In this document: positions 1 to 64,000 of the stretch, piece after piece | Layout of the letters: each line of letters opens with the position of its first letter | Numbering within the stretch: the stretch's first letter is position 1 | Assembly: GCF_021295345.1 (NCBI RefSeq) | Contig: NZ_JAIMJB010000002.1 | Location: 1-64,000 of the forward strand | DNA: 64,000 bases | Direction of reading: 5' to 3' | Source of the DNA: Motilimonas eburnea | Lineage (GTDB): Bacteria > Pseudomonadota > Gammaproteobacteria > Enterobacterales > CBDFNC01 | Position numbers and translations under genes: made by a program | Notes under the pieces: generated by a model | The model's input: the letters and a program-made list of their open reading frames with translations, nothing else | The model's database searches: none | Told to the model about the DNA's origin: nothing

Positions 1-64
1 GCTCTCGTACCAGTGCAATGGCATCAAGTTTGAATTCTTTTGAATAGGTTTTACGTGTTGTCAT
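1..64 (-). CDS. IS3-type transposase OrfA, N-terminus only (cut by window edge)
   Basis: Read leftwards from ATG at 62-64, the first codons give MTTRKTYSKEFKLDAIALV, the usual opening of the helix-turn-helix OrfA protein of IS3-family elements, which binds the element's ends. Only about 21 residues lie in the window; the rest, and OrfB, would be beyond the left edge. A GGAG-like sequence (antisense of ctcc at 71-74) sits just upstream as a ribosome site. The family assignment rests on this short peptide alone. Confidence 0.7.
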   Translation of the reverse strand, partial: MTTRKTYSKEFKLDAIALVRE

Positions 65-113
65 TTCAATCTCCAGTTAAATCAATTATGTCTTAACTGG
101 GTTAGTCGTATCA
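1..113 (-). mobile_element. End of an IS3-family insertion sequence
   Basis: The transposase start lies about 50 bp from a likely element end. Read leftwards, the DNA from about 113 begins TGATACGACTAACCC, compatible with the 5'-TG ends of IS3 elements. The exact boundary cannot be set without the other end and the target duplication, both outside the window. DNA right of 113 has short open frames with hydrophobic coding that may be remains of an interrupted gene. Confidence 0.5.
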
Positions 114-371
114 ATTAAACCACGTCAAGAAGCATCGAAGGTGTTTTGGTGGCTTTTACAATGGGGTTGCTAGGGGTTCTAGCCGGTTTCTTTATTAACC
201 AACTGGTTGTTTGTAATACTGTTATGTGGTGCGGAGTATTATCAGTGTGAAAATGGCCAACAAACACATATTGTTGGACTGGTGTTCCGCTACACTTTAA
301 ACCAGCCGCAAATGCGGAAAATCTCCTCCTCAACTAAGCTTAATCCAGTTACATCAATTGGAAGTAATACC

Positions 372-452
372 ATGGGCATTTGGCCAACGTTACTGATAGT
401 GCTGTTTCTGCTAATTCTGATGGGTGTGTTAGCCGTTAAGGTTGAAAAGTAG
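372..452 (+). CDS. Candidate 26-residue single-span membrane peptide
   Basis: ATG at 372 is preceded by GGAAG at 360-364 with about 7 nt spacing. The frame gives a 26-residue peptide whose middle is almost wholly hydrophobic (WPTLLIVLFLLILMGVLAV) and which ends in a charged KVEK tail, as in known small membrane proteins. The frame extends upstream to 207 without a convincing start. A strong hairpin follows at 472-510. Whether it is expressed is unknown; it might instead be the tail of a gene broken by the adjacent IS. Confidence 0.3.
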   Translation: MGIWPTLLIVLFLLILMGVLAVKVEK

Positions 453-471
453 GGGAACATACTCGTTGTGA

Positions 472-510
472 GCTCAATATCACCCCCTTTTCTTAGTTGT
501 GATATTGAGC
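472..510. terminator. 12-bp stem-loop between convergent small genes
   Basis: GCTCAATATCAC at 472-483 pairs perfectly with GTGATATTGAGC at 499-510 around a 15-nt pyrimidine-rich loop. It lies between a rightward small frame and the leftward gene at 535-720. There is no clear T-run after the stem, so a terminator role is inferred from position. Confidence 0.45.
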
Positions 511-534
511 GACTAGATGAATCTCTTGAGTTTG

Positions 535-720
535 TTAGAGCTGTTCACCAAGCTGGCGTAGCGCGTGCTCTAATTCTTCTTCCGTGTTGGGGACAGCGTT
601 TATCTTAAAGGTAATCGGGCTGCCGGCATTGAGCATATAGACCTCTGATTCACCGTGATCGTAATGAAACCATTTTCCGTTGACACACATGTCGGTATAG
701 CAGTTAGGTAATAACGTCAT
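535..720 (-). CDS. Small acidic hypothetical protein, 61 aa
   Basis: This short cytoplasmic-looking protein was not recognised. The start is well supported: antisense of 721-735 gives TTGAGGTGAAGT directly before ATG, a strong ribosome site. It has two cysteines near the start (NCYTDMC), an aromatic patch (WFHYDHGE) and a charged C-terminal helix rich in Glu (TEEELEHALRQLGEQL). No signal peptide or membrane span is visible. It is transcribed alone, convergent with the small frame on its left; 721-946 upstream holds its promoter and that of the next gene but no further feature I can name. Confidence 0.6.
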   Translation of the reverse strand: MTLLPNCYTDMCVNGKWFHYDHGESEVYMLNAGSPITFKINAVPNTEEELEHALRQLGEQL

Positions 721-946
721 ACTTCACCTCAAGTTACAGCTTACTTATGGTTAGTTTTAGGCCAAAACAGCACATCACGCCTTTGCGCTAGATCAATTTT
801 TGTCGAGTGTGATTGATTTTCAACTTAGTCGTTTGCTTACAAAAATCGTGATTTAGTAACGCTGACGGCCTTAAGCTTTGGTTAAGTCTTGGTATTGTTT
901 AGCTTTATCTCTATATTATTAATGAATTTTTAAACAAGGATTTATC

Positions 947-1552
947 ATGAAGTCAGGAATCAACGTTTGGGCTGTTATAGGGGTATTATTGACAAGCTGG
1001 TCTCAAATGGTAACGGCTGAGACTACCGAGGAAGTAAGCTCTCAAAGTTTAGTGACCATTAATGTTGGCGTTGATTTAACGGGGTTAGAAGCCCCCGCGG
1101 TGAAAGCCTCCGATGCGCTCATTGTTTTGTCTGAGTCGATTACGCAATTAAGCCAAGGTGAGCACTTAACCGACGCTGAGCAACAGCAAATTCAAAAGAT
1201 GGCAGAGCAAGTGGCGCAGTTAAGCTCAACCTTAAACACCACAGTGCAACAGATCCCCCAAGTGATCGAGCAAGCCAGTCAACCTGTGGTGGAGAGCAGC
1301 CAAACACTACTCAACGACATTAAATGGGTGGTGATTCTAGTCTTAGTTGCATTGTTAGTGGTACTGGTTCTTGTACTGATTGCAGTCTATTACACAGTAT
1401 TACAACCGAGTAGACAGTTATTGGTGGATACTACAGAGCAATTTAATAAGTTAGCCACGGCGATGGAAAACACGGCTAAATCAGTGGAATTAAGCGGCCA
1501 ATATCACCAAGGGATCTTAGCGCATCTACAACAGGTGCAGCAAAAGAATTAG
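947..1552 (+). CDS. Exported single-span membrane protein, 201 aa, unknown function
   Basis: Residues 1-24 look like a signal peptide ending VTA. Residues about 55-120 are polar, rich in Gln, Ser and Glu, and likely helical or coiled-coil. A strong membrane span follows at about 127-151 (VVILVLVALLVVLVLVLIAV), then a cytoplasmic tail of about 50 residues, also helical. The architecture resembles a chemoreceptor without signalling motifs, but no family was recognised. AAGGA lies 8 nt before the ATG. It stands alone between divergent and convergent neighbours. Confidence 0.7.
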   Translation: MKSGINVWAVIGVLLTSWSQMVTAETTEEVSSQSLVTINVGVDLTGLEAPAVKASDALIVLSESITQLSQGEHLTDAEQQQIQKMAEQVAQLSSTLNTTVQQIPQVIEQASQPVVESSQTLLNDIKWVVILVLVALLVVLVLVLIAVYYTVLQPSRQLLVDTTEQFNKLATAMENTAKSVELSGQYHQGILAHLQQVQQKN

Positions 1553-1589
1553 CCATGCCGCTATATATTAAGCTTTTATCTGTTATGAC

Positions 1590-2207
1590 TTAGTTAGGGG
1601 TGATGTCTATATGTGCTGCCAAAGCCTTTGCAAAGGCTTGGTAGCCTTTGCTATTTAAATGAATCGTATCGGATTTCATGCCTTTGTCGTCAAGCAAATC
1701 ACTTAAAATATCCAGCTCGGCAGCGAGCTGATAACGCTTGGCTAAATCGCTATAAACAGGAACGGGGTCTAAAAATATCGCAGGTTTAGGTACGCCAACC
1801 AATAACACTTGAGCGCCATGTGCTTGACTGAGTTGGATCATCTGCTCCAAATTATTGGCTAATTGATTGACTGGCAATCGGCGCAATAAGTCGTTACCGC
1901 CGTAGCAAATGATCACTAAATCCGGGCTGTACTGTTCAAGTAACGCTTTAATTCTAGTCAAACCCTGCGCGCTGGTTTCACCGGAATTTCCCGCATTAAT
2001 AACATTAACACCTAGCGCTCGTGCTAAATGGGCGGGATAGCTTTGCTCAGCCGGCGCACCAACGCCTTGGGTTAAGCTGTCACCAAAGGCCAATATCACA
2101 CTGTCTCGGCTTAGCTGGACGGTTTTGGTGTCGGAGCATCCTGCTAGGCTAGCGATAGCCACTAAGATGACAGCAATAATCAGAGGGAAACGAACAGTTT
2201 TTAGCAT
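1590..2207 (-). CDS. GDSL/SGNH-family esterase lipoprotein (TesA-like)
   Basis: A 205-residue SGNH hydrolase related to TesA/arylesterases, which cleave acyl esters and thioesters. Visible blocks: GDSLTQG with the nucleophile Ser near residue 44, the oxyanion Gly in NAGNSGETS, the Asn block GGNDLL, and the Asp/His pair in DTIHLN near the C-terminus. The N-terminus is hydrophobic and ends LAGC, a lipobox, so the product should be lipid-anchored rather than free in the periplasm as TesA is. It runs divergently from nnr; the two starts are under 100 bp apart. Precise substrate cannot be told. Confidence 0.85.
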   Translation of the reverse strand: MLKTVRFPLIIAVILVAIASLAGCSDTKTVQLSRDSVILAFGDSLTQGVGAPAEQSYPAHLARALGVNVINAGNSGETSAQGLTRIKALLEQYSPDLVIICYGGNDLLRRLPVNQLANNLEQMIQLSQAHGAQVLLVGVPKPAIFLDPVPVYSDLAKRYQLAAELDILSDLLDDKGMKSDTIHLNSKGYQAFAKALAAHIDITPN

Positions 2208-2302
2208 CGGGTTTTACTCAATAGCGCGTGATAAGTCGAACGTTAGCATAGTTTTTTCTAGTATAGTTAGTGCAGCTACAATTTCTTAACGTGATGTTAC
2301 CT

Positions 2303-3793
2303 ATGAATAAACAGACAAGTATGCTCCCAGTTTTGACGTCAGAGCAGGTAAAACAGGCCGAGCAGGCATGGGCGAAAGCAAACCAAGGTGACACTTGGCC
2401 CTTGATGGTGAAAGCGGCGCACAGTTTTGTGGCTAAGTTCATGTCAAAACTGCAAGGTCAAACTGTGCTGGTGGTAGCGGGCCAAGGCAATAATGGCGGC
2501 GATGGCTATTACATTGGTGCGCTGCTGCGCCAAGCTAAGGTTAAGGTGACGCTTGTGGCACCGCTCGGTTTGCCTAAATCGGGTATAGATGCCGAGCGTG
2601 CGTATCAATTCTTTGTAGCCAGTGGCGGACAAGTGCTTGGCTCGTTTGATGAGTTACCCCAGAGCGCACATTTCCCTATTACTATCGATGCGCTATTTGG
2701 CAGTGGGTTGAACAGAGTATTGTCAGAGCCAGCGCAACAAGTGATTTTATGGCTTAATCAGCTAGACACAGAGATTGTTGCAGTGGATGTGCCCAGTGGT
2801 TTAAATGCCGATACCGGCTTGGCCATGCCCGTTGCCGTTAATGCCAAAGCCACCCATAGTTTTATTGCGTTAAAAGCAGGCACGCTGACCGCGATGGGGC
2901 CAGCGCATTGTGGCCTGCTATCCCTTGATACCTTGACGGTGTCAACGGGATCTACATGGCGCTATCAGGTAGATGTGTGTTTGCCAAGGCGCACGGGCAA
3001 TACTTATAAATCTGAGCACGGCGGCGTGAATGTCGTTGGCGGGCAACCTCATATGATGGGCGCAGCGCTCATTGCTGCACATGCTGCCTTAAACAGCGGT
3101 GCGGGTAAGGTCTGGCTGGCCTGTGATCAGATGTTTTATGCCAGTGCATTAAGCTTAGCGCCAGAAATTATGTTAAAGCCAATCGGTGAAACGGCCAAGC
3201 AACCCTTAACTGACAAGGTTAAATGGGTAATAGGGCCGGGGTTAGGGCAAGATGGCCAAGGTTTAGACATACTTGCAAAGTTATTAGAGGCAACAAACGC
3301 TGACTCATCGCAGCAGTTGGCCAATTATGGCGTATTAGACGCCGATGGGCTGCGTTGGTTGGCAACCTCTGGGCAAGTTGCCACGGGGTGGGTGTTGACC
3401 CCCCACGAAGGTGAAGCCGCGGCGCTATTAGCTTGGCCGATTGCTAAGGTGCAACAAGATCGCATTGCAGCAGTACAAGCCTTAAGTGAGCAATATAAAA
3501 CGTGCGTAGTGCTAAAAGGGGCGGGCAGTTTGGTTTGTGATGTGCGCCAAACGGGGCAACATTTGGTGTTTTGTCACTCTGGCAGCCCAGCAATGGCGAC
3601 ACCGGGCATGGGCGATTGTTTAGCGGGGATCATTGCAGCGTTAATGGCGCAGGGGCTAGATGGCTTTAACAGTGCGATCACGGGCGTAAACTGGCATGCC
3701 CGCATTGGCCATGAACTTGCCAAACGCCAACGTATCGTATTAGCCAGTGATGTGATTGCCCAGCTGCCGTTTGGCGCCGACTCGCTCTATTGA
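2303..3793 (+). CDS. nnr: Bifunctional NAD(P)H-hydrate epimerase / ADP-dependent dehydratase
   Basis: Repairs damaged NAD(P)HX: the N-terminal YjeF domain epimerises the hydrate and the C-terminal ribokinase-like domain dehydrates it using ADP. Seen here: GQGNNGGDGYYIG near residues 65-77, VPSGLNADTG, then VLTPHEGEAAALL, VLKGAGSLV and SPAMATPGMGDCLAGI of the dehydratase domain. With the ATG at 2303 the protein has 496 residues, near the usual 500-515. ATG at 2294 or GTG at 2270 are also in frame; none has a good ribosome site. The 3' end overlaps the convergent STAS gene by 7 bp. The common partner tsaE is not next to it here. Confidence 0.93.
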   Translation: MNKQTSMLPVLTSEQVKQAEQAWAKANQGDTWPLMVKAAHSFVAKFMSKLQGQTVLVVAGQGNNGGDGYYIGALLRQAKVKVTLVAPLGLPKSGIDAERAYQFFVASGGQVLGSFDELPQSAHFPITIDALFGSGLNRVLSEPAQQVILWLNQLDTEIVAVDVPSGLNADTGLAMPVAVNAKATHSFIALKAGTLTAMGPAHCGLLSLDTLTVSTGSTWRYQVDVCLPRRTGNTYKSEHGGVNVVGGQPHMMGAALIAAHAALNSGAGKVWLACDQMFYASALSLAPEIMLKPIGETAKQPLTDKVKWVIGPGLGQDGQGLDILAKLLEATNADSSQQLANYGVLDADGLRWLATSGQVATGWVLTPHEGEAAALLAWPIAKVQQDRIAAVQALSEQYKTCVVLKGAGSLVCDVRQTGQHLVFCHSGSPAMATPGMGDCLAGIIAALMAQGLDGFNSAITGVNWHARIGHELAKRQRIVLASDVIAQLPFGADSLY

Positions 3794-4179
3794 CTCAGCC
3801 AAACCAAGGCTTGCTGGTGGTCGTCAAAGGCTTTGATTTCACCGTCTACAAACCAAGAGCCGACGCTGGCGGCGACGGACTGCCACTGCTGGTGGCCAAC
3901 CAAGGCAATTTTATTAAATTGCGCGCCGTGTTTTAGGCCGAGCTTAAAGTCATCCCATGCTGCGCGCAGCTCCCAACCGTGAAACTCAGTGAGATCGGCG
4001 AGTACATCCACCTTGGCATAAGGCACTTCCTTCAGGGCGGCTTCAAACATCGGCGTCATCACTTCGTAGTCTTGATGGCTAAGTTTACCGACGGCGCGAA
4101 TGGCAATAAACACTTGCTCGCCCACACGCTCAATGCCAATGGCGATACCATGTGTACTCTCTTGGTTTGCGTTGCTCAT
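3787..4179 (-). CDS. STAS/SpoIIAA-like domain protein, 130 aa
   Basis: A soluble single-domain protein of the SpoIIAA-like group. The core pattern is visible: a beta-rich start (GEQVFIAIRAVGKLSHQDYEV), a central strand VDVLADLTEF, WDDFKLGLKH, then KIALVGHQQW and a C-terminal helix ending ALVWLSQ. Members are small alpha/beta proteins of poorly known role, sometimes tied to lipid or nucleotide binding. GGGAGGT lies 6 nt before the ATG. Its end overlaps nnr by 7 bp tail to tail. Confidence 0.75.
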   Translation of the reverse strand: MSNANQESTHGIAIGIERVGEQVFIAIRAVGKLSHQDYEVMTPMFEAALKEVPYAKVDVLADLTEFHGWELRAAWDDFKLGLKHGAQFNKIALVGHQQWQSVAASVGSWFVDGEIKAFDDHQQALVWLSQ

Positions 4180-4248
4180 TTTTTACCTCCCTTGGTATTA
4201 ACTTGAGTATAGCTGCATCAAGCAAGGGTGGATTTATGAACAAGAAAA

Positions 4249-5403
4249 CTAGCTAACCGCAGTCAAGTGTTTAGGCTTTACGGTCAGCAACAAACCAAGT
4301 AGCAAAAGTAGGAGAGGCAATACGGTGATATTAAGGGTTTCCCAGCCAAAGGTGTCGAGCAGCCAACCTGAACTCAAGGTGGCAAGGGTCGCCAAACCAA
4401 AAACGCACACCTCATTAACACCTTGGATCTTGGCGCTGTTTTGATTTTCACATAGCGCCATCAGCCATTGGCTTGCCCCGACAAATAGAAAATTCCAACC
4501 CACTCCTAACAGCACCAAGCCCAAGGTCAAACCGGTTTTACTGCTCACGTTTAAGTTAAGTAAAGCCGAGGCAATCAGTATTACTGCGCCAGCGCTCATC
4601 AAGCCTTTTAAGCCAATGCGCTTTACTAGCTGACTGACAAAAAATGAAGGCGCAAACATGCCCAGTACATGCCATTGGATCACCCAAGCCGAGTCGGAAA
4701 ACTCAAAACCACAGGCAAACATGTGCAGCGGCGTGGCGGTCATCACCATCACCATCACCGCAAAGGCAACCGCAGCGGTAAATATTGGGCGCCATATTTG
4801 ATTAATCGGTAATTTAGTCGATGCAGCGTTGGATATAGATGCAGGAGCCGGAAAACGAATGTTCATCAGTAACAGTAAGCTCAACACTGTCAGGGGAATA
4901 TAGAGCAACACCGAAGTGGAAAAGGAAGGACTGAGCCAGATGTCTTTGGTGAGCGCCCCTAAATTAGGGCCAATAAAGGCCGCCACCACACCTGCGGCCA
5001 TAATCCCTGAAATTGCCAGTGGGCGCTGCGCGGGGGCCACCAACTCCATGGCACTAAAGCGATAAAAATTGGCGCAACTGATGGCAAAACCAAAGCCCAC
5101 ACTGGCGAGGATAAACAGCTCAAAGCTGGCCCATCGCAGTGCCAGATAAAACCCACAGCCCGCCAAACAGTTTGCTATCAAGCCAGAGGCAAACAAGGGT
5201 TTACGGCCAAATCGTCCCATCGCCATGCTAAGGGGAAACGAGCTAACTAACATGCTGAGCATACTGACCGCCATCGGTAAGGTGGCCAAGCTCATGGTCC
5301 CTGCCAGCTGATTTCCGAGCACAGGGGCGAGGGTAACAAACATCATATTGCCTACCATAAACAAAATTTGCATGGCGATAAGCAGGGCGAGATTAAGATT
5401 CAT
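4249..5403 (-). CDS. MFS transporter, 12-span
   Basis: A 384-residue inner-membrane carrier of the major facilitator superfamily with about twelve hydrophobic segments. The loop after span 2 carries GRFGRKPLF, the MFS signature G-x-x-x-D/G-R-x-G-R-K, at residues about 63-71. A basic central loop is present around residue 195. The substrate cannot be read from sequence. The gene is monocistronic and divergent from gdx across about 250 bp. ATG is at 5401-5403; no strong ribosome site was noted. Confidence 0.85.
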   Translation of the reverse strand: MNLNLALLIAMQILFMVGNMMFVTLAPVLGNQLAGTMSLATLPMAVSMLSMLVSSFPLSMAMGRFGRKPLFASGLIANCLAGCGFYLALRWASFELFILASVGFGFAISCANFYRFSAMELVAPAQRPLAISGIMAAGVVAAFIGPNLGALTKDIWLSPSFSTSVLLYIPLTVLSLLLLMNIRFPAPASISNAASTKLPINQIWRPIFTAAVAFAVMVMVMTATPLHMFACGFEFSDSAWVIQWHVLGMFAPSFFVSQLVKRIGLKGLMSAGAVILIASALLNLNVSSKTGLTLGLVLLGVGWNFLFVGASQWLMALCENQNSAKIQGVNEVCVFGLATLATLSSGWLLDTFGWETLNITVLPLLLLLLGLLLTVKPKHLTAVS

Positions 5404-5594
5404 GGTTCGTAGGCAATATTAAATAATCAGTAGCTTAGCAATATTTATCGGATGAATGCGAACGAAAGTTATAGAAATTACGCTATAGGGAGTTTCCCTA
5501 ACTAGCGCTGCGTTTGTTAAGCTTTTACCATTCGCAGTCGCTACAAAGTGGCCTGATTTCTGAATTCCTTAGTGATCCGGGCTTGTACCAAGAA

Positions 5595-5640
5595 GTAAGG
5601 ACGACCTTACCGCTCTATTTTTTGTCGGGGACGACCCCAA
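5595..5640 (+). promoter_or_regulatory. Guanidine-II (mini-ykkC) riboswitch
   Basis: Two consecutive hairpins with identical ACGA loops: GTAAGG-ACGA-CCTTAC at 5595-5610 and GGGG-ACGA-CCCC at 5627-5638, the latter flanked by a T-run and an A-run that lengthen the stem. Tandem stem-loops with CC/GG-closed ACGR loops define the guanidine-II class. The ribosome site GGAG at 5645-5648 lies just after hairpin 2 and the gdx ATG at 5657, so translational control by guanidine is likely. Confidence 0.92.
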
Positions 5641-5656
5641 AAATGGAGTTAATGTA

Positions 5657-5971
5657 ATGACTTGGTTCATATTACTGCTGGCTGGCCTAAGTGAAATAGC
5701 TTGGGCGGTTGGCTTGAAATTATCAAATGGCTTTAGCCATCCTTGGATATCTCTTGTTACCGTATTTGGCTGTGGCGTCAGCTTATTGCTGCTGGCACTT
5801 GCGCTTAAATCGTTACCCTTGAGTGTGGCTTATGGCATTTGGGTGGGGATAGGCGTGATTGGTAGTGCTGTTGCCGGTTTTTATCTATTTAATGAACCCA
5901 TTACCACAGCAAAGCTAGTGAGTTTACTGTTTATCCTGATAGGTATTATTGGCTTGAAACTGGGGAGCTAA
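5657..5971 (+). CDS. gdx: Guanidinium exporter of the SMR family
   Basis: A 104-residue, four-span small multidrug-resistance protein of the Gdx (formerly SugE) branch, which exports guanidinium in exchange for protons as an antiparallel dimer. Seen: the essential Glu in LAGLSEIAWAVGLKLSNGF (residue 13), the WAVGLK block typical of Gdx rather than EmrE, KSLPLSVAYGIWVGIG, and the ending GIIGLKL. The guanidine-II riboswitch upstream independently supports guanidine as substrate. GGAG at 5645-5648 is the ribosome site. A strong stem-loop follows the stop codon. Confidence 0.95.
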   Translation: MTWFILLLAGLSEIAWAVGLKLSNGFSHPWISLVTVFGCGVSLLLLALALKSLPLSVAYGIWVGIGVIGSAVAGFYLFNEPITTAKLVSLLFILIGIIGLKLGS

Positions 5972-5983
5972 GGGATAACTAAA

Positions 5984-6014
5984 CCATGGATAAACCAATG
6001 CGGTTTATCCATGG
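5984..6014. terminator. Perfect 13-bp bidirectional stem-loop between gdx and putP
   Basis: CCATGGATAAACC at 5984-5996 pairs with GGTTTATCCATGG at 6002-6014 around a 5-nt loop. It lies in the 50-bp gap between convergent gdx and putP, so it probably ends both transcripts. Confidence 0.7.
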
Positions 6015-6022
6015 CGTTCAAC

Positions 6023-7513
6023 TTAGTCTAGGTTAGTAAGATTGTTCTCAAACTCAGCGTGTTGCTCCGCCACATCTTGCGCCGGCATCGGGCTAGCAAG
6101 ACTGGCTGCCACAATTGCGATGGTCGAAAGTATGATGCCTGGGACGATTTCATAAACATCAAATAGGCCGCCACTAAACTGCTTCCACACCACGATAGTT
6201 ACACCGCCAACAACAATACCCGCTAGGGCTCCTTGCCAAGTCATGCGGCTCCAGTAAAGGCTAAGCACAATGGCAGGGCCAAATGCCGCGCCAAAACCTG
6301 CCCACGCATATGACACTAGGCCTAATACCGAGCTATCGGGCGATAAGGCCAGAAGCAGAGCAATGATTGAAATACCGATCACGGCGAAACGACCCATACG
6401 CACGATATCTTCTGAGCTTGCATCTTGTTTTATCACTTGCTTGTAGAAATCTTCCGCAAGGGCCGAAGAAGACACGAGCAATTGTGAATCAGCGGTGCTC
6501 ATGATGGCTGCTAAAATCGCGGCCAACAAGATACCGGCAATCACAGGATGAAACACGGCATTGACCAAAATCATAAAGATCTTCTCGCCATCAGCCAGTT
6601 CAACACTGCCATTGTTCACATAAACCAAACCTACTAGGCCGACTAAGATCGCGCCCGCCATAGACAGCGCAGACCAAGTCACGGCGATGCGTCTTGCCGT
6701 GGTTAAATCTTTATTGCTACGGGTGGCTTTAAAACGAGCCAAAATATGTGGCTGGCCGAAATAGCCCAGACCCCAAGCCGCCAATGAAATAATAGCAATG
6801 GCCGTTAATGGCTCACCTTTAGCGTCATTCCATAAGGTTAACAGCTCTGGGTTAATGGCTGAGAGGTCAGCACTCAGTTGGCCAAAGCCGCCGTTCATGG
6901 CCGCGATGGGTACGATCAAAAGGGCCGCCGACATCAACAAACCTTGCACTAGGTCGGTCCAAGACACCGCCAAAAAGCCACCAAATAGGGTATAAGACAC
7001 CACACATACTGTGCCTAAAATCACGGCAGTGGTGTAATTAAGGCCAAATACAGTTTCAAATAATTTACCGCCAGCGACTAAGCCGGAGCTGGTATAAAAC
7101 AAGAAAAACAGCAAGATAAAAAAGGCTGAGATGGTTTGAATGAGTTTAGAATTGTCTTTAAAGCGACGCGATAAGTATTCAGGTATAGTCAAAGAATCTG
7201 TGGTGATACTGTAAGTGCGCAGGCGTTTGGCACACAGGAGCCAGTTGGCCCAAGTACCTAGTAATAGGCCGCCTGCTAACCAAAATGATTCTATCCCAGC
7301 GGCATAAGCGTAACCCGGCAAACCCAATAGCAACCAGCCACTCATATCCGAAGCGCCAGCCGATAAAGCGGCAGGCCAAGGGCCTAGGCTACGGCCTCCT
7401 AAGAAGTAATCACTGGAGTTGACAGTGCGTTTATAGGCCACCACGCCGATGGCGAGCATCATGATCAAATAGGCGATAAAGGTCGCACTGATTGCAAAGC
7501 TGTGTTCTAACAT
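6023..7513 (-). CDS. putP: Sodium/proline symporter
   Basis: A 496-residue, about 13-span sodium:solute symporter importing proline with Na+. The N-terminus has DYFLGGRSLGPWPAALSAGASDMSGWLLLGLPG, the conserved PutP region around residues 35-65; GYFGQPHILARF and ADSQLLVSSSALAEDFY are further family blocks. Length equals that of E. coli PutP (about 500). It is the last gene of the leftward putA cluster, about 100 bp after the detached PutA domain gene, with its own AAGGAT ribosome site. A stem-loop in that gap may tune its level. Confidence 0.95.
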   Translation of the reverse strand: MLEHSFAISATFIAYLIMMLAIGVVAYKRTVNSSDYFLGGRSLGPWPAALSAGASDMSGWLLLGLPGYAYAAGIESFWLAGGLLLGTWANWLLCAKRLRTYSITTDSLTIPEYLSRRFKDNSKLIQTISAFFILLFFLFYTSSGLVAGGKLFETVFGLNYTTAVILGTVCVVSYTLFGGFLAVSWTDLVQGLLMSAALLIVPIAAMNGGFGQLSADLSAINPELLTLWNDAKGEPLTAIAIISLAAWGLGYFGQPHILARFKATRSNKDLTTARRIAVTWSALSMAGAILVGLVGLVYVNNGSVELADGEKIFMILVNAVFHPVIAGILLAAILAAIMSTADSQLLVSSSALAEDFYKQVIKQDASSEDIVRMGRFAVIGISIIALLLALSPDSSVLGLVSYAWAGFGAAFGPAIVLSLYWSRMTWQGALAGIVVGGVTIVVWKQFSGGLFDVYEIVPGIILSTIAIVAASLASPMPAQDVAEQHAEFENNLTNLD

Positions 7514-7562
7514 AGTTTATCCTTATAGTTTTATTTTCCCCTCCTGCCAATGGGCAGGTTTT

Positions 7563-7586
7563 GAACGCGAGCGGGTGCTCGCGTCC
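7563..7586. repeat. REP-like palindrome, copy 1
   Basis: A GC-rich imperfect palindrome built on ACGCGAGC and GCTCGCGT between putP and the gene before it. Related sequences lie at 13204-13230, 40866-40892 and 52095-52123. Another hairpin, CCTGCC/GGCAGG, follows towards putP. Confidence 0.4.
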
Positions 7587-7612
7587 TAAATGCATCTTGT
7601 TAATTTGTTATG

Positions 7613-8317
7613 TTAGCGATGGGCATCGTTGCCCAAAGCCAACAAATGTGCATTACCGCCGACGGCGGTGATATTAATTGTGCGTGTACGTTCGGTGATG
7701 TAGTTTAAAACAAGCATAGGATCATTGACTTGATGTAAGGCAACGGGCTCGGTTTCAGCAATAAGATGCACTATAGGCCCAGCTTTAGCCGCCAGTTGAC
7801 GATTGATTTTTTGCACCAAAATCGGCGAGCCAATCATAGTTAAGCTGCGAATATCCCATGCTAGATGGCAAGCATAATCATCAAATGCGGCGATTTGCAC
7901 TAGGTGCAAGGGTAGCTCTGCTTGCTTAATTGCGCTAACCAGCACTTGATTAAGAGCTAAGTCATCGCTGCAAATAATGGCGCTATTCCCAGCGGCTAGA
8001 GCGGCGGTTAGCATGCCAATCAAAGATTGTTGGCTGGCTAGGGTGCTGGAGCTAGGATCGACCACAAACAGCGCAACCCCGCGCGCAGCGGTATAAAGCT
8101 CATTGGATTCACCGGTGGGCCCCACCAATGGCTGAGGCTTGGCGACGACAGCAGCGCTTTGCTCTAGCTGATACAAACACACTTCCGCTAGCTCATATTG
8201 CTGCTTCTTTAGGCCTTGATGAAAGGCTAACAGCTTAGGTTGTCTAGCGCTAAACCCCGCTAAATTCCAGCTCGGCCACGCTTGTTGCGCATCGGCAAAA
8301 ACAGTCACTTGATTCAT
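7613..8317 (-). CDS. Detached C-terminal (ALDH-like) domain of long PutA
   Basis: A 234-residue protein lying 9 bp after putA in the same direction. It has no catalytic dehydrogenase motif but looks like half of an aldehyde-dehydrogenase fold: a Rossmann-like stretch GMLTAALAAGNSAIICSDDLAL, LVGPTGESNELYTAARGVALF, and the ending NITAVGGNAHLLAL. Long PutA proteins end in such a domain, which covers the channel between the two active sites. The present PutA lacks it, and in Vibrio the same piece is encoded separately between putA and putP. It therefore probably assembles with PutA; direct proof is lacking. Confidence 0.75.
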   Translation of the reverse strand: MNQVTVFADAQQAWPSWNLAGFSARQPKLLAFHQGLKKQQYELAEVCLYQLEQSAAVVAKPQPLVGPTGESNELYTAARGVALFVVDPSSSTLASQQSLIGMLTAALAAGNSAIICSDDLALNQVLVSAIKQAELPLHLVQIAAFDDYACHLAWDIRSLTMIGSPILVQKINRQLAAKAGPIVHLIAETEPVALHQVNDPMLVLNYITERTRTINITAVGGNAHLLALGNDAHR

Positions 8318-8326
8318 TATTCGCTC

Positions 8327-11300
8327 CTATGCGCTGGTGGTATTTGACGCGCTTGCCAAAGTGGCAAACTCGCATGTGGTAAAACGATATAGATAGTGCG
8401 GACCACCGGCTTTGGGGCCTGTGCCCGACAATCCTTGCCCGCCAAAGGGCTGCACGCCTACCACGGCACCGACTTGATCTCGGTTGATATAACAGTTGCC
8501 CACCCGAGCGTGTTGCTCTAGCCAGCGATAGCTGGTTTCATTGCGGCTATGAATACCCATGGTCAGGCCATAGCCTGTTTGATTAATTTGCTCTATTACT
8601 TGTGGCAGTTGATCGGCTTGAAAACGGATCAAGTGCAAGATAGGGCCAAAATGCTCTTGGGTTAAGGTGTTGATGTGCTCGATTTCAAACGCACACGGCG
8701 GCACAAAGTCACCGTGCTGACAGGCTTCATCCAAACTTAATTTGGCGATGGTGCGCTGCGTGGTTTGCATATCTTCAATATGTTTAAGTAACTTAGCCTT
8801 GGCGTTGCCATCAATCACGGGGCCAACATCGGTACTGTGTAAATAGGGTAGACCCACTTCCAGCTCCGCCATGGCGCCTTTGATAAGCTCGATCACTCGC
8901 TCGCTAATATCTTGTTGCACATACAAAATCCGAAGGGCAGAGCAGCGCTGACCTGCAGAGGCAAAGGCAGAGCGCATCACATCGCGAACCACTTGCTCGG
9001 GCAAGGCGGTGCTGTCCACTATCATGGCATTTTGACCACCGGTTTCAGCAATAAACACCGCCGGTGCGCAGTCACGCTCAGCTAAGGTTTGCTGAATTAA
9101 TTTGGCAGTCGGCGTGGAGCCGGTAAAGGCTACGCCCGCGATAGCACTGTTGCTGGTTAAGGCTTGACCAATGTCGGCACCGCGGCCCAATATCAATTGA
9201 ATAACGCCAATGGGAAAGCCTGCTAAGTGCATTAACTCAACGGCGCGAGCCGCGATCAAACTGGTTTGCTCGGCGGGCTTAGCCACCACGGTATTACCCG
9301 TAACCAAGGCGGCGCTAATTTGGCCAAGAAAAATAGCCAGCGGGAAGTTCCACGGACTAATGCACACAAACACGCCGCGACCTTGACGCGTTAAGGTGCG
9401 GGTTTTGCCATCAAAGCCTGAAACGGGCTGCGGCCCTAACTGTTGGGCTTGTTTGGCGTAATAGCGACAAAAATCCACCGCTTCACGTACTTCGTCTATG
9501 CTGTCGTGAATGGTTTTCCCCGCTTCTTGGTGACACAAGGCGACCAGCTCTGCCATGTGCTCTTCCAGTAAATAGGCAAGTTGCTCTAGCTTGTTGGCGC
9601 GAAGGGCAACAGGCATTTGCTGCCAGTCGGCATAAGCCTGTTGTGCGACTTCAATGGCTTGCTTGACTTGAGATGGCGTGGCAAAGGTGACTGAACCGAC
9701 ATTGATGCGGCGATCATAAGGCGGGGTGATCTTGATAGTGCGCTCACTGGCATCCTCAAAACAGTGATGCCCATCAATGATGGAGCCTGCTTGCCACTGC
9801 TTGGTCATAAATCCATTCACTTGCTGCTCAAACGGCTCGGCTTCGCTATGGATATCAATGTTAACGCCATGAGCGTTTTTACGTGTGGCAAAAATGTGCG
9901 GCGGTAGGGGAATATTCACATTATTCATGTGCTCATGGCTGAGTAAGGTATCAACGGGGTGCGCGGTGAGCTCTGCAACGGGGCAACGCGCATCCACTAA
10001 ACGATGCACGAACGAGCTATTGGCGCCGTTTTCCAATAATCGACGCACTAAATAGGGCAACAGATCTTTGTGACTACCAACGGGCGCGTAAATACGCACA
10101 CTTTGTTGATGAGTGGCCATCACATGGTAATAAAGGGATTCGCCCATGCCGTGTAAGCGTTGAAATTCATAATCTTTGTGTTTGGCCATCACGGCGATGG
10201 CGGTCACGGTTTGTGCGTTATGGCTAGCAAACTGGGGAAATAGATGGCCGCGCACACCGTCACTGAGTAAAAAACGAGCGCAAGCCAAATAGGCCACATC
10301 GGTGGCTTCTTTGCGGGTGTAAACCGGGTAGTTGGCATAACCGGCTTGTTGTGACCATTTGATCTCACTGTCCCAATACGCGCCTTTCACTAAGCGAACT
10401 GGGATCAGATCGCCCTGTAATTGGGCGAGGCGATTAAGCCAAACCAGCACCGCCAACGCGCGTTTAGAATAGGCCTGGATCACTAACCCAACTTTGCCCC
10501 AGCCCTTGGCGATATCGCTTTGATACAGCTTGGCAAACAGTTGTAAAGAAAGCTCAAGGCGATCGGCTTCTTCGGCGTCGATGGTAATGGCAACATCGAG
10601 CGCACGGGCGCGTCGAATTAATTGACAAACGTTGTCATACAGCTCGCTCATTACGCGCCCTTTATTGGTGACCTCATAGCGAGGGTGCAGGGCTGAAAGC
10701 TTGATCGAAATAGAAGGCGCTGGGCTGGTATTGTTGCCGTACTGCTCTTTGCCCACGGCTTCAATGGCGTTGAGATAATCCGTTAAATATTTATTGGCAT
10801 CCCCTTGAGTGAGCGCGGCTTCGCCAAGCATATCAAATGAATAGGTGAAGCCTATATCGCGCATGGGGCGACCTTTTTGTTGCGCCTCTTGGATATTTCG
10901 CCCAAGCACAAATTGATGTCCCATGATTTTCATGGCTTGGTGCATGGCTTTACGGATCACCGGCTCTGATAGCTTGTTCACTAAGCGAGACAAGGCTTGA
11001 GTTGGACTGTCGCTGATGGTTTTGTCTGATTTTAGGCCGATAACCTTACCTGTTATCAACAGGCCCCAGGTTGATGCATTAACAAATGCCGAATCCGAAT
11101 TTTTTAAATGGGCTTGCCAATCGGCCACCGATAATTTGTCGCGAATAAGCGCATCGGCCGTGGCCGCATCGGGAATGCGAAGCAGGGCTTCGGCAAGGCA
11201 CATTAATAAAATGCCTTCTTGGGTGTCTAGGCTGTATTCCAGTAGCAGCGCATCAATTAACTGGATCGCTTTTTTATCGGCGCGGATCGCTTCAATTAAA

Positions 11301-11476
11301 TGGGCGGTTTTTTCACTGATTTTGGTCTTTTCTTGCGCCGTAGGCGTCGCAAGAGGAAGCAGTTGTTTTAGCCATTGAGACTCGTCCACCATGTATAGAG
11401 GGGAGATGTGATCCCACAACTTATCTAGGGGTTGCTCAATGAAGGGTGTTGTTAACACGTCGGTTGCTGTAAACAT
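8327..11476 (-). CDS. putA: Bifunctional proline dehydrogenase / L-glutamate-gamma-semialdehyde dehydrogenase
   Basis: Oxidises proline to glutamate in two steps at the membrane periphery. The 1049-residue protein starts with a helical arm, then a FAD-binding proline dehydrogenase barrel at about residues 150-470 (SIKLSALHPRYE, ITIDAEEADRLELS, VRLVKGAYWDSEIK, FATHN-like FASHNAQT, QRLHGMGE), and an NAD-dependent aldehyde dehydrogenase at about 560-1030 with ISPWNFPLAIF, FTGSTPTAKLI, catalytic GQRCSA (Cys about 845) and the Glu in AETGGQNA. The ribbon-helix-helix repressor domain of E. coli PutA is absent, which fits control by the AraC gene upstream, and the C-terminal domain is a separate gene. 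AAGGAC lies before the ATG. Confidence 0.95.
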   Translation of the reverse strand: MFTATDVLTTPFIEQPLDKLWDHISPLYMVDESQWLKQLLPLATPTAQEKTKISEKTAHLIEAIRADKKAIQLIDALLLEYSLDTQEGILLMCLAEALLRIPDAATADALIRDKLSVADWQAHLKNSDSAFVNASTWGLLITGKVIGLKSDKTISDSPTQALSRLVNKLSEPVIRKAMHQAMKIMGHQFVLGRNIQEAQQKGRPMRDIGFTYSFDMLGEAALTQGDANKYLTDYLNAIEAVGKEQYGNNTSPAPSISIKLSALHPRYEVTNKGRVMSELYDNVCQLIRRARALDVAITIDAEEADRLELSLQLFAKLYQSDIAKGWGKVGLVIQAYSKRALAVLVWLNRLAQLQGDLIPVRLVKGAYWDSEIKWSQQAGYANYPVYTRKEATDVAYLACARFLLSDGVRGHLFPQFASHNAQTVTAIAVMAKHKDYEFQRLHGMGESLYYHVMATHQQSVRIYAPVGSHKDLLPYLVRRLLENGANSSFVHRLVDARCPVAELTAHPVDTLLSHEHMNNVNIPLPPHIFATRKNAHGVNIDIHSEAEPFEQQVNGFMTKQWQAGSIIDGHHCFEDASERTIKITPPYDRRINVGSVTFATPSQVKQAIEVAQQAYADWQQMPVALRANKLEQLAYLLEEHMAELVALCHQEAGKTIHDSIDEVREAVDFCRYYAKQAQQLGPQPVSGFDGKTRTLTRQGRGVFVCISPWNFPLAIFLGQISAALVTGNTVVAKPAEQTSLIAARAVELMHLAGFPIGVIQLILGRGADIGQALTSNSAIAGVAFTGSTPTAKLIQQTLAERDCAPAVFIAETGGQNAMIVDSTALPEQVVRDVMRSAFASAGQRCSALRILYVQQDISERVIELIKGAMAELEVGLPYLHSTDVGPVIDGNAKAKLLKHIEDMQTTQRTIAKLSLDEACQHGDFVPPCAFEIEHINTLTQEHFGPILHLIRFQADQLPQVIEQINQTGYGLTMGIHSRNETSYRWLEQHARVGNCYINRDQVGAVVGVQPFGGQGLSGTGPKAGGPHYLYRFTTCEFATLASASNTTSA

Positions 11477-11548
11477 GTGTTGTCCTTAAACAGGCTTCTT
11501 GATATCAAAGCTTTCACTATGGCCACAGTCTATTTTGGCTGGGTTTAG

Positions 11549-11587
11549 AATACTTGTGAAAAATTCCGAGTATTTTGCTGAATACTC
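11549..11587. promoter_or_regulatory. Candidate operator upstream of putA
   Basis: GAGTATT-TTGCTG-AATACTC at 11568-11587 is a perfect 7-bp dyad, and a further AATACT half-site lies at 11550-11555. It sits about 90 bp before putA, in the only leader of the operon. The binding protein is not known; AraC proteins favour direct repeats, so another regulator is possible. Confidence 0.4.
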
Positions 11588-11654
11588 CGATTGTTAACAA
11601 ACTTTAAACATGATCATAGCGAAATTGGTAACACAATATAGTGCTTGGTTCACA

Positions 11655-12518
11655 TTATGCAGATCCGATTTGCTTTTTGTAGCGCGAAGGGGATAACCCT
11701 AAGGTGCGGCTAAAGGTATGAGTAAAGGTGCTTTGATTAGAAAAACCCGTTAATTCGGCCACTTGACTTAAGTTAAAGCCACCTTGTTGAATTAATTTTT
11801 GGGCTAAATCGATGCGCTTGGATAATACATATTGGTGAGGAGTGACGCCCATCTGTTGTTTGAATAACGAATAGAATTGACTTTGCGCCAGATAGACACT
11901 GGCCGCTAACTGGCCCATGGATATTTTATTAGCGATGTGCTGCTCGATATACCTATCAATTACCCCCATATCAAAGCGGCTGTTGGTCGATAGCTTGGCA
12001 TTTGGGCGAACTCGTTGTTCATTATTAACCACATGGCGCTGCAATAAAGCGACAATCGTGTCTTGGCAAGCACGGGACAACACTAAATCATCTGGGCTGA
12101 CGCGCATTTCGTTCACTAAGAGTTTAATCAAATGTTGGATGGCGTGATCCAGTTGAAAATAGGGCGAGGGCTTATCAAAGTGTTCAAGCACACTGACAAT
12201 AGCGGGCGACAATTGTGCGGTGTCAGCTAGGTTCAGCACCAAAATATCCGACTGACTGACCAAAGCGCCAAACGCGTGGGGTGACATGGCCGATACCAAA
12301 CAGCCTTGTCCCGGTCCTAATACGTTAGCTTTGCCTGACACTTCAAATTCAGCTTGGCCCTTAAGACCGATAACCAACTGCATGTATTGATGGGCATGGC
12401 TGTCCATGTAACTTGGTAAGGTGATGATTTGCGCAGGTTTTGGTAAGTTCAATGGTTGATCTATCTGGTAAACTGGTTTTGACATAGTGATACCTGCTGC
12501 AGTGTGAGATGGATTCAA
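11655..12518 (-). CDS. AraC-family regulator, probably of proline utilisation
   Basis: A 287-residue regulator with an N-terminal cupin-like sensor (SYMDSHAHQYMQLVIGLKGQAEFEV, about 35-70) and a C-terminal double helix-turn-helix at about 185-285 (KISMGQLAASVYLAQSQFYSLFKQQMGVTPHQYVL, then LSQVAELTGFSNQSTFTHTFSRTLGLSPSRYK). It lies directly upstream of putA, same strand, 178 bp apart, and PutA here lacks its own DNA-binding domain, so control of put genes by proline is the natural inference. The ATG at 12485, behind AGGT, is an alternative start giving 276 residues. Confidence 0.85.
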   Translation of the reverse strand: MNPSHTAAGITMSKPVYQIDQPLNLPKPAQIITLPSYMDSHAHQYMQLVIGLKGQAEFEVSGKANVLGPGQGCLVSAMSPHAFGALVSQSDILVLNLADTAQLSPAIVSVLEHFDKPSPYFQLDHAIQHLIKLLVNEMRVSPDDLVLSRACQDTIVALLQRHVVNNEQRVRPNAKLSTNSRFDMGVIDRYIEQHIANKISMGQLAASVYLAQSQFYSLFKQQMGVTPHQYVLSKRIDLAQKLIQQGGFNLSQVAELTGFSNQSTFTHTFSRTLGLSPSRYKKQIGSA

Positions 12519-12738
12519 CCTAGCAAACTACGCTAAATGATGGCTTGGCTGCAAGTGAAATAGCATCAAGCCTGTCGATGGGGACGGTGAAGGGGGAAGC
12601 ATCTTTGGACAGTCCCAACGTAACAGCAACTCGAGATCACATCTTGTGCTTTGTGAGGATAAAACAGGTTGCAGATTATATCTGGGGATGAGCATGATAG
12701 TGTTCTTGCAGGGGAATAACGAAATAAGGACATGCACT

Positions 12739-13188
12739 ATGTTAACAGCCAAACAAATCACCGGCCGCTGGCAGCTGGTGGCCGCCGAGTTAACCGTAGC
12801 TGGCCAAGTCAGTAACACATTTGATGCCAAGCGCACCATGGTTAAGCATTTAACGCCCTGTGGCCGGTTTTATTTTCATTCCAAAACCCATGATCGTGTG
12901 CCCTTTAGTCCAGCTATCAATGACGAGGAACGTTTAGCTGCCAGCAAAACCTTAGACTTTGGCGCCGGACGTTATCGTTTAGAAGGTAACCAATATATAG
13001 AAGACATCGAGGTGTGTAGCTATCCCAACTATGAAGGCAAATCCATCGGCTTTAACTTAAGTGTCGAAGGTGAGGGTGAGCAAGCCATGCTCATTCAGCA
13101 AGGCGTTTATCCGTTAAAAATGTTGGGCTTTGGTGATCAAGATGGTTACGTCAAAGAAACCTACCGCCGCCTTGCGGATGATGAATAA
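12739..13188 (+). CDS. Lipocalin-like hypothetical protein, 149 aa
   Basis: A small soluble protein with a pattern of short beta strands. The opening ITGRWQLVAAELTVAGQ resembles the G-x-W strand of lipocalin-like domains, followed by GRFYFHS, GAGRYRLEGNQYIEDIEVCSYPNYEGKSIGFNLSVEGE and YVKETYRRL. Such proteins usually bind small hydrophobic ligands, but no specific family was recognised. The frame opens at 12646, yet AAGGA at 12726-12730 supports the ATG at 12739. No signal peptide is seen. Confidence 0.65.
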   Translation: MLTAKQITGRWQLVAAELTVAGQVSNTFDAKRTMVKHLTPCGRFYFHSKTHDRVPFSPAINDEERLAASKTLDFGAGRYRLEGNQYIEDIEVCSYPNYEGKSIGFNLSVEGEGEQAMLIQQGVYPLKMLGFGDQDGYVKETYRRLADDE

Positions 13189-13203
13189 AGCTAACTCATC
13201 AGC

Positions 13204-13230
13204 CCTTGTGGGACGCGAGCTCGGCGAAGC
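13204..13230. repeat. REP-like palindrome, copy 2 (degenerate)
   Basis: CTTGTGGGACGCGAGCTCGG follows the lipocalin-like gene. It shares CTTGTGGGAC with the copy at 40866 and GACGCGAGC with the copy at 7563, which ties the three together as one dispersed family. Confidence 0.35.
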
Positions 13231-13312
13231 ATACATTAAGCAGAAATAAGGTTAACTATTTTCCTAGCTTGGCCGATAATTAAAACAGGGCCAAACAGAA
13301 CAAGCGCCGCTA

Positions 13313-13810
13313 ATGCGATTAACCTACCAAGACTATTTGGCAAAGTTGTCCTTAAGCCCAACAAGCCAAACCCGCACGAAGGCTGATATTGTGCCAAGCG
13401 GTACGGATCTTAAAGCAAAGCTGAGCACATCAGACAGTTTAACCTTGTCTGATGAGGCCAAAGCCCGCTTTGCACAGCAACAAAATGAGATAAGTGAAAA
13501 CCAAAAACAACAAGCCTTGTCGCAGGCGGCCAATGTACTGATGGGCTCAGCCAAATCATCAAAACAAAACAGCTCGGCACAAAATAGCTCAGCGCAAAGT
13601 GCGCAGGATGAAATCACTCAAGCGCAAATCAAGTATTTAAAAGATCAAATCAAACAAGCCAAGACGCAGCTGCAAAAGCTGGCCTATAAGAAACACGAGG
13701 GTGCAGATAAACAGCGCGCCATGCTCAATATGTCGGTGGTAATGATGACAGGGCAATTACTTGAGCTCATGCGCAACGAACTGCCTGATGCGTCAAAGCG
13801 CAGACCCTAG
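13313..13810 (+). CDS. Coiled-coil hypothetical protein, 165 aa
   Basis: Residues 1-45 are Ser/Thr-rich and disordered-looking, followed by LTLSDEAKARFAQQQNEI, a phrase common in flagellin- or FlxA-related proteins of this group. A low-complexity stretch of repeated NSSAQ units lies at about 85-95, then a long charged helix EITQAQIKYLKDQIKQAKTQLQKLAYK that should form a coiled coil, and a Met-rich end. It may belong to the FlxA-like group, but this is a weak guess. No good ribosome site precedes the ATG at 13313. Confidence 0.55.
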   Translation: MRLTYQDYLAKLSLSPTSQTRTKADIVPSGTDLKAKLSTSDSLTLSDEAKARFAQQQNEISENQKQQALSQAANVLMGSAKSSKQNSSAQNSSAQSAQDEITQAQIKYLKDQIKQAKTQLQKLAYKKHEGADKQRAMLNMSVVMMTGQLLELMRNELPDASKRRP

Positions 13811-13921
13811 TAAGCCCAGTCTCTATTTTGTCACCACCTATTCAACGGCTTGCCAAGTGATGAGTCAAATCCCTGCAAAAGCCTGCTCTGGTGAGGGCTC
13901 ACAAGCTAAACAGTGCTAGAT

Positions 13922-13942
13922 TGGCATGAAATGGTAAGTTTA
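13922..13942 (+). promoter_or_regulatory. 21-bp regulon motif, copy 1 (before porin gene)
   Basis: TGGCATGAAATGGTAAGTTT plus A. One of four copies that agree at 17 of 21 positions (consensus TGKCAYSAAATGGTAAGTTT). GCA, six bases, GGTAA resembles the TGCA-N6-GGNTA boxes of AraC/XylS activators. It lies 160 bp before the OprB-like porin; a weak inverted TTACCA follows at about 13960. Confidence 0.7.
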
Positions 13943-14102
13943 GTTACTTGTATTCACTTTACCAGATGGCTAGTTTCTCAATATATGTATGCTTTGCTGA
14001 ACAGTTCGCTTTTTACACACAAAGTGATCTTGGACTCGACTGATATAGAAGGTATTTAGCCAAGCAACAAGTTGAAAATGTTTCAGTAAAAGGCCTCAAT
14101 AA

Positions 14103-15359
14103 ATGGAATTAAATATGTCTGCTCGGCGATCGGTTTTTGCCATTGGTTTGCTTGTTTTAGGCGCCCCTTTTTTCTCATCGGCGGCCAATTTTGGTGGTCC
14201 GGATGCTGTTGAAAATACCCTCTCTGAGCACAACAAGCAGCCACAAAGTTGGCGTAACCAGTTAGCGCAAGAGGGGTTGACTTTTGGATTGGACTACAAT
14301 GGGATCGGGTTTAACTCTGCTAATGGCAGTAAAGGTAATACGGTTAACGCCAGCGGTGGTGTTGCGCGTTTCTACGGACAGTGGAACTTGATTGGACGTA
14401 ACTCGAATAATACGGGGGGGATCGTCTGGAAGATTGAGCATCGACATGCTTATAGTGATTATGCTCCCAAATCGTATGCATTTCTCGCTGACTTAGCTGG
14501 AGCTGAAGGGTTAGGCTATATAGGCATGATCCAGCCAGCCTTTAGCGATCAGGGGGACAGGATCACTAATCTTCATTGGAAGCAGCGCCTCAATGATGGC
14601 AAGACGTCCTTCATTGTTGGGTTTCAGGATGTGACCGACTACGTGGATACCTATGCGCTGGCTAGCCCTTGGACTGGTTTTTCAAACCTAGTGTTCCAAA
14701 CAGGTGCTGGTGCAATGGGATTGCCAGATGATGGTTTATTTGCCGTTTCGATTGGCCAGATGTTAACGGATAATTACTATATTGTGGCTGGATTGGCAGA
14801 CGCTAACGGACGTTCAGATAGCGATGAAATATTTGATGGGTTCGATAGCTTTTTTAATGACAACGACTATTTCACAACGGTTGAATTGGGTTGGACTGCC
14901 TCACAGCAACAGATTTATACCGATAACCTGCATGTTACTTATTGGCACTTAGACGCCACCTTTAATGACGATGGATCAACACGTCATAGCGCCAAAAACA
15001 GCGAAGGCGTCAACTTTTCTTTAAGCTATTTTGTTACTCCTCAAATTATGCCTTTTGTTCGCGCAGGCTTTTCCATTGATGGTGATGCAGCGCTGTATGA
15101 GAAATCTATTTCTGTCGGTTTAGGCTATTTTGGCTTGGGCGCGCCTAAACATAATTTGGGGGCGGCGTTTAACTGGAGTGAAGCCAATAAAGAGGGATGG
15201 GGTACAGATGATAGCCAAACCACATTGGAGATTTACTACAACATGCAGTTTGGTGAACATGTTCAAATAACACCCGATTTCCAATGGATCCATGATCCTA
15301 TATTGTCGCAAGAGAGTAATGCTCTGGTATTTGGCTTGCGCGGTAGAATATTTATATAA
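14103..15359 (+). CDS. OprB-like outer-membrane porin
   Basis: A 418-residue exported protein with a signal peptide ending SSAA at about residue 28 and the hallmark of the OprB carbohydrate-selective porin family: WRNQLAQEGLTFGLDYNGIGF at the start of the barrel, many alternating aromatic strands, and the C-terminal strand ending FGLRGRIFI. Family members form 16-stranded channels for sugars or other small uncharged solutes. The 21-bp regulon motif lies upstream and the amidohydrolase gene follows, so it may admit that enzyme's substrate. ATG at 14115 is an alternative start. Confidence 0.8.
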   Translation: MELNMSARRSVFAIGLLVLGAPFFSSAANFGGPDAVENTLSEHNKQPQSWRNQLAQEGLTFGLDYNGIGFNSANGSKGNTVNASGGVARFYGQWNLIGRNSNNTGGIVWKIEHRHAYSDYAPKSYAFLADLAGAEGLGYIGMIQPAFSDQGDRITNLHWKQRLNDGKTSFIVGFQDVTDYVDTYALASPWTGFSNLVFQTGAGAMGLPDDGLFAVSIGQMLTDNYYIVAGLADANGRSDSDEIFDGFDSFFNDNDYFTTVELGWTASQQQIYTDNLHVTYWHLDATFNDDGSTRHSAKNSEGVNFSLSYFVTPQIMPFVRAGFSIDGDAALYEKSISVGLGYFGLGAPKHNLGAAFNWSEANKEGWGTDDSQTTLEIYYNMQFGEHVQITPDFQWIHDPILSQESNALVFGLRGRIFI

Positions 15360-15495
15360 CAAGACAATGCATTCAGGCCTGAGTCAATTGGGCTGGTTTG
15401 GCGGAAAGCCGTCCCATTTTACGGGGCGAATCGCGATATTTTGCCGATGAGAGGCAAGGAAACTGGGTAAAGCGTGTCAATCTTTGGTGCTGAGT

Positions 15496-15516
15496 TGTCA
15501 CCAAATGGTAAGTTTA
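15496..15516 (+). promoter_or_regulatory. 21-bp regulon motif, copy 2 (before amidohydrolase)
   Basis: TGTCACCAAATGGTAAGTTT plus A, sharing the invariant AAATGGTAAGTTT core with the copies at 13922, 20743 and 21920. It lies 183 bp before the amidohydrolase ATG at 15679, in a 300-bp gap that contains no other feature I can name. Confidence 0.7.
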
Positions 15517-15678
15517 TTGTCTTGAATAAACATAAACTGAACGCTAAGTTACGAAATGTATATATTCTATATACGTATTGTTAAAAAAGTTGCGTCTTTG
15601 GTTGTAAGTTGGGCTCGGTCTATGGGCCCAGTGGTCAGTTTGAGCCGTGAAATATAATCACAATATATGGGTAGAAAA

Positions 15679-17058
15679 ATGAAAAATCAGCCAATTAAAC
15701 TAAGCTTACTCGCTGCATGTTGTTCTGTGGCTTTTGGTGCCAATGCGGCAAGCACGCTCTTTACCAATGTTGATGTCTTTAATGGTAAAGACAACAAATT
15801 GTACAAAAATCACCATGTATTGGTGGTGGATAATCTGATTTCTGAAGTGTCAGCCAGCCCGATTGATGCCGGTGACGCAACGGTTATTGATGGTAAAGGC
15901 AAAACCTTGATGCCAGGTTTAATTGAGGGACACGGTCATTTACTTATGAACGGTGGAACCCTAAATGATCATGAAAATAACCGCACAATCGAAGAGTTAG
16001 CAGCGCGCTCAACCGTGATGGCCAACGCAGCCTTTCAGTCAGGCTTTACCACATGGCGTGATGCGGGTGGTTTGAACACCGGCCTGCGGAAAACTATCGA
16101 TGCGGGTCTGTTAGTAGGGCCACGTTTATACACTTCGGGCGCATTTCTTGGGCCAACCGGATCACATGCCGATTTTTCAAACCTTACTACCTTAAATCAA
16201 CATATTAACGGTATGCAAACGTCCATGGGACGTAGCAATGTCAGCGTCAACACAGACAGCATTGCAGAAATTAAGTCTGCGGCACGCTTGAACTTTAAGC
16301 AGGGTAACTCACAGATTAAAATCATGTCTTCGGGTGGCGTGGCTTCATCGTTTGACCCTTGGCAGCTCAACGCGATGTCAGCTGAAGAAATTGCTGCCGC
16401 GGTGGAAATTGCCGATGCTTACGGCTCGTATGTGATGTCTCATGCTTACAGCAAAAAAGCCATCATGCGTAATTTAGATGCGGGTGTGAAGTCGATTGAA
16501 CATGGCTTTATGTTTGACGGCGAAATCGCTAAAAAAATGAAGGAAAAAGGCGCTTATATCACAACCAATATGACCGCATTTTCACCTTACCTAGCCACTA
16601 TCCCAGCGATAAATGACAATCCTGTTTCGAAATTAAAAGCTGAATCGGCGCAAAAAGCGTTTAAAGACTATATCAAGAACGTCAATGAGTACCAGCCTAA
16701 ATGGGGCTATCACACAGATTGTGTGGGTGGTTTAGAAGCCTGCATTAAGCAAACTGACCATACAATTTACCTTGCAGGTAAAGAATTTGGTAACTTTTTT
16801 GCTCTTAAGGGCTTAACCTCGGTGAATGGTGAACTGGTTAAATTATCCGGCGTTATGGATCCCTACCCACAAGCTGCATTAGGTGTGGTGGAAAAGGGCG
16901 CATTTGCAGACTTACTCTTAGTGGACGGTAACCCATTGGAAGATTTGTCCGTTATCGGCGCTAACGAAAAATGGTTTGATGCTGAGCCGCGTGATGTGGC
17001 TTTAGATACGATTAAGGTGATAATGAAGGACGGTAAAGTCTATAAAAATACGCTTTAA
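15679..17058 (+). CDS. Exported metal-dependent amidohydrolase (prolidase/imidazolonepropionase-like)
   Basis: A 459-residue amidohydrolase-superfamily enzyme with a signal peptide (to about GANA, residue 23), so it should act in the periplasm. Metal ligands are visible: LIEGHGHLL (HxH near residue 91), a Lys in IKIMSSGGVAS that fits the carboxylated lysine, SHAYSK and SIEHGF histidines, and the late Asp region. The C-terminus returns to the beta-sandwich with GAFADLLLVDGNPLED. The group includes Xaa-Pro and N-acyl amino-acid hydrolases; the true substrate is unknown. ATG at 15667 is in frame but the signal peptide starts at 15679. It is followed by a strong terminator. Confidence 0.85.
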   Translation: MKNQPIKLSLLAACCSVAFGANAASTLFTNVDVFNGKDNKLYKNHHVLVVDNLISEVSASPIDAGDATVIDGKGKTLMPGLIEGHGHLLMNGGTLNDHENNRTIEELAARSTVMANAAFQSGFTTWRDAGGLNTGLRKTIDAGLLVGPRLYTSGAFLGPTGSHADFSNLTTLNQHINGMQTSMGRSNVSVNTDSIAEIKSAARLNFKQGNSQIKIMSSGGVASSFDPWQLNAMSAEEIAAAVEIADAYGSYVMSHAYSKKAIMRNLDAGVKSIEHGFMFDGEIAKKMKEKGAYITTNMTAFSPYLATIPAINDNPVSKLKAESAQKAFKDYIKNVNEYQPKWGYHTDCVGGLEACIKQTDHTIYLAGKEFGNFFALKGLTSVNGELVKLSGVMDPYPQAALGVVEKGAFADLLLVDGNPLEDLSVIGANEKWFDAEPRDVALDTIKVIMKDGKVYKNTL

Positions 17059-17082
17059 CCCCTCTGTTGTCCGTTTTGCTCC

Positions 17083-17104
17083 CCCACCTTCGGGTGGGTT
17101 TTTT
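17083..17104 (+). terminator. Rho-independent terminator after amidohydrolase
   Basis: CCCACC-TTCG-GGTGGG at 17083-17098 followed by six T. It is only 12 bp before the next gene, so it separates or attenuates that gene from the amidohydrolase. Confidence 0.9.
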
Positions 17105-17115
17105 CTGAGGTTCGA

Positions 17116-17754
17116 ATGAAACACGTTATTACCGCTTTTCTTTTGTCGCTTTTTTCTATGCCGCTTTATGCAGAGACGCCTCTGACATTGGATTGGTCAA
17201 ACCTAAATAGTGAGGCAAAACCTGTCACCATTAAATTGCCTGAATTAACGGAAGATCAAAAGCGACTGTTGCAAGGGGTGATTATTTTAAATGATCAGGA
17301 TTCAGAAGAATCAAGATTACAAAAGCAACACATTGAATCTCAATTAGCAAAACAAGGTCTTAATGCGAGTGAGCTTATTCAATTACGTCAAGACTACATG
17401 CAGGCAATGAAAGAAAACGCAGAAACAGTTACCGATGCTTACAATGGCAAACTTGTGCGTATGCCGGGGTTTATTGTACCTATTGAATATAATGAAAATT
17501 TAGAAGCCACTGAATTATTATTGGTGCCCGTTGCGGGGGCTTGCATTCATATGCCACCGCCTGCCGCTAATCAAATCGTGAGAATATATTATCCGTCTGG
17601 GTTTGAAGTTCAAAACGTGCAATACCCAGTCTGGGTGGAAGGGAAGTTTAATGCCAATGTGATAACCGAGGAGGTTTTTTTGGTTGATGGCGGGGCAAAT
17701 GTTGCCATGGGTTACGAAATGAAAGCCACCTTAATTGAAGATTATTATGAGTGA
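17116..17754 (+). CDS. DUF3299 family periplasmic protein
   Basis: A 212-residue exported protein with signal peptide ending LYAE. The conserved C-terminal half carries VRMPGFIVPIEYNENLEATELLLVPVAGACIHMPPPAANQIVRI, the DUF3299 core with its Cys-x-His-Met-Pro-Pro-Pro motif near residue 141, which suggests a metal or lipoprotein-maturation role in the family but is not proved. The middle (about 50-105) is helical and acidic. GAGG at 17107-17110 is the ribosome site. The terminator before it implies attenuated read-through or its own promoter. Confidence 0.8.
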   Translation: MKHVITAFLLSLFSMPLYAETPLTLDWSNLNSEAKPVTIKLPELTEDQKRLLQGVIILNDQDSEESRLQKQHIESQLAKQGLNASELIQLRQDYMQAMKENAETVTDAYNGKLVRMPGFIVPIEYNENLEATELLLVPVAGACIHMPPPAANQIVRIYYPSGFEVQNVQYPVWVEGKFNANVITEEVFLVDGGANVAMGYEMKATLIEDYYE

Positions 17755-17837
17755 ACAATAAAGGAATTAAATATCCAAACTTCTATTACGGTAATGCAGG
17801 CAGATGGCGGTTTCATGGTTATTTCCGTGCTAACGCA

Positions 17838-18833
17838 TTATTGGTTTTGATTAGCTTGGTTTGTTTTGATTTTAAATGACTTTGGGTAGTACCCAGAATG
17901 TGATTTAAACGCTCTGCAAAAATGCGTAACATTGCTATAACCCAGTTTTAGAGATATTTCAGTGACGGTTTCTTTACCTTCTGCCAATGATTTACAGGCT
18001 TTGTCATACCTTGCCTTAGATAATTCTTGTCTGAAAGAGGTGTTATTTTGTTTTAACCGTCGCTGAAGCGTTCTTTCGCTGACGGACATTAACCATGACA
18101 CGGTTTGGATATTTAAACGCTGAAAGTGTAATAATCCGTTTAGTACTTGTTGAAACTGAACAAGAAAATCTGGGCTTAAATGATACTGCTGGTTATACGC
18201 CGGAATAGTTGACTTAGGGGTGTTAGTTAGTAATACACTTGGGATAAAGATACCCGTTTTATTTGCCTGGTGGGTTATATTACAGTCCTCATAAAAATGC
18301 TTGGCAGCATGCCAATGCGCCATGCTTTTTGAGGCGAGGTTGACAAAGTTAGGTAACCATGGATAAGTTGTAAAATGGTTAACTAAATTCACTGTCATTT
18401 GAAGATCATATAACTCTACATCGGCAAAACCTTGCGCATGAACAGGTAAGCTGTGCTTTTGCCAAAGCCAAATACCATTCAATGAAGACTCGATATAAAT
18501 CTCGACCTTAGCAGATTCATGGTTCACTGCCTTTACCCAATGGTTAAGTGTTTGTAATAAAGACCAATGTTCACCAATCGCGTTGGCGAACTGGCCGTAC
18601 ATGGCAAGCCCGGAATTTTCCGCAACCATTAAACTATAACTTGCATCTTGTTGTAATCCACTGAGGTAGTGAACCGACGAAAAAAGCTGGTGAGTAAACA
18701 CATATTCGTGTTCTATGTCCAAAATGTCTGCGGGAAGCTTTAGTTGTTTAAGGGCTTTTTTGTATTCAAAGCCACTCTTTTCAGCATGTACAATAAAAGG
18801 AGAAAGTTGACCTAGTCGAGTTAAGGTAAGCAA
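17838..18833 (-). CDS. AraC/XylS-family regulator with arabinose-binding-like N-domain
   Basis: A 331-residue regulator of the OruR/ArgR-type branch: a long N-terminal sensor domain (residues 1-200, with AENSGLAMYGQFANAIGEHWSLLQTLNHWV) and a C-terminal AraC-type DNA-binding domain at about 235-325 (SVSERTLQRRLKQNNTSFRQELSKARYDKACKSL, then VTEISLKLGYSNVTHFCRAFKSHSGYYPKSFK). It is convergent with the DUF3299 gene. It shares architecture with the regulator at 20769 and either could bind the 21-bp motif nearby. The effector is unknown. Confidence 0.88.
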   Translation of the reverse strand: MLTLTRLGQLSPFIVHAEKSGFEYKKALKQLKLPADILDIEHEYVFTHQLFSSVHYLSGLQQDASYSLMVAENSGLAMYGQFANAIGEHWSLLQTLNHWVKAVNHESAKVEIYIESSLNGIWLWQKHSLPVHAQGFADVELYDLQMTVNLVNHFTTYPWLPNFVNLASKSMAHWHAAKHFYEDCNITHQANKTGIFIPSVLLTNTPKSTIPAYNQQYHLSPDFLVQFQQVLNGLLHFQRLNIQTVSWLMSVSERTLQRRLKQNNTSFRQELSKARYDKACKSLAEGKETVTEISLKLGYSNVTHFCRAFKSHSGYYPKSFKIKTNQANQNQ

Positions 18834-19001
18834 ACTAAACGTTACTCAATCAGTTATATGAATTAAGTTAATTATATAACTAGTATAAATGGTGTGTAAA
18901 TTGTTAGTTTAGCCGATTGGCGCAGAGCCGTGACACCTGAGGCGATAGGTTATCAAGCCAGATAACAAGGCTCCTTGGTTTTCTAGCTTGATTGAGCCAA
19001 C

Positions 19002-19325
19002 TTAATTATATTTAACATGTAACATTTTTCTTAACTTGTTACAACGGCTCTTATTTAGCGGGTCACCAAGGTAATCACCATCTTCGGCTGCTTTTTTATA
19101 CACCATTGCTTTTAATTTGGTTCCTTCATCGAGGTCGCCAAATTCCTTTGTTGTTTTTAATTTTAGTAATTTGTAAGTTGTTTCATTGCCATCAGGAAAG
19201 TGTTTAGAGCAGTAGCTCATTGCACCAGCATTGGCTCCTAATTTGGCTGAATCCGAAATAGCAAAACAACTTGCAGATACGCCCGCTATGACGGTAGTTA
19301 AAACTAGCTTGTTTATCAATTTCAT
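19002..19325 (-). CDS. Small secreted protein, 107 aa, unknown function
   Basis: A signal peptide (to about CFA, residue 22) precedes a mature part of about 85 residues with cysteines in YCSKHF and SRCNKL that may pair, several Lys, and a GDLDEGTK..AMVYKKAAEDGDYLGDP stretch. No family was recognised. GAGAGGA lies 5 nt before the ATG, a strong ribosome site. It is divergent from the outer-membrane barrel gene at 19523 and lies inside the motif-bearing island. Confidence 0.65.
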   Translation of the reverse strand: MKLINKLVLTTVIAGVSASCFAISDSAKLGANAGAMSYCSKHFPDGNETTYKLLKLKTTKEFGDLDEGTKLKAMVYKKAAEDGDYLGDPLNKSRCNKLRKMLHVKYN

Positions 19326-19386
19326 CCTGTCCTCTCAACATGTTAATTAGTTCTATAATCATCATTTACCATGATAACCCGAATTA

Positions 19387-19404
19387 TGGCGTTTAGTGGG
19401 TAAG
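19387..19404 (+). promoter_or_regulatory. Degenerate regulon motif candidate
   Basis: TGGCGTTTAGTGGGTAAG keeps TGGC and GGTAAG of the regulon motif with one extra base between them. It lies about 120 bp before the barrel gene at 19523. It is weaker than the four strong copies and could be chance. Confidence 0.3.
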
Positions 19405-19522
19405 CGCTTTAACTGTCGTAAAATGATCGTTAATTGATCTGCGTCATTATTGTGAGTGATTGCTATAATTGAATGAAAAATCAGTCATCAGTGCATAAAA
19501 TGGCGATAAGAAAGGAATGTCG

Positions 19523-20326
19523 GTGAAAAAATTAACCATAGTATCTTGGGTAGTGGCTTTTGTCTTTGTCAGTAGTGCCAGTGCCGATAATAAATCGAAT
19601 CAAGCTGAAGTGGCTAAAGAATTAGCCAATCCTAACACGGCTTTTGCCAGTTTAAATATAAAACTACAATATAACGATGGCTATCAAGGTGGTGGAGATA
19701 ACTTTACCACCGTATTTCAGCCTTCATTGCCATTTCCGCTGGAAAATGGCGATAAAGTATTGTTTAGGCCTGCTATTTCATACATAGATAACGACTTTTC
19801 AGAAAATGATAAAAGCGGTTTTTCGGATATATCTTTTGATTTAGCCTACGCCCCTAATCGGTCTGATAATTCCATTTTTGCCATCGGGATGATAGCTTCG
19901 TTACCAACAGGTAGCGATGAATTTAGCGCAAAACAGCTGGCAATTGGGCCAGAGGTTTTATTCGGAAAAGTGAGTGCTGAGCGCGTTGTGGGTATATTTC
20001 CTAATCACTTAGTCGGTGTTGCTGGCTCAGGAATTGATGATGGAAGGGTTAACAAGACGTCTGCACAAGTATTTTGGACTGAGTTACTTGATCAGGGATG
20101 GACAATGGGCTCTGCCCCTACATTTTCTTATGACTGGGAAAGTGACCAAGCAGAAATCCCAATCAACTTCAGCATCACCAAAACCAGCATTTTAGGTGGC
20201 CGTCCATGGAAAGTTGGCATTGAAGCCAATTATTATGTAGAAAAAGCAGAATCAACTCGGCCTGATTTTATGATAGGCTTTAACATTACACCCGTTGTAG
20301 AAAATAAATTAACGGCACTGTTTTAG
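19523..20326 (+). CDS. Outer-membrane beta-barrel (transporter-like) protein
   Basis: A 267-residue exported protein with signal peptide ending SASA. The mature sequence alternates hydrophobic and polar residues as outer-membrane strands do, with FTTVFQPSLPFPLENGDKVLFRPAISYI, SDISFDLAYAP, FAIGMIASLPTGSDEF and a last strand of FMIGFNITPVV. It resembles the loosely defined phenol-degradation/MetA-type barrel group, whose roles are unclear. AAAGGA at 19511-19516 abuts an ATG at 19517 but lies 6 nt from the GTG at 19523, so the GTG is preferred; both are in frame. Confidence 0.7.
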   Translation: MKKLTIVSWVVAFVFVSSASADNKSNQAEVAKELANPNTAFASLNIKLQYNDGYQGGGDNFTTVFQPSLPFPLENGDKVLFRPAISYIDNDFSENDKSGFSDISFDLAYAPNRSDNSIFAIGMIASLPTGSDEFSAKQLAIGPEVLFGKVSAERVVGIFPNHLVGVAGSGIDDGRVNKTSAQVFWTELLDQGWTMGSAPTFSYDWESDQAEIPINFSITKTSILGGRPWKVGIEANYYVEKAESTRPDFMIGFNITPVVENKLTALF

Positions 20327-20376
20327 TATTGCTAGAGCCAAGATTCTTATTTCCTTGGCTCTACTATCATAAACCC

Positions 20377-20673
20377 TTAGATGCGTTTAATCACCTTGAG
20401 CTTAACCGCTTTTTTTAGTGAGGAGTCACGTTTATTTCTGACCACACGTTTGGCGGCTTTTGCTTTCACCCCGGTTTTGACGAGTGAGTCATCGTTGTCC
20501 ATAAGTTCATCAGCGACATGTAATTTAACCAGTTTTTTCGTGGTTGAGTCATGATTATCCGAGATAATCTCGTCAGCCACTTTTAATTTGACGGCTGTTT
20601 CAACAAGTCCATCAGCATGAACCATAGCCATAGGAGCGAATAGAAGCGTTAGGGCAATTAATTTAGCTTTCAT
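20377..20673 (-). CDS. Small secreted repeat protein, 98 aa
   Basis: After a signal peptide (to about VHA, residue 20) the mature protein is four imperfect repeats of about 19-21 residues built on V-K-x-x-V-K-L-K-V-A-D-E-x-x-x-D-N-x-D-S: VETAVKLKVADEIISDNHDS, KKLVKLHVADELMDNDDS, VKTGVKAKAAKRVVRNKRDS and LKKAVKLKVIKRI. The first two repeats are acidic, the last two strongly basic, so charge is split along the chain. No family was recognised. GAGGTAA is the ribosome site. Regulon motif copy 4 lies 70 bp upstream, pointing at it. Confidence 0.7.
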   Translation of the reverse strand: MKAKLIALTLLFAPMAMVHADGLVETAVKLKVADEIISDNHDSTTKKLVKLHVADELMDNDDSLVKTGVKAKAAKRVVRNKRDSSLKKAVKLKVIKRI

Positions 20674-20718
20674 AGGGTTACCTCGTTAAATTGTTTGGTG
20701 TTTAAGTATCAACGAGGT

Positions 20719-20763
20719 AAATAGTAAGTTAGCCAGCCTAATAAAACTTACCATTTCGTGCCA
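20719..20763 (-). promoter_or_regulatory. 21-bp regulon motif, copy 4, with inverted partner
   Basis: On the minus strand 20763-20743 reads TGGCACGAAATGGTAAGTTT plus T. A second core, AAATAGTAAGTTA, lies on the plus strand at 20719-20731, facing it. The pair sits between the AraC gene ending at 20769 and the repeat-protein gene that starts at 20673, oriented towards the latter. Confidence 0.7.
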
Positions 20764-20768
20764 CGAGA

Positions 20769-21764
20769 TCAGGCGATAATGTTCTTCCGCCATTGTCGTG
20801 GGCTTGCGCCATGCTGTTTCTTAAATGCACGTGAGAAATGCGCCGTACAGGAATAGCCAAGTGATAATGCAATTCTTGTGATAGGAATGGAAGGGTCTGC
20901 GAGCATAGCCAGCGCTTGTTGTTGTAATGCTTGTTCCATCACCGCGCTATAAGTTTGGCCTTCTTCTGCCAAACGACGTTGTAAACTACGAACGCTCATA
21001 TCGAGTATATTTGATGCCTGCGTAATGGGCAGGCGGCCCATGGTTAGGTAGGGGGTTAGCGCCAGTATCAGTGACTCGGTAAAATTGTTGATGGTTGCAG
21101 GCTGTTTGATCGTTTGAGCAGCAGTGAATGAAGGGGGCAAAGGGCGAGTTAAAATAGGCCGCTCAATACTGCAAGCGGTTACACTTCTTGCTGAATACAG
21201 TTGCGTATTTTTCAGTAAAAGCAGTTTGCTGTGCTCAAGTGATAAATTTGACTGAAAAGCGATTTCTTTTGGTGACCAGTTTGCGGTTGTTAGGGCGCGG
21301 ACTAATTCAATAATGAAGATAACTGAAAAATGTTCAGCGAGGATAAACCAATCTGCATTCGCCTTGCCTCGCTCTCTGACGAACCAGGTTTTACCTAGGA
21401 CGGTCCTAAGGCTTAACCGGGTTTGTGTTGTATCTGCATTAATGGCCTCAATGACCTGGATTAACGCTTCTTCTACTGTTTGGGGATTATTTAGCTGTCT
21501 AATAAAATGTGGAATATACACATCTCGGCAAAGACGCCAGGTAAACACTGAAAAATGCGCTAATCCCATTTTCTCAACAAGTAGGGACAGAAGCTGTTGT
21601 AACGCAGATTTGGGTATGTATTGGTGCTGGGTTTGTAGCATGTCTTCGGGCAGCCCTGCTTTACGCAAGAAGGGGTAGACATCGATATCCATTTGACCTA
21701 ATAAATCGACGAAAGGAATCGCATGATCAGCTTTGATTAAGGGTATTTGTTCCTTTGTCTTCAT
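20769..21764 (-). CDS. AraC/XylS-family regulator, second of the island
   Basis: A 331-residue regulator, the same length and layout as the one at 17838: an N-terminal arabinose-binding-like sensor (PFVDLLGQMDIDVYPFLRKAGLPEDML, about 18-45) and a C-terminal double helix-turn-helix at about 240-330 (PITQASNILDMSVRSLQRRLAEEGQTYSAVMEQALQQQALAML, then ITRIALSLGYSCTAHFSRAFKKQHGASPRQWRK). Regulon motif copies lie 5 bp beyond its stop and about 155 bp before its start, so it is the best candidate for the motif-binding protein. Effector unknown. Confidence 0.88.
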   Translation of the reverse strand: MKTKEQIPLIKADHAIPFVDLLGQMDIDVYPFLRKAGLPEDMLQTQHQYIPKSALQQLLSLLVEKMGLAHFSVFTWRLCRDVYIPHFIRQLNNPQTVEEALIQVIEAINADTTQTRLSLRTVLGKTWFVRERGKANADWFILAEHFSVIFIIELVRALTTANWSPKEIAFQSNLSLEHSKLLLLKNTQLYSARSVTACSIERPILTRPLPPSFTAAQTIKQPATINNFTESLILALTPYLTMGRLPITQASNILDMSVRSLQRRLAEEGQTYSAVMEQALQQQALAMLADPSIPITRIALSLGYSCTAHFSRAFKKQHGASPRQWRKNIIA

Positions 21765-21919
21765 GATATACGCAGCATTATGTTTATCAGTTGATGTGCC
21801 GAGTATATCAAAATATCACTTGGTTGAGTTTGTCATCATTGACTTGTTGCCAATGGTTTTCACAAAGTTTTCATCATCCCACATGCACTGTAGACAGTCG
21901 GCTGTGAGACACACCGCTG

Positions 21920-21940
21920 TGGCATCAAATGGTAAGTTTA
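21920..21940 (+). promoter_or_regulatory. 21-bp regulon motif, copy 3 (before small membrane protein)
   Basis: TGGCATCAAATGGTAAGTTT plus A, 58 bp before the ATG at 21999 and oriented towards it. It also lies in the shared leader of the divergent AraC gene at 20769-21764. Confidence 0.7.
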
Positions 21941-21998
21941 ATTGGTGGCTGTGCCATATCATGTTGCTCAAGTTAACCAGACACCTGAGGTGGGAAAG

Positions 21999-22409
21999 AT
22001 GAAAATAGTTAAGACAAGCATGATCAGTGGGGCGTATTTTTTGTTAGTTTTGTTGAGCTTTGATCACTTTTTTAGTTGGGTCGACATTGACAGTTTTGCT
22101 GCTGCTCTGCTGGCTGCCTTGATCATTAGTTTTACTTTACAAGCCTCTATCAAAGTCGAAGGCATCATGGCGGAAAAGTTGTTAAAGCAAAAAGTATTGC
22201 CATTATTGAAACGCGCCGTGAGCTCTTACATCATTTTAGTGGGCTCAAAATTTTTAGCGATGGGACTCATCGCGGTTGCATTAGCTGATCGGGTTATTTT
22301 TGCTGGCCCGGGAGGCGGGGTATTGATCTTTTTGATTATCGTGTTTATTTCAATGGGTCTTGAATATGCGATAAAAAACTTCGCCAGTAATGAAACCAGC
22401 TACGCTTAA
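21999..22409 (+). CDS. Four-span membrane protein, 136 aa, unknown function
   Basis: Hydrophobic segments at about residues 8-27, 32-49, 73-98 and 101-122 suggest four spans; between spans 2 and 3 lies a basic cytoplasmic helix (MAEKLLKQKVLPLLKRAV). A glycine-rich GPGGGV precedes the last span. No family was recognised. The frame opens at a TTG at 21942 but GAGGTGGG at 21986-21993 supports the ATG at 21999. Regulon motif copy 3 lies directly upstream, so it belongs to the proposed regulon. Confidence 0.7.
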   Translation: MKIVKTSMISGAYFLLVLLSFDHFFSWVDIDSFAAALLAALIISFTLQASIKVEGIMAEKLLKQKVLPLLKRAVSSYIILVGSKFLAMGLIAVALADRVIFAGPGGGVLIFLIIVFISMGLEYAIKNFASNETSYA

Positions 22410-22498
22410 GCAGCTAGCAAGGCGTTTGGTTTGCGTATGAGTTGTAAGCATTCAGCAATTCCCAGACAAGCAAGTATCCAGAAGGCCAAACAACACTG

Positions 22499-22538
22499 AA
22501 ACAAACGAACAGCCAAAATCATGGCTGTTCGTTTGTTT
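22499..22538. terminator. 17-bp perfect bidirectional terminator
   Basis: AAACAAACGAACAGCCA at 22499-22515 pairs without error with 22522-22538 around AAATCA, and A-rich and T-rich ends supply tracts in both directions. It separates the convergent membrane-protein and S9 peptidase genes. Confidence 0.85.
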
Positions 22539-22553
22539 AACTTAATCGTGGTT

Positions 22554-24470
22554 TTAACCGCGGCCACCTAAGCAAGTTGCTAGAAATTCATCAACCTTAC
22601 TGGTGAGTCGCCGCTGGTTTTGCAGGTCACCAAAGTTGTGGCCAACGCCATCCATCTCCCAATATTCAACGGGTTTATTTAATTGGCGCATTTTTTCTAC
22701 CATATTGCGTGACTGCTCTTTGGTCACGCGTACGTCTTCGGTGCCTTGAATTACAAGCAAGGGCTTGTTGATTTTATCGATAAAGTAAATCGGCGACGCT
22801 TGGCGCATTTTTTCTAGATCCTTGGGATCGTTAACATCGCCCACAAAACTGCGCCAAATATCCATGCCTAAGGTCCATACTTGCGGCACCGAGTTGATAA
22901 ACAACTCTAAATCAGAGATACCAAAGATATCCACACCGCAGGCAAACTTATCGGGCGTTTTGGTTAAGCCCACTAAGGTGGCGTAGCCGCCGTAACTTGC
23001 GCCAACAATGGCAACATGATCAGGGTCGGTGATGCCTTTGGCAATAGCCCAATCCACTCCATCAATTAAATCTTGATGCATCTTCAAGCTAAACTCACCA
23101 AATCCAGCCGACAAAAAGTCACGGCCATAGCCCACTGAGCCACGGTAGTTAACTTGTAACACGGCATAACCGCGGTTAGCGAGTAATTGTACTTGCGGGT
23201 CGAAGCCATAAAAATCCCTTGCATGGGGGCCACCGTGTACCAGTAATACGGTAGGTAAATTGCGCGCAGGAATATTAGCGGGTGTCGTAAGGTAACCATG
23301 AATGATTAAGCCATCGCTGCTGGTAAACTGAATTGGCTTTTGTTGGCTGAGCTGATTGGTTATCTCCGTGGTGCTACTGCTTTCTAGCAAGGTGGAGCGC
23401 TGGGTCTTAGGCTCGTATAAGTAAACCTGATAAGAAACACTATCGGTGACTTCAACAATAAGCGCTTGCTCTTTTGTGTCACTGCTGATCACACGAACCG
23501 ACTTAGTCTTGTCAGTTTGATACTGATCTAACACGCTCTGATAACGCTCGTCTAACACATGAACACGTTGGTAATCAGGGTAGGACACAGCATAAACCGG
23601 TTTTTTATTTTCATCGTAAACATAAGTATGTATGTCAACTTGGCTATCTTGCGCCAAGACTTGGATCTGCTTGCTCGTCAGATCCAGAGCAAATAAGAGT
23701 TGTTTATCGGATTGATGGTCACTTAAGATGATTAAGCGTTGTTGCTTATGATCATAAACCACATGGTTGATAAACTCACCTTTGCCCCCTTGATAAAGGA
23801 CCTCGCCCGTCTTAGTGGCGACGACTTGATTGCCGTTTTTACCACGGATCAGCATGGCAAACGCATCACCTTCTGGCACCGATTCATCAATGATCCATTG
23901 CGACACTTTAGTAGCATTTTTATATAACCTGGTAGCTTCTTTATTTTGTAAATTTAATCGAAACAGATCGAACACTTCTGGGTCACGGTGGTTATAACTG
24001 ATCAATATATGGTTGGGTGCGTTTGCTAAGGTACTTTCCACCTGCATACGTACATTTTGATGATCAAACAACTGCTTAGGCCAAGCGTCAGGGCGTGACA
24101 AATCATAAAGTAACAATACCGAATCTTCATTATGATAGCTTAAGCTGGCATAGACGCGCTTGCTGTCCGGCAGCCATTCAAACCCCCATGCTGGCACATC
24201 CATACTGGTAATGGTGCTGCCGTTGATATCGCGATAGTGAATGGTGTGCATCCAATCACCGCGCACATATTTCTTTCCAATCCACGCTAGCTTTGTGCCG
24301 TCGGGTGAGATCCGATAATTGTAAGTGTTGTTCGTTGAGCTTTGAAGCTCTGACCAAGACACAGGCTGCGGCAGTTTTTGCGTCTTGAGTGTTGGGTGGG
24401 TGGCATTGGTGGTGGTATTACAGCCCGTCAGCAGTAAACAGGCAAAAAATAAAGTCAGTAGTTTGATCAA
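22554..24470 (-). CDS. S9-family prolyl oligopeptidase-like lipoprotein
   Basis: A 638-residue serine peptidase: residues about 40-370 form a beta-propeller and about 380-638 an alpha/beta-hydrolase. The nucleophile is in GASYGGYAT near residue 490, the Asp in VIQGTEDVRV and the His in DGVGHNF near the C-terminus; VHGGPHARDFYGFDPQVQLLANRGYAVLQVNYRGS is the usual entry to the hydrolase fold. The N-terminus ends LLTGC, a lipobox, so it is probably envelope-anchored and cleaves short peptides or acyl-peptides. The start appears to be TTG (GGAAG upstream), since no in-frame ATG fits the signal peptide. Confidence 0.88.
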   Translation of the reverse strand: MIKLLTLFFACLLLTGCNTTTNATHPTLKTQKLPQPVSWSELQSSTNNTYNYRISPDGTKLAWIGKKYVRGDWMHTIHYRDINGSTITSMDVPAWGFEWLPDSKRVYASLSYHNEDSVLLLYDLSRPDAWPKQLFDHQNVRMQVESTLANAPNHILISYNHRDPEVFDLFRLNLQNKEATRLYKNATKVSQWIIDESVPEGDAFAMLIRGKNGNQVVATKTGEVLYQGGKGEFINHVVYDHKQQRLIILSDHQSDKQLLFALDLTSKQIQVLAQDSQVDIHTYVYDENKKPVYAVSYPDYQRVHVLDERYQSVLDQYQTDKTKSVRVISSDTKEQALIVEVTDSVSYQVYLYEPKTQRSTLLESSSTTEITNQLSQQKPIQFTSSDGLIIHGYLTTPANIPARNLPTVLLVHGGPHARDFYGFDPQVQLLANRGYAVLQVNYRGSVGYGRDFLSAGFGEFSLKMHQDLIDGVDWAIAKGITDPDHVAIVGASYGGYATLVGLTKTPDKFACGVDIFGISDLELFINSVPQVWTLGMDIWRSFVGDVNDPKDLEKMRQASPIYFIDKINKPLLVIQGTEDVRVTKEQSRNMVEKMRQLNKPVEYWEMDGVGHNFGDLQNQRRLTSKVDEFLATCLGGRG

Positions 24471-24780
24471 GATGTTACTTCCATGAAAAATAAAGCAGGC
24501 ATTTTAATGGGAATGCAGTGATATTAAATTGATTTTTTATCAATGGGTTGATTTTTGTGGGATACATCGAATTAACTTTCACTGATTCGCTTTCAATGAG
24601 TGTTTTTAGTTGACCTTATTGTGAAAGCCTGAACTTTTGTATTGCTGTTGTTTATGGTGGATCAATGTTGTATTGGTTTATCTAATAATATTGGTATTGC
24701 AAGCTCCATAGTAACCATCGAATCACTTACTGTACTCAGGCAACGATGGAGCTAATCAATGACTCCCAATGTCAGCTTGG
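24471..24780. other. 310-bp intergenic region
   Basis: AT-rich leader of the S9 peptidase. Near its right end AGCTCCAT at 24702-24709 is complementary to ATGGAGCT at 24746-24753, and CCATCG/CGATGG pairs overlap it, so alternative folds are possible downstream of the flavin reductase gene. No reading frame with a ribosome site was seen. Confidence 0.4.
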
Positions 24781-25404
24781 CTATTTCGGCCTAACGGCTT
24801 TAAATACGCTGGCTAAATTAGCGTATTCCGCGCCGCCAAGGCGGGCGAGGGGATCTAGACTTAGGGCATCGATTTTAAGACGCGAATCGTCTTGTTCACG
24901 GATAATGCTTTCATCTAAATAGGCTTGTTTGACTTGTACAAACATCAGCTTCATCGGCAGCTCACCCATTTCAACTACTTTATGTAATTTACACGCAAAG
25001 GCCACCTTACATTGGGCCACGCGCGGCAGTGGCGAGCCTTCAAACTCAACTAAATCAAGGTGTGAAAGGGCATCTAGGCTAAGCTCTGAGTCTTCGTTAG
25101 GCAAGGTCGCCGCCGATTCGGTCACCACATCGGCCAATTGGCTATCGGCAATATGAATAACCAGATCTTGGTTAAGCTCAACATTCACGGCCGAATCCTT
25201 GTATTCCCCGGTCGGTTTTTTACCCACCGCATACATCAAGATCGCAGGGTTTGAGCTGATGGCGGTAAAGTAAGAAAACGGCGCTAGGTTAGGTTGGCCT
25301 TGTGAGTTGTTGGATAAAACCCAAGCAATCGGGCGCGGCACTATGGTTTGCGTTAGGGTGTGATAAATTTGGTTAGGTGATAACTGGGCAAAATCTAAGA
25401 TCAT
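24781..25404 (-). CDS. Flavin reductase-like FMN-binding split-barrel protein
   Basis: A 207-residue member of the flavin reductase-like group. Seen: TIVPRPIAWVLSNNSQGQPNLAPFSYFTAISSNPAILMYAVGKKP, the family opening with the conserved N-x-A-P-F-S block, DSAVNVELNQDLVIHI, and a C-terminal PLARLGGAEYANL. Such proteins bind FMN and may reduce flavin for a partner; the partner is not evident here. It is soluble and probably has its own promoter. The ATG is at 25402-25404; its ribosome site is weak. Confidence 0.85.
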   Translation of the reverse strand: MILDFAQLSPNQIYHTLTQTIVPRPIAWVLSNNSQGQPNLAPFSYFTAISSNPAILMYAVGKKPTGEYKDSAVNVELNQDLVIHIADSQLADVVTESAATLPNEDSELSLDALSHLDLVEFEGSPLPRVAQCKVAFACKLHKVVEMGELPMKLMFVQVKQAYLDESIIREQDDSRLKIDALSLDPLARLGGAEYANLASVFKAVRPK

Positions 25405-25498
25405 GTTGGCTAAGCTGGTTACGAATGAAGAGCCCTAGTCTAAGGGATTTTAGTGCCAAGCTAAACACGGCAATCAGGATAATTTAGTTTTAGCATCA

Positions 25499-25521
25499 GG
25501 GAATTAGTTAAGCTAATTCCC
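25499..25521. terminator. 9-bp stem-loop downstream of rlmJ
   Basis: GGGAATTAG and CTAATTCCC pair around TTAAG, 28 bp beyond the rlmJ stop. No T-run is present, so termination strength is doubtful. Confidence 0.4.
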
Positions 25522-25548
25522 CTAGAGCACGCTGCGGGAATCGAGAGT

Positions 25549-26391
25549 TTATTCCGCCACTAACTGTTCGCTGCGATAAAAGCCTTGGTTATTTTCACCC
25601 AATAGCTCACTGAGTAAAGGCAAGCAGGCATCCATTTCGGCTTTAAGCTTCCACGGCGGGTTGATCACTATCATGCCGCTTGAGGTCATGCCGCGCTCTT
25701 TGGTATCGGCCTTAATGCCCAGCTCAAAGAGTTGGATATTGCGAATACCGCTGTCAATCAAGGCCTGCTCCATATGGCGAATGCGATAGCGTTCAACCAC
25801 AGGGTACCAAATCGCATACACCCCAGTAGCAAAGCGTTTATGGGCGGCTTTGACCGCATCCACTACCTTGTCGTAATCGGACTTTATCTCATAAGGAGGA
25901 TCGATCAGCACAAAGCCGCGGCGCTCTTTTGGCGGCATTTTAGCAATCAAACCCCGAAAGCCATCACCGTGTTCAACTTGCACGCGGCGCTGGCGCGGAA
26001 AGCTCTGTTTCAATAGCTCAATCTCGGTGCTGTGCAATTCAAACAGATTCAGTCTGTCAAACTCACTGAGCAAGGCCTTGGCAATGGAAGGGGAGCCGGG
26101 GTAATGGTTGAGTTCGCCGCCCTCATTAAAGTCTTTAATTAAATCAACATAGTCTTGGATTGGCTCAGGTAAATCTGCCTGTTGCCAGAGTTTGGCGATG
26201 CCAGTTAAGTACTCTTGGGTCTTTTGTGCATGCTCAGAATTTAACGCATAACCGCCCGGGCCACTGTGGGTGTCCAGATACAAATAAGGCTTAGGTTTGG
26301 CGTTTAAATGGCGAAAAATACGCACCGCAACCAAGTGTTTTAAAACATCGGCAAAATTGCCAGCATGATAGGAATGACGATAGCTTAACAA
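25549..26391 (-). CDS. rlmJ: 23S rRNA (adenine-2030-N6)-methyltransferase
   Basis: Methylates A2030 of 23S rRNA. The 280-residue protein opens LSYRHSYHAGNFADVLKHLV as RlmJ does, has YLDTHSGPGGYAL for S-adenosylmethionine, and the catalytic DPPY in LIDPPYEIKSDYDKVV near residue 164. MTSSGMIVINPPW closes the methyltransferase fold. The TTG at 26391 gives exactly the M-L-S-Y-R-H start of the E. coli protein; a GTG two codons upstream (26397) is the alternative. An inverted repeat CAGGCTA/TAGCCTG lies just before the gene. Confidence 0.92.
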   Translation of the reverse strand: MLSYRHSYHAGNFADVLKHLVAVRIFRHLNAKPKPYLYLDTHSGPGGYALNSEHAQKTQEYLTGIAKLWQQADLPEPIQDYVDLIKDFNEGGELNHYPGSPSIAKALLSEFDRLNLFELHSTEIELLKQSFPRQRRVQVEHGDGFRGLIAKMPPKERRGFVLIDPPYEIKSDYDKVVDAVKAAHKRFATGVYAIWYPVVERYRIRHMEQALIDSGIRNIQLFELGIKADTKERGMTSSGMIVINPPWKLKAEMDACLPLLSELLGENNQGFYRSEQLVAE

Positions 26392-26580
26392 GGGCACAGC
26401 TCAGGCTAAAAATAATGGCCGCTATGATAGCCTGAGTTGAGGGAGAGGTCTATTTAGAAAGGGGGATTACCACTGCCATGTTGATTTCGTAAGCAGGGTT
26501 ATTTACGTCTAATCAGGTTATTTAAGAGGGTGTGCTGTTATTTTATAAAGAAGGAATCGAGCTCATCGAGGCTAGGGCTT

Positions 26581-26634
26581 GTCCAACACTCGAATAAGGT
26601 GTCGGCTGCGCGACACCTATTCTATTTGTTAGAT
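26581..26634. repeat. Candidate integron attC site, short type
   Basis: Outer boxes GTCCAAC (26581-26587) and GTTAGAT (26628-26634) fit RYYYAAC and GTTRRRY. Inside, GAATA-A-GGTGTCG and CGACACC-TATTC pair with one extrahelical base around a 6-nt loop. Size (54 bp), boxes and the end GTTAGATGC resemble the attC of aadA cassettes. It begins 19 bp after the stop of the neighbouring leftward gene. A plain terminator hairpin is the alternative reading. Confidence 0.55.
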
Positions 26635-26652
26635 GCTAATTGCCCACACTAA

Positions 26653-27525
26653 CTAGTTCAATCGTGCAGGTTGAACTGCTTGAACCAAAGCTTGTATATC
26701 GACATTGTTTAAACCACCTTTTTTTGCCTTATTGTTCAGATAAGTGCCAAACTTCTCGGTGATATAAATGTCGTCCATCCAGCGACGAAACTCACCCAAA
26801 GCTTCAACAGGATAAATCCATGCCATTGGATCTTTTTGGGGGAAATCTTCCGGAAATACGTGCAGGTGTTTTCGACGAAGACCGTATTTTTCATCAAAGC
26901 TATTGTCACACCAATGCTTCCCCCATGCCATACCAACGCTTATATCTGGCATAGTTTTACTATCAAAAGGCATACCACCTCTAATACCGGAGATTACTAA
27001 GTTAGCAATCTCAGAGAAAACACTGAAGTAACCTGACGGTAACTCGTTAAGTGTTATACGCTCGTGAAAAGTTTTCCAATATTGTGGCAGCGAGTCTTCA
27101 GGATTGTAGCCTGTGCGCTCATAAATGAATGTACGAAGAGTTAGTTTGGCAAGACTACGATAATTACGTTTGGCCTGTTCCTGTGGTGTTTGAGACTCGA
27201 ACGCATAGTATTCAAGTATTGCCATGCAATTGACATCGTTGATTGCATGGTAAGTTTTCCCATCGACGGTAATTGGAACATATAAACTACTTGGGTCGCC
27301 ACCTTGATCCAGAATCAACTGCTCAATAGCCTGACCACGAGGCTTAAAGCGCAAATCTGCTTCCCAATCTTTTACAAGAGTGATTATTGCACTTGGTGCA
27401 ACACCACATAAGGATGCCAAACCACGAGCACCAAGATACGGAGTGCCGTTGTTCATTACCCCCATTTCAATGCCATCTGGAGCAGTGTGTTTTACTGAGG
27501 ATAGTTGAAGGTTATATTGTTCCAT
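26653..27525 (-). CDS. Unknown cassette-borne protein, 290 aa
   Basis: A soluble protein not assigned to a characterised family. Residues about 20-60 (IEMGVMNNGTPYLGARGLASLCGVAPSAI) look like the N-terminal region of phage or plasmid antirepressor-like proteins, where a predicted helix-turn-helix follows a G-T-P-Y-L motif. The middle is helical with FESQTPQEQAKRNYRSLAKLTLRTFIYERTGY; the C-terminal half is aromatic-rich (GMAWGKHWCDNSFDEKYGLRRKHLHVFPEDFPQ, then WIYPVEALGEFRRWMDDIYI). It is flanked by two attC-like sites, stop codon close to one of them, as in an integron cassette. Possible role in mobile-element regulation or defence is a guess. Confidence 0.7.
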   Translation of the reverse strand: MEQYNLQLSSVKHTAPDGIEMGVMNNGTPYLGARGLASLCGVAPSAIITLVKDWEADLRFKPRGQAIEQLILDQGGDPSSLYVPITVDGKTYHAINDVNCMAILEYYAFESQTPQEQAKRNYRSLAKLTLRTFIYERTGYNPEDSLPQYWKTFHERITLNELPSGYFSVFSEIANLVISGIRGGMPFDSKTMPDISVGMAWGKHWCDNSFDEKYGLRRKHLHVFPEDFPQKDPMAWIYPVEALGEFRRWMDDIYITEKFGTYLNNKAKKGGLNNVDIQALVQAVQPARLN

Positions 27526-27608
27526 TTAGACTCCTTGCGATTAGATACCCATTTTTTATTTGGGGTCTTATATGCGAGAAAACAAGTATGAAATACGAAA
27601 TTTTTAGC

Positions 27609-27698
27609 ACCTAACGCTTCAATCAGCCTCATCGTTTTGTTCGCATCACTTAACCACCGCCACCTTGCCCGATGTGGGTTGTATTGAACTTGTTAAGT
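27609..27698. repeat. Candidate integron attC site, long type
   Basis: ACCTAAC at 27609-27615 and GTTAAGT at 27692-27698 match RYYYAAC and GTTRRRY. Next to them TTCAAT (27618-27623) pairs with ATTGAA (27683-27688), and CATCG (27630-27634) with CGATG (27670-27674), giving an imperfect 90-bp palindrome with unequal arms. It lies 84 bp before the start of the gene at 26653-27525. Orientation is ambiguous. Confidence 0.5.
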
Positions 27699-27881
27699 CT
27701 GCCGCGTGAGGACGTATAGCTCGCTATGGCGTTTTAATGCAACGCTCAGCCAGCTGAGTTAATTTTGCGGACCAATATACTGAGTTGTAGCTGGTTTGAA
27801 TAGCCTTTATTTTTCTATTTATCTGAATGTTACGCACGATCACGCCTTCCACATCAGAGTAGAATTTTTGCCACACCTTCA

Positions 27882-28241
27882 TTAGTGCAACCTTAGTTCT
27901 AATTGCTTGTTAACCTCCATATTTAGCTTCTCTAGTCGACTCAGCGGTGAGCCACATGCTTTACAGCAGCTGACTTGCTGCCCTTGTTTCATTAGATCTT
28001 GCCACGTAATTTCTTTGCTTTTGCTGACAGCAATTTGCCCCCATTCGGCTCTCGCTTGATTTAACTTTTCAACGCATCGGCTGTGGTACAAGCCCATGTA
28101 TTGATATTGCGGTTTTTTCGGCAACGCGATGTGAGCCAGTATTCGCTGGATCAAATCTTGATGGCTTAAGGTCAGACATTCACGCCGTTGAGCTGCTGCT
28201 AGGCAAATCGAAGGACTTTGAGCCCTGTAGTAAACCAGCAA
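27882..28241 (-). pseudogene. IS91-like transposase remnant (C-terminal part)
   Basis: The frame encodes ECLTLSHQDLIQRILAHIALP followed by YQYMGLYHSRCVEKLNQARAEWG, matching the C-terminal pattern of IS91-type (Y2) rolling-circle transposases, and ends with a Cys-pair CCKACGSPLSRL. The catalytic HUH and tyrosine regions are absent: upstream the frame runs into TAA inside a hairpin at 28266-28284, and no start with a ribosome site is present. It is therefore a broken relic. 27699-27881 downstream holds no other gene that I can see. Confidence 0.5.
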
Positions 28242-28265
28242 ATTGAGGAATGCGTATGGTAAGGT

Positions 28266-28284
28266 GCCGTAAAAAAATTACGGC
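28266..28284. other. 7-bp inverted repeat before the defence pair
   Basis: GCCGTAA and TTACGGC pair around five A, in the 100-bp leader of the ATPase gene. It could be an operator, an IS relic end or a hairpin in the leader RNA; nothing in the sequence decides this. TATGCTATAGT at about 28296-28306 is a possible -10 region. Confidence 0.35.
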
Positions 28285-28342
28285 CAGAGTGATGGTATGC
28301 TATAGTCGAACCAAAATTTAGCTTCAACTACGGAAAATAATC

Positions 28343-29455
28343 ATGCTCAACAAGCTTGCCGTCAAAAATTTTAGAAATTTTGAGAACTGGTTTGAGTTGG
28401 ACCTCCACAGTAATAGATCTTACGAATTTAGTAAGCACGTGGTCCAAAACGATACCGTTAAGCATGCGGTTGTTTATGGAACAAACGGTGAAGGAAAATC
28501 GAACCTTGGGCTTGCGATTATTGATGCAACAAGCCATCTTACAGATAATCATCTCCAACCCGGTTTGAACAATAACTATCTGAATGCAAGTTCTGATTGC
28601 AAACTTGCGGAATTTATATACTACTTTCAGTTCGACGGAGTCGATGTAATTTACAAGTATGGAAAGGAAAGATGCACTTCAACGGTATATGAGCAGCTCA
28701 TTATCGATGGAGTTAGTGTTGTTGATTTTGACCGCAGACAATCACCGTTAGCGAGTTTTAATTTAGCAGGCGCTGAAACCCTTAAGAATGACTTTGGGGG
28801 AAAGGAGATATCTCCGGTTAAGTTCTTGAAGTCTAATGCTTTACTTGATAAAAACCGAATTAATGATATTTTTGATAGCTTTACGCGATTCATTGATGGA
28901 ATGGTGTTCTTTAGAACGTTATCTAAACTTCAGGAGTTCTATGGGCAACCGATAGGCAAACAACGAGTTTCTCAAGCAATAATCGAACAGGGCAAATTGC
29001 AAGATTTTGAGCAATTTTTAAACGACTCAGGGGTGAGGTGTAAGCTTAAACAATCAGGTTCCGAAGGTGAAGAAATCATAGAATTCGATTTTGGTGAGCG
29101 AAGTGTAGAGTTCTCCCAAGCAGCCTCCACGGGCACCATTTCACTAGGCAACTTCTATTATTGGTTTCTTAAGCTAATTTCTGGGGAGATCTCATTTGCT
29201 TACATCGATGAATTTGATGCTTACTACCACTTTAATCTTGCTCGACACATAGTAGAAAAAATATCTTTGACTGATTGCCAGTCAATCATCACAACCCATA
29301 ATAGCACCTTAATGTCGAATAATATTTTGCGCCCAGATTGTTACTTTGTTCTTTCTAAACAAGAAATTAAGCCTCTATATGAATTAACAGATAGAGAGAT
29401 AAGAAAGGCTCATAATCTCGAAAAAATGTATCGTTCGGGAGCCTTTGATGAGTAG
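28343..29455 (+). CDS. AAA-family ATPase of a two-gene defence system (AbiLi/RloA-like)
   Basis: A 370-residue SMC/OLD-like ATPase. It begins LAVKNFRNFENWFELDL as such ATPases do, has the Walker A motif YGTNGEGKSNL at about 45-55, a long helical middle, a Walker B FAYIDEFDAYYHF at about 285-297 and the switch His in ITTHNSTLM near 318. OLD-like ATPases in this layout pair with a TOPRIM nuclease partner in AbiL, RloAB and PARIS anti-phage systems, and the next gene is such a partner. The genes overlap by 8 bp, so they are co-translated. Base composition is more AT-rich than in the neighbouring core genes. Confidence 0.85.
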   Translation: MLNKLAVKNFRNFENWFELDLHSNRSYEFSKHVVQNDTVKHAVVYGTNGEGKSNLGLAIIDATSHLTDNHLQPGLNNNYLNASSDCKLAEFIYYFQFDGVDVIYKYGKERCTSTVYEQLIIDGVSVVDFDRRQSPLASFNLAGAETLKNDFGGKEISPVKFLKSNALLDKNRINDIFDSFTRFIDGMVFFRTLSKLQEFYGQPIGKQRVSQAIIEQGKLQDFEQFLNDSGVRCKLKQSGSEGEEIIEFDFGERSVEFSQAASTGTISLGNFYYWFLKLISGEISFAYIDEFDAYYHFNLARHIVEKISLTDCQSIITTHNSTLMSNNILRPDCYFVLSKQEIKPLYELTDREIRKAHNLEKMYRSGAFDE

Positions 29456-30248
29456 CTATGTACTCTGTATTTTTGAAGGAAAGAAAGCCGAGCCAAACAT
29501 CACTCATAGCCTTTGCAACTGTATATTAAATAGTGAAGATAAAGTTATTTTAAGAGCTTCGTACGGTTTCAATATCTATAAGCTATATGCAGAGTTAAAA
29601 AAAGATCCTTACTTGGATACCTATGAACTAATCGCTGAAGAATTGAAAAAACGGCGCGTTGCAGAAAATAGGCAAGGCAAAGAGTTGAATGAAGATGAGT
29701 TAGCCGTCATTAATATCGATGATTCGACTTTGATTAGTGACATTTATCTGATATTCGATTACGACGCTCATTGCACGAATGCTAATGATGAAAAGTTAAC
29801 TGAAATGCTTGAGAAGTTCTCAGATGCACAAGATGAAGGCTTACTTCTCGTTAGCTACCCCATGGTTGAAGCCATAAAACACCAACAAGGAGCGAAGTAT
29901 CAAGAAGAAGTATACCCAATTAGCGGGTTTGCAAACTATAAGTCTTGGACGAATACCTATAGTTTGTTAGATAAGCGATATCAAAATTGGGGGGCATATG
30001 ATTTTGATATCTGGAAAGAAATTATTGAACATCATTTAGCAAGAGCTAACTATTTGCTGAATGAGCAGCTCAGCTTGCCCGTATCGCAGCTCGAATCAAG
30101 AGATATCTTTATGCAGCAACTTGAAAAGCATATACCGGATGGAAACGTTGCCGTCGTTTCATCATTTCCTCTGATGCTATTTGATTTTTATGGAGATAGG
30201 CTGCAGAGTAGGTTGATTCAAAGATCCTCAGTAAAGTCTTATGATTAG
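29448..30248 (+). CDS. TOPRIM-like partner protein (AbiLii/RloB-like)
   Basis: A 266-residue protein opening SSYVLCIFEGKKAEPNI, where Glu10 in the I-x-E-G-x-x-x-E-P pattern is the first acidic residue of TOPRIM-like nucleases such as RloB and AbiLii; the D-x-D pair is in YLIFDYDAH near residue 104. The C-terminal half is helical with aromatic residues. In AbiL/RloAB-type pairs this is thought to be the effector, held by the ATPase until phage infection. ATG at 29448 overlaps the ATPase stop (ATGAGTAG). Which named system it belongs to is not certain. Confidence 0.78.
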   Translation: MSSYVLCIFEGKKAEPNITHSLCNCILNSEDKVILRASYGFNIYKLYAELKKDPYLDTYELIAEELKKRRVAENRQGKELNEDELAVINIDDSTLISDIYLIFDYDAHCTNANDEKLTEMLEKFSDAQDEGLLLVSYPMVEAIKHQQGAKYQEEVYPISGFANYKSWTNTYSLLDKRYQNWGAYDFDIWKEIIEHHLARANYLLNEQLSLPVSQLESRDIFMQQLEKHIPDGNVAVVSSFPLMLFDFYGDRLQSRLIQRSSVKSYD

Positions 30249-30275
30249 AGTAAACTTACTTTTCGATTTATTTGC

Positions 30276-30773
30276 TTAACACTTGGTTTTCGACCGCCAA
30301 GCCACCACAAAAAACACCGCACCGCCAATCAGGCCGGAATATAAGCACAGTTTATGTAGGGCAGGGTTGCTCAGTAGGTTTAGCAATGGGTTGGTTAGGC
30401 TGACGGGGTAAAAGGGCTCTACGTCATGGTGCATAATGGCATCGAGCAGTACATGGCTAGCGCTGCCAATGGCGGCACTAAAAAAGGCCACGGGCCAAGA
30501 TATTTGGGTGGCCATAAAGCGGTTGATGTGAAGCCATTTTAGGCCCCACTGGGCAAGGTGTTTGCCAGATAAGGCGGCGACGACTGTGAGTAGCGCCGCG
30601 CCGACAAAGGTATGACTAAAACCGTGTAAATGCCCCTCGCCTGTGATCATGACCAGCAAAGGTTGGATGTCCATGATGATCTGCGCCCAGCCAAACACCA
30701 TTAAGCTAAAGCTGCCTTGCAGCACGGCTTTAATGGCAATGCCGGGGCCCATATGAAAAGGCGTAAAGGGCAT
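30276..30773 (-). CDS. Inner-membrane protein with metal-hydrolase-like His motifs, 165 aa
   Basis: Opens MPFTPFHMGPG, as proteins of the DUF4184/YdjM-like membrane group do, and has further conserved-looking His residues: HGFSHTFVG, ASHVLLDAIMHHDVEPFYP. About four hydrophobic segments are present. The His/Asp pattern resembles membrane metal-dependent hydrolases, but activity is unproved. It may be co-transcribed with pepF, 50 bp downstream on the same strand, and is the first core-like gene right of the defence pair. Confidence 0.65.
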   Translation of the reverse strand: MPFTPFHMGPGIAIKAVLQGSFSLMVFGWAQIIMDIQPLLVMITGEGHLHGFSHTFVGAALLTVVAALSGKHLAQWGLKWLHINRFMATQISWPVAFFSAAIGSASHVLLDAIMHHDVEPFYPVSLTNPLLNLLSNPALHKLCLYSGLIGGAVFFVVAWRSKTKC

Positions 30774-30824
30774 GGTTTTCCTTATCTATTTACGGCGCCG
30801 ATTAGGCGCCTGATTGTTTGCGCT

Positions 30825-32663
30825 TTATTGTGCCAACGTTTGGGCAAATTGCTCTATGTCTTTGGCAATTAAATCTAAACTTTGCTGCCAAAAATCGGCT
30901 TGGCGTATGTCCATGCCAAGGTGCTTTTGCACTAGCTCTTCGGCGGTCATGGCGCCGGTATCGGCAAGTAACGCTTTATAGTCGGCGTAAAACGCACTGC
31001 CTTTGGCGGCGCGCTGGGCATACACCCCTTTACTGAAGAGGTAGCCAAACAAGTAAGGGTAATTGTAAAAACTCACCGAGCCAATACTAAAGTGCAGTTT
31101 GCTGGCCCAAAACATCGGGTTGGTCTCATCCATGGCATCGCCGTACCAATCGGCCCAAGTGTCTGACATCAGTTGGCGCAATTGCTCGGCCGATAATTCG
31201 CCGTCGTGACGCTGCTGATAAAAGGCTTGCTCAAATTCAAAGCGCACAGGGATGTTGATCAATAACGCCAAGGCCGATTGGGCTTCTTCCCACAGCATTT
31301 GTAACTTGGCTTGTTTGTCGGTGGCTTTGGCCAGTAGGGCATCGCGCACCACGTTTTCGGCAAAGATTGAGGCGGTTTCGGCCAAGGTCATCGGGTAGTG
31401 CGATAGGGCGCGAGGTTGGTCTTTAAGCACCCAATTATGAAAGGCGTGGCCCAGTTCGTGCGCCAAGGTGATCACATCGGACATGCTGTTACCCCAAGTC
31501 ATAAACACGAGCGGGGTGCGGCTATTTGCAAATTGGGTACAGTATGCGCCCATGCGTTTGTTAGCTGCTGGAGCCGCATCAATTAATTGATTTTCGACCA
31601 TGTGATCGACAAAGTCGGCCATTTCTGGGTCGATACCAGCGAAGGCGTCTTTAATGATGGCGATACCTTGCTCAAAGCTGTATTGCTCACTCACTTGGTC
31701 GTCGACGGCGCTTTCGGCTGGCATGCCGGCCAGCTCTTGCCAAGGTTTAAGGCTGGTTTGACCATAGCAAGAAGCCATTAGTTTACCGGCGCGCTGGCCA
31801 AGCTCACGGTTTTGTTTGGTCACCGCGATCATGGTGGTCAGGGTTTGCGCGTCGATGCGGCTATCAAATAATGAGGGGTCTAAAAAATGCACGGGAGCTG
31901 CGCCATTAGCCACGGCGACTTCGCTGCGTTTAGCGTATTCGGTTAAGCGATCACCCGCTAACGCATTTAAAATGGCGGCAAAGCTTTGCTGATGGGCAAC
32001 CATGGCTTGATTTATGGCGCGCCATGCGGCTTCATGGCGCAAAGTATCACCGCCGTATAAGATACTGGCGGCTTGTGACAGGCCCATGGTTTCTTGACTG
32101 CCATCGGCTAGGGTTAAGGTCACTTGAATGCTGCCCGTTAGGTTATCGTACAAGCGTGACCATGCGTTGCGACCATTGACTTGCATAGCGCTTAGCAATT
32201 GCTCTTCTTTAACACTTAAGCTGGTGGCTTGTTTAAGGCGCTCACGCTGATAATTAAATGCAAAATGGGCTAGGCTGCCGGTGAGTTCATTACCCGCTAA
32301 CACTTTTGCTAATTGCGCATCCGAGCCGTGAATTAAGGCATGGCGAAATGGGCTAAATTGCTGCTGCAGCTTGGAATAAAGACCATCCATTTGCACATCC
32401 AGAGCTTTAGCGGCTTCGTTACTGGCATCCACCGAGGTTAAGCAGTTGGCAAAGCTCATCAGGGTGCTTAGGCTGATGCCGATGGTTTCGCTGGCCACTA
32501 AGGCTTGCTGTAAATGATTAATATTGCTTGGGTCGAGTTCGGTTAGAGCTTGAATGCACTGTTTTATGTCTGCGATGTCGCTGGCGATAGCTGGGTCGGT
32601 GATGCCGTTATAAGCAAGGGAGAGATCCCAAGTAGGGGCTGTATTGGCAGTTAGCTCGGTCAT
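30825..32663 (-). CDS. pepF: M3-family oligoendopeptidase F
   Basis: A 612-residue zinc metallopeptidase that trims cytoplasmic oligopeptides. The zinc site HELGHAFHNWVL lies at about residue 401, the third ligand Glu in LAETASIFAE about 25 residues later, and the C-terminal FSIGSVSFYNYPYLFGYLFSKGVY is the M3B substrate-binding region. The ATG at 32663 is chosen because TTGAGG lies directly before it; the longer frame would begin at a TTG that overlaps this ribosome site. No signal peptide. Confidence 0.93.
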   Translation of the reverse strand: MTELTANTAPTWDLSLAYNGITDPAIASDIADIKQCIQALTELDPSNINHLQQALVASETIGISLSTLMSFANCLTSVDASNEAAKALDVQMDGLYSKLQQQFSPFRHALIHGSDAQLAKVLAGNELTGSLAHFAFNYQRERLKQATSLSVKEEQLLSAMQVNGRNAWSRLYDNLTGSIQVTLTLADGSQETMGLSQAASILYGGDTLRHEAAWRAINQAMVAHQQSFAAILNALAGDRLTEYAKRSEVAVANGAAPVHFLDPSLFDSRIDAQTLTTMIAVTKQNRELGQRAGKLMASCYGQTSLKPWQELAGMPAESAVDDQVSEQYSFEQGIAIIKDAFAGIDPEMADFVDHMVENQLIDAAPAANKRMGAYCTQFANSRTPLVFMTWGNSMSDVITLAHELGHAFHNWVLKDQPRALSHYPMTLAETASIFAENVVRDALLAKATDKQAKLQMLWEEAQSALALLINIPVRFEFEQAFYQQRHDGELSAEQLRQLMSDTWADWYGDAMDETNPMFWASKLHFSIGSVSFYNYPYLFGYLFSKGVYAQRAAKGSAFYADYKALLADTGAMTAEELVQKHLGMDIRQADFWQQSLDLIAKDIEQFAQTLAQ

Positions 32664-32758
32664 TAAATACCTCAAGTCAGATTAATACATTTAGCAGTTA
32701 TTTTGATATGAACACAAAGGGATGAACGTTGACAAGTTATCGAAGATAAAAACAAAAA

Positions 32759-32777
32759 GGCCAATATTTCATTGGCC
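32759..32777 (-). terminator. Leftward terminator after AI-2E-type permease
   Basis: GGCCAAT-ATTTC-ATTGGCC, followed in the leftward direction by TTTTTGTTTTT (antisense of 32748-32758). It lies 170 bp beyond the permease stop; the region 32781-32949 between them holds no gene I accept. Confidence 0.75.
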
Positions 32778-32949
32778 CTTGGGGGTCACTAGGTAAGCTT
32801 TTCAGACTGATTTTAAGCCAAAAAGTCACGGCTTTTATACGAATAGCCGAAGCGAACAAATAAAGTTGCGGCAACAGGGCAACAACAGGGTACGACAACG
32901 ATGTTGCATTAATCAATGAAACGAGTTTGCGATCCATGCCCGTGCAATA

Positions 32950-34080
32950 TCACTCTTTGCTTGTCTCGATTGGCGCTGACTCAGGGCTTTCCATCTTGGC
33001 TGCTTGTGTTTCAGATTCCACCCAGCTCATAAAGACTTGGTAACCCGCAGAAAGGAATGCTGCCCCGACAAACATGCCCAAAATACCCCCTGACATCATG
33101 CCGCCGATGGCTCCGATAAGAACTACCGGCATAGGTACGTCTAAGCCTCGCCCTAAAATCATGGGTTTAAGTACGTTATCAACCAAGCTGGCTGCGATCA
33201 TAAGCACAGTAAAGATAGAGTTGTGAACCACGGCTGAGCTGTCACCAGACCAGAGCAAAGCGACAGTGACAAAGGCAATCAGGGTGACAGGTAATTGCAT
33301 AATGGCAAATAAGAGTGCAATCAAGGTGAACACCGACGCCGCAGGTACGCCAGCCAGTGCCACCGTGAGTCCAAAGGTCATCGCGGTTAAAAATGCAATA
33401 CCAATAATACCCACCGCCACTTGACGTAGGGTGCCTGTGGTGAGTTTATGCAGGCCAGGGCCTCTGGCTTCATCGGAAAAAGTGATAAATATACGGCGAA
33501 TTGACATGCCCGCTTGCTCTGCCCACGCTAACATAATACCGGCAACGATAAAGGCACCGATAAGCATAAATACGCTACCTGCAGCACCGCTAATGACGCC
33601 GACGATCCAGCTGGACGCATTTTTTAACTGAGGTTGTTTATCTTCAACAAAACCAGCTAAATCAGTGGATGCTGAAGACCAAGCTGCGTGTAGATCTTCA
33701 CCTACTAAAGGCCATTCCTTTACGCTTGGTCCAGGGGCCGGTAAAGACAAGGTGCCGGCTTCATAAGCTTTAAACGTCGATACGGTTTTAACGGTCAGTG
33801 AGTTAGCCACCATGGCTGTGGGCACACCGATGAGCAACACACCTGCTAGCGCAATCACGGTGGAACTTTTGGTAACAGACAAGCCTAACTTGGCCTGCAG
33901 GAATTTACGTGCCGGGAACAGGGCGACGGCCAACACAATCGACCACATAAGTAGGGGTAAAAAAGGTAAAAAAGCCCAAGTACAGACCATCACCACAAAA
34001 GCAATAACGGCGAAACGTATGAGTGAAGCGGTGAACGCCTTCGAAATCCGTTTTTCTAAGTTTTCATAATTATCGTTCAA
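32950..34080 (-). CDS. AI-2E family (PerM-type) transporter
   Basis: A 376-residue inner-membrane protein with seven to eight hydrophobic segments and the family pattern: an N-terminal pair of spans (FLPFLPLLMWSIVLAVALFPARKFL), a polar periplasmic middle, then VAVGIIGIAFLTAMTFGLTVALAGVPAASVFTLIALLFAIMQLP and SLVDNVLKPMILGRGLDVPMPVVLIGAIGGMMSGGILGMFVGAAFL. Members export varied substrates, some the autoinducer AI-2 and some Na+/Li+. The substrate here is unknown. It has its own terminator. Confidence 0.88.
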   Translation of the reverse strand: MNDNYENLEKRISKAFTASLIRFAVIAFVVMVCTWAFLPFLPLLMWSIVLAVALFPARKFLQAKLGLSVTKSSTVIALAGVLLIGVPTAMVANSLTVKTVSTFKAYEAGTLSLPAPGPSVKEWPLVGEDLHAAWSSASTDLAGFVEDKQPQLKNASSWIVGVISGAAGSVFMLIGAFIVAGIMLAWAEQAGMSIRRIFITFSDEARGPGLHKLTTGTLRQVAVGIIGIAFLTAMTFGLTVALAGVPAASVFTLIALLFAIMQLPVTLIAFVTVALLWSGDSSAVVHNSIFTVLMIAASLVDNVLKPMILGRGLDVPMPVVLIGAIGGMMSGGILGMFVGAAFLSAGYQVFMSWVESETQAAKMESPESAPIETSKE

Positions 34081-34396
34081 AGTTAATTCCTTTTCTCAAA
34101 TGGAACAATGATCATTACTCAGTCATCGTTAAGTCGTGGCGACTGCGTTAACTGGGTTGGTTGAGTGTAATAAATAAGTCATTATTATAGCAAGGTAACC
34201 TCACATATTCGTTCTAGAAACGTGTTAGGTTTGATATTCCTGATCCCTTGCACCTACCAAGAGAATAATTCCTATTTATGACAAGTTTACGTTTGAGAAG
34301 GGGGCGTTTGCCCCCTGTTTAAGAGGATATATATTACATGGGTTTTAGGTTATATTGATGTCAATTCACTCTTGATTGCAATGTAAGGAAACACTT
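34081..34396. other. 316-bp divergent intergenic region
   Basis: Lies between the leftward AI-2E permease and the rightward SDR gene and must hold both promoters. GGGGGC-GTTT-GCCCCC at 34300-34315, followed by TGTTT, is a terminator-like hairpin with no gene before it on the plus strand; it may end an antisense or small transcript. Nothing else was seen. Confidence 0.4.
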
Positions 34397-35086
34397 GTGG
34401 AAACTTATCTTATCACGGGCGCAAATCGGGGCATCGGGTTTGCCCTTGTTCAGCAATGTTTGGCCAATGGTCATCGTGTGATCGCCACCTATCGTGATAA
34501 GGCCTCTGCCAATGCGCTGTTTGAGTTAGCTTTTGAGTCTGGTTTGCTAACGTTAGTGCAAGCTGAGTTGGATACCGAGGCGGGTATAGAGGGACTTGTC
34601 GGTGAACTAGCGGGTCAAGCGTTGGATGTGCTGATTAATAATGCGGGCATTATGGGCCCCGATCAACAAGATCTGGATGGATTAGACAGTGCAGCTTGGC
34701 TGGCAACATTTACTATTAATACGGTTGCCCCATTTCATCTTAGTCGTTTATTACTGCCTAATTTATTGCAGTCGGCAAGGCCGCGTATTATTACCATTTC
34801 CAGTCAAATGGGCTCGCTGGCGCGTCAAAGTACGGGCTCGTATGCCTATCGTAGCTCAAAAGCCGCCGTCAATAAGGTAATGCAAGTGATGGCGACTGAG
34901 TTGGCCGATCAAGGTGTGATCGTTTGTCCTATGCACCCAGGTTGGGTTCAGACGGATATGGGCGGGATGGAAGCTGATATTAGTGCGCAGCAAAGTGCAG
35001 CGGGTATTGTTCATTTTGTCCAAAGCCTATCCATGGCTCAATCAGGGCGGTTTTGGACTTGGCAAGGTGAAGAGCACCCTTGGTAA
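34397..35086 (+). CDS. Short-chain dehydrogenase/reductase
   Basis: A 229-residue classical SDR: cofactor motif TGANRGIG at residues about 7-14, NNAG in VLINNAGIMG, the catalytic Ser in IITISSQMGS and the Y-x-x-x-K in YAYRSSKAAVNK. PGWVQTDMGG is the usual post-catalytic block. The Arg after the first Gly region and Arg/Lys nearby do not settle NADP over NAD. The start is GTG at 34397 with AAGGAA 7 nt before; an upstream TTG in frame lacks a ribosome site. Substrate unknown. Confidence 0.88.
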   Translation: METYLITGANRGIGFALVQQCLANGHRVIATYRDKASANALFELAFESGLLTLVQAELDTEAGIEGLVGELAGQALDVLINNAGIMGPDQQDLDGLDSAAWLATFTINTVAPFHLSRLLLPNLLQSARPRIITISSQMGSLARQSTGSYAYRSSKAAVNKVMQVMATELADQGVIVCPMHPGWVQTDMGGMEADISAQQSAAGIVHFVQSLSMAQSGRFWTWQGEEHPW

Positions 35087-35140
35087 AACATTTGGTAGAC
35101 CAATGGGTCACTCCTTTTCAAGTTTTAGCGGCCATTGCTG

Positions 35141-36343
35141 CTAAAACTCAAACAAAAGATAGTAACCATAGCCAAATAGCAAAGCAGGTAGGGCAGAGTA
35201 AAAAGTCGCCACTAATGCTGCCTTGGGCGCCATGGCAAGTGCGGGGAACAATGCGTCACCGTCGTTGGCCAAGCCATTGGCTATTTGCGTTGATAAGGGC
35301 AATGCGCCACTGAGGTACAAGCCCGTGACAAGCATTTGCGGACCACAACCTGGCAGCAGGCCTATGGCTAAGCCAGCCAAGGGTAACCAAGCTCCCCAAC
35401 CATTTAGGGCACTGGCGATATCAAGCTGACTGTAGTGGTTTAACAATTCAAAGCTGACAAAGGCGATCACCACCCAAGCACTAATAAAATGCGTATCTTG
35501 GGCTACCTTTTGCATCGGGTGTTGACAGTGGCTTTTACAGTCTTCACTGACACTGGATTGATAATTATCCACGGGTTTACTGAGCGCCCATAAGGTTAAT
35601 GTGACTAAGGTCAAACCTGCTCCTAACCACTCAATACTGTGCTCAGGTAAGGCAAACAGTGCGTTGATGTCTACTTGCCATGACATCAATATGGCCACAC
35701 TGGCGCAGGGGATGATCAGAAGTTGCCAGAACCATCCTTGTGCATTGATGGCACAACGTTGCATTGGCGAATGTGCGCTTGTCTTCGTCAATGCTTTGCC
35801 GGTGTTAGTGCGAGGAATAGGGCGTAAAAAGTCGCTCCGATGAAGCCAATTAACTACCAGGCCGGTTAATGTACCTGCAACAATCCCGAGTACCATCATA
35901 GCGAGACCGACTTGAGGCGAGCTGGCGAGTAATAGGAATGCGGCATCACCCATGGTGGCGGTGAGCACGGCCACCATGGCGGCAAAGCCAACTTTTCCTT
36001 GGATAAACTGGCTACTAACAATGATGGCCCCACCACAGCCTGGTAGCGCACCCAGTATGGCCGCGAATAGGATTTGGCTGACGCTTGATTGTTGGTAAAG
36101 CTTGCTGATGGCATGTTGGCCGTTAAACAATCCGGCTAGGCTGTGATAGATTGCCAGTGTTGCGGCGACATAGCAGGCAACAGCCCAAAAGCTGTCGGCC
36201 ATGGCAGTTAGCACGACGCTGCGCAGGTCATCAACGCTCAATAAAGCAAACAAACTGAGCGGCAAGATCAAACGGCGATGGGATAAGCTGAGGTGATCTT
36301 GGCGCTTACTACTTTTTAAAATCAACAAGTCAGATACAGTCAT
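35141..36343 (-). CDS. Putative manganese exporter (MneA-like, 10-11 spans)
   Basis: A 400-residue membrane protein with two similar halves, each carrying a glycine/cysteine block: ILGALPGCGGAIIVSSQFIQGKVGFAAMVA at about 95-125 and AIGLLPGCGPQMLVTGLYLSGALPLSTQIA at about 335-365. The repeated L-P-G-C-G motif marks the putative manganese/heavy-metal exporter family that includes Vibrio MneA. Export of Mn(II) from the cytoplasm is thus likely. A perfect Fur/Mur-type box lies 52 bp before the ATG. It is convergent with the SDR gene. Confidence 0.75.
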   Translation of the reverse strand: MTVSDLLILKSSKRQDHLSLSHRRLILPLSLFALLSVDDLRSVVLTAMADSFWAVACYVAATLAIYHSLAGLFNGQHAISKLYQQSSVSQILFAAILGALPGCGGAIIVSSQFIQGKVGFAAMVAVLTATMGDAAFLLLASSPQVGLAMMVLGIVAGTLTGLVVNWLHRSDFLRPIPRTNTGKALTKTSAHSPMQRCAINAQGWFWQLLIIPCASVAILMSWQVDINALFALPEHSIEWLGAGLTLVTLTLWALSKPVDNYQSSVSEDCKSHCQHPMQKVAQDTHFISAWVVIAFVSFELLNHYSQLDIASALNGWGAWLPLAGLAIGLLPGCGPQMLVTGLYLSGALPLSTQIANGLANDGDALFPALAMAPKAALVATFYSALPALLFGYGYYLLFEF

Positions 36344-36394
36344 GGCACTGGTTCCCCTGTTATTGCCGTGGTGACATGATTTATAATATGCAAA

Positions 36395-36409
36395 TGATAA
36401 TTATTATCA
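36395..36409. promoter_or_regulatory. Perfect 7-1-7 Fur-type box
   Basis: TGATAAT-T-ATTATCA is a complete match to the 7-1-7 Fur consensus, shared by the divergent manganese-exporter and pentapeptide genes. Mur and Fur recognise similar sites, so iron or manganese control is possible. Confidence 0.85.
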
Positions 36410-36431
36410 AGTGAAATTTGGGAGGGCGATG

Positions 36432-37010
36432 ATGACAAGGCATTATTTAGATGAAATTTTTGAAGATGGACTCGACAAGGTGATGGAACAGCAGTGCTTT
36501 GAGGCATGTGTGTTTCGTGGCTTAGACTTAAGTGAGGGCCAATGGCGTCAATGCCATTTTATTGATTGTCGGTTTGTGAGTTGTAATTTAAGTAATGTGA
36601 GTGTACTGGGCAGCCAATTTGAACGGGTACAGTTTGAGCAATGCAAGATGATAGGCATCGATTGGACGTTGGCGAAATGGTTGGATTATGTATTCGATGC
36701 CACGGTGTCGTTTAACGATTGTCGTTTGTGTGACTGCTCCTTATTTGGCTTAGATCTTGACGACTTAATCATTACTAACTGCGTGGCCCATCGGGTCGAT
36801 TTTCGTGAAGGGCGCTTTATTGGGGCTGATTTCAGTGGCACTGATTTTGCCAATAGTTTGTTTAATCGCACTGACCTTAGCCGTAGCGATTTTACCGATG
36901 CCGAGAATTACCATATGGACTTGACCGCTAACACCTTAACTAAGGCAAAATTTAGCCGTGATCAAGCGGTGTGTTTATTGGCCTTTGCCGATATCCAATT
37001 AGTTGATTAG
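36432..37010 (+). CDS. Pentapeptide-repeat protein, 192 aa
   Basis: Tandem five-residue units of the A(D/N)LXX type, here seen as CVFRGLDLSEGQWRQCHFIDCRFVSCNLSNVSVLGSQFERVQFEQC, then FREGRFIGADFSGTDFANSLFNRTDLSRSDFTDAENYHMDL. Such repeats form a right-handed beta-helix; Qnr members mimic DNA and protect gyrase, but this one lacks clear Qnr-specific loops, so its target is unknown. Two ATGs (36429, 36432) follow GGAGG at 36421-36425; the second has better spacing. The Fur-type box ends 22 bp before it. Confidence 0.85.
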   Translation: MTRHYLDEIFEDGLDKVMEQQCFEACVFRGLDLSEGQWRQCHFIDCRFVSCNLSNVSVLGSQFERVQFEQCKMIGIDWTLAKWLDYVFDATVSFNDCRLCDCSLFGLDLDDLIITNCVAHRVDFREGRFIGADFSGTDFANSLFNRTDLSRSDFTDAENYHMDLTANTLTKAKFSRDQAVCLLAFADIQLVD

Positions 37011-37199
37011 TGAGCTTTTGTCTACGACACTTGGGCCGGTTTTTCATGAAGATGTTCACGTTGTGAAGCGCGATGACTTGGGTTAATTGATGGCTCAGGT
37101 ATGATGGTAACGCTTTCTACTTGTGGTCTGTAACTCAACGTTACTGGGGCAATGGTTTGGTTGACGCACGGTGTCATAACACACGGATGTAAACAATTC

Positions 37200-38168
37200 A
37201 TGGCAGGCATTTTTGATGACGAGCATATCCAATATGCCGCTAGACAATTATTACAAGGAAACGAAGTCAATCTTTCGGCTAAGCGCTTATCTGCCTTGAA
37301 AGGCTTGTTGACGGATAATCATTTTACCCTTTCTAAAGGCCAACGATATTGGCTTAACCCCCAAGGTAAGGCCTTTATTGAGCGTCAGCTTGCGCAAGCA
37401 AGCCTTCCTATTTGCCCCGACCCTGAAGCCGATATTCAAAGTTTACACATTGAGCTGCCGAGACAGGTTAACCGCCATGTGATCCAAGCGTTGTTGAAAA
37501 AAGACGCTAAACAGGGTTTGGATCAAGCAGATTGGGCACTATTGGAAGGGACCGAAGTGGGGGTCACCCGTGATGACACGTTAAGGCTGCGCAGTGCTCA
37601 CGGGTTCAGCTTGTATTTGAATCAGGGCAGTTTACTTGATTTGAGTAGTTTACTTAATGTATCGAGTGAGTGCATATTACCTGAGCGGCTGGTGTCGCAA
37701 GTCACTAAGTTGTTGCCCGGTGATACCCACTTTACCCACGTTGTTACGGTAGAAAACTTGGGCGCATTCATCGAAATTGAATTGAAGCCAAATTGTTTGT
37801 TTGTATACACCCCCGGTCACCACAGCGAGTTAGCTCAGCGTATAGTGGAGACGTTACCGGCGAATGTCACCTGGGTGCATTTTGGCGACCTTGACCAAAC
37901 AGGCATAGATATCGGTTTACGCCTAGCCCGCCATTTAGGCAGACCTTATAAGCCTTTATTACCGAGAAACCTAGCCGATATCGTAAAACGTTACGGCCGG
38001 CCCGTTCAAACAATTCAGCCAACCCACACTGAGTCGGTTGATCGTGTTAAGCGCGGCAAACAGCCCTGGCGAGTTGAAACCTTAGGGCCTGAGTTAGCAG
38101 CACGATTGGCGCCGCTAATTGAACAAAACTTATGGTTGGAACAAGAGGTGATTGTGCTGTGCTTGTAA
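37200..38168 (+). CDS. Orphan JetD-like (DUF2220) TOPRIM protein
   Basis: A 322-residue protein whose C-terminal half matches the Wadjet JetD nuclease subunit: VTVENLGAFIEIEL with the acidic Glu near 184, VYTPGHHSELAQRIV, and WVHFGDLDQTGIDIGLRLARHLG with the D-x-D of the TOPRIM fold at about 229-233, then KPLLPRNLADIVKRYG. JetD cleaves plasmid DNA when loaded by JetABC condensin, but no jetA, B or C gene is nearby. It may act alone or in a different pathway. ATG at 37152 is an alternative start (338 aa). The N-terminus is likely a winged-helix region. Confidence 0.75.
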   Translation: MAGIFDDEHIQYAARQLLQGNEVNLSAKRLSALKGLLTDNHFTLSKGQRYWLNPQGKAFIERQLAQASLPICPDPEADIQSLHIELPRQVNRHVIQALLKKDAKQGLDQADWALLEGTEVGVTRDDTLRLRSAHGFSLYLNQGSLLDLSSLLNVSSECILPERLVSQVTKLLPGDTHFTHVVTVENLGAFIEIELKPNCLFVYTPGHHSELAQRIVETLPANVTWVHFGDLDQTGIDIGLRLARHLGRPYKPLLPRNLADIVKRYGRPVQTIQPTHTESVDRVKRGKQPWRVETLGPELAARLAPLIEQNLWLEQEVIVLCL

Positions 38169-38205
38169 AGTGGCGGTCACCACTTTAACAAGCAGGTTTT
38201 GGTGT

Positions 38206-38973
38206 TTACCATTTTTTCTTAGGCTGAAATAGCACATCCAAGTCGTCAGCTTCTTTTTCTTGGCGCTGTTTAAGGTCGCTATCACTGTCGGATTTAAGCT
38301 GAGTATTTAGCTCCGCCTTCATTTGCTGCATCTGCTCAAGTTTCGCTTGTAAATAAGCATCGCGGTCGGGCACGGCTGAGAGGGTCTGAATCGCTTTATC
38401 CAGAAGTTGTTTAACGGTGCCGAATTGGCGGTTCATTTTTGCGGTTTGGGCGCGAGAAATTGCGTTCTCAAGGTTGATTTTTAACTGCATGAGCTCAAGA
38501 CGGCGGTTTTCCATCACATACACAGGGGTTTCAACTTTACCCTTTGAGTGTTCAGAGCGAACGATGGCGCGGATCTTTTTGATCACTTGTAGCATGAGCA
38601 AGGCTTGTTTGTCATTATCGGGAGCGCGATAGGCGTCGCTTTCGGGGGCTTGATAGCTTTGCTGGATTTTGCTGATTTGCCCCGTGATATCATTCATTCG
38701 CTGTTTTGCGGGCGCTAAATTAGGATCAACCTGCACGATGGCTTGCAATGCGTTTAAGATCCGGTGATGCAGTATTAACAAGAGTTCTTTACTAAATGGC
38801 AGGCGAGAGGCTTGTAGCAGCATCTCATCGGTTTCTTCAATCACCGCTTTTTGTTTGACGATAGTGGCACGTTTTTGCGCCTCCATCTTCTGGCGGTATT
38901 GTTGCAATATGTTGTAGCCGATGATCAAGAACAACAGAACACCAGCTAAAATTAAGATTAATGGAAGAACCAT
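38206..38973 (-). CDS. Membrane-anchored coiled-coil protein, 255 aa
   Basis: One span at residues about 2-22 (VLPLILILAGVLLFLIIGYNI) is followed by a long helical cytoplasmic part: QQYRQKMEAQKRATIVKQK, then repeated heptad-like segments and a basic/acidic tail. No family was recognised. It lies 65 bp after the kinase-like gene in the same direction and may form an operon with it. The region around it in relatives carries cysB, so the context is core rather than acquired. Confidence 0.6.
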   Translation of the reverse strand: MVLPLILILAGVLLFLIIGYNILQQYRQKMEAQKRATIVKQKAVIEETDEMLLQASRLPFSKELLLILHHRILNALQAIVQVDPNLAPAKQRMNDITGQISKIQQSYQAPESDAYRAPDNDKQALLMLQVIKKIRAIVRSEHSKGKVETPVYVMENRRLELMQLKINLENAISRAQTAKMNRQFGTVKQLLDKAIQTLSAVPDRDAYLQAKLEQMQQMKAELNTQLKSDSDSDLKQRQEKEADDLDVLFQPKKKW

Positions 38974-39038
38974 AGTACCCTCAGGTCGATATTAAAATGC
39001 GGATCGCCGAATATATTAAATATTACAGTCATCTATAT

Positions 39039-39728
39039 TTAAGGTAAGGTTAGCATAAACTGACTACCGCCAAGCTCACCGCCATTTTTCAAGGAAATGT
39101 GACCTGTATTGTTTTTTATCTCATGTGCGGCGGCAATTTTCTTAGCAAAGAACAAACCTAAGCCAGTTCTGCCCCTTGTTACGTCAAATCCTGCAAGGGT
39201 ATCTTCGCCAATTTTAAGCATTTCGTCGGGGTAACCTGGACCATTATCTTCAATCAATATTTCTAGCTGCAGGTTGTGGACTCGCGCACTCACTTTTACT
39301 TTATCTCTAGTATAGCGCAGCGCATTGACGAGGATATCGTTAATCAAGTAGGCGATTAACTCGCCATCCATATACCAAGTGAGATCGGGGTCAACATTGA
39401 GGGAAATATCAACGTTTTTATTATTATAAAAGGTTTGGTTGCGCCCGACTTGCTCTTCCAAAATGTCGAACACAAAGTGTTCTGCTATATTGATAGGTAG
39501 TTGTTCACGTTCATAACGATACAGGGCTAGAATTTGCATTAAGCTACTGTTTAAACGGGATGCTTCATAATGCAAGGTGGCAATTTGCTGGCGTTTTTCG
39601 GGCGAGTCGGTGGCGCTATCGGCGGCTAATGTATCAATGGATTGGAGCACCATAAATAGAGAATTCTTCATATCGTGTACCGCAGTGGCTAACACGGCTG
39701 CGAAATCTAAATTATCATTTTGGGACAT
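39039..39728 (-). CDS. Soluble sensor histidine kinase
   Basis: A 229-residue kinase without sensor or membrane span. The phosphoacceptor His is in LATAVHDMKNSL near residue 18, and the ATPase domain shows the N box LINDILVNALRYT, G1 IEDNGPGYPDEM, and G2 GRTGLGLFFAKKIAA, followed by GGSQFMLTLP. It should phosphorylate a response regulator in the cytoplasm; none is adjacent, so the partner is elsewhere or the signal comes from the neighbouring coiled-coil protein. It is divergent from cysB, about 130 bp away. Confidence 0.85.
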   Translation of the reverse strand: MSQNDNLDFAAVLATAVHDMKNSLFMVLQSIDTLAADSATDSPEKRQQIATLHYEASRLNSSLMQILALYRYEREQLPINIAEHFVFDILEEQVGRNQTFYNNKNVDISLNVDPDLTWYMDGELIAYLINDILVNALRYTRDKVKVSARVHNLQLEILIEDNGPGYPDEMLKIGEDTLAGFDVTRGRTGLGLFFAKKIAAAHEIKNNTGHISLKNGGELGGSQFMLTLP

Positions 39729-39830
39729 AAAAATTCCATAAATTTAACCGAAATCAATTAGTTTCAGCTTACCTTTTGATGTTAATGGGGTAAAGTAAAA
39801 CAGTTTTTGCTTTATTCTGTTAAAATTTAG

Positions 39831-40835
<1,005 letters not shown>

Positions 40836-40865
40836 TGCGATTTATTGCATCAAGGCTGATTGAAC

Positions 40866-40892
40866 GCTTGTGGGACCTGAGCTTGCTCAGGG
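40866..40892. repeat. REP-like palindrome, copy 3
   Basis: CTTGTGGGAC followed by CCTGAGC-TT-GCTCAGG at 40876-40891, between the convergent cysB and nudL. It shares CTTGTGGGAC with the copy at 13204. Confidence 0.4.
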
Positions 40893-40949
40893 AATGGCAT
40901 TTTAAGTTTGAAGTTGCTTGAGTTCGTTACTAAACCCAAGCTTAGCAAT

Positions 40950-41486
40950 TTAATACATCTGCTGATATAGATTATCCAAGATTGCAGCCGTGGCGCCCCA
41001 TATAAGGCGGTTGCGATAGGGGATAAACACCAAATTATGTTGCTTGCCTCGGATATTGGTCTGCCAATAGTGACGATGTTTTAGCTGCTTTAATGGCATT
41101 AAAAACGCATCGTGCACTTCATTTTTGTCTATTTGTAACGCATAGCCAGAGGTTAATTGAGCGACTATCGGTGTGATGGTAAATCCTGTACCTGTATTAA
41201 ATTGCGGCAGGGCGCCAAGGACATTGACATACTCTGGAGCCAGTCCCACCTCTTCTTGGCTTTCGCGTAATGCAGTATGGATCAGATCTTTGTCTTGCTT
41301 ATCCACCTTGCCACCAGGAAAGGCGATTTGGCCACGGTGATGGCGCAGATGAAAAGCCCGCTGGGTAAGCAACACTTGCCATTGCTGCTGATGATAGTGC
41401 AAGCCGACCAATACCGATGATGCACGTCCGGTATTGGCGTAATTGGTCATTTGCACTGGCGCTTGCAGCATAAAGCGATGGAGCAT
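40950..41486 (-). CDS. nudL: Nudix CoA pyrophosphatase, NudL-type
   Basis: A 178-residue Nudix hydrolase that cleaves CoA and derivatives to 4'-phosphopantetheine and 3',5'-ADP. The Nudix box runs GGKVDKQDKDLIHTALRESQEEVGL at about 58-82, with R-E-S-Q-E-E holding the metal ligands; the usual Glu after the second Gly pair is Asp here. Upstream AFHLRHHRGQIAFPGGK is the CoA-pyrophosphatase (UPF0035) motif. It is the second gene after pabB, 15 bp away. Confidence 0.9.
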   Translation of the reverse strand: MLHRFMLQAPVQMTNYANTGRASSVLVGLHYHQQQWQVLLTQRAFHLRHHRGQIAFPGGKVDKQDKDLIHTALRESQEEVGLAPEYVNVLGALPQFNTGTGFTITPIVAQLTSGYALQIDKNEVHDAFLMPLKQLKHRHYWQTNIRGKQHNLVFIPYRNRLIWGATAAILDNLYQQMY

Positions 41487-41501
41487 GGGCTAAGTCTCTA
41501 T

Positions 41502-42938
41502 TTAATCCTGAGTCAGTTCGACTTGATTTAATATTGGTAATATTTTCGCCACTTTATCAAATGTTTCTTGATACTCAGCACTGGCATCTGAATCCGCGAC
41601 CAAGCCTCCACCGGCCCAACAATAGATTTTCTGCTGGTGGCAAACGAGGGTGCGAATGGCAATGTTCGTGTCCATATTACCGTTGGCACTGATGTAACCT
41701 AAGCTGCCGCAGTAAAACCCGCGCCGATGTGGTTCTAGCTCTTCAATCACTTCCATTGCACGGATCTTGGGTGCGCCTGTGATAGAGCCGCCTGGGAAAC
41801 ATACGCGCAATAAGTCTTCGGCTTCATAAGGGGGCGCCAATGTGCCTGTGATTGTGCTTACTAAATGATGCACAGCAGGGTAACTTTCCACAGCGAACAG
41901 CTGAGGTACCTTGACGCTACCGGGCAGGCAAACACGGCCAATATCATTACGCAGCAAATCCACTATCATCAGGTTCTCGGCGCGATCTTTTTCCGCCGTG
42001 GCGAGGGCTTGTTGCATTGCCCTATCGGCGGTTGGATCCGGGCAACGTGGGCGCGTGCCTTTAATTGGCTTAGTTTCAACTTGATTGTGCTCAAGTTTTA
42101 AAAAGCGCTCGGGTGAAATGGACATGATCACCCCTTGCTCTAAGCGCATAAAACAAGAAAATGGGGCTCGGTTGGCACTGACCAAGTGTGCAAAGGCTTG
42201 ATACTCATCTCCTTGATAGTGCGCCTGAAAACGCTGGGCTAGGTTGACCTGATAGCAATCACCGCTGTGTAAATACGCCTGCACTTGATCAAATTTAGTG
42301 CGATATTGCACCTCGCTCATATTGGATTGCCAATCACATTTTAGTTTAAAACGCGATGGTGCTTGAGCTGTGTGCATTAGCTTGGTTAGCCAAGTTAATC
42401 GCTGATTAGCATAGTCCTCGGCCTGCTGTTCACTGTCTTGATGACATACTAAGTGGACTTGTTCAAGCTGGTGGTCAAGGATCAAGGCCCAATCATAAAT
42501 ACCTACGGCCATATCCGGCAAAGGAATATCGGCCATGGCTTGCTCGGGCAGTTGCTCAAACCGACGGCCAAGATCGTAACTAAAGCAGCCCATGGCGCCA
42601 CCAGTAAATGGCAGCTCGTCCAGTTCCTCTAATGGTGAAAGCAGGCAATAGGGCGGTGTAAAAGGCTGCGCGAGGCACTTTTTGCGCCAGATCTTGACCA
42701 ATTCAAGGGGATCTTGGTGAGTGGTAAAACAGCTGTCAAGGGTTTCAACTTGGCTGGTATTGCCAAAGGTTTGAATTTTTACTATCGGCTCGGCGCAAAT
42801 AATTTGATAGCGATTATGTTGACTGACGGGCGCTTGGCCGCCGAGGATAATGCTCCAAGGCTGCTTAGATAGTGTATTTTTTATACGATCTAGGTCGCAC
42901 GTAGAGAAAGACAAGTTTTTTTTAACAACTAACGACAT
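41502..42938 (-). CDS. pabB: Aminodeoxychorismate synthase component I
   Basis: Makes 4-amino-4-deoxychorismate for folate together with PabA. The 478-residue chorismate-utilising enzyme shows YLHSGDCYQVNLAQRF, MSISPERFLKLEHNQVETKPIKGTRPR with the PabB Lys in PIKGT, LIVDLLRNDIGRV, and FPGGSITGAPKIRAMEVIEELEPHRRGFYCGSLGY of the catalytic core. Same strand as nudL, which it precedes. Confidence 0.94.
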   Translation of the reverse strand: MSLVVKKNLSFSTCDLDRIKNTLSKQPWSIILGGQAPVSQHNRYQIICAEPIVKIQTFGNTSQVETLDSCFTTHQDPLELVKIWRKKCLAQPFTPPYCLLSPLEELDELPFTGGAMGCFSYDLGRRFEQLPEQAMADIPLPDMAVGIYDWALILDHQLEQVHLVCHQDSEQQAEDYANQRLTWLTKLMHTAQAPSRFKLKCDWQSNMSEVQYRTKFDQVQAYLHSGDCYQVNLAQRFQAHYQGDEYQAFAHLVSANRAPFSCFMRLEQGVIMSISPERFLKLEHNQVETKPIKGTRPRCPDPTADRAMQQALATAEKDRAENLMIVDLLRNDIGRVCLPGSVKVPQLFAVESYPAVHHLVSTITGTLAPPYEAEDLLRVCFPGGSITGAPKIRAMEVIEELEPHRRGFYCGSLGYISANGNMDTNIAIRTLVCHQQKIYCWAGGGLVADSDASAEYQETFDKVAKILPILNQVELTQD

Positions 42939-43069
42939 CTTTTTTCAAACCATACCAGAGTTTTTAACACACTTGCTGGATGCAAAGTTCGCGCAAGAGT
43001 ATCATATGGGCCATAACAATAAAGCGAATAATGCTCCCCAGTGGAACAAGGAACAGTGAGGCAATTAAT

Positions 43070-44590
43070 ATGTCAGTGATAAAAAAAGAACACCTGATAG
43101 AAAGTGTGGCAGATGCGCTGCAATTTATCTCTTATTACCATCCCCTTGATTTTATACAGGCGTTAGAAAAAGCCTATAACAAAGAACAAAGCCAAGCGGC
43201 CAAAGACGCGATGGCTCAGATCTTAATCAATTCGCGCATGTCGGCCGAAGGTCATCGCCCTATCTGTCAAGACACAGGGATCGTGACCGCCTTTGTCAAA
43301 ATCGGCATGAACGTGCAGTGGGAAACGGACATGACGGTGCAAGAAATGGTGGATGAAGGTATTCGCCGTGCTTACAACAATGCCGACAATCCATTACGTG
43401 CTTCCATCGTGGCCGATCCTGCGGGCGCACGTAAAAACACTAAAGATAACACGCCGGGTGTGGTACACATTGAGATGGTACCGGGCGACAAAGTAGAAGT
43501 GATGGTTGCGGCTAAAGGGGGCGGCTCCGAAAACAAATCTAAGATGGTGATGCTAAATCCGTCTGATGACATTGCTGATTGGGTTGAAAAAACCGTGCCG
43601 CTGATGGGCGCAGGTTGGTGTCCTCCTGGCATGTTAGGCATAGGTATTGGCGGCACCGCGGAAAAAGCCGCCGTGATGGCCAAAGAATCTCTAATGGATC
43701 CCGTTGATATTCACGAGCTACGCGAGCGCGGTGCGCAAACCACAGATGAAAAATTGCGTTTAGAAATCATGGATCGCGTGAACCGTTTAGGCATAGGCGC
43801 GCAAGGTTTAGGTGGTTTAACCACAGTGTTAGACATCAAAATCAAGAGCTGCCCAACGCACGCGGCTTCTAAGCCTGTGGTGATGATCCCGAACTGTGCG
43901 GCAACCCGCCACACCCACTTCACTCTAGATGGTTCAGGACCAGCCCAATTGAAAGCGCCGCGTATAGAAGATTGGCCAGAAGTGACCTTTGAAGTCGGTG
44001 ATAATGCGCGACGCGTGAATGTTGACACCTTAACTCAAGCCGAAATGCAAGAGTGGAAGATGGGTGAGACTGTGTTGCTGTCGGGTAAGATCTTAACCGG
44101 TCGTGATGCGGCCCATAAACGCATTAAAGAGTTGATTGATTCGGGCGCAGGTTTACCTGAAGGCGTCGACTTTAATGGCCGCTTTATTTATTACGTTGGC
44201 CCTGTTGATGCGGTGGGTGACGAAGTGGTTGGCCCAGCTGGCCCAACAACCTCAACTCGCATGGATAAGTTTACCGATTTCATGCTAGAGAAAACCGGTT
44301 TGATGGGAATGATAGGTAAAGCCGAGCGAGGCCCTGCGACCGTTGAGTCTATTAAAAACCACAAAGCCGTGTACTTGATGGCGGTGGGTGGTGCTGCATA
44401 TTTAGTCGCCAAAGCCATTAAGCAAGCAAAAGTGGTCGCGTTTGAAGATCTCGGCATGGAAGCGATTTACGAATTTGAAGTGGAAGATATGCCTGTCACC
44501 GTTGCAGTGGACTCATCGGGCGCCAACGCCCACGAGCAAGGCCCGGCTATTTGGCGTGCCAATATCGCAGATGAGAATGCATTAAATTAA
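43070..44590 (+). CDS. Fumarate hydratase, class I (iron-sulphur)
   Basis: Interconverts fumarate and malate in the TCA cycle with a [4Fe-4S] cluster. The 506-residue protein has PICQDTGIVTAFV (first cluster Cys near 66), TPGVVHIEMVPGDKVEVMVAAKGGGSENKSKMVML, CPPGMLGIGIGGTAEKA, and YYVGPVDAVGDEVVGPAGPTTSTRMDKF of the C-terminal lobe. GTGAGG at 43057-43062 supports ATG 43070; the open frame begins 30 codons upstream without a start signal. A terminator follows. Confidence 0.93.
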   Translation: MSVIKKEHLIESVADALQFISYYHPLDFIQALEKAYNKEQSQAAKDAMAQILINSRMSAEGHRPICQDTGIVTAFVKIGMNVQWETDMTVQEMVDEGIRRAYNNADNPLRASIVADPAGARKNTKDNTPGVVHIEMVPGDKVEVMVAAKGGGSENKSKMVMLNPSDDIADWVEKTVPLMGAGWCPPGMLGIGIGGTAEKAAVMAKESLMDPVDIHELRERGAQTTDEKLRLEIMDRVNRLGIGAQGLGGLTTVLDIKIKSCPTHAASKPVVMIPNCAATRHTHFTLDGSGPAQLKAPRIEDWPEVTFEVGDNARRVNVDTLTQAEMQEWKMGETVLLSGKILTGRDAAHKRIKELIDSGAGLPEGVDFNGRFIYYVGPVDAVGDEVVGPAGPTTSTRMDKFTDFMLEKTGLMGMIGKAERGPATVESIKNHKAVYLMAVGGAAYLVAKAIKQAKVVAFEDLGMEAIYEFEVEDMPVTVAVDSSGANAHEQGPAIWRANIADENALN

Positions 44591-44613
44591 TCAATATAAG
44601 AATATTTATGCAA

Positions 44614-44639
44614 AGCTGGCTGGCGCCAGCTTTTTTTTT
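44614..44639 (+). terminator. Rho-independent terminator of fumarase gene
   Basis: AGCTGG pairs with CCAGCT across CTGGCG, followed by nine T. It lies 23 bp after the stop codon. Confidence 0.9.
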
Positions 44640-44834
44640 GCTGGTTTTTTATACGAAGAACATAGGCTGGAATGTTATCGTGTTGTTACTGGGCTTTCAG
44701 GATTTAGATTTTTTGGCTAGAAAAGCAAAAAAAGCAGTAAAATTACACCAAAATGTGACTTTCTGCTTTGTTCATCTAAGGTGCAATGGTATAACGGGCA
44801 CTGCAACTTTTAGTCATTTTATTGAGGGATTACA

Positions 44835-46025
44835 ATGTTTGAGAAGGTCGTTGAAGCAGCTGCGGATCCAATTCTTGGTTTAACCGAAGCGTTCAAAAAA
44901 GATGAGCGTGAAAACAAAATCAACCTAGGTGTGGGTATTTACAAAAATGAAGAGGGCCAAACGCCTATTCTCGACACCGTGAAGAAAGCTGAAGCACGCT
45001 TACTGGCTTCAGAAACGACTAAAAGCTACTTAAGCATTCAAGGTAATGCCGCTTACGGTGAAGCCGTGCAAGCTTTACTGTTTGGTAAAGACAGCGACAT
45101 CGTAGTAAACAAGCGTGCTTGTACTGCTCAAGCGCCAGGTGGCACAGGTGCACTGCGCACAGCCGCTGATTTTGCTGTTAAGCACTTACCATCAAATAAA
45201 ATTTGGGTGAGCAATCCAACTTGGGCTAACCACGGTAATGTATTTAAAACCGCTGGCCTAGAGGTTGTGACCTACGATTACTACAACGCAGAAACCCGTG
45301 ACTTGGACTTTGCTGCGATGTTGGCTTCGTTAGAAGCTGCACAAGCCGGTGATTTGGTTTTGTTCCATGGCTGTTGTCATAACCCAACAGGTATTGACCC
45401 TACAGCAGAGCAATGGGAAGTATTAGCTAAGCTATGTGCGGTTAAAGAGCTATTGCCACTATTTGACTTTGCGTACCAAGGTTTTGCTAAAGGCGTGGAA
45501 GAAGACGCCCAAGGCCTACGTATTTTTGCTCAGTACAACAAAGAACTACTGATTGCTAACTCGTTCTCGAAAAACTTCGGCCTATACAACGAGCGTGTTG
45601 GCGCCGTGACTTTAGTAGCGGTAGACAGCAAAACGGCTGAAGTGGCATTTAGCCAAGTGAAAAGCGGCATTCGTGCTAACTACTCAAACCCACCTGCACA
45701 CGGTGCGGCTGTGGTGACGACTATCCTGAATGATGCTGAGCTTTACGCCGATTGGGATAAAGAAGTGGCAGAAATGCGCGACCGCATTCAGGAAATGCGT
45801 ACTTTGTTTGTACAAACACTAAAAGCTAAAGGTGTTGCAGGCGATTATAGCTTTATCGAGCGTCAAAATGGCATGTTCTCTTTCTCGGGATTGACGCCAG
45901 AGCAAGTGGCTAAGCTAAAAGAAGAGCACGGTATCTACATCGTTGGATCGGGTCGTATCTCGGTTGCGGGCATGACAAAGTCAAACATGGAAGCCCTATG
46001 TGAAGGTATTGCTAAAGTTGTTTAA
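44835..46025 (+). CDS. aspC: Aspartate aminotransferase
   Basis: A 396-residue class I PLP-dependent aminotransferase, almost co-linear with E. coli AspC. Seen: [73 protein letters not shown], the PLP-lysine in [15 protein letters not shown] near residue 246, and [15 protein letters not shown] with the substrate Arg. It makes aspartate/glutamate and may act on aromatic amino acids too. Good terminator 20 bp after the stop. Confidence 0.93.
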
Positions 46026-46044
46026 TCGCGACTGAGCATAAAAG

Positions 46045-46071
46045 ACGCTGCAATTATGCAGCGTTTTTTTT
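46045..46071 (+). terminator. Rho-independent terminator of aspC
   Basis: ACGCTGCA-ATTA-TGCAGCGT at 46045-46064 followed by eight T. Confidence 0.92.
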
Positions 46072-46247
46072 GCCTAAAGATTGCCTTCATGCAATGTAAA
46101 AGTAGCGTAAAAGTAATGAGATGTAGCCAGCTTGTAAGCCTAACTAAAGTATGAGCTCGTTAATTCCGTTAATTACGTTAATAAGAACACTTAGAGTGGC
46201 TAACTATTCACCTAATTACCCGTCGATAGTCTGAAAAGGATTTAAAA

Positions 46248-46277
46248 AAGCCATACAATACAATGGCTTGTTTTTTT
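46248..46277 (+). terminator. Terminator-like hairpin without a gene
   Basis: AAGCCAT-ACAATACA-ATGGCTT at 46248-46269 then TTTTTTT after one G. It lies 180 bp beyond the aspC terminator, so it may end a small RNA or protect the chbP promoter from read-through. Confidence 0.6.
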
Positions 46278-46290
46278 GTTTTTTTGACAT

Positions 46291-46306
46291 GGTGACAGCT
46301 ATCACA
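46291..46306. promoter_or_regulatory. CRP-like binding site upstream of chbP
   Basis: GGTGACAGCTATCACA contains GTGA-N6-TCAC, the CRP core palindrome, one mismatch from TGTGA-N6-TCACA. It lies 313 bp before the chbP ATG, so any effect requires a distant promoter or looping; catabolite control would suit a chitin-sugar gene. Confidence 0.45.
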
Positions 46307-46618
46307 GTATCAAGTGACAGCGCTGGTGAAAGCCTATTTGCGCTTTGTTTCGGCGCAGCAATATGGTAAAAAACACGGCGCTACAAAAGGATTTTTTCAC
46401 AGGGAAGCTATCTAGGTTGTTGGGCCTTGTGAATATCAGCTTTAATTACCTATTTTAAGAAAGCTGTTATTTCACTGTGTTTTGATTTGGACACAAATTT
46501 TAAGCAGCCACTATGATACAAAGTGATTTTTAACTTTTAGTTTTATTTTTTTGCGAGTATCACATTTTGGTATTTTGGAAGCACCGAAATACGCAACATA
46601 AGTAAGGATGGAAAATAA

Positions 46619-49024
46619 ATGAAATACGGTTTTTTTGACGATGCAAATCGTGAGTACGTGATCACACGTCCGGATACGCCGGCGCCGTGGACCAACTACT
46701 TAGGTACTGAAAAATTCTGTACCGTAATCTCTAACAACGCGGGTGGTTACTCATTCTATAATTCTCCAGAGTACAACCGTGTGACTAAATTCCGTCCAAA
46801 CGCGTCTTTCGACCGCCCAGGACACTATGTTTACCTACGTGACGACGAAACAGGCGATTACTGGTCAATCTCATGGCAGCCAGTAGCGAAAAGCCTAGAC
46901 GAAGCGAAATACGAAGTACGTCACGGTCTTTCTTACTCTAAATTCAAGTGTGAATACAACGGCATCACAGCCACTAAGACATTATTCGTACCAAAAGGCG
47001 AAGATGCTGAAGTGTGGGATGTGGTTATTGAAAACACCGGCGACAAGCCTCGTACCATCTCTGCATTCTCTTTTGTTGAGTTTTCTTTCTCTCACATTAA
47101 ATCAGATAACCAAAACCATCAGATGTCTCTGTACTCTGCAGGTACGGCATACGAAGATGGCGTGATTGAGTACGATCTATACTACAACACAGACGATTTT
47201 GAAGGTTTCTACTACTTAGCTTCTACGTTTGATCCAGATTCATACGACGGCCAGCGCGATGCATTCCTAGGCGCATACCGCGACGAAGCGAACCCAATTG
47301 CAGTAGAGCAAGGTAAGTGTTCTAACAGTGCACAAACGTGTTACAACCACTGTGGCTCGCTACACAAGCAATTTGTAATCCAACCGGGTGAAAAAGTACG
47401 CTTTGCTTACATCCTGGGTATTGGTAAAGGTAACGGCGCTAAACTACGTGCTAAATACCAAGATCTTGCCAATGTAGACGCAGCTTTCCAAGGCATTCTA
47501 GATCACTGGAGCGAGCGTTGTGATAAGTTCCAAGTTAAGTCGCCTAACCAAGGCCTAGACACCATGATCAACGCTTGGACCCTATACCAAGCTGAAACCT
47601 GTGTAGTTTGGTCTCGTTTTGCTTCTTTCATCGAAGTAGGTGGTCGTACTGGTCTTGGTTACCGTGATACCGCACAAGATGCGATTTCTGTACCGCACGC
47701 TAACCCGAAAATGACGCGTAAGCGTATCGTTGACTTATTACGCGGTCAGGTTAAAGAAGGTTACGGTCTGCACTTATTCGATCCAGACTGGTTCGATCCA
47801 GAGAGAAAAGATGTTAAACCATCTAAATCACCAACGGTTGTTCCAACGCCATCTGATGACGACAAGATCCACGGTATCGAAGATACGTGTTCTGATGACC
47901 ATCTATGGATTGTTCCAACCATCTGTAACTACGTGTTAGAGTCTGGTGAGCACAGCTTCTTTGACGAAGTGATCCCATACGCAAACGGCGGCGAAGCCAC
48001 TGTTTACGAGCACATGAAAGCAGCATTAGATTTCTCAGCTGAATACGTGGGTCAAACCGGTATCTGTAAAGGTCTACGCGCTGACTGGAATGACTGTCTA
48101 AACCTAGGCGGTGGTGAATCTTCAATGGTTTCATTCCTACACTACTGGGCACTAGATGAGTTCATCAAACTCGCTAAGCACTTAGGTAAAGATGAAGACG
48201 TTGCTAAATACACTGCAATGGCGCAAGGCGTTCAAAAAGCGTGTGAAGAGCACCTATGGGACGAAGAGGGTGGCTGGTACATCCGCGGCCTAACAAAAGA
48301 CGGCGACAAGATCGGTACAGCGCAACAAACTGAAGGTCGTATCCACTTAGAATCTAACACCTTAGCGGTGCTTTCTGGTGCGGTTTCTCAAGAGCGCGGT
48401 GAGCGTGCGATGGACAGCGTTGACGAGCACCTATACTCGCCATACGGTCTGCACCTAAACGCACCGTCATTTGCTACGCCAAATGATGACATCGGTTTCG
48501 TCACTCGCGTATACCAAGGCGTTAAAGAAAACGGCGCTATCTTCTCACATCCAAACCCATGGGCTTGGGTTGCTGAGACTAAGCTTGGTCGTGGTGATAA
48601 AGCGATGAAGTTCTACGATGCGCTAAACCCGTACAACCAAAACGAGAACACAGACCATCGTAAAGTAGAGCCATACTCTTACGTACAGTTCATCATGGGT
48701 CGTGACCATCAAGATCACGGTCGCGCTAACCACCCATGGTTAACCGGTACTGCTGGTTGGGCATACTACGCGGTAACTAACTTCATCTTAGGTATCAGCT
48801 GTGGCTACCAAGGTCTAGAGATCAACCCATGTATCCCAACTGATTGGCCTGGTTTTGAAGTTAAGCGTCAATGGCGCGGTGCACAATACAACATCAAGGT
48901 TGAGAACCCGAATGGCGTGAGCAAAGGCGTCGCGTCTATCACCCTAAACGGTGAAGCAGTAGAAGGTTCGATCCCTGTTCAAGCTGAAGGCAGCGTGAAC
49001 GAAGTAGTTGTGGTAATGGGCTAA
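46619..49024 (+). CDS. chbP: N,N'-diacetylchitobiose phosphorylase (GH94)
   Basis: Splits chitobiose with phosphate into GlcNAc-1-phosphate and GlcNAc, saving an ATP. Length (801 aa) and sequence follow Vibrio ChbP closely as I recall it: it opens MKYGFFDDANREYVITRPD, contains RTGLGYRDTAQDAISVPHAN and HGIEDTCSDDHLWIVPTICNYVL, and has the catalytic acid Asp492 in GLRADWNDCLNLGGGESS. The C-terminus ends in a beta-sandwich (VKRQWRGAQYNIKVEN). Codon use is strongly biased, which fits high expression. It is a cytosolic enzyme, so the sugar needs a transporter not found here. Confidence 0.93.
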   Translation: MKYGFFDDANREYVITRPDTPAPWTNYLGTEKFCTVISNNAGGYSFYNSPEYNRVTKFRPNASFDRPGHYVYLRDDETGDYWSISWQPVAKSLDEAKYEVRHGLSYSKFKCEYNGITATKTLFVPKGEDAEVWDVVIENTGDKPRTISAFSFVEFSFSHIKSDNQNHQMSLYSAGTAYEDGVIEYDLYYNTDDFEGFYYLASTFDPDSYDGQRDAFLGAYRDEANPIAVEQGKCSNSAQTCYNHCGSLHKQFVIQPGEKVRFAYILGIGKGNGAKLRAKYQDLANVDAAFQGILDHWSERCDKFQVKSPNQGLDTMINAWTLYQAETCVVWSRFASFIEVGGRTGLGYRDTAQDAISVPHANPKMTRKRIVDLLRGQVKEGYGLHLFDPDWFDPERKDVKPSKSPTVVPTPSDDDKIHGIEDTCSDDHLWIVPTICNYVLESGEHSFFDEVIPYANGGEATVYEHMKAALDFSAEYVGQTGICKGLRADWNDCLNLGGGESSMVSFLHYWALDEFIKLAKHLGKDEDVAKYTAMAQGVQKACEEHLWDEEGGWYIRGLTKDGDKIGTAQQTEGRIHLESNTLAVLSGAVSQERGERAMDSVDEHLYSPYGLHLNAPSFATPNDDIGFVTRVYQGVKENGAIFSHPNPWAWVAETKLGRGDKAMKFYDALNPYNQNENTDHRKVEPYSYVQFIMGRDHQDHGRANHPWLTGTAGWAYYAVTNFILGISCGYQGLEINPCIPTDWPGFEVKRQWRGAQYNIKVENPNGVSKGVASITLNGEAVEGSIPVQAEGSVNEVVVVMG

Positions 49025-49059
49025 GTTTTAACTCAGCCTCAATCATAATGCGATTTTTT

Positions 49060-49087
49060 AAGGGGCGGGCAGGTTTGCAAGCCCCTT
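49060..49087 (+). terminator. Terminator between chbP and phosphomutase
   Basis: AAGGGGC pairs with GCCCCTT across a 14-nt loop, then TTTTTATTTTT. It lies 35 bp after chbP and 35 bp before the next gene, so the two are probably partly uncoupled. Confidence 0.8.
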
Positions 49088-49121
49088 TTTTATTTTTAAA
49101 TTTTAGAGTGTAGGGATAGTC

Positions 49122-50534
49122 ATGATTAAATTTGGAACAGGCGGCTGGCGCGCCTTTATCGGTGAAGAATTCACCAAAGATAATGTACGTTTAGTGGGCC
49201 AGGCATTAGCTAACATCATCAACAATGAAAATGTTGCTGACAAAGGCTTTGTGATTGGTTTTGACCGCCGTTTTCTATCTAAGAAAGCCGGCTCTTGGTT
49301 GGCCGAAGTGATTGCAGCCAACGGCATTACGGTAAGCTTTATCGACAAATACGTACCGACCCCTGTGGTGATGTTTAAGTGTCGCGAAATGGGCTGTCAA
49401 TACAGCGCGTGTGTGACGGCATCACACAACCCAGCCGACTACAACGGTATTAAGGTCTTTATCGAAGGTGGTCGTGACGCTGATGAAGTGATCACACAAA
49501 AAATCGAAGCACAAATTGCGAACCTAACGCAAGCTGACGTTAAATCCATTGATTTAGAAGATGCTGTTGCCGAAGGTAAAGTACTTGTGATCAACCCAAT
49601 GAATGAGTTTGTTGACTCTATCCTTAACTACCTAGATGTCGATGCGATCAAAAATGCTAATTTAAAAGTGTTGATCGACCCTATGTTTGGTGTAGCTAAA
49701 AACGCACTGCAAACTGTTTTGATCTCGGCGCGCTGTGAAGTGGACGTAATCAACGACGGTGAAAACCCAGGTTTCGGCGGTTTGATGCCAAGCCCAAGTG
49801 CAGCCACTTTATACCGTTTGAAGCATTTAGTGGCTCATGAAGGTTACGATATCGGTATCGGCACCGACGGTGACGCTGACCGTTTAGGTATTATCGACGA
49901 GCAAGGTAACTTTATTCACCCGAACGAAGTGCTACTACTGCTTTACTACTACCTACTAAAATACAAAGGCCTGAAAGGCTCGGTAGTACGTAACATTGCG
50001 ACCACGCATATTCTGGACAAGATTGCCGCCGACCACGGTGAGAAGAGTTTTGAAGTGCCAGTTGGCTTTAAACACATTAGTTCACAAATGGAAGCCGATG
50101 ATTCATTGATCGGAGGTGAAAGCTCAGGTGGTTTAACGATTCGTGGTCATATCAAAGGTAAAGACGGTGTATTTGCATCTAGCTTATTAGTTGAAATGAT
50201 CTGTGTAACAGGTAAAAAACTGGGCGAGCTATTGCAAGAAATCTATGCACGTTACGGCTACGCTTACACCGCAGAGGGTGACTGTACCTTTAAGCCGTCG
50301 CAAAAAGAAGTGCTTTACAAGCGCATCTATGAAGACAAAGAGCTGCCCGATTTTGCTTACGAAATTGAGAAAGTCAGTTACGAAGACGGCGCTAAAGTTT
50401 ACTTCAAAAACGGCGGTTGGGTGATTGCGCGTTTCTCAGGTACTGAGCCGCTATTACGTATTTTTGCTGAAATGGAAGACCAACCAACTGCGGAAGCGGT
50501 GGTCGCTCAAGTTAAGGCATTCTTGAACGTTTAA
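49122..50534 (+). CDS. Phosphohexomutase acting on GlcNAc-1-P (chitobiose pathway)
   Basis: A 470-residue alpha-D-phosphohexomutase. The phosphoserine loop is VTASHNPADYNG near residue 105, metal-binding GTDGDADRLG near 246, sugar-specificity GGESSGGL near 330 and phosphate-binding FSGTEPLLR near 448. The neighbour chbP yields GlcNAc-1-P, and in Vibrio the same pair occurs together, so the most likely reaction is GlcNAc-1-P to GlcNAc-6-P, entering amino-sugar catabolism. Phosphoglucomutase or phosphomannomutase activity cannot be excluded. Confidence 0.85.
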   Translation: MIKFGTGGWRAFIGEEFTKDNVRLVGQALANIINNENVADKGFVIGFDRRFLSKKAGSWLAEVIAANGITVSFIDKYVPTPVVMFKCREMGCQYSACVTASHNPADYNGIKVFIEGGRDADEVITQKIEAQIANLTQADVKSIDLEDAVAEGKVLVINPMNEFVDSILNYLDVDAIKNANLKVLIDPMFGVAKNALQTVLISARCEVDVINDGENPGFGGLMPSPSAATLYRLKHLVAHEGYDIGIGTDGDADRLGIIDEQGNFIHPNEVLLLLYYYLLKYKGLKGSVVRNIATTHILDKIAADHGEKSFEVPVGFKHISSQMEADDSLIGGESSGGLTIRGHIKGKDGVFASSLLVEMICVTGKKLGELLQEIYARYGYAYTAEGDCTFKPSQKEVLYKRIYEDKELPDFAYEIEKVSYEDGAKVYFKNGGWVIARFSGTEPLLRIFAEMEDQPTAEAVVAQVKAFLNV

Positions 50535-50561
50535 TCTAGCCATTGGTCTGACACTGATTAT

Positions 50562-50587
50562 AAAAGCCCCAAAGGGGCTTTTTTTTC
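50562..50587 (+). terminator. Rho-independent terminator of the phosphomutase gene
   Basis: AAAAGCCCC-AAA-GGGGCTTTT at 50562-50582, followed by further T. Position 28 bp after the stop. Confidence 0.92.
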
Positions 50588-50704
50588 GCCCAAACAATGG
50601 CTTTGTAGCGCAATTTTGCAATAAAGCCATGCCTTTGCTGCTTTGGCAGGATATGATATTTGGTATAGTAGCCACGCATTTCTGAGCGAATAAAAGAATT
50701 AAGC

Positions 50705-52063
50705 ATGATGGACAAAGTGAACAAAAGTTTAGCATTTATTGCCGCACAGCCTTTTTTAACCGCGGATATTCAAGATATCCAATTTTTGTATCATGCCGAT
50801 GAATTTAGACAGTCCATTTTAGAATGTATTGCCGCGGCCAAGCAGCGTATTTATCTTACCGCTTTATACTTAGAAGATGATGAAGCGGGTCGTGAGATCT
50901 GGTTATCGCTAGACCAAGCTAAAAAGCAAAACCCTCAATTAGAAGTAGTCGTATTAGTCGATTATCACCGCGCCCAGCGCGGTTTGATCGGCCAAGCCGC
51001 CGATTCGACCAATGCCACCTTCTACCAACAGTATGCCCTCGAACATCAAAGTCAGTTTAATATCTATGGCATCCCGGTTAAGAACCGTGAGCTATTTGGT
51101 GTACTGCACCTCAAAGGGTTTGTATTTGATGACAAGGTGCTATATAGCGGTGCCAGCTTAAATAATATTTATCTGCATAAAAAAGAACGTTATCGCTACG
51201 ATCGTTACTGTTTAATCGCTAACGCCGCCTTGGCCGATAGCTTTGTTCATTATATAAAGCAGCTGATCGTGGAGGATTTTGGTGTTGTGCCACTCAATGT
51301 CGCACCCGTTCCGAGTGTGGCTGAAATGAAGGCGCAGCACCGTCAATTACGTAAGCATTTAAAAACGGCTCAATATGATTACCAAGGCCAAGCTTTGTCG
51401 CCTCAGGACGGTAAAATCGGGTTAGTGCCACTAGCGGGCTTTGGCGCAAGGGGCAACAAGCTAAATCAAATGATCCGCCATATTTTTCACAGTACCCAAC
51501 GTGAGTTGGTATTGTTTACGCCGTATTTCAATTTTCCAGCGGCTTTATCTCGCGATATCACCGCCATGCTAAAGCGCGGCGTTAACATCACCTTAGTGGT
51601 GGGGGATAAAACGGCGAATGACTTTTACATTCCGCCAACTGAGCCGTTTAAAACCATCGCGGGTTTACCCTATTTATACGAGTTAAATTTAAGGAAGTTT
51701 GCTAAGCGCCATAATAAACACCTTGCTTCAGGTTTGTTAAATATTCATTTATGGCGTCATGACAATAACAGCTTTCACTTAAAAGGCATTTATGCCGACA
51801 AACAAACCATGTTGTTAACGGGGAATAATCTCAATCCAAGAGCTTGGCGCCTCGATCTGGAAAACGGCATTTTGTTGCAAGATAAAAGTGGCGCGCTCGC
51901 TGACATACAAGCTAAAGAGCTGGATTTAATTTTGTCGAATACCACCAAGATCACCCACTATGAACAGATTGAATCTTTGGATGATTACCCATTACAAGTG
52001 CGTAAGCTACTGAGCAGAATGCGCGTATTTCGGGCTGATAATATGGTTAAACGTATTTTATAG
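50705..52063 (+). CDS. pssA: CDP-diacylglycerol-serine O-phosphatidyltransferase
   Basis: Makes phosphatidylserine, the precursor of phosphatidylethanolamine. The 452-residue protein is of the E. coli PLD-like type, with two HKD motifs: HLKGFVFDD near 138 and FHLKGIYADKQTMLLTGNNLNPRAW near 360. DEAGREIWLSLDQAK and VLVDYHRAQRG are family blocks. A basic tail (RMRVFRADNMVKRIL) suits membrane contact. Two tandem ATGs (50705, 50708) are possible starts. Confidence 0.94.
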   Translation: MMDKVNKSLAFIAAQPFLTADIQDIQFLYHADEFRQSILECIAAAKQRIYLTALYLEDDEAGREIWLSLDQAKKQNPQLEVVVLVDYHRAQRGLIGQAADSTNATFYQQYALEHQSQFNIYGIPVKNRELFGVLHLKGFVFDDKVLYSGASLNNIYLHKKERYRYDRYCLIANAALADSFVHYIKQLIVEDFGVVPLNVAPVPSVAEMKAQHRQLRKHLKTAQYDYQGQALSPQDGKIGLVPLAGFGARGNKLNQMIRHIFHSTQRELVLFTPYFNFPAALSRDITAMLKRGVNITLVVGDKTANDFYIPPTEPFKTIAGLPYLYELNLRKFAKRHNKHLASGLLNIHLWRHDNNSFHLKGIYADKQTMLLTGNNLNPRAWRLDLENGILLQDKSGALADIQAKELDLILSNTTKITHYEQIESLDDYPLQVRKLLSRMRVFRADNMVKRIL

Positions 52064-52094
52064 AACGGCTAATGTGATGAGGGGCTCACTGTCG

Positions 52095-52123
52095 GCTTGT
52101 GCGATTCGCCGAGCAAGCTCGCC
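52095..52123. repeat. REP-like palindrome, copy 4 (degenerate)
   Basis: CTTGTGCGATTCGCCGAGC followed by AAGCTCGCC, in the 95-bp gap between the convergent pssA and Bcr/CflA genes. Resembles the copies at 7563, 13204 and 40866. A CCCCC-AGA-GGGGG hairpin follows at 52125-52137 and may act in termination. Confidence 0.35.
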
Positions 52124-52158
52124 TCCCCCAGAGGGGGCTGCTAGCTTACTCAGGTTGT

Positions 52159-53358
52159 TTATTCAGCATGCTTAAAACTGCTTCGTACTAGCAGCAAGTA
52201 GCTGGTAATAGCCAAAATGGCTGAAACTGCCATGCCTATGGCCAAGGTACTGGCATTGTCACTGTGAAACAAACTCACGATTAATCCTGCTACTGCCCCC
52301 ATGCCAAAACGCAATGTGCCACTTAATGCCGTTGCCGTCCCTGCGATATCGCTAAAGTCATTAAGTATTCCCGTCATGCAATTGGAGCCAATGAGCGACA
52401 TCACGCCAACATAACTGACCACGCCTGCGACAATTAGCCAAGGGTTGCTTACATCAAATAGGGCAATGTACAGCATCATTAAGGCGGCAAAACCCAATAA
52501 GGTTAAGCCTGATGTCAGCATAAAGCGATAGCCTTTTACCGTGACAAAGCGGCCATTGATGGCGGTGAATATCATCATAAAGACAATATTTAATCCAAAG
52601 TAATAGCCATACCTTTCACTGGGGATGCCTAAGTATTCGATGTATACATAGGGGGAGGTGGTTAAAAAGATAAACATGCCCGAAAACGAAAATCCACTGG
52701 TTAAGATAAAACCCAATGCGCGTTTGTTCGACAGCACTTTAAAATAATTTTTTAACACGCCTGCAAAACGGAGGGGCACGCGCCTTTCTTTGGCTAAGGT
52801 TTCGGGGATCAAGCACACCACCGCGACCACCGTGGCTAAGCCAGCTAAAGCCAATAAGTAGAAAATGGCCTGCCAGCCAAACCAAAGCTCGATGTAGCCG
52901 CCAACCAATGGGGCGACTAAAGGGGCCAAGGTCATGATCAGAATAACAAACGACATCATCTTGGCGAACATGTCTTGGGCATAAATGTCGCGCAGCAGTG
53001 CACCCACAATCACCGCTGCAGCACCGCCGCCAATGGCTTGAATAAAGCGCAGCACCATCAGCAATTCAACATCATGCACAAAGTACACGCCGATATTACT
53101 GACAATAAAGATCAATAAACCGGAGAGGAGCACATTTTTGCGGCCATAGCTGTCAGAGAGGGGGCCGTAAATAAGCTGACCAAAGGCAAAACCAAATAAA
53201 AAGATACTTAGTGTTATCTGTACTTGACTGATATCGGCTGCCAGAGAAGCAGCGATACTGGGTATAGCGGGCAGGTACATATCGACGGCTAAGGGCGTTA
53301 AGCCGGCTAATGATGCTAAGATGACGATAAAAATTATATTTGGCCGTTGGCTATTCAT
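52159..53358 (-). CDS. Bcr/CflA-family multidrug efflux MFS transporter
   Basis: A 399-residue, twelve-span drug:H+ antiporter. It opens with the Bcr/CflA pattern [23 protein letters not shown], has [28 protein letters not shown] with motif A, and [20 protein letters not shown]. The ATG at 53358 is preferred; a TTG start 14 codons earlier is in frame. It follows the siderophore ATPase gene by 94 bp on the same strand and might export a siderophore or another small molecule; that is only suggested by position. Confidence 0.88.
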   Translation of the reverse strand: [399 protein letters not shown]

Positions 53359-53452
53359 AAAAAAGGCAGTCAGGTATATGGATCTAGCCAAGATAGACAA
53401 GATATGTGCCTGTGTCCACGATTCTCTTGTCTACATCAAAAGTAATCCTTCT

Positions 53453-54211
53453 TTACACCATATATGAGCAAATACGTTTGCCTTTCACCGTTAAGATCTC
53501 AAAGGGGGTCTCGTAGATTGAGGACAGCACTGGCCCTTGAATGACCTCGTCCACCGCACCTGATGCCACGACTTTACCGTGCTTAAGGGCTAAAATGGTA
53601 TCGCAGTAACACGACGCAAAGTTGATATCGTGGATCACGATGACCACAGCTTTTTGCATTTCATGAGCCATTTTTTGGATCACTTGCATGATTTGCAGGG
53701 AATGCTTGATATCTAAATTATTGAGTGGCTCATCGAGGTAAACATAATCTGTGTCTTGCGCCAAGACCATGGCAATAAATGCCATTTGCCTTTGTCCGCC
53801 ACTGAGCTCGTCGAGGTACTTATCTTTTAGCTCGACTAAATCTAAATAGGCAAGGGCCGAGTGGATCACTTGATTATCTCGATCAGTGAGTCGCCCTTTA
53901 CTGTATGGGAAGCGACCAAAAGCCACTAATTCTTGTACCGTGAAGCGCATGGCGAAGCTATTGGCTTGACGTAATACGGCCAAGCGTTTGGCGAGCTGCC
54001 CCGTATTCCACTGGGCTATTTCTTTCCCGTCTATGATGACGTTACCGCTATCCCGGCTTGTTAGTCGGGCAGCCATGGCTAACAAGGTGCTTTTGCCGGC
54101 GCCATTAGGGCCGATAATAGCGGTGACTTTGCCGCGTTCAAATTGCGCTTGTGCGCCATCAACGACTTTTTTTCCCTGATAGCATTTCGACAGTTGATTT
54201 ACTTGGATCAT
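53453..54211 (-). CDS. Iron-siderophore ABC transporter ATPase (VctC/FepC-like)
   Basis: A 252-residue ABC ATPase. Walker A IGPNGAGKSTL at about 33-43, Q-loop LRQANSF, signature LSGGQRQMAFIAMVLAQ, Walker B YVYLDEPLNNLD and switch His in VIHDINFA are all present. The block FGRFPYSKGRLTDRD is typical of ferric-siderophore ATPases. It energises the two permeases directly upstream, lying 2 bp after the second. Cytoplasmic face of the inner membrane. Fur control is inferred from the box at 57032. Confidence 0.94.
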   Translation of the reverse strand: MIQVNQLSKCYQGKKVVDGAQAQFERGKVTAIIGPNGAGKSTLLAMAARLTSRDSGNVIIDGKEIAQWNTGQLAKRLAVLRQANSFAMRFTVQELVAFGRFPYSKGRLTDRDNQVIHSALAYLDLVELKDKYLDELSGGQRQMAFIAMVLAQDTDYVYLDEPLNNLDIKHSLQIMQVIQKMAHEMQKAVVIVIHDINFASCYCDTILALKHGKVVASGAVDEVIQGPVLSSIYETPFEILTVKGKRICSYMV

Positions 54212-54213
54212 AG

Positions 54214-55164
54214 TTAAGCAACTCGGTTACGGATCAATAAATAGATAAAATAACTACCCCCAAGCAAGTTGAATAACACGCTTAGGGTCGTGGCAAAGGT
54301 GAACACGTTCTCAACTATCCATTGGCCTGCCAGTAGCGAACATATGGCAATCAGAGCAGAGCCTTGTAATTGCACCTTGTGTTGGTAGCTTTGCAATAAA
54401 GCTCGGCTTAAATTGGTGACTAATAAGCCAAAGAACATGATGGGACCAACCAATGCCGTCGCAACGGCGATGGCGATGGCGCTGAGAATAAAAATTTGGT
54501 GGGTTAATTTAGCGACATCAACACCTAAACTGGTAGCATTATCCTGATCGAGCAGCAAAACATCTAAGCTGGGGTGTAAGCGAAACAATAACAGGCTAAC
54601 GCCAATCAACACCGGGCTACAGAGATAGACTAAGTCCGTTTGAACATTATTGAAGCTGGCAAAAAGCTTGGCTTGCACCATAGCAAAGGTGGTTGGATCC
54701 ATGAGTAAAGACAAAAACGATGAAATACTCGCAAAGAGCTGGCCAAACACCAAGCCAACCAACAGCAAGGTAATAAGGTTTCGATGTGGGCGGTTAAAAT
54801 AGAAACGATACAAGATGACCGCAAAGGCCACCATGCTGGTGGTGGCAATCACAAAGTTGATATAGGGGTTGACCACTAAATGACTTAAGCTGCCAAACAT
54901 TAAGACGAGCAGCACTTGCGTGGTGACATATAAAGCATCGAACCCCATGATACTGGGTGTAAGGATGCGGTTTTGGGTAATGGTTTGAAACACAAAAGAT
55001 GCCTGCGCGATGGCCACGCCCGCTAAGATAATAGCCAAAAGACGGGGGATCCGCTTAGATAAAAAATAGGCGTAATTATCCGCAGTGAGGCCAAGTGCCA
55101 CCGTTAAAATCACTAACCCTAAGGAAAAAGCAAGCAATACCAGTAAACGCGCACTATCAGGCAT
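54214..55164 (-). CDS. Iron-siderophore ABC permease 2 (VctG-like)
   Basis: A 316-residue FecCD-family permease with about nine spans. Seen: FLSKRIPRLLAIILAGVAIAQASFVFQTITQNRILTPSIMGFDALYVTTQV, the conserved N-terminal segment with its R-I-P-R-L block, and AIAVATALVGPIMFFGLLVTNLSRAL near the end. It forms a heterodimer with the upstream permease. Start overlaps the upstream stop by 8 bp (55157-55164), which indicates coupled translation. Confidence 0.92.
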   Translation of the reverse strand: MPDSARLLVLLAFSLGLVILTVALGLTADNYAYFLSKRIPRLLAIILAGVAIAQASFVFQTITQNRILTPSIMGFDALYVTTQVLLVLMFGSLSHLVVNPYINFVIATTSMVAFAVILYRFYFNRPHRNLITLLLVGLVFGQLFASISSFLSLLMDPTTFAMVQAKLFASFNNVQTDLVYLCSPVLIGVSLLLFRLHPSLDVLLLDQDNATSLGVDVAKLTHQIFILSAIAIAVATALVGPIMFFGLLVTNLSRALLQSYQHKVQLQGSALIAICSLLAGQWIVENVFTFATTLSVLFNLLGGSYFIYLLIRNRVA

Positions 55165-56092
55165 AGGTTCTATCTCTGAGCAGTAAAATGATGAACACGC
55201 CGCCGGCTAAGATACTCATCACAATGGCAATCGGCATATCATACGGGAAAATAATCAGGCGACTGATCAGGTCACAACACAGCACCAGCAGGGCACCGTA
55301 AATAGCGGTTAAGGGAATGTTTCTTTTTAAATTATCACCGTAATACAAACTAACTAAATTAGGCACGACCAAACCAAGAAAGGGAAGCTGGCCTACTATC
55401 ATGACGACACTGGCCGACATGATCGCCACGAGTAACACACCCAAGATCAAGATCTGCTGGTAGTTTAGCCCTAAGTTTATCGCGAACTCTTTGCCCATGG
55501 CGGCAGCCGATATCCAAGTCGCAAATACATAGGTCAGTAACACCATGGGCACGGCGATAAATAAAAGCTCAAAATCGCCGCGTAAAATATGGGAGAAGTT
55601 GGCGACTGTCCAAGTGTTGAGGCTTTGCAGCACATCGTATTTATAAGCAATAAAGGTGGTGATGGCTTCGACCACATTACCGAAAACAATGCCGATTAAG
55701 GGAACAAACACCACGTTCTTAAAGGGGATGCGCTGGATCAAATAGATAAATCCAAGGGTACCTATAATAGCGCTGCTAAACACCAACCATAACTGACTAA
55801 ACTCACCGAAGAACACCAGGCTGATTACATAACCTAACATGGCACATTCTATGGTGCCTGTGGTCGACGGGGCGGCAAAGCGATTTAGACTGATCTGCTG
55901 CATTACTAACCCAGCAATACTCAGTCCAGCACCAGCCAGTAAGATAGCCAGCAGTCTGGGCAGACGGCTACTAAAAAGTATTTCTAAAGCCAGTGGATCG
56001 CCGTTTAGTATCTGTTGCAGGTTTAAATTGGCGGCGCCAACAAATAAGGAAGCGGTGCTTAACACCGCTAAAGATAACAATAACTTTTTCAA
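55157..56092 (-). CDS. Iron-siderophore ABC permease 1 (VctD-like)
   Basis: A 311-residue FecCD-family permease. The N-terminal LFSSRLPRLLAILLAGAGLSIAGLVMQQISLNRFAAPSTTGTIECAMLGYV matches its partner's layout; VVMIVGQLPFLGLVVPNLVSLYYGDNLKRNIPLTAIYGALLVLCCDLISR carries the cytoplasmic loop that contacts the ATPase. It follows the binding-protein gene by 15 bp. Together with the genes on either side it forms the order binding protein, permease, permease, ATPase of vctPDGC. Confidence 0.92.
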   Translation of the reverse strand: MKKLLLSLAVLSTASLFVGAANLNLQQILNGDPLALEILFSSRLPRLLAILLAGAGLSIAGLVMQQISLNRFAAPSTTGTIECAMLGYVISLVFFGEFSQLWLVFSSAIIGTLGFIYLIQRIPFKNVVFVPLIGIVFGNVVEAITTFIAYKYDVLQSLNTWTVANFSHILRGDFELLFIAVPMVLLTYVFATWISAAAMGKEFAINLGLNYQQILILGVLLVAIMSASVVMIVGQLPFLGLVVPNLVSLYYGDNLKRNIPLTAIYGALLVLCCDLISRLIIFPYDMPIAIVMSILAGGVFIILLLRDRTYA

Positions 56093-56107
56093 GGTAAATC
56101 AGCCTGC

Positions 56108-57016
56108 TTACATCTTTATCGCACGTTTGATGTCACTCACCATGGTTTCGGTTGCGGTTACACCCGACATGGCTAAATACCATGCATCCACATCTAAATA
56201 AGTAATTTGATCTTGCTGGTAGGCTGGGGTGGCTTTTACTAACGGGTTATCCAGTGATTGGCGCAGACTTTGGCTTTGTTTGTTATGTAGGCTATTGCGA
56301 TCCAGCACTAATATATGGCTGGGTTTAGCTTGCAACACAAATTCATAAGAAATCACGTCGCCATGGGGGTTAACGCTGTTATTAGAGACACTGGGTTTAA
56401 AACCGAATTCTTTGTAAATAACGCCAAATCGGGAGCTAATACCAAAGGTACTGATGTTATCACCTATGCTCAGTAAGGTGAGGGCATCGATATTTTTGCT
56501 CTGGTTATGTTGTTTGATTGCTTGAAACTGTGCATCTAACTCGGCAATTTTGGCTTCAACTTTTGCTTCAATTTCAAATATTTTACCTAGGTTGCGCCAT
56601 TGCTGCTGGGTGCCTTGCCAATAATCTGTGCCTTCACCAATGGCGAATACCACAGTGGGGGCGATTTCACTTAGCTCTTTATATTTAGGGGCGCCTCGCG
56701 GCCCGACTAAGATAAGATCAGGCTTTTGGGTATAAATGGTTTCGAGATCGGGCTCAAACAAGCTGCCTACCGAGGGATAATTTTGCTTACCGTACTGGGC
56801 CAGATAAGACGGTAAATGTGAGGAATTAGATACGGCGATGGGCTTGATCCCAAAATAGTCTAAGGTATCCAACGGGCCAAACCCGATGGCGACCACGCGT
56901 TTGGGATCAGGGTTTAACTGGGTGGAGCCCATGTAATGCTCAATCGTAATCGGCTTAGCAAAACTGGCTGTGGTATAAAAGAGAGTAGTAAAGATTAAAG
57001 CGATAAAATAGTTCAT
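56108..57016 (-). CDS. Periplasmic siderophore-binding protein (VctP/CeuE-like)
   Basis: A 302-residue class III solute-binding protein with signal peptide ending SFA. It has KRVVAIGFGPLDTLDYFGIKPIAVSN, PDLETIYTQKPDLILVGPRGAP, and the long helix IAELDAQFQAIKQHNQ between lobes; the layout resembles CeuE/VctP proteins that bind catechol siderophores such as enterobactin hydrolysis products. It starts the leftward operon, 16 bp from a Fur box. Which siderophore is bound is inferred only from family. Confidence 0.88.
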   Translation of the reverse strand: MNYFIALIFTTLFYTTASFAKPITIEHYMGSTQLNPDPKRVVAIGFGPLDTLDYFGIKPIAVSNSSHLPSYLAQYGKQNYPSVGSLFEPDLETIYTQKPDLILVGPRGAPKYKELSEIAPTVVFAIGEGTDYWQGTQQQWRNLGKIFEIEAKVEAKIAELDAQFQAIKQHNQSKNIDALTLLSIGDNISTFGISSRFGVIYKEFGFKPSVSNNSVNPHGDVISYEFVLQAKPSHILVLDRNSLHNKQSQSLRQSLDNPLVKATPAYQQDQITYLDVDAWYLAMSGVTATETMVSDIKRAIKM

Positions 57017-57031
57017 GCGATCAAATGTGTT

Positions 57032-57046
57032 TGATATTGATTATCA
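57032..57046. promoter_or_regulatory. Fur box before siderophore ABC operon
   Basis: TGATATT-G-ATTATCA, one mismatch from the 7-1-7 consensus, just upstream of the binding-protein ATG at 57016. Confidence 0.8.
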
Positions 57047-57089
57047 TATTTGTTCGCAATATACAGGTGTTTATTTTCCGATTCAACTA

Positions 57090-58097
57090 CTAAGCTTCTA
57101 CCGCCCCAAGTTTATGAGGCGCAAAACCAAACTCCTTACGAAACGCATGGGTGAAGTTAGAAGGGTACAAGTATCCTGCTTCATACGCTGCTTCTGTGAT
57201 AGAAACCAACCCGAGCTGTAGATGCTGGCGGGCAATGTTTAAACGTCGATGGCGTATGTAGCCATTGACCGTCATATTGAATTCTTGTTTAAAACGGCGT
57301 TGTAAATTAGACACACTCATCGAAAAGGCGTTGGCGATATCGGATAAATTAAGTGTTTGCCCCAAATTGTTTTCGATATAGCTGATGATATTCTCGATGC
57401 GTTGATCAACATAGGTGCACAACTGTGCTTCCTGTTGATGATACTGATGAGGAAGCTGTAGACAGGCTTGATAAATAAGCTGAGTGAGCTGACTTTCAAT
57501 GGCTATCTTTTCCATAAATTGAGTGGGTTTCACGGCGGCAATTTGCTGCGCTAGTGAGATAAGAGGAGGATCTAAATTGAGTTCAAAAAAAGCTTGGTGG
57601 GTTTGAAAGAAGCTTTGAGGATGAACATCGTCTTTTAGCCGTGATGAGAGCCATTGCGGTTTGATCAATATGTTGATCTTATTCACGACATTTTGTTTCG
57701 TTAGGCCTCGGCGAAAATTGGTTGGTTTGGTTAGGTTAACCACGACGCCCTTAGGCCCATCCTTAGCATCGAGTTCAAACTGAAGGTTGTCATAACTAAA
57801 GTTGAGGCGACCAGACAGCAAGATAGTAATGAGGAGCGCAGGACGGGTGGTGGCGACAATGTAGGAATCTACCAGCTCGGTACATAGGCCGCCATGGACA
57901 TAAATATCTTGATTAAATTGATAAGACATTAAGTTGCCTTGGGCCAATTGGATTGGATTTGTTTGGCCTTGACTGACGATAAACTGGCTTTCTTCAACCG
58001 CAATGGTTTTGGTTAACGCCACTTTTATTTTACTTTCGGTCATTTTTGACTTCTTTATCACTTGCCCATTGCTCACAGCATCTGTGCGTTTTTGCAT
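57090..58097 (-). CDS. AraC-family regulator of siderophore uptake
   Basis: A 335-residue AraC regulator: N-terminal half likely senses a ligand (GNLMSYQFNQDIYVHGGLCTELVDSYIVATTRPALLITILLSGRLNF), and the C-terminal domain at about 235-330 has LNLSDIANAFSMSVSNLQRRFKQEFNMTVNGYIRHRRLNIAR and VSITEAAYEAGYLYPSNFTHAFRKEFGFAPHK. It is divergent from the TonB receptor and shares the Fur box at 58142. In PchR/DesR-type systems such regulators turn on uptake genes when the cognate ferric siderophore is present. An internal ATG at codon 19 is a possible start. Confidence 0.87.
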   Translation of the reverse strand: MQKRTDAVSNGQVIKKSKMTESKIKVALTKTIAVEESQFIVSQGQTNPIQLAQGNLMSYQFNQDIYVHGGLCTELVDSYIVATTRPALLITILLSGRLNFSYDNLQFELDAKDGPKGVVVNLTKPTNFRRGLTKQNVVNKINILIKPQWLSSRLKDDVHPQSFFQTHQAFFELNLDPPLISLAQQIAAVKPTQFMEKIAIESQLTQLIYQACLQLPHQYHQQEAQLCTYVDQRIENIISYIENNLGQTLNLSDIANAFSMSVSNLQRRFKQEFNMTVNGYIRHRRLNIARQHLQLGLVSITEAAYEAGYLYPSNFTHAFRKEFGFAPHKLGAVEA

Positions 58098-58141
58098 AAC
58101 TCAATCGTCTTTGTATTGTGGAGATTAATGAATATTATATA

Positions 58142-58156
58142 TGATAATCATTATCA
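58142..58156. promoter_or_regulatory. Perfect Fur box, TonB receptor/AraC promoter
   Basis: TGATAAT-C-ATTATCA, a full 7-1-7 match, in the 78-bp gap between the divergent regulator and receptor genes. Confidence 0.92.
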
Positions 58157-58175
58157 TTCATATTTATAGGTGTAT

Positions 58176-60209
58176 ATGAAAAACGCTCCAAGTCGTTCGC
58201 ACAATCCTTCCGGTCTGAAAAAGTCCACAGTTGGGATAGCCGTGGGCATGGCGATGACATCAATGGCTTACGCGCAGCAACAAGAAGTGTCGGTAGAATC
58301 GGAAAAAATGGTGGTTTGGGGGACAAAGGTGTCCAGCAATGCCGAATCCTTATTGACGCAAGACATGTCGTTGAAACAAGCCGACCATATGTCGGACTTA
58401 TTGCGGGATGTGCCGGGCGTTGACGTAGGGGGGACTCACTCGGTTAACCAACGTATTACCATTCGTGGCTTGAACGAAACTCGGCTTGATATTCGTTTAG
58501 ACGGCGCATCGCAACACGCTAACATGTTCCATCACATAGGTAATTTAACCTTAAACCCCGACATCTTGAAATCTGCTGAGATCCAAGTGGGCAATAATTC
58601 AGTGACGCAAAGTGGTCTTGGCGGCTCGGTGTATTTTGAAACTAAAGATGCCAGAGACTTGATTAGCTATGGTGAAGTGTTTGGCTCACGTATTTACGGG
58701 GGCTATGCCAGTAATGATAGCCAGCAAGGCTCGCTAACTTTATATGGCCTCTTTAGTGAGCAGGTCGACGCCATGGTGTATGGCCAATATGTATCCCGTG
58801 ACGACTTTAAAAATGGCGATGGCGAAACAACCTTTGGCGCGGCGGGCGATGTTTATAATGTGCTCGGAAAACTAGGTTATGAAATAAGTGATTTACATCG
58901 TTTAGAGTTGTCCTACGATATTTATCGTGACAGCGGGGATTATAGTCCTCGCCCTGATATGTTTGGCGGAGCGAATACCCAATTGTCTAAGGATCAACTG
59001 ATCCCGACGGACTATGATCGTGATACCGTGACATTAAATTATGAATTACGGGGTGAGCAGCATAAAGGCAAGGTTACCTTGTATCAGAGTCAGACCGAAA
59101 TTATACGTGACGAGTCGGTGATCACGGGTCGCTGGCCAGCGAATCGGTTGTCGAAAAATTCAGCAAAAAATAAAAATGTAGGCGCAAACGCACAATTTCA
59201 AAGCCAGCTTTTGTTGGGTGCGTTTAACCATACCCTTACCTATGGTGCGGATTATTTGGACAGAACGTCTTCGAGTAAATACGGTGGTCAAGGGTTTATG
59301 AAAGAGTCCGCCATATCAACGGCGCTCTTTTTAGAAGATAAGTTTGACGTCACCGAACATTTTTACATCACAGCAGGCTTGAGATATGAGGATTACCAAC
59401 GTAAGGCTGTAACAGGCAACAAAACCTTTGATGAGCTCACTTGGGCGCTGGCGGCAGATTGGCAAGTGAGTGAGGAATGGGCGCTCTACGCGAGCAGCCG
59501 ATCTTTGTTTAAAGGCCCTGATTTATTAGAGTCCTTTATTGCTTATCAAAATGTGGCCTATTTAGATAAAAATATCAAAGCAGAAACGGGCTTAAATAGC
59601 CAAGCAGGGATACGCTTTGACAAGAAGATAGGCAAGCATGTATTGAGCGCCAATATCAGTTATTTCATTACGGATATCGATGATTACATTGTTGAGCAAT
59701 ACATGTATGACAGCACCCCCGCGATTTATCGGATCTATAACTTGGGTGATGTTGAAATTAAAGGCTTTGAAGCCAGCGTCTTCTATGGTTTCGAGCAATT
59801 TAACACTAAGCTGTCTTACGCTAAATCAGACGCGAAAGATAAAACCACTGGCGGGCCGGTGCCAAACGGTATAGGCCAAAGTATTGATATGGGTGATAGC
59901 ATAGCTTTAACACTGGATTACCAAGCTGATGAAATAGACAGTGTGTTTGGTTGGACGTCTATGGTGGTGCTTGAAGAAGACAACGTGTTTGAGGGCCAAC
60001 CAGTGAAAGAAGGCTATGACGTTCACAATTTATATGCGCAGTGGGTGCCGGCTCATATCGAAGGGCTATCTTTAACCTTCGGCATTGATAACATCTTTGA
60101 TGAAACTTACACCTCTCATGCTTCTCGCTCCGGTACTGCGCGGGGCGTCGTGGTGGATGACTATGAGCCAGGGCGTAACGTTAAACTGTCGGCTGCCTAT
60201 CAGTTTTAA
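58176..60209 (+). CDS. TonB-dependent outer-membrane receptor (siderophore/heme type)
   Basis: A 677-residue receptor. After a signal peptide ending AYA (residue about 32), a plug domain runs to about 165: LLRDVPGVDVGGTHSVNQRITIRGLNETRLDIRLDGASQHANMFHHIGNLTLNPDILKSAEIQVG, then a 22-strand barrel with the C-terminal NIFDETYTSHASRSGT region and a terminal F (AAYQF). A TonB box may be MVVWGT near 46. H-x-N motifs occur in heme and catecholate receptors alike, so substrate is open, but the neighbouring ABC importer points to a siderophore. The ATG at 58176 behind AGGTG is preferred to GTG at 58170. Confidence 0.9.
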   Translation: MKNAPSRSHNPSGLKKSTVGIAVGMAMTSMAYAQQQEVSVESEKMVVWGTKVSSNAESLLTQDMSLKQADHMSDLLRDVPGVDVGGTHSVNQRITIRGLNETRLDIRLDGASQHANMFHHIGNLTLNPDILKSAEIQVGNNSVTQSGLGGSVYFETKDARDLISYGEVFGSRIYGGYASNDSQQGSLTLYGLFSEQVDAMVYGQYVSRDDFKNGDGETTFGAAGDVYNVLGKLGYEISDLHRLELSYDIYRDSGDYSPRPDMFGGANTQLSKDQLIPTDYDRDTVTLNYELRGEQHKGKVTLYQSQTEIIRDESVITGRWPANRLSKNSAKNKNVGANAQFQSQLLLGAFNHTLTYGADYLDRTSSSKYGGQGFMKESAISTALFLEDKFDVTEHFYITAGLRYEDYQRKAVTGNKTFDELTWALAADWQVSEEWALYASSRSLFKGPDLLESFIAYQNVAYLDKNIKAETGLNSQAGIRFDKKIGKHVLSANISYFITDIDDYIVEQYMYDSTPAIYRIYNLGDVEIKGFEASVFYGFEQFNTKLSYAKSDAKDKTTGGPVPNGIGQSIDMGDSIALTLDYQADEIDSVFGWTSMVVLEEDNVFEGQPVKEGYDVHNLYAQWVPAHIEGLSLTFGIDNIFDETYTSHASRSGTARGVVVDDYEPGRNVKLSAAYQF

Positions 60210-60601
60210 TCGCTATTTCTTATTTACCAGAAGATGCTTGATGGGGTCTATTCCCCATCAACACAATCGCCTAAATCACGCTTCACCTAGTAGATGGGAT
60301 AAAACATAAGGTAGGGGGGAAATGGTGCTAAGCAATTGAAGTGATAAAGACTGAACACGGCCTCGCTGTCTCAATGGGTTTATCTTAACCCTTTCAACAT
60401 TCACTCGGCGCCCCCTCGTTAAGTGACTCAATGACTTGTTTACTGGCCAACCAAATTGGCCATGTTATGAGGCTGGTTATAGCAGTAAACCAAGAATTGG
60501 CCGATTAAGGCGGCCGAGAATTTTTATTTTTTGGCTATTAAGCATGCGCTTGATTTGTAGTAAGATCTGATCATTATTAAAGCTTAATGACAGAGAATAG
60601 G
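60210..60601. other. Intergenic region with strong hairpin
   Basis: TTGATGGGG at 60238-60246 pairs with CCCCATCAA at 60253-60261 around TCTATT, 29 bp after the receptor stop; without a T-run it is a likely but weak terminator or 3' stabiliser. The remaining 330 bp hold no ORF I accept. AAGGCGGCC and other short GC-rich palindromes occur near 60508. The small lipoprotein promoter must lie at the right end. Confidence 0.5.
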
Positions 60602-60769
60602 ATGAAATTAACGCAATACTTAGGACTAGGTGTGGTCGTCTTTTTTTTGGCGGCATGTCAACCAGAAGTTGGCTCAGAAAAGTGGTGTCAGCAAATTAAA
60701 GACAAGTCGGCGGGTGATATTACCGCCAATGAAGCCGCTGACTACGCCAAACATTGTGTCTTTAAATGA
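60602..60769 (+). CDS. DUF3012 small lipoprotein, 55 aa
   Basis: Signal region ends FFLAAC, a lipobox at about residue 19. The mature part EVGSEKWCQQIKDKSAGDITANEAADYAKHCVF is the whole DUF3012 domain with its two cysteines, widespread in marine gammaproteobacteria and without known role. The frame may begin at ATG 60587, but the start at 60602 puts the lipobox at the usual distance. Overlaps the next gene by 4 bp (ATGA), so translation is coupled. Confidence 0.8.
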   Translation: MKLTQYLGLGVVVFFLAACQPEVGSEKWCQQIKDKSAGDITANEAADYAKHCVFK

Positions 60770-61323
60770 TCGTTAAAGACAAGGGGGTCGAACAGCTTAT
60801 CTGGCAGTGGCTAGAGCAAGTGGTTATCGGGCTCAATTTGTGTCCGTTTGCCAATAAGCCACACCGTAACAAGCAGATTGCAGTGTGGGTGAGTGATGCT
60901 CATAAAGCAACAAATTTACTCAGTGATTTGGCCAAAGCCTTCACCCACCTTGACGAAACAGAGGCCCATCAGCTTGATACGATTTTGTTCGTGACCCCTA
61001 AGATGCTGGCCGATTTCTATGATTTTAATGATGCACTCGATTGGGCCGATGCGCTGATTGAAGAGCAAGGGTGGTACGGCGTGTATCAAATAGCCAGCTT
61101 CCACCCTGACTATCAATTTGCTGACACAGAACCAGAAGATGCGGAAAACCTGACCAACCGCGCACCGTTTCCGGTATTTCACCTGATCAGGGAAGAGAGC
61201 ATGAACAGAGCACTGGACAGTTATCCTGATCATGCTCTGATCCCAGAGCGAAATATTGCCCGTGTCACGGCATTAAGTGACACAGAAAGAAGACAATTAT
61301 TTTCATATTTATTTAAGGATTGA
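60766..61323 (+). CDS. DUF1415 family protein, 185 aa
   Basis: A soluble protein of the DUF1415 family, found in many proteobacteria and of unknown function. Characteristic blocks: WLEQVVIGLNLCPFANKP near residue 15-32, DTILFVTPKMLADFYDFNDALDWADALIEEQGWYGVYQIASFHPDYQFADT, and NRAPFPVFHLIREESMNRAL with the closing PERNIA. It begins inside the DUF3012 stop and is followed after 5 bp by the lysozyme-inhibitor-like gene, so all three seem to form an operon. Confidence 0.88.
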   Translation: MIVKDKGVEQLIWQWLEQVVIGLNLCPFANKPHRNKQIAVWVSDAHKATNLLSDLAKAFTHLDETEAHQLDTILFVTPKMLADFYDFNDALDWADALIEEQGWYGVYQIASFHPDYQFADTEPEDAENLTNRAPFPVFHLIREESMNRALDSYPDHALIPERNIARVTALSDTERRQLFSYLFKD

Positions 61324-61328
61324 ATTAA

Positions 61329-61622
61329 ATGAAAACCTTAGTTCTAGCAGCGAGCATGGTTGCGTTATTTGGATTATCGGCTTGTTCGAAAGGGCCGCAA
61401 GGTGACAAGTATGTGTGCCAAGGAAACCTTGAATTCTACATTGATATCAAGCAAGACAAGGCGACCTTATACCTCAATGGTGATGCTAAGGAGTTGACCT
61501 CGGTGCCAGCTGGCTCAGGGGCTAAGTTCGTCAGCGATGAGCATATGTTCTGGTCGCACCAAGACAGCGCGATGCTAGGAGAGGGACAAAACTTACATAA
61601 AGAGTGTAAAAAACAAGCATAA
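61329..61622 (+). CDS. MliC/PliC-like lysozyme inhibitor lipoprotein, 97 aa
   Basis: After a lipobox (LSAC at about residue 19) comes a small beta domain in the pattern of membrane-bound C-type lysozyme inhibitors: KYVCQGNLEF, AKELTSVPAGSGAKFVSDEHMFWSHQDSAML, and a final C-x-x. In MliC the S-G-A-x-x and F-W segments with the Cys pair form the inhibitory loop. The fit is by motif order and not by full similarity. Likely outer-membrane anchored, guarding peptidoglycan from host or phage lysozyme. Confidence 0.65.
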   Translation: MKTLVLAASMVALFGLSACSKGPQGDKYVCQGNLEFYIDIKQDKATLYLNGDAKELTSVPAGSGAKFVSDEHMFWSHQDSAMLGEGQNLHKECKKQA

Positions 61623-61983
61623 ACACCTTGATTACTGAATAAAACCGCCTAAAAAATTAATAAATATTCACAAGAGGTGGTTTAGTGTGATATAGATAAT
61701 GCTTCTGTACTATTTATTATTTTAAGTATCAAGTGTCATATTTCATGAATATTGCAGATTAAAGTTCTAATTTTTTAGGTTCTGAACCTTTTGGATTAGC
61801 ATTTTAGCCTGTGAAATTGGCTCAAACTATTATTTCTCGCTTGAGCCAATTCTAGTGATGATTTAATATTGCGATTTTCAGCTGATCCACCGACATGATA
61901 AGCAGATTCAAATTGCATTGTCAGCGGTTGATTTGCGTAGTCACGCAAGTAGTAACGCAAAGTGAAGAGTGGTAAGGGAAGCA
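61623..61983. other. 361-bp leader region of leuCD with long stem-loop
   Basis: AATTGGCTCAA at 61815-61825 pairs perfectly with TTGAGCCAATT at 61841-61851 around a 15-nt loop. Further up, AAACCGCC (61643-61650) can pair with GGTGGTTT (61676-61683). No leucine-rich leader peptide was found, so a classic attenuator is not evident. leuA and leuB are not in this window. Confidence 0.5.
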
Positions 61984-63387
61984 ATGAATAAAACGATGTA
62001 TGAAAAGATATGGGACAGTCATTTAGTTCATGAGCCAGAAGGCGGCACGCCTCTGCTATACGTGGACCGACAGCTCATGCACGAAGTCACAAGCCCACAA
62101 GCCTTTGAAGGCATGAAGCTTAAGAATCGTAAAATCCGTAACCCACACAGTGTGCTTGCTACCATGGATCACTGTGTGCCAACCAAGAAAGAAGCCCGTG
62201 CGGTATTAACTGATCCGATTGCCAAAAAGCAAATCGAGACCATGGCTGCCAACTGTAAAGAGCACGGTTTAAATCTATACGATATGGAAAGCCCAAATAA
62301 CGGCGTAATCCACATTGTTGTACCTGAGCATGGCTTTGTTCATCCAGGTATGGTGGCATGTTGTGGTGATAGCCATACAGCTACCCATGGTGCATTCGGC
62401 GCGCTAGCATTTGGTATCGGTACGTCTGAAGTTGAACACGTAATGGCAACCCAAACGTTACAACAGAAGAAATCTAAAACCATGCTGGTTAAGGTTGACG
62501 GCAAGCTATCTAAATTTGCTACCGCCAAAGATATCGCACTGGCTGTTATCGGCAAAATTGGTACAGCGGGTGGTACAGGTTATGTTATTGAATTTGCTGG
62601 TGAAGCAGTTCGTAATCTAACCATGGAAGGGCGTATGACCCTGTGTAACATGGCGATTGAAGGCGGTGCGCGTGCGGGTCTAATAGCACCTGACCAAACG
62701 ACCTTTGATTACCTAGAAGGTAAAGAGTTTGCACCTAAAGGTGAAGACTGGGATGCAGCGGTAGCGTACTGGAAGTCGCTAGTGAGCGATGAAGGCGCAC
62801 AATTTGATGCCGTTGTAGAACTAAAAGCCGAAGACATTGCACCACAAGTCACTTGGGGTACGTCGCCAGAGCAAGTGATCAATGTGAATGCGCCGATTCC
62901 TGGTCCTAATGATTTTAGCGACAAGATCAAATCGCAAGCTGCGGCTTCAGCACTTAAGTACATGGGCCTTGAAGCGGGTCAGTCGCTGACCGATGTTAAG
63001 TTAGACATCATCTTTATCGGCTCTTGTACTAACGGTCGTATTGAAGATTTTCGTGCGGCAGCAGAGCTGTTAAAAGGTAAAAAGGTTGCACCTGGTGTAC
63101 AAGCGATTGCAGTACCGGGTTCATACTTAGTGAAAAACCAAGCAGAAGAAGAAGGCTTAGATAAAATCTTTATCGAAGCCGGTTGGGAATGGCGTGAGCC
63201 AAGTTGTTCTATGTGTCTAGCGATGAATGGTGACCAATTGGCACCAGGTCAACGTAGTGCATCGACTTCTAACCGTAACTTTGAAGGACGTCAAGGTAAG
63301 GGTGGTCGTACGCACCTACTTTCACCAGCGATGGCGGCTGCTGCTTCGGTAGCGGGTACTTTTGTTGACATCCGTGATTGGGACTAA
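61984..63387 (+). CDS. leuC: 3-isopropylmalate dehydratase large subunit
   Basis: Second step of leucine biosynthesis: isomerises 2- to 3-isopropylmalate with a [4Fe-4S] cluster. The 467-residue protein opens [38 protein letters not shown], has [30 protein letters not shown] and the cluster cysteines at about 348 (GSCTNGR) and 408/411 ([10 protein letters not shown]). AAGGGAAG precedes ATG 61984. It is followed after 36 bp by leuD on the same strand. Confidence 0.96.
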
Positions 63388-63423
63388 TCCTTAATCGCTT
63401 CACTAAGTTGTTTGGAGTTATAA

Positions 63424-64000
63424 ATGCAACCATATAAAAAACACACTAGTATTGCGGCATTAATGGATCGCAGTAACGTAGACACAGACCAAATCATCCC
63501 AAAGCAGTTCTTGAAAAAAGTTGAGCGTACCGGTTTTGGTATTCACTTATTTCACGACTGGCGTTTCTTGGATGACGGTATTACGCCAAATCCTGAGTTT
63601 GAACTTAACAAGCCGGCTTTCCAAGGTGCGAAAATCTTGGTTGCGGGTGACAACTTCGGTTGTGGTTCATCTCGTGAACATGCCCCTTGGGCGATTGAAG
63701 ATTACGGTTTTAACACCGTTATCTCGACCAGCTTTGCTGACATTTTTTTCAGCAACTGTTTCAAAAACGGCATCATTCCAATCAAGGTTACCCCAGCTGA
63801 ATTGGATGCTTTGATGGATGAAATTCGCGCCAACGAAGGCGTTGAGTTTACCGTTGATCTAGAAGCAGAGAAATTGACCACACCGGGCGGTATCGAGATC
63901 AAGATTGAGATCGATGCGTTCCGTAAGCAAAGTCTATTAGAAGGTTTAGATGACATCGCTTGGTCACTTAAACACGAAGATAAGATCACAGCTTTCGAAG
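63424..64000 (+). CDS. leuD: 3-isopropylmalate dehydratase small subunit (cut by window edge)
   Basis: The swivelling small subunit of isopropylmalate isomerase. 192 codons are present, ending mid-protein near the usual C-terminus (family length about 200). Seen: SIAALMDRSNVDTDQIIPKQFLKKVERTGFG, AGDNFGCGSSREHAPWA (substrate loop near 70-85), and YGFNTVISTSFADIFFSNCFKNGIIPI. GGAG lies 7 nt before the ATG at 63424. No stop appears before the right edge. Confidence 0.95.
   Translation, partial: MQPYKKHTSIAALMDRSNVDTDQIIPKQFLKKVERTGFGIHLFHDWRFLDDGITPNPEFELNKPAFQGAKILVAGDNFGCGSSREHAPWAIEDYGFNTVISTSFADIFFSNCFKNGIIPIKVTPAELDALMDEIRANEGVEFTVDLEAEKLTTPGGIEIKIEIDAFRKQSLLEGLDDIAWSLKHEDKITAFE

Follow-up and report, generated by a model that had tools for sequence, protein, structure and literature searches.

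The window analysed here, a 64,000-nucleotide stretch of Motilimonas eburnea DNA, contains four near-identical motifs close to two genes of AraC-family proteins, and it raises the question of whether these motifs are the operators of one regulon and, if so, which protein acts at them and what the products do. The four copies are 20-21 bp long and identical at 17 of 21 positions (TGKCAYSAAATGGTAAGTTT); they are listed below with their position, strand and downstream gene.

13922-13941, plus strand: putative RegB box of the OprB-like porin gene, TGGCATGAAATGGTAAGTTT; porin orthologues in other genera also bear a box.
15496-15515, plus strand: putative RegB box of the amidohydrolase promoter, TGTCACCAAATGGTAAGTTT; -10 TAAACT at box +38.
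20744-20763, minus strand: putative RegB box of the repeat-protein gene, TGGCACGAAATGGTAAGTTT; -10 TACTAT at box +38.
21920-21939, plus strand: putative RegB box of the four-helix protein gene; -10 TATCAT at box +38.

The first-pass annotation had described four intergenic copies with this 17/21 agreement, each facing a gene, and both statements were borne out at 13922 (+), 15496 (+), 20744-20763 (minus) and 21920 (+). Dinucleotide shuffles of the window gave an expectation of 0.12 matches with up to three mismatches, against the four observed. It had also named many unrelated copies across the genome as an outcome that would count against a regulon; scanning of the genome (4,591,594 bases) by pattern matching found none such, the only matches with 0-1 mismatch being the four island boxes. 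One further match had two mismatches, and the three-mismatch level corresponded to background. The full box here consists of a 16-mer core, TGKCRNNAAATGGYAA, followed by GTTT; the core has one extra exact match in the genome, within an ORF, and the other near-matches examined lay in ORFs or had no credible downstream gene. The box at 21920-21939 is also located 156 nt upstream of regB, a position from which it may serve autoregulation of that gene.

The genes and further elements of the island are as follows.

14103-15359, plus strand: exported OprB-family outer-membrane porin (PF04966, E 6.9e-14), with 45-62% identical orthologues in RegB clusters.
15544-15559, plus strand: second conserved promoter or leader element of the amidohydrolase gene, CTAAGTTACGAAATGT, at box start +48.
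15667-17058, plus strand: exported binuclear-metal amidohydrolase of the COG1228 prolidase/N-acyl-amino-acid hydrolase type (PF01979, E 2.7e-24).
17116-17754, plus strand: exported DUF3299 (ZrgE-like) protein (PF11736, E 6.2e-32), adjoining the amidohydrolase in most relatives.
19002-19325, minus strand: 107-aa exported protein; a V. splendidus homologue has an upstream box.
19414-19429, plus strand: degenerate candidate box upstream of the barrel gene, TGTCGTAAAATGATCG.
19517-20326, plus strand: predicted 12-stranded outer-membrane barrel with a COG4313/FapF/NanC-like fold (AF2 pLDDT 81, Foldseek).
20377-20673, minus strand: 98-aa exported repeat protein with VKLKVADE-type repeats; a same-genus homologue in L067 is preceded by a box.
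20769-21764, minus strand: RegB, AraC-family regulator and probable cognate activator (PF12625 and HTH_18; linkage, co-occurrence and tree).
21999-22409, plus strand: four-helix inner-membrane protein (AF2 pLDDT 84, four helices).

Loci of relatives were gathered with a RegB alignment; a scan of contigs with the single RegB protein gave no match. Relatives of RegB with 33-42% identity were present in other families of the order and in named Vibrio, Shewanella, Moritella, Photobacterium, Aliivibrio and Psychromonas genomes; cyanobacteria and other Proteobacteria hold more distant ones. The Vibrio, Shewanella, Moritella and Photobacterium relatives adjoin orthologues of the porin, the amidohydrolase (up to 81% identity) and the DUF3299 protein, and the box, TGTCRNCAAATGGCAA, lies upstream of the orthologues of all three genes. 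Across 79 loci, TGKCRNNAAATGGYAA with at most one mismatch preceded amidohydrolase genes in 39 of 52 cases, porin genes in 17 of 43 and RegB-like genes in 18 of 93, compared with a mean of 0.02-0.12 and a maximum of 4 for column-permuted boxes; in some relatives the amidohydrolase and porin genes have no preceding box. A regulon is upheld, but not the private one first proposed, since dozens of genomes hold orthologous clusters that carry this box. Among 197 relatives, RegB and the amidohydrolase co-occurred (p=6e-15, shared ancestry ignored): a strong amidohydrolase was present in 10 of 11 genomes with RegB, and RegB in 10 of 11 with the amidohydrolase, the exceptions being G104 (RegB without amidohydrolase) and G131 (amidohydrolase without RegB at the cut-off). 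Co-occurrence of RegB with the four-helix gene gave p=2e-7 in the same set, again ignoring shared ancestry. Four-helix homologues with boxes were found in L080, L135, L136, L188 and L190, those of L188 and L190 being unlinked orthologues that retain the box, as does an unlinked barrel orthologue in L191, and the same-genus genome L185 carries an unlinked amidohydrolase-DUF3299-porin set with its box retained. The Shewanella locus L083, with a close relative of RegB, shares TGGCATGAAATGGTAA with the window. Clustering of neighbouring genes returned mostly genus-specific neighbours and no pathway.

Further boxes were observed at other loci. A pyridoxal-dependent decarboxylase gene with a preceding box adjoins the RegB cluster at L057:8377-9807 (-) and at L119:3562-5025 (-), the latter from Photobacterium sanguinicancri. 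At L101:16866-17930 and at related loci in Vibrio, a GGT-type box lies upstream of a gene for a PAS-GGDEF protein, with a RegB paralogue adjacent; these loci probably represent a sister regulon linked to cyclic-di-GMP. In cyanobacteria, this box also lies close to AraC relatives (26-29% identity; L138, L139, L140, L143, L145 and L148), in many cases a short way upstream of the regulator gene and on the opposite strand.

The promoters show how the box is positioned. After thinning of similar sequences, 45 of the 82 promoters had TANNNT 37/38 nt from the box start, whereas a typical other offset had it in about two. In the window it lies at +38 in three of the four promoters (amidohydrolase, repeat protein and four-helix protein), and the porin promoter has a poor -10, TTTACC, at +37/38. 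A -10 hexamer at a fixed distance from the box suggests class-II activation, and both features of AraC-type class-II promoters, a box overlapping the -35 and a fixed -10 distance, were found; with a 17-bp spacer, the box end would lie over the -35, which we read as a class-II activator layout. In addition, a second element, CTAAGTTANNGAATGT, was present 47-48 nt past the box start at 18 relatives' loci (including Vibrio) and in the window, where the distance is 48. In 17 of the 18 it precedes an amidohydrolase gene and in one a porin gene, and in the amidohydrolase promoter it lies near the predicted transcription start. The element is apparently new here and, as far as checked, undescribed.

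Several of the products could be assigned to families. The porin scored 52.5 bits against PF04966 (gathering cut-off 22.9). The amidohydrolase, for which export was predicted from the N-terminal sequence, has as its best solved relatives the prolidase 3feq/3n2c (E 7e-61) and also 3mkv, and its HxH pair, carboxylated lysine, two histidines and aspartate (candidate metal ligands H89, H91, K218, H259, H279 and D351) place it among the binuclear-metal COG1228/M38 enzymes. These residues are invariant in 11 orthologues, and their roles are presumed here from knowledge of the superfamily. The NCBIfam Xaa-Pro dipeptidase model gave 164.7 bits, below its cut-off of 500. The DUF3299 protein scored 111 bits against PF11736 (gathering cut-off 22), shares a conserved CxH-PPP-xxNQ motif and matches the profile of the solved relative 4hsp (E 1.6e-31). 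Between its gene and that of the amidohydrolase lies a terminator-like hairpin, CCCACCTTCGGGTGGG-TTTTTT (17083-17098), so that DUF3299 expression may need readthrough or a promoter of its own. The start of the four-helix protein was moved to the likelier ATG at 21999; the called TTG start (21942-21998 stretch) falls in the gene's own promoter. No PDB fold match was found for this protein, and Pfam matches of the 107-aa and repeat proteins were weak, below cut-off and dismissed.

The regulon of four genes first proposed stands but was drawn too narrowly, as it also includes the DUF3299 gene and, probably, those of the barrel and the 107-aa protein. The 107-aa protein is probably a regulon member elsewhere: its gene has no convincing box in the window, and a homologue in L062 has a box upstream. 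The barrel gene product is predicted to be a 12-stranded channel resembling COG4313 and FapF, and its orthologues in V. maerlii and V. splendidus have boxes, that of V. maerlii about 100 nt upstream. A weaker copy previously placed before this gene at 19387 is poor, requiring a 1-nt insertion and still leaving five mismatches. The better candidate in the same intergenic region, TGTCGTAAAATGATCG at 19414, has no -10 at +38, the fixed distance of box promoters, and is itself uncertain. MAFFT alignment of the barrel promoters with that of V. maerlii left the boxes unaligned, and they were compared by hand.

Given that the amidohydrolase falls in the COG1228 prolidase/N-acyl-amino-acid hydrolase group, peptide-like substrates are likely, and the amide-containing substrate suggested earlier can probably be narrowed to Xaa-Pro-like dipeptides or N-acyl amino acids. 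The 3feq/3n2c and 3mkv prolidases cleave Xaa-Pro dipeptides and N-acyl-prolines (PMC11511702). At L141:3579-4889 (+), from an Ectothiorhodospiraceae MAG, a box-preceded M19 membrane dipeptidase gene lies beside two amidohydrolases and an OprB porin, which also suggests peptide-like substrates. The island itself is flanked by the gene of a PutA proline dehydrogenase (8327-11476) and that of an S9 prolyl-oligopeptidase-family protein (22554-24470); neither has a box or is a conserved neighbour, and the proline-peptide theme is only suggestive.

The model that we favour joins what was computed (the box, its genomic site specificity, conserved linkage, co-occurrence and fixed -10 spacing) to what we infer (RegB binding, direction of regulation, ligand, substrate and DUF3299 role). 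RegB would bind a 16-20 bp box overlapping the -35 of the four promoters and, with ligand present, would recruit RNA polymerase by class-II activation, turning on the OprB-type porin, the exported prolidase-like amidohydrolase with its DUF3299 partner, the small exported repeat protein and the four-helix inner-membrane protein. The porin would then admit peptide-like molecules, such as Xaa-Pro dipeptides or N-acyl amino acids, which the amidohydrolase would cleave in the periplasm. We hold it to be very probable that RegB activates these four promoters for uptake and periplasmic cleavage of such molecules.

An extended reading, to which we give only a small chance, has a self-contained periplasmic peptide-scavenging system in which DUF3299 supplies the amidohydrolase with zinc and a second regulator or RNA-level control acts at CTAAGTTANNGAATGT; if true, DUF3299/ZrgE would be an enzyme-dedicated metal-delivery protein. 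ZrgE of the Vibrio Zur/zinc operon belongs to the same Pfam family as the window protein; it adjoins a zinc ABC transporter, whereas the window protein adjoins a metalloenzyme. In VP, zrgE and its operon are induced 76-fold under zinc limitation (PMC9817125), and ZrgE has no assigned function (PMC9820375).

The activator of the favoured model could in principle be either AraC protein, and the first-pass annotation had invoked both. The case for RegB comes from linkage, co-occurrence and the tree, in which it falls inside a clade of cluster regulators (support 97/91). It has a C-terminal double HTH (HTH_18, PF12833, E 5.3e-19) and an N-terminal Arabinose_bd domain just over threshold (PF12625, 28.9 bits against a cut-off of 27.6). 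That RegA (17838-18833), alone or jointly with RegB, drives the four promoters is improbable. RegA does lie within the island, its first recognition helix (RTLQRRL) resembles that of RegB (RSLQRRL), and boxes of the same core accompany several AraC relatives. However, it is only 23% identical to RegB and forms a long branch outside the RegB clade, a search of 198 genomes gave it no homologue of more than 26% identity, and the conserved clusters hold RegB orthologues instead; it is an orphan regulator, and only RegB is supported as the regulator here. The box core is common to several AraC paralogues, and box presence alone therefore names no regulator. Box flavour (GGC/GGT) was clustered on the regulator tree, with 9 changes compared with 21 for shuffled labels, a difference to which near-copies contribute. 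Most likely, RegB alone controls the regulon.

The direction of control was weighed in the same way. RegB as a repressor or dual regulator at the four sites is improbable: a box overlapping the -35 could block polymerase, and the second element near the predicted amidohydrolase +1 may point to more than simple activation, but the box replaces the -35 hexamer at a fixed -10 distance in the thinned promoters, which is the usual class-II activator layout, and AraC proteins are mostly activators (PMC8151288). A dispersed repeat with no regulatory role, which the near-identity of the copies might suggest, can practically be set aside, since only the box is common to copies whose flanks differ and phylogenetic footprinting already contradicts it, the box being kept at orthologous promoters across families with its -10 distance fixed.

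Boxes of XylS at Pm read TGCA-N6-GGNTA, and the resemblance to them noted earlier holds for spacing, as GCA-N6-GGTAA is present in three of the four window boxes. A XylS regulon nevertheless seems unlikely: none of the boxes has TGCA, GGCA standing in three of them and GTCA in the other; RegB differs from XylS in its N-terminal family (PF12625) and targets, and its profile matches include no XylS model. Because the same core accompanies RegB homologues even in cyanobacteria, it looks like a recognition core common to the RegB clade. RegB is like GliR (PA3027) and QhpR in HTH and overall layout; as an orthologue of either it was rejected, both NCBIfam scores being far under the equivalog cut-offs (QhpR, E 9e-29, 100.5 of 250 bits; GliR, E 6e-15, 55.3 of 570 bits). 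GliR sites overlap or precede the -35 (PMC8151288), but the published GliR motif, YYGGCGHTDTYSGMC, and its glycerolipid gene targets are both unlike the RegB system. The box of Pseudomonas ArgR, also of the AraC family (TGTCGC-N8-AA-N5; PMC4997734), has the same spacing as the family box TGTCGC-AAAATGGC-AA, but ArgR has arginine/carA targets and a consensus without the ATGGC core conserved in RegB boxes. The COG1228 prolidases Sgx9260b/c and N-acyl amino acid hydrolases share the fold and metal ligands of the window amidohydrolase, which differs in being predicted to be exported and placed in an AraC/porin regulon.

No description of an AraC, amidohydrolase and porin regulon or of the box string was found in the open-access text searched, and neither the AlmA regulator paper nor the text of the P. 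aeruginosa TF atlas contained a matching motif. Together, these data indicate that the regulon is genuine and well conserved, that its mechanism is most likely that of an ordinary AraC activator and that this kind of system is already known; its membership, operator and second promoter element are, as far as checked, undescribed. Footprinting across families defines an AraC regulon, widely distributed among marine gammaproteobacteria, by its operator, its core members and the layout of its promoters, and gives a consensus sequence of the box for the PF12625 subgroup of AraC proteins, which is large and little characterised. The position of DUF3299 (ZrgE) beside a metal-dependent periplasmic hydrolase makes a metal-delivery role for this family testable.

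What the first reader, a model, noticed from the sequence alone, without database searches (positions are those of the whole stretch)
26581..27698. Gene of unknown function flanked by two attC-like integron sites
54-bp and 90-bp imperfect palindromes with RYYYAAC/GTTRRRY end boxes and matching inner arms flank 26653-27525. The short one ends GTTAGATGC like aadA-cassette attC sites and lies just after the gene's stop. No integrase gene is in the window, so this could be a stray cassette or a cluster of attC sites lacking integrase (CALIN). The protein has an antirepressor-like N-terminus.
Basis: partly seen in the sequence, partly recalled or inferred. Interest (0 to 1): 0.72.

Follow-up and report, generated by a model that had tools for sequence, protein, structure and literature searches.

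The report
Phage-defence cassette framed by IS91 ends
A phage-defence gene (bstA) sits in this genome as a stray integron cassette, and the two 'attC sites' around it are ends of two kinds of IS91 jumping gene that insert at, or carry, integron attC sites, so integron and IS91 mobility are physically merged here.

Summary
An attC scorer trained on other integrons finds only two sites above background in 64 kb, 27609-27698 and 26581-26634, both on the minus strand like the gene. Three points change the reading.

(1) The gene is bstA, a phage-defence (abortive-infection) gene known mainly from prophages.

(2) The short site is a chimera. Only ATCTAAC (R'') belongs to the cassette; the rest is the end of an IS91-family element (tyrosine recombinase + Y2 transposase). 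At least 117 stretches with this end occur in marine Gammaproteobacteria. 115/130 ends lie just after a gene's stop, and joining the flanks restores an attC in 18/20 copies with both ends.

(3) The 90-bp site is attC-type but is the 3' terminus of a second IS91 type. Copies in sister species are alike up to GTTA and are followed by different cassettes. A relative of this type lies in class 1 integrons of blaIMP-6 plasmids, exactly at the aadA2 attC R' box.

So this is a degraded one-cassette CALIN framed by two IS91 ends. An intact integron integrase lies elsewhere in the genome. Movement by IntI or the transposases is inferred, not shown.

The parts
26653..27525 (-). bstA (phage-defence, abortive infection), the cassette gene, 290 aa
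   Evidence: PHROG 6287 E=2.1e-88 over residues 1-288; PADLOC BstA E=2.9e-115; 45-48% identity to BstA of Klebsiella and Salmonella phages
26628..26634 (-). R'' box ATCTAAC, the only part of the bstA cassette's own attC that remains
   Evidence: Sequence; homology to other IS copies begins at TAAC
26538..26630 (-). Remnant of the 3' (ori-side) end of a type-1 IS91-family element; with the R'' box it makes the 54-bp attC-like site 26581-26634. Its transposase would read on the + strand
   Evidence: 89% identical to IS ends at C28, C14 and C35 of the same genome; complete element at C28
27609..27698 (-). attC1, 90 bp, R'' ACTTAAC ... R' GTTAGGT; 3' terminus of a type-2 IS91 element
   Evidence: attC score 35.3; 85-86% identity to two congener copies through the site, ending at GTTA
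27699..28187 (-). Remnant of the type-2 IS91 element (C-terminal transposase fragment, ORF 27882-28241, and 3' non-coding part)
   Evidence: Y2_Tnp weak match; 85-86% DNA identity to congeners, one with the full transposase
25549..26397 (-). rlmJ, chromosomal flank; homology to congeners runs to 26455
   Evidence: RsmJ/RlmJ E=6.3e-89
28343..30248 (+). Candidate two-gene defence system PDC-M12A/B on the other flank
   Evidence: PADLOC E=1.3e-152 and 3.6e-78

Best explanation
The locus is a degraded one-cassette CALIN. A type-2 IS91 element whose 3' end is an attC (attC1) sits in the rlmJ interval. The bstA cassette lies directly downstream of that attC, most likely placed there by an integron integrase acting in trans; this genome has one. 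A type-1 IS91 element then inserted into the R'' box of bstA's own attC and was later mostly deleted, leaving about 90 bp that imitate the missing attC half. Shown by sequence: the identity of both IS ends, the junctions, the attC-site preference of type 1, the attC terminus of type 2 across genera, and BstA identity. Inferred: that Y2 transposition at GTT (type 1) and IntI recombination and/or Y2 transposition (type 2) made the junctions; that IntI can still use attC1; that BstA defends against phage here.
For: Only two attC-scoring sites in the window, same strand as the gene. Short site: repeats at C35, C28, C14, with a complete IS91-type element at C28; at least 117 stretches in other genomes; base before AAC is T in 124/128; 115/130 ends within 60 nt after an ORF stop on the same strand against 115/1300 random positions; flank joining gives attC score >=20 in 18/20 copies against 20/740 controls, several of those being IS tails with an imperfect left end. 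Long site: shared with two congeners exactly to GTTA, different cassette after each; distant type-2 relatives end in attC-like sites whose arms covary (1/720 permutations); a relative sits at the aadA2 attC R' box in a class 1 integron, with the empty junction common in plasmids. attI-like sequence and cassettes at the same locus in two congeners. Intact IntI in the genome.
Against: No transposition or excision was observed. The type-1 remnant is too short to show its other junction here. Type-2 boundaries equal cassette boundaries, so IntI alone could explain type 2. The scorer missed the ends of L232/L233, whose arms are nevertheless complementary, found none in L243, and L230 ends too early to tell. 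Twenty selected intI-adjacent regions held no type-1 end by the strict pattern.
Confidence: 0.78

Rival explanations
1. A plain CALIN: two ordinary cassette attC sites around one cassette, with no IS involvement.
For: Both sites score as attC in the gene's orientation.
Against: The short site is 89% identical to IS91 ends, homology runs past R', and the same end follows many unrelated genes. The long site is the end of a transposase-bearing unit in several genomes.
Confidence: 0.07
2. The type-1 IS merely targets a short word (TAACAA/TTGTTA) and its end hairpin resembles attC by chance; attC plays no part.
For: HUH-type elements use short targets and terminal hairpins (general knowledge); IS91 itself is site-specific for a tetranucleotide (from memory).
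Against: A six-base word is common in any genome, yet 115/130 ends follow a gene stop and 18/20 rebuilt empty sites are attC.
Confidence: 0.1
3. The type-2 element is just an ordinary gene cassette whose gene is a transposase; it moves only by IntI and its attC has nothing to do with transposition.
For: Its boundaries are cassette boundaries (GTT...G|TT) in the class 1 integron; most copies sit in or beside arrays or attI.
Against: The left non-coding end is conserved among divergent copies, as expected of a transposon end, and attC plus transposase stay together down to about 44% identity. This does not exclude IntI movement.
Confidence: 0.4
4. bstA is a leftover of a prophage and its position between two IS91 ends is accidental.
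For: BstA is mostly prophage-borne (79% of 72 homologs, PMC8585504); one relative here (L161) lies behind a repressor-like gene.
Against: Neighbours are chromosomal genes and a defence pair. The upstream junction is an exact cassette junction at which congeners hold other cassettes. The closest relative found (82%) also has no recognisable prophage around it.
Confidence: 0.04

Closest known systems
ISShvi3, IS91-like element beside an attC in an integron of Shewanella sp. Choline-02u (PMC9229058)
   Same: IS91-like element next to an attC, said to yield a new gene cassette structure; closest match to type 2
   Different: Reported as one case, with the statement that no IS interrupting an attC was detected; no family-wide pattern or R'' insertion. 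Its sequence could not be compared here
IS1111-attC insertion sequences (Post and Hall 2008, cited in PMC9229058)
   Same: Insertion sequences that target cassette attC sites
   Different: Different (IS110-type, DEDD) transposase family; the elements here encode Y2/Zn_Tnp_IS91 transposases
Group IIC-attC introns
   Same: Mobile elements that recognise attC hairpins and insert opposite to the cassettes, as type 1 does
   Different: Retroelements; no intron family matches in the window
IS91 / ISCR elements
   Same: Y2 transposase with zinc-binding domain; NCBIfam IS91 transposase, 354.9 bits for type 1
   Different: Here the elements lie in attC boxes and/or end in an attC; type 1 also carries a tyrosine recombinase
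BstA of Salmonella prophage BTP1 (PMC8585504)
   Same: 47.5% identity over 90% of the protein; full-length family profiles match
   Different: Here in an integron-cassette context, not a prophage; CCCGCC repeats of the BTP1 aba element absent

Membership tests
Integron attC site, 27609-27698 | R''/R' boxes, complementary L''/L' arms, orientation as the cassette gene | tested here: met
   Score 35.3 against background <=17.3 in the window
Integron attC site, 27609-27698 | Recombined by an integron integrase | not testable with these tools
   Only indirect: homology ends at the R' crossover and different cassettes follow
Integron attC site, 26581-26634 | Boxes and arms as in attC | tested here: met
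   Score 29.4
Integron attC site, 26581-26634 | Whole site belongs to the cassette | tested here: not met
   All but the R'' box is an IS91 end
CALIN | At least two attC sites close together without an integrase nearby | tested here: inconclusive
   Two attC-scoring sites and no integrase in the window, but one site is an IS chimera
Integron gene cassette (bstA) | One gene with exact cassette junctions and its own attC | tested here: inconclusive
   Upstream junction exact; downstream attC cut at R'' by the IS
IS91 family (types 1 and 2) | Zinc-binding and Y2 transposase domains | tested here: met
   PF14319 and PF04986 in both types
IS91 family (types 1 and 2) | Rolling-circle transposition without target duplication | not testable with these tools
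   Junctions share only GTT/AAC
IS1111-attC | IS110/IS1111-type DEDD transposase | tested here: not met
   Transposases are Y2/IS91
Group IIC-attC intron | Group II intron RNA at the site | tested here: not met
   No Rfam intron match in the window
BstA | Full-length family profile match | tested here: met
BstA | aba self-immunity element at the gene start | tested here: inconclusive
   CCCGCC repeats of the BTP1 aba absent, but other BstA proteins may have a different aba
BstA | Inhibits phage DNA replication | not testable with these tools
   Needs a phage challenge

The most novel reading that the evidence does not exclude
Type-2 IS91 elements are transposons whose 3' (origin-side) end is a working attC, so one element can move both by its Y2 transposase and as an integron cassette. 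When it lands outside an integron it plants an attC landing pad that can then receive cassettes. That would give a concrete route to CALINs such as this one, and a vehicle shared by chromosomal integrons and clinical class 1 integrons.
Probability: 0.33. Interest if true: 0.85.

Novelty: new variant of a known kind. Interest (0 to 1): 0.64.

Why it matters
Where solitary cassettes and CALINs come from, and how attC sites spread, are open questions in integron biology. Here two IS91 groups are tied to attC sites by exact junctions in many genomes. One inserts in R'' and leaves an end that can score as an attC, so attC scans may count IS ends as cassettes. The other carries an attC and is present in clinical class 1 integrons. 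bstA in a cassette context also adds a prophage-type defence gene to the cassette pool, next to a second candidate defence system.

Tried and rejected
Rfam scan of the window: no attC or intron family, only a guanidine-II riboswitch. DNA folding z-scores were too weak to decide. Pfam and NCBIfam gave nothing for the cassette protein; PHROGs and PADLOC did. The idea that both IS ends came from one element was dropped: the transposase remnant at 27882-28241 has no useful match to the type-1 transposase. A first, purely structural attC score was too noisy and was replaced by one trained on real arrays. Twenty selected 20-kb intI-adjacent regions held no type-1 end by the strict pattern, so the element is not in all integrons. 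Plasmid searches with the type-2 remnant found nothing; the full-length transposase from a congener did. Literature on IS91 with attC gave only the ISShvi3 remark; subscription papers, preprints and ISfinder were not searchable.

Full report
What was checked. The finding describes two attC-like hairpins around a gene of unknown function at 26581-27698. The sequence is as described. I trained an attC scorer (position weights for both ends plus arm complementarity) on 34 attC sites from 20 regions next to integron integrases in the same order. It finds two sites above background in the window, both strands: 27609-27698 (35.3) and 26581-26634 (29.4), both on the minus strand like the gene. The next best is 17.3. 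In 480 kb of shuffled sequence one site reaches 20 and none 22.

The gene. ORF 26653-27525 has no Pfam or NCBIfam match but matches the PHROG family of BstA over its whole length (E=2e-88) and the PADLOC BstA model (E=3e-115). It is 45-48% identical to BstA proteins of Klebsiella and Salmonella phages. BstA is an abortive-infection protein that suppresses phage DNA replication, has a KilA-N-like N-terminus and is mostly prophage-borne; the paper does not mention integrons (PMC8585504). The CCCGCC repeats of the BTP1 aba element are absent around the start codon. The closest relative found, 82% identical in another genus, is in a chromosomal context without attC or phage genes that I could recognise.

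The short site is a chimera with an IS91 end. Its sequence recurs in the genome at C35, C28 and C14, with a partial copy at C4. Homology starts at TAAC of R'' and runs about 40 bp beyond R'. At C28 the repeat is the 3' end of a complete IS91-type element with a tyrosine recombinase and a Zn_Tnp_IS91/Y2 transposase ('type 1'). A scan of GTDB genomes gave at least 117 stretches with the same end, in Photobacterium, Enterovibrio, Moritella, Colwellia, Pseudoalteromonas, Motilimonas, Oceanisphaera and others. The scan pattern itself fixed AAC at the border, so AAC is no evidence; but the base before it is T in 124 of 128, and positions -4 and -3 are mostly R and Y, the R'' pattern. 115 of 130 ends lie within 60 nt after the stop of an ORF on the same strand, against 115 of 1300 random positions. 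In 20 copies with both ends recognisable, joining the flanks gives an attC scoring at least 20 in 18; 20 of 740 control sites do, and several of the best of these are themselves IS tails with an imperfect left end. So type 1 sits in the R'' box of attC sites with its transposase convergent with the cassette gene. Its end can complete an attC-like structure: 43 of 125 ends score at least 18 as attC. In the window only about 90 bp of this element remain (26538-26630).

The long site is the terminus of a second IS91 type. Upstream of attC1, ORF 27882-28241 is the C-terminal remnant of a different Y2 transposase. The block 28187-27609 is 85-86% identical to sequences in two congeners, one with the full transposase. 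The similarity runs through attC1 and ends at R' GTTA, and a different cassette gene follows in each. In G002 the next gene, an alpha/beta hydrolase, is again followed by a box ending in TAAC and a type-1 IS. Two further genus copies lead into other genes, one into an array with three more attC sites. Homologs at 44-58% identity in other genera end in attC-like sites of different sequence: the scorer finds them in L227, L228, L229 and L231, not in L232/L233, whose arms are complementary all the same; L230 is cut off by its contig. The two copies in one genome (L232/L233) diverge right after CGTTA. The inner arms covary: own complementarity 25.1 on average against 13.4 when arms are swapped between groups, and only the true pairing among 720 permutations reaches the observed sum. 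The left end is also conserved (GTT[AG]AA..TGCC with a hairpin).

A link to clinical integrons. A type-2 relative lies in the class 1 integron of blaIMP-6 plasmids between aadA2 and qacEdelta1. Its left end begins at GTT of the aadA2 attC R' box and its right attC ends at GTTAGATGC of the 3' conserved segment. It is 97% identical over 1,466 bp, from GTT to GTTA, to a copy in another genome that lies beside an integron-integrase-like ORF (recognised by eye). The uninterrupted aadA2-3'CS junction is in at least 2,237 plasmid records at 99% identity or more.

The locus in relatives. G002 is very probably Motilimonas cestriensis MKS20: its 72,490-bp contig has the length of NZ_JAIMJA010000022.1 and the same sequence at the IS end. 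The window is therefore inferred to come from Motilimonas. In G001 and G002 the same rlmJ interval carries a region 77-78% identical to the attI side of the window genome's own integron, followed by cassettes and type-1 ends; I saw neither in G003. The window genome's intact integrase and array are at C14. So integron material sits beside rlmJ in three of four species.

How it most likely works. Shown: the two IS ends, their junctions, the attC preference of type 1, the attC terminus of type 2, and BstA identity. Inferred: type-1 transposase uses GTT of R'' as target; type 2 moves as a cassette by IntI, by its own transposase, or both; bstA was inserted at attC1 by IntI in trans; type 1 then cut bstA's attC and was mostly deleted. 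Whether IntI can use the chimeric site is unknown. Three type-1 ends in sister genomes carry a group II intron at the same point inside the R' mimic; this fits hairpin recognition but does not prove attC function.

Novelty. Elements that target attC are known (IS1111-attC, group IIC-attC introns). For IS91 I found one passing remark, ISShvi3 next to an attC (PMC9229058). The family-wide pattern, the attC terminus, the R'' insertion and the exact class 1 integron junction were not found described in the papers available, which exclude most subscription papers, preprints and ISfinder.

Noticed in passing
L241:2915-4380 (NZ_AP018758.1) and L239:496-1961 (minus strand): A type-2 IS91 cassette 97% identical over 1,466 bp between a class 1 integron of blaIMP-6 plasmids and another genome, bounded by GTT and GTTA.
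   Followed up: yes
L084, L113, L148 (= L059): A group II intron (RF02001) sits at the same point, TGT|TGGAC, of three type-1 IS ends in the sister genus members.
   Followed up: partly
window 28343-30248: Two-gene candidate defence system PDC-M12A/B (PADLOC) beside the bstA cassette.
   Followed up: partly
L147:3027-3227 and L148:5509-5706: Copies of the attI-side region of the integron, without an adjacent intI, next to rlmJ in two congeners.
   Followed up: partly
window 5593-5639: Guanidine-II riboswitch.
   Followed up: no
window 26597-26618: The hairpin of the type-1 IS end also reads as a terminator-like site on the + strand.
   Followed up: no
window 26456-26537: About 80 bp between the rlmJ flank and the IS remnant match neither the congeners nor the IS.
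   Followed up: no
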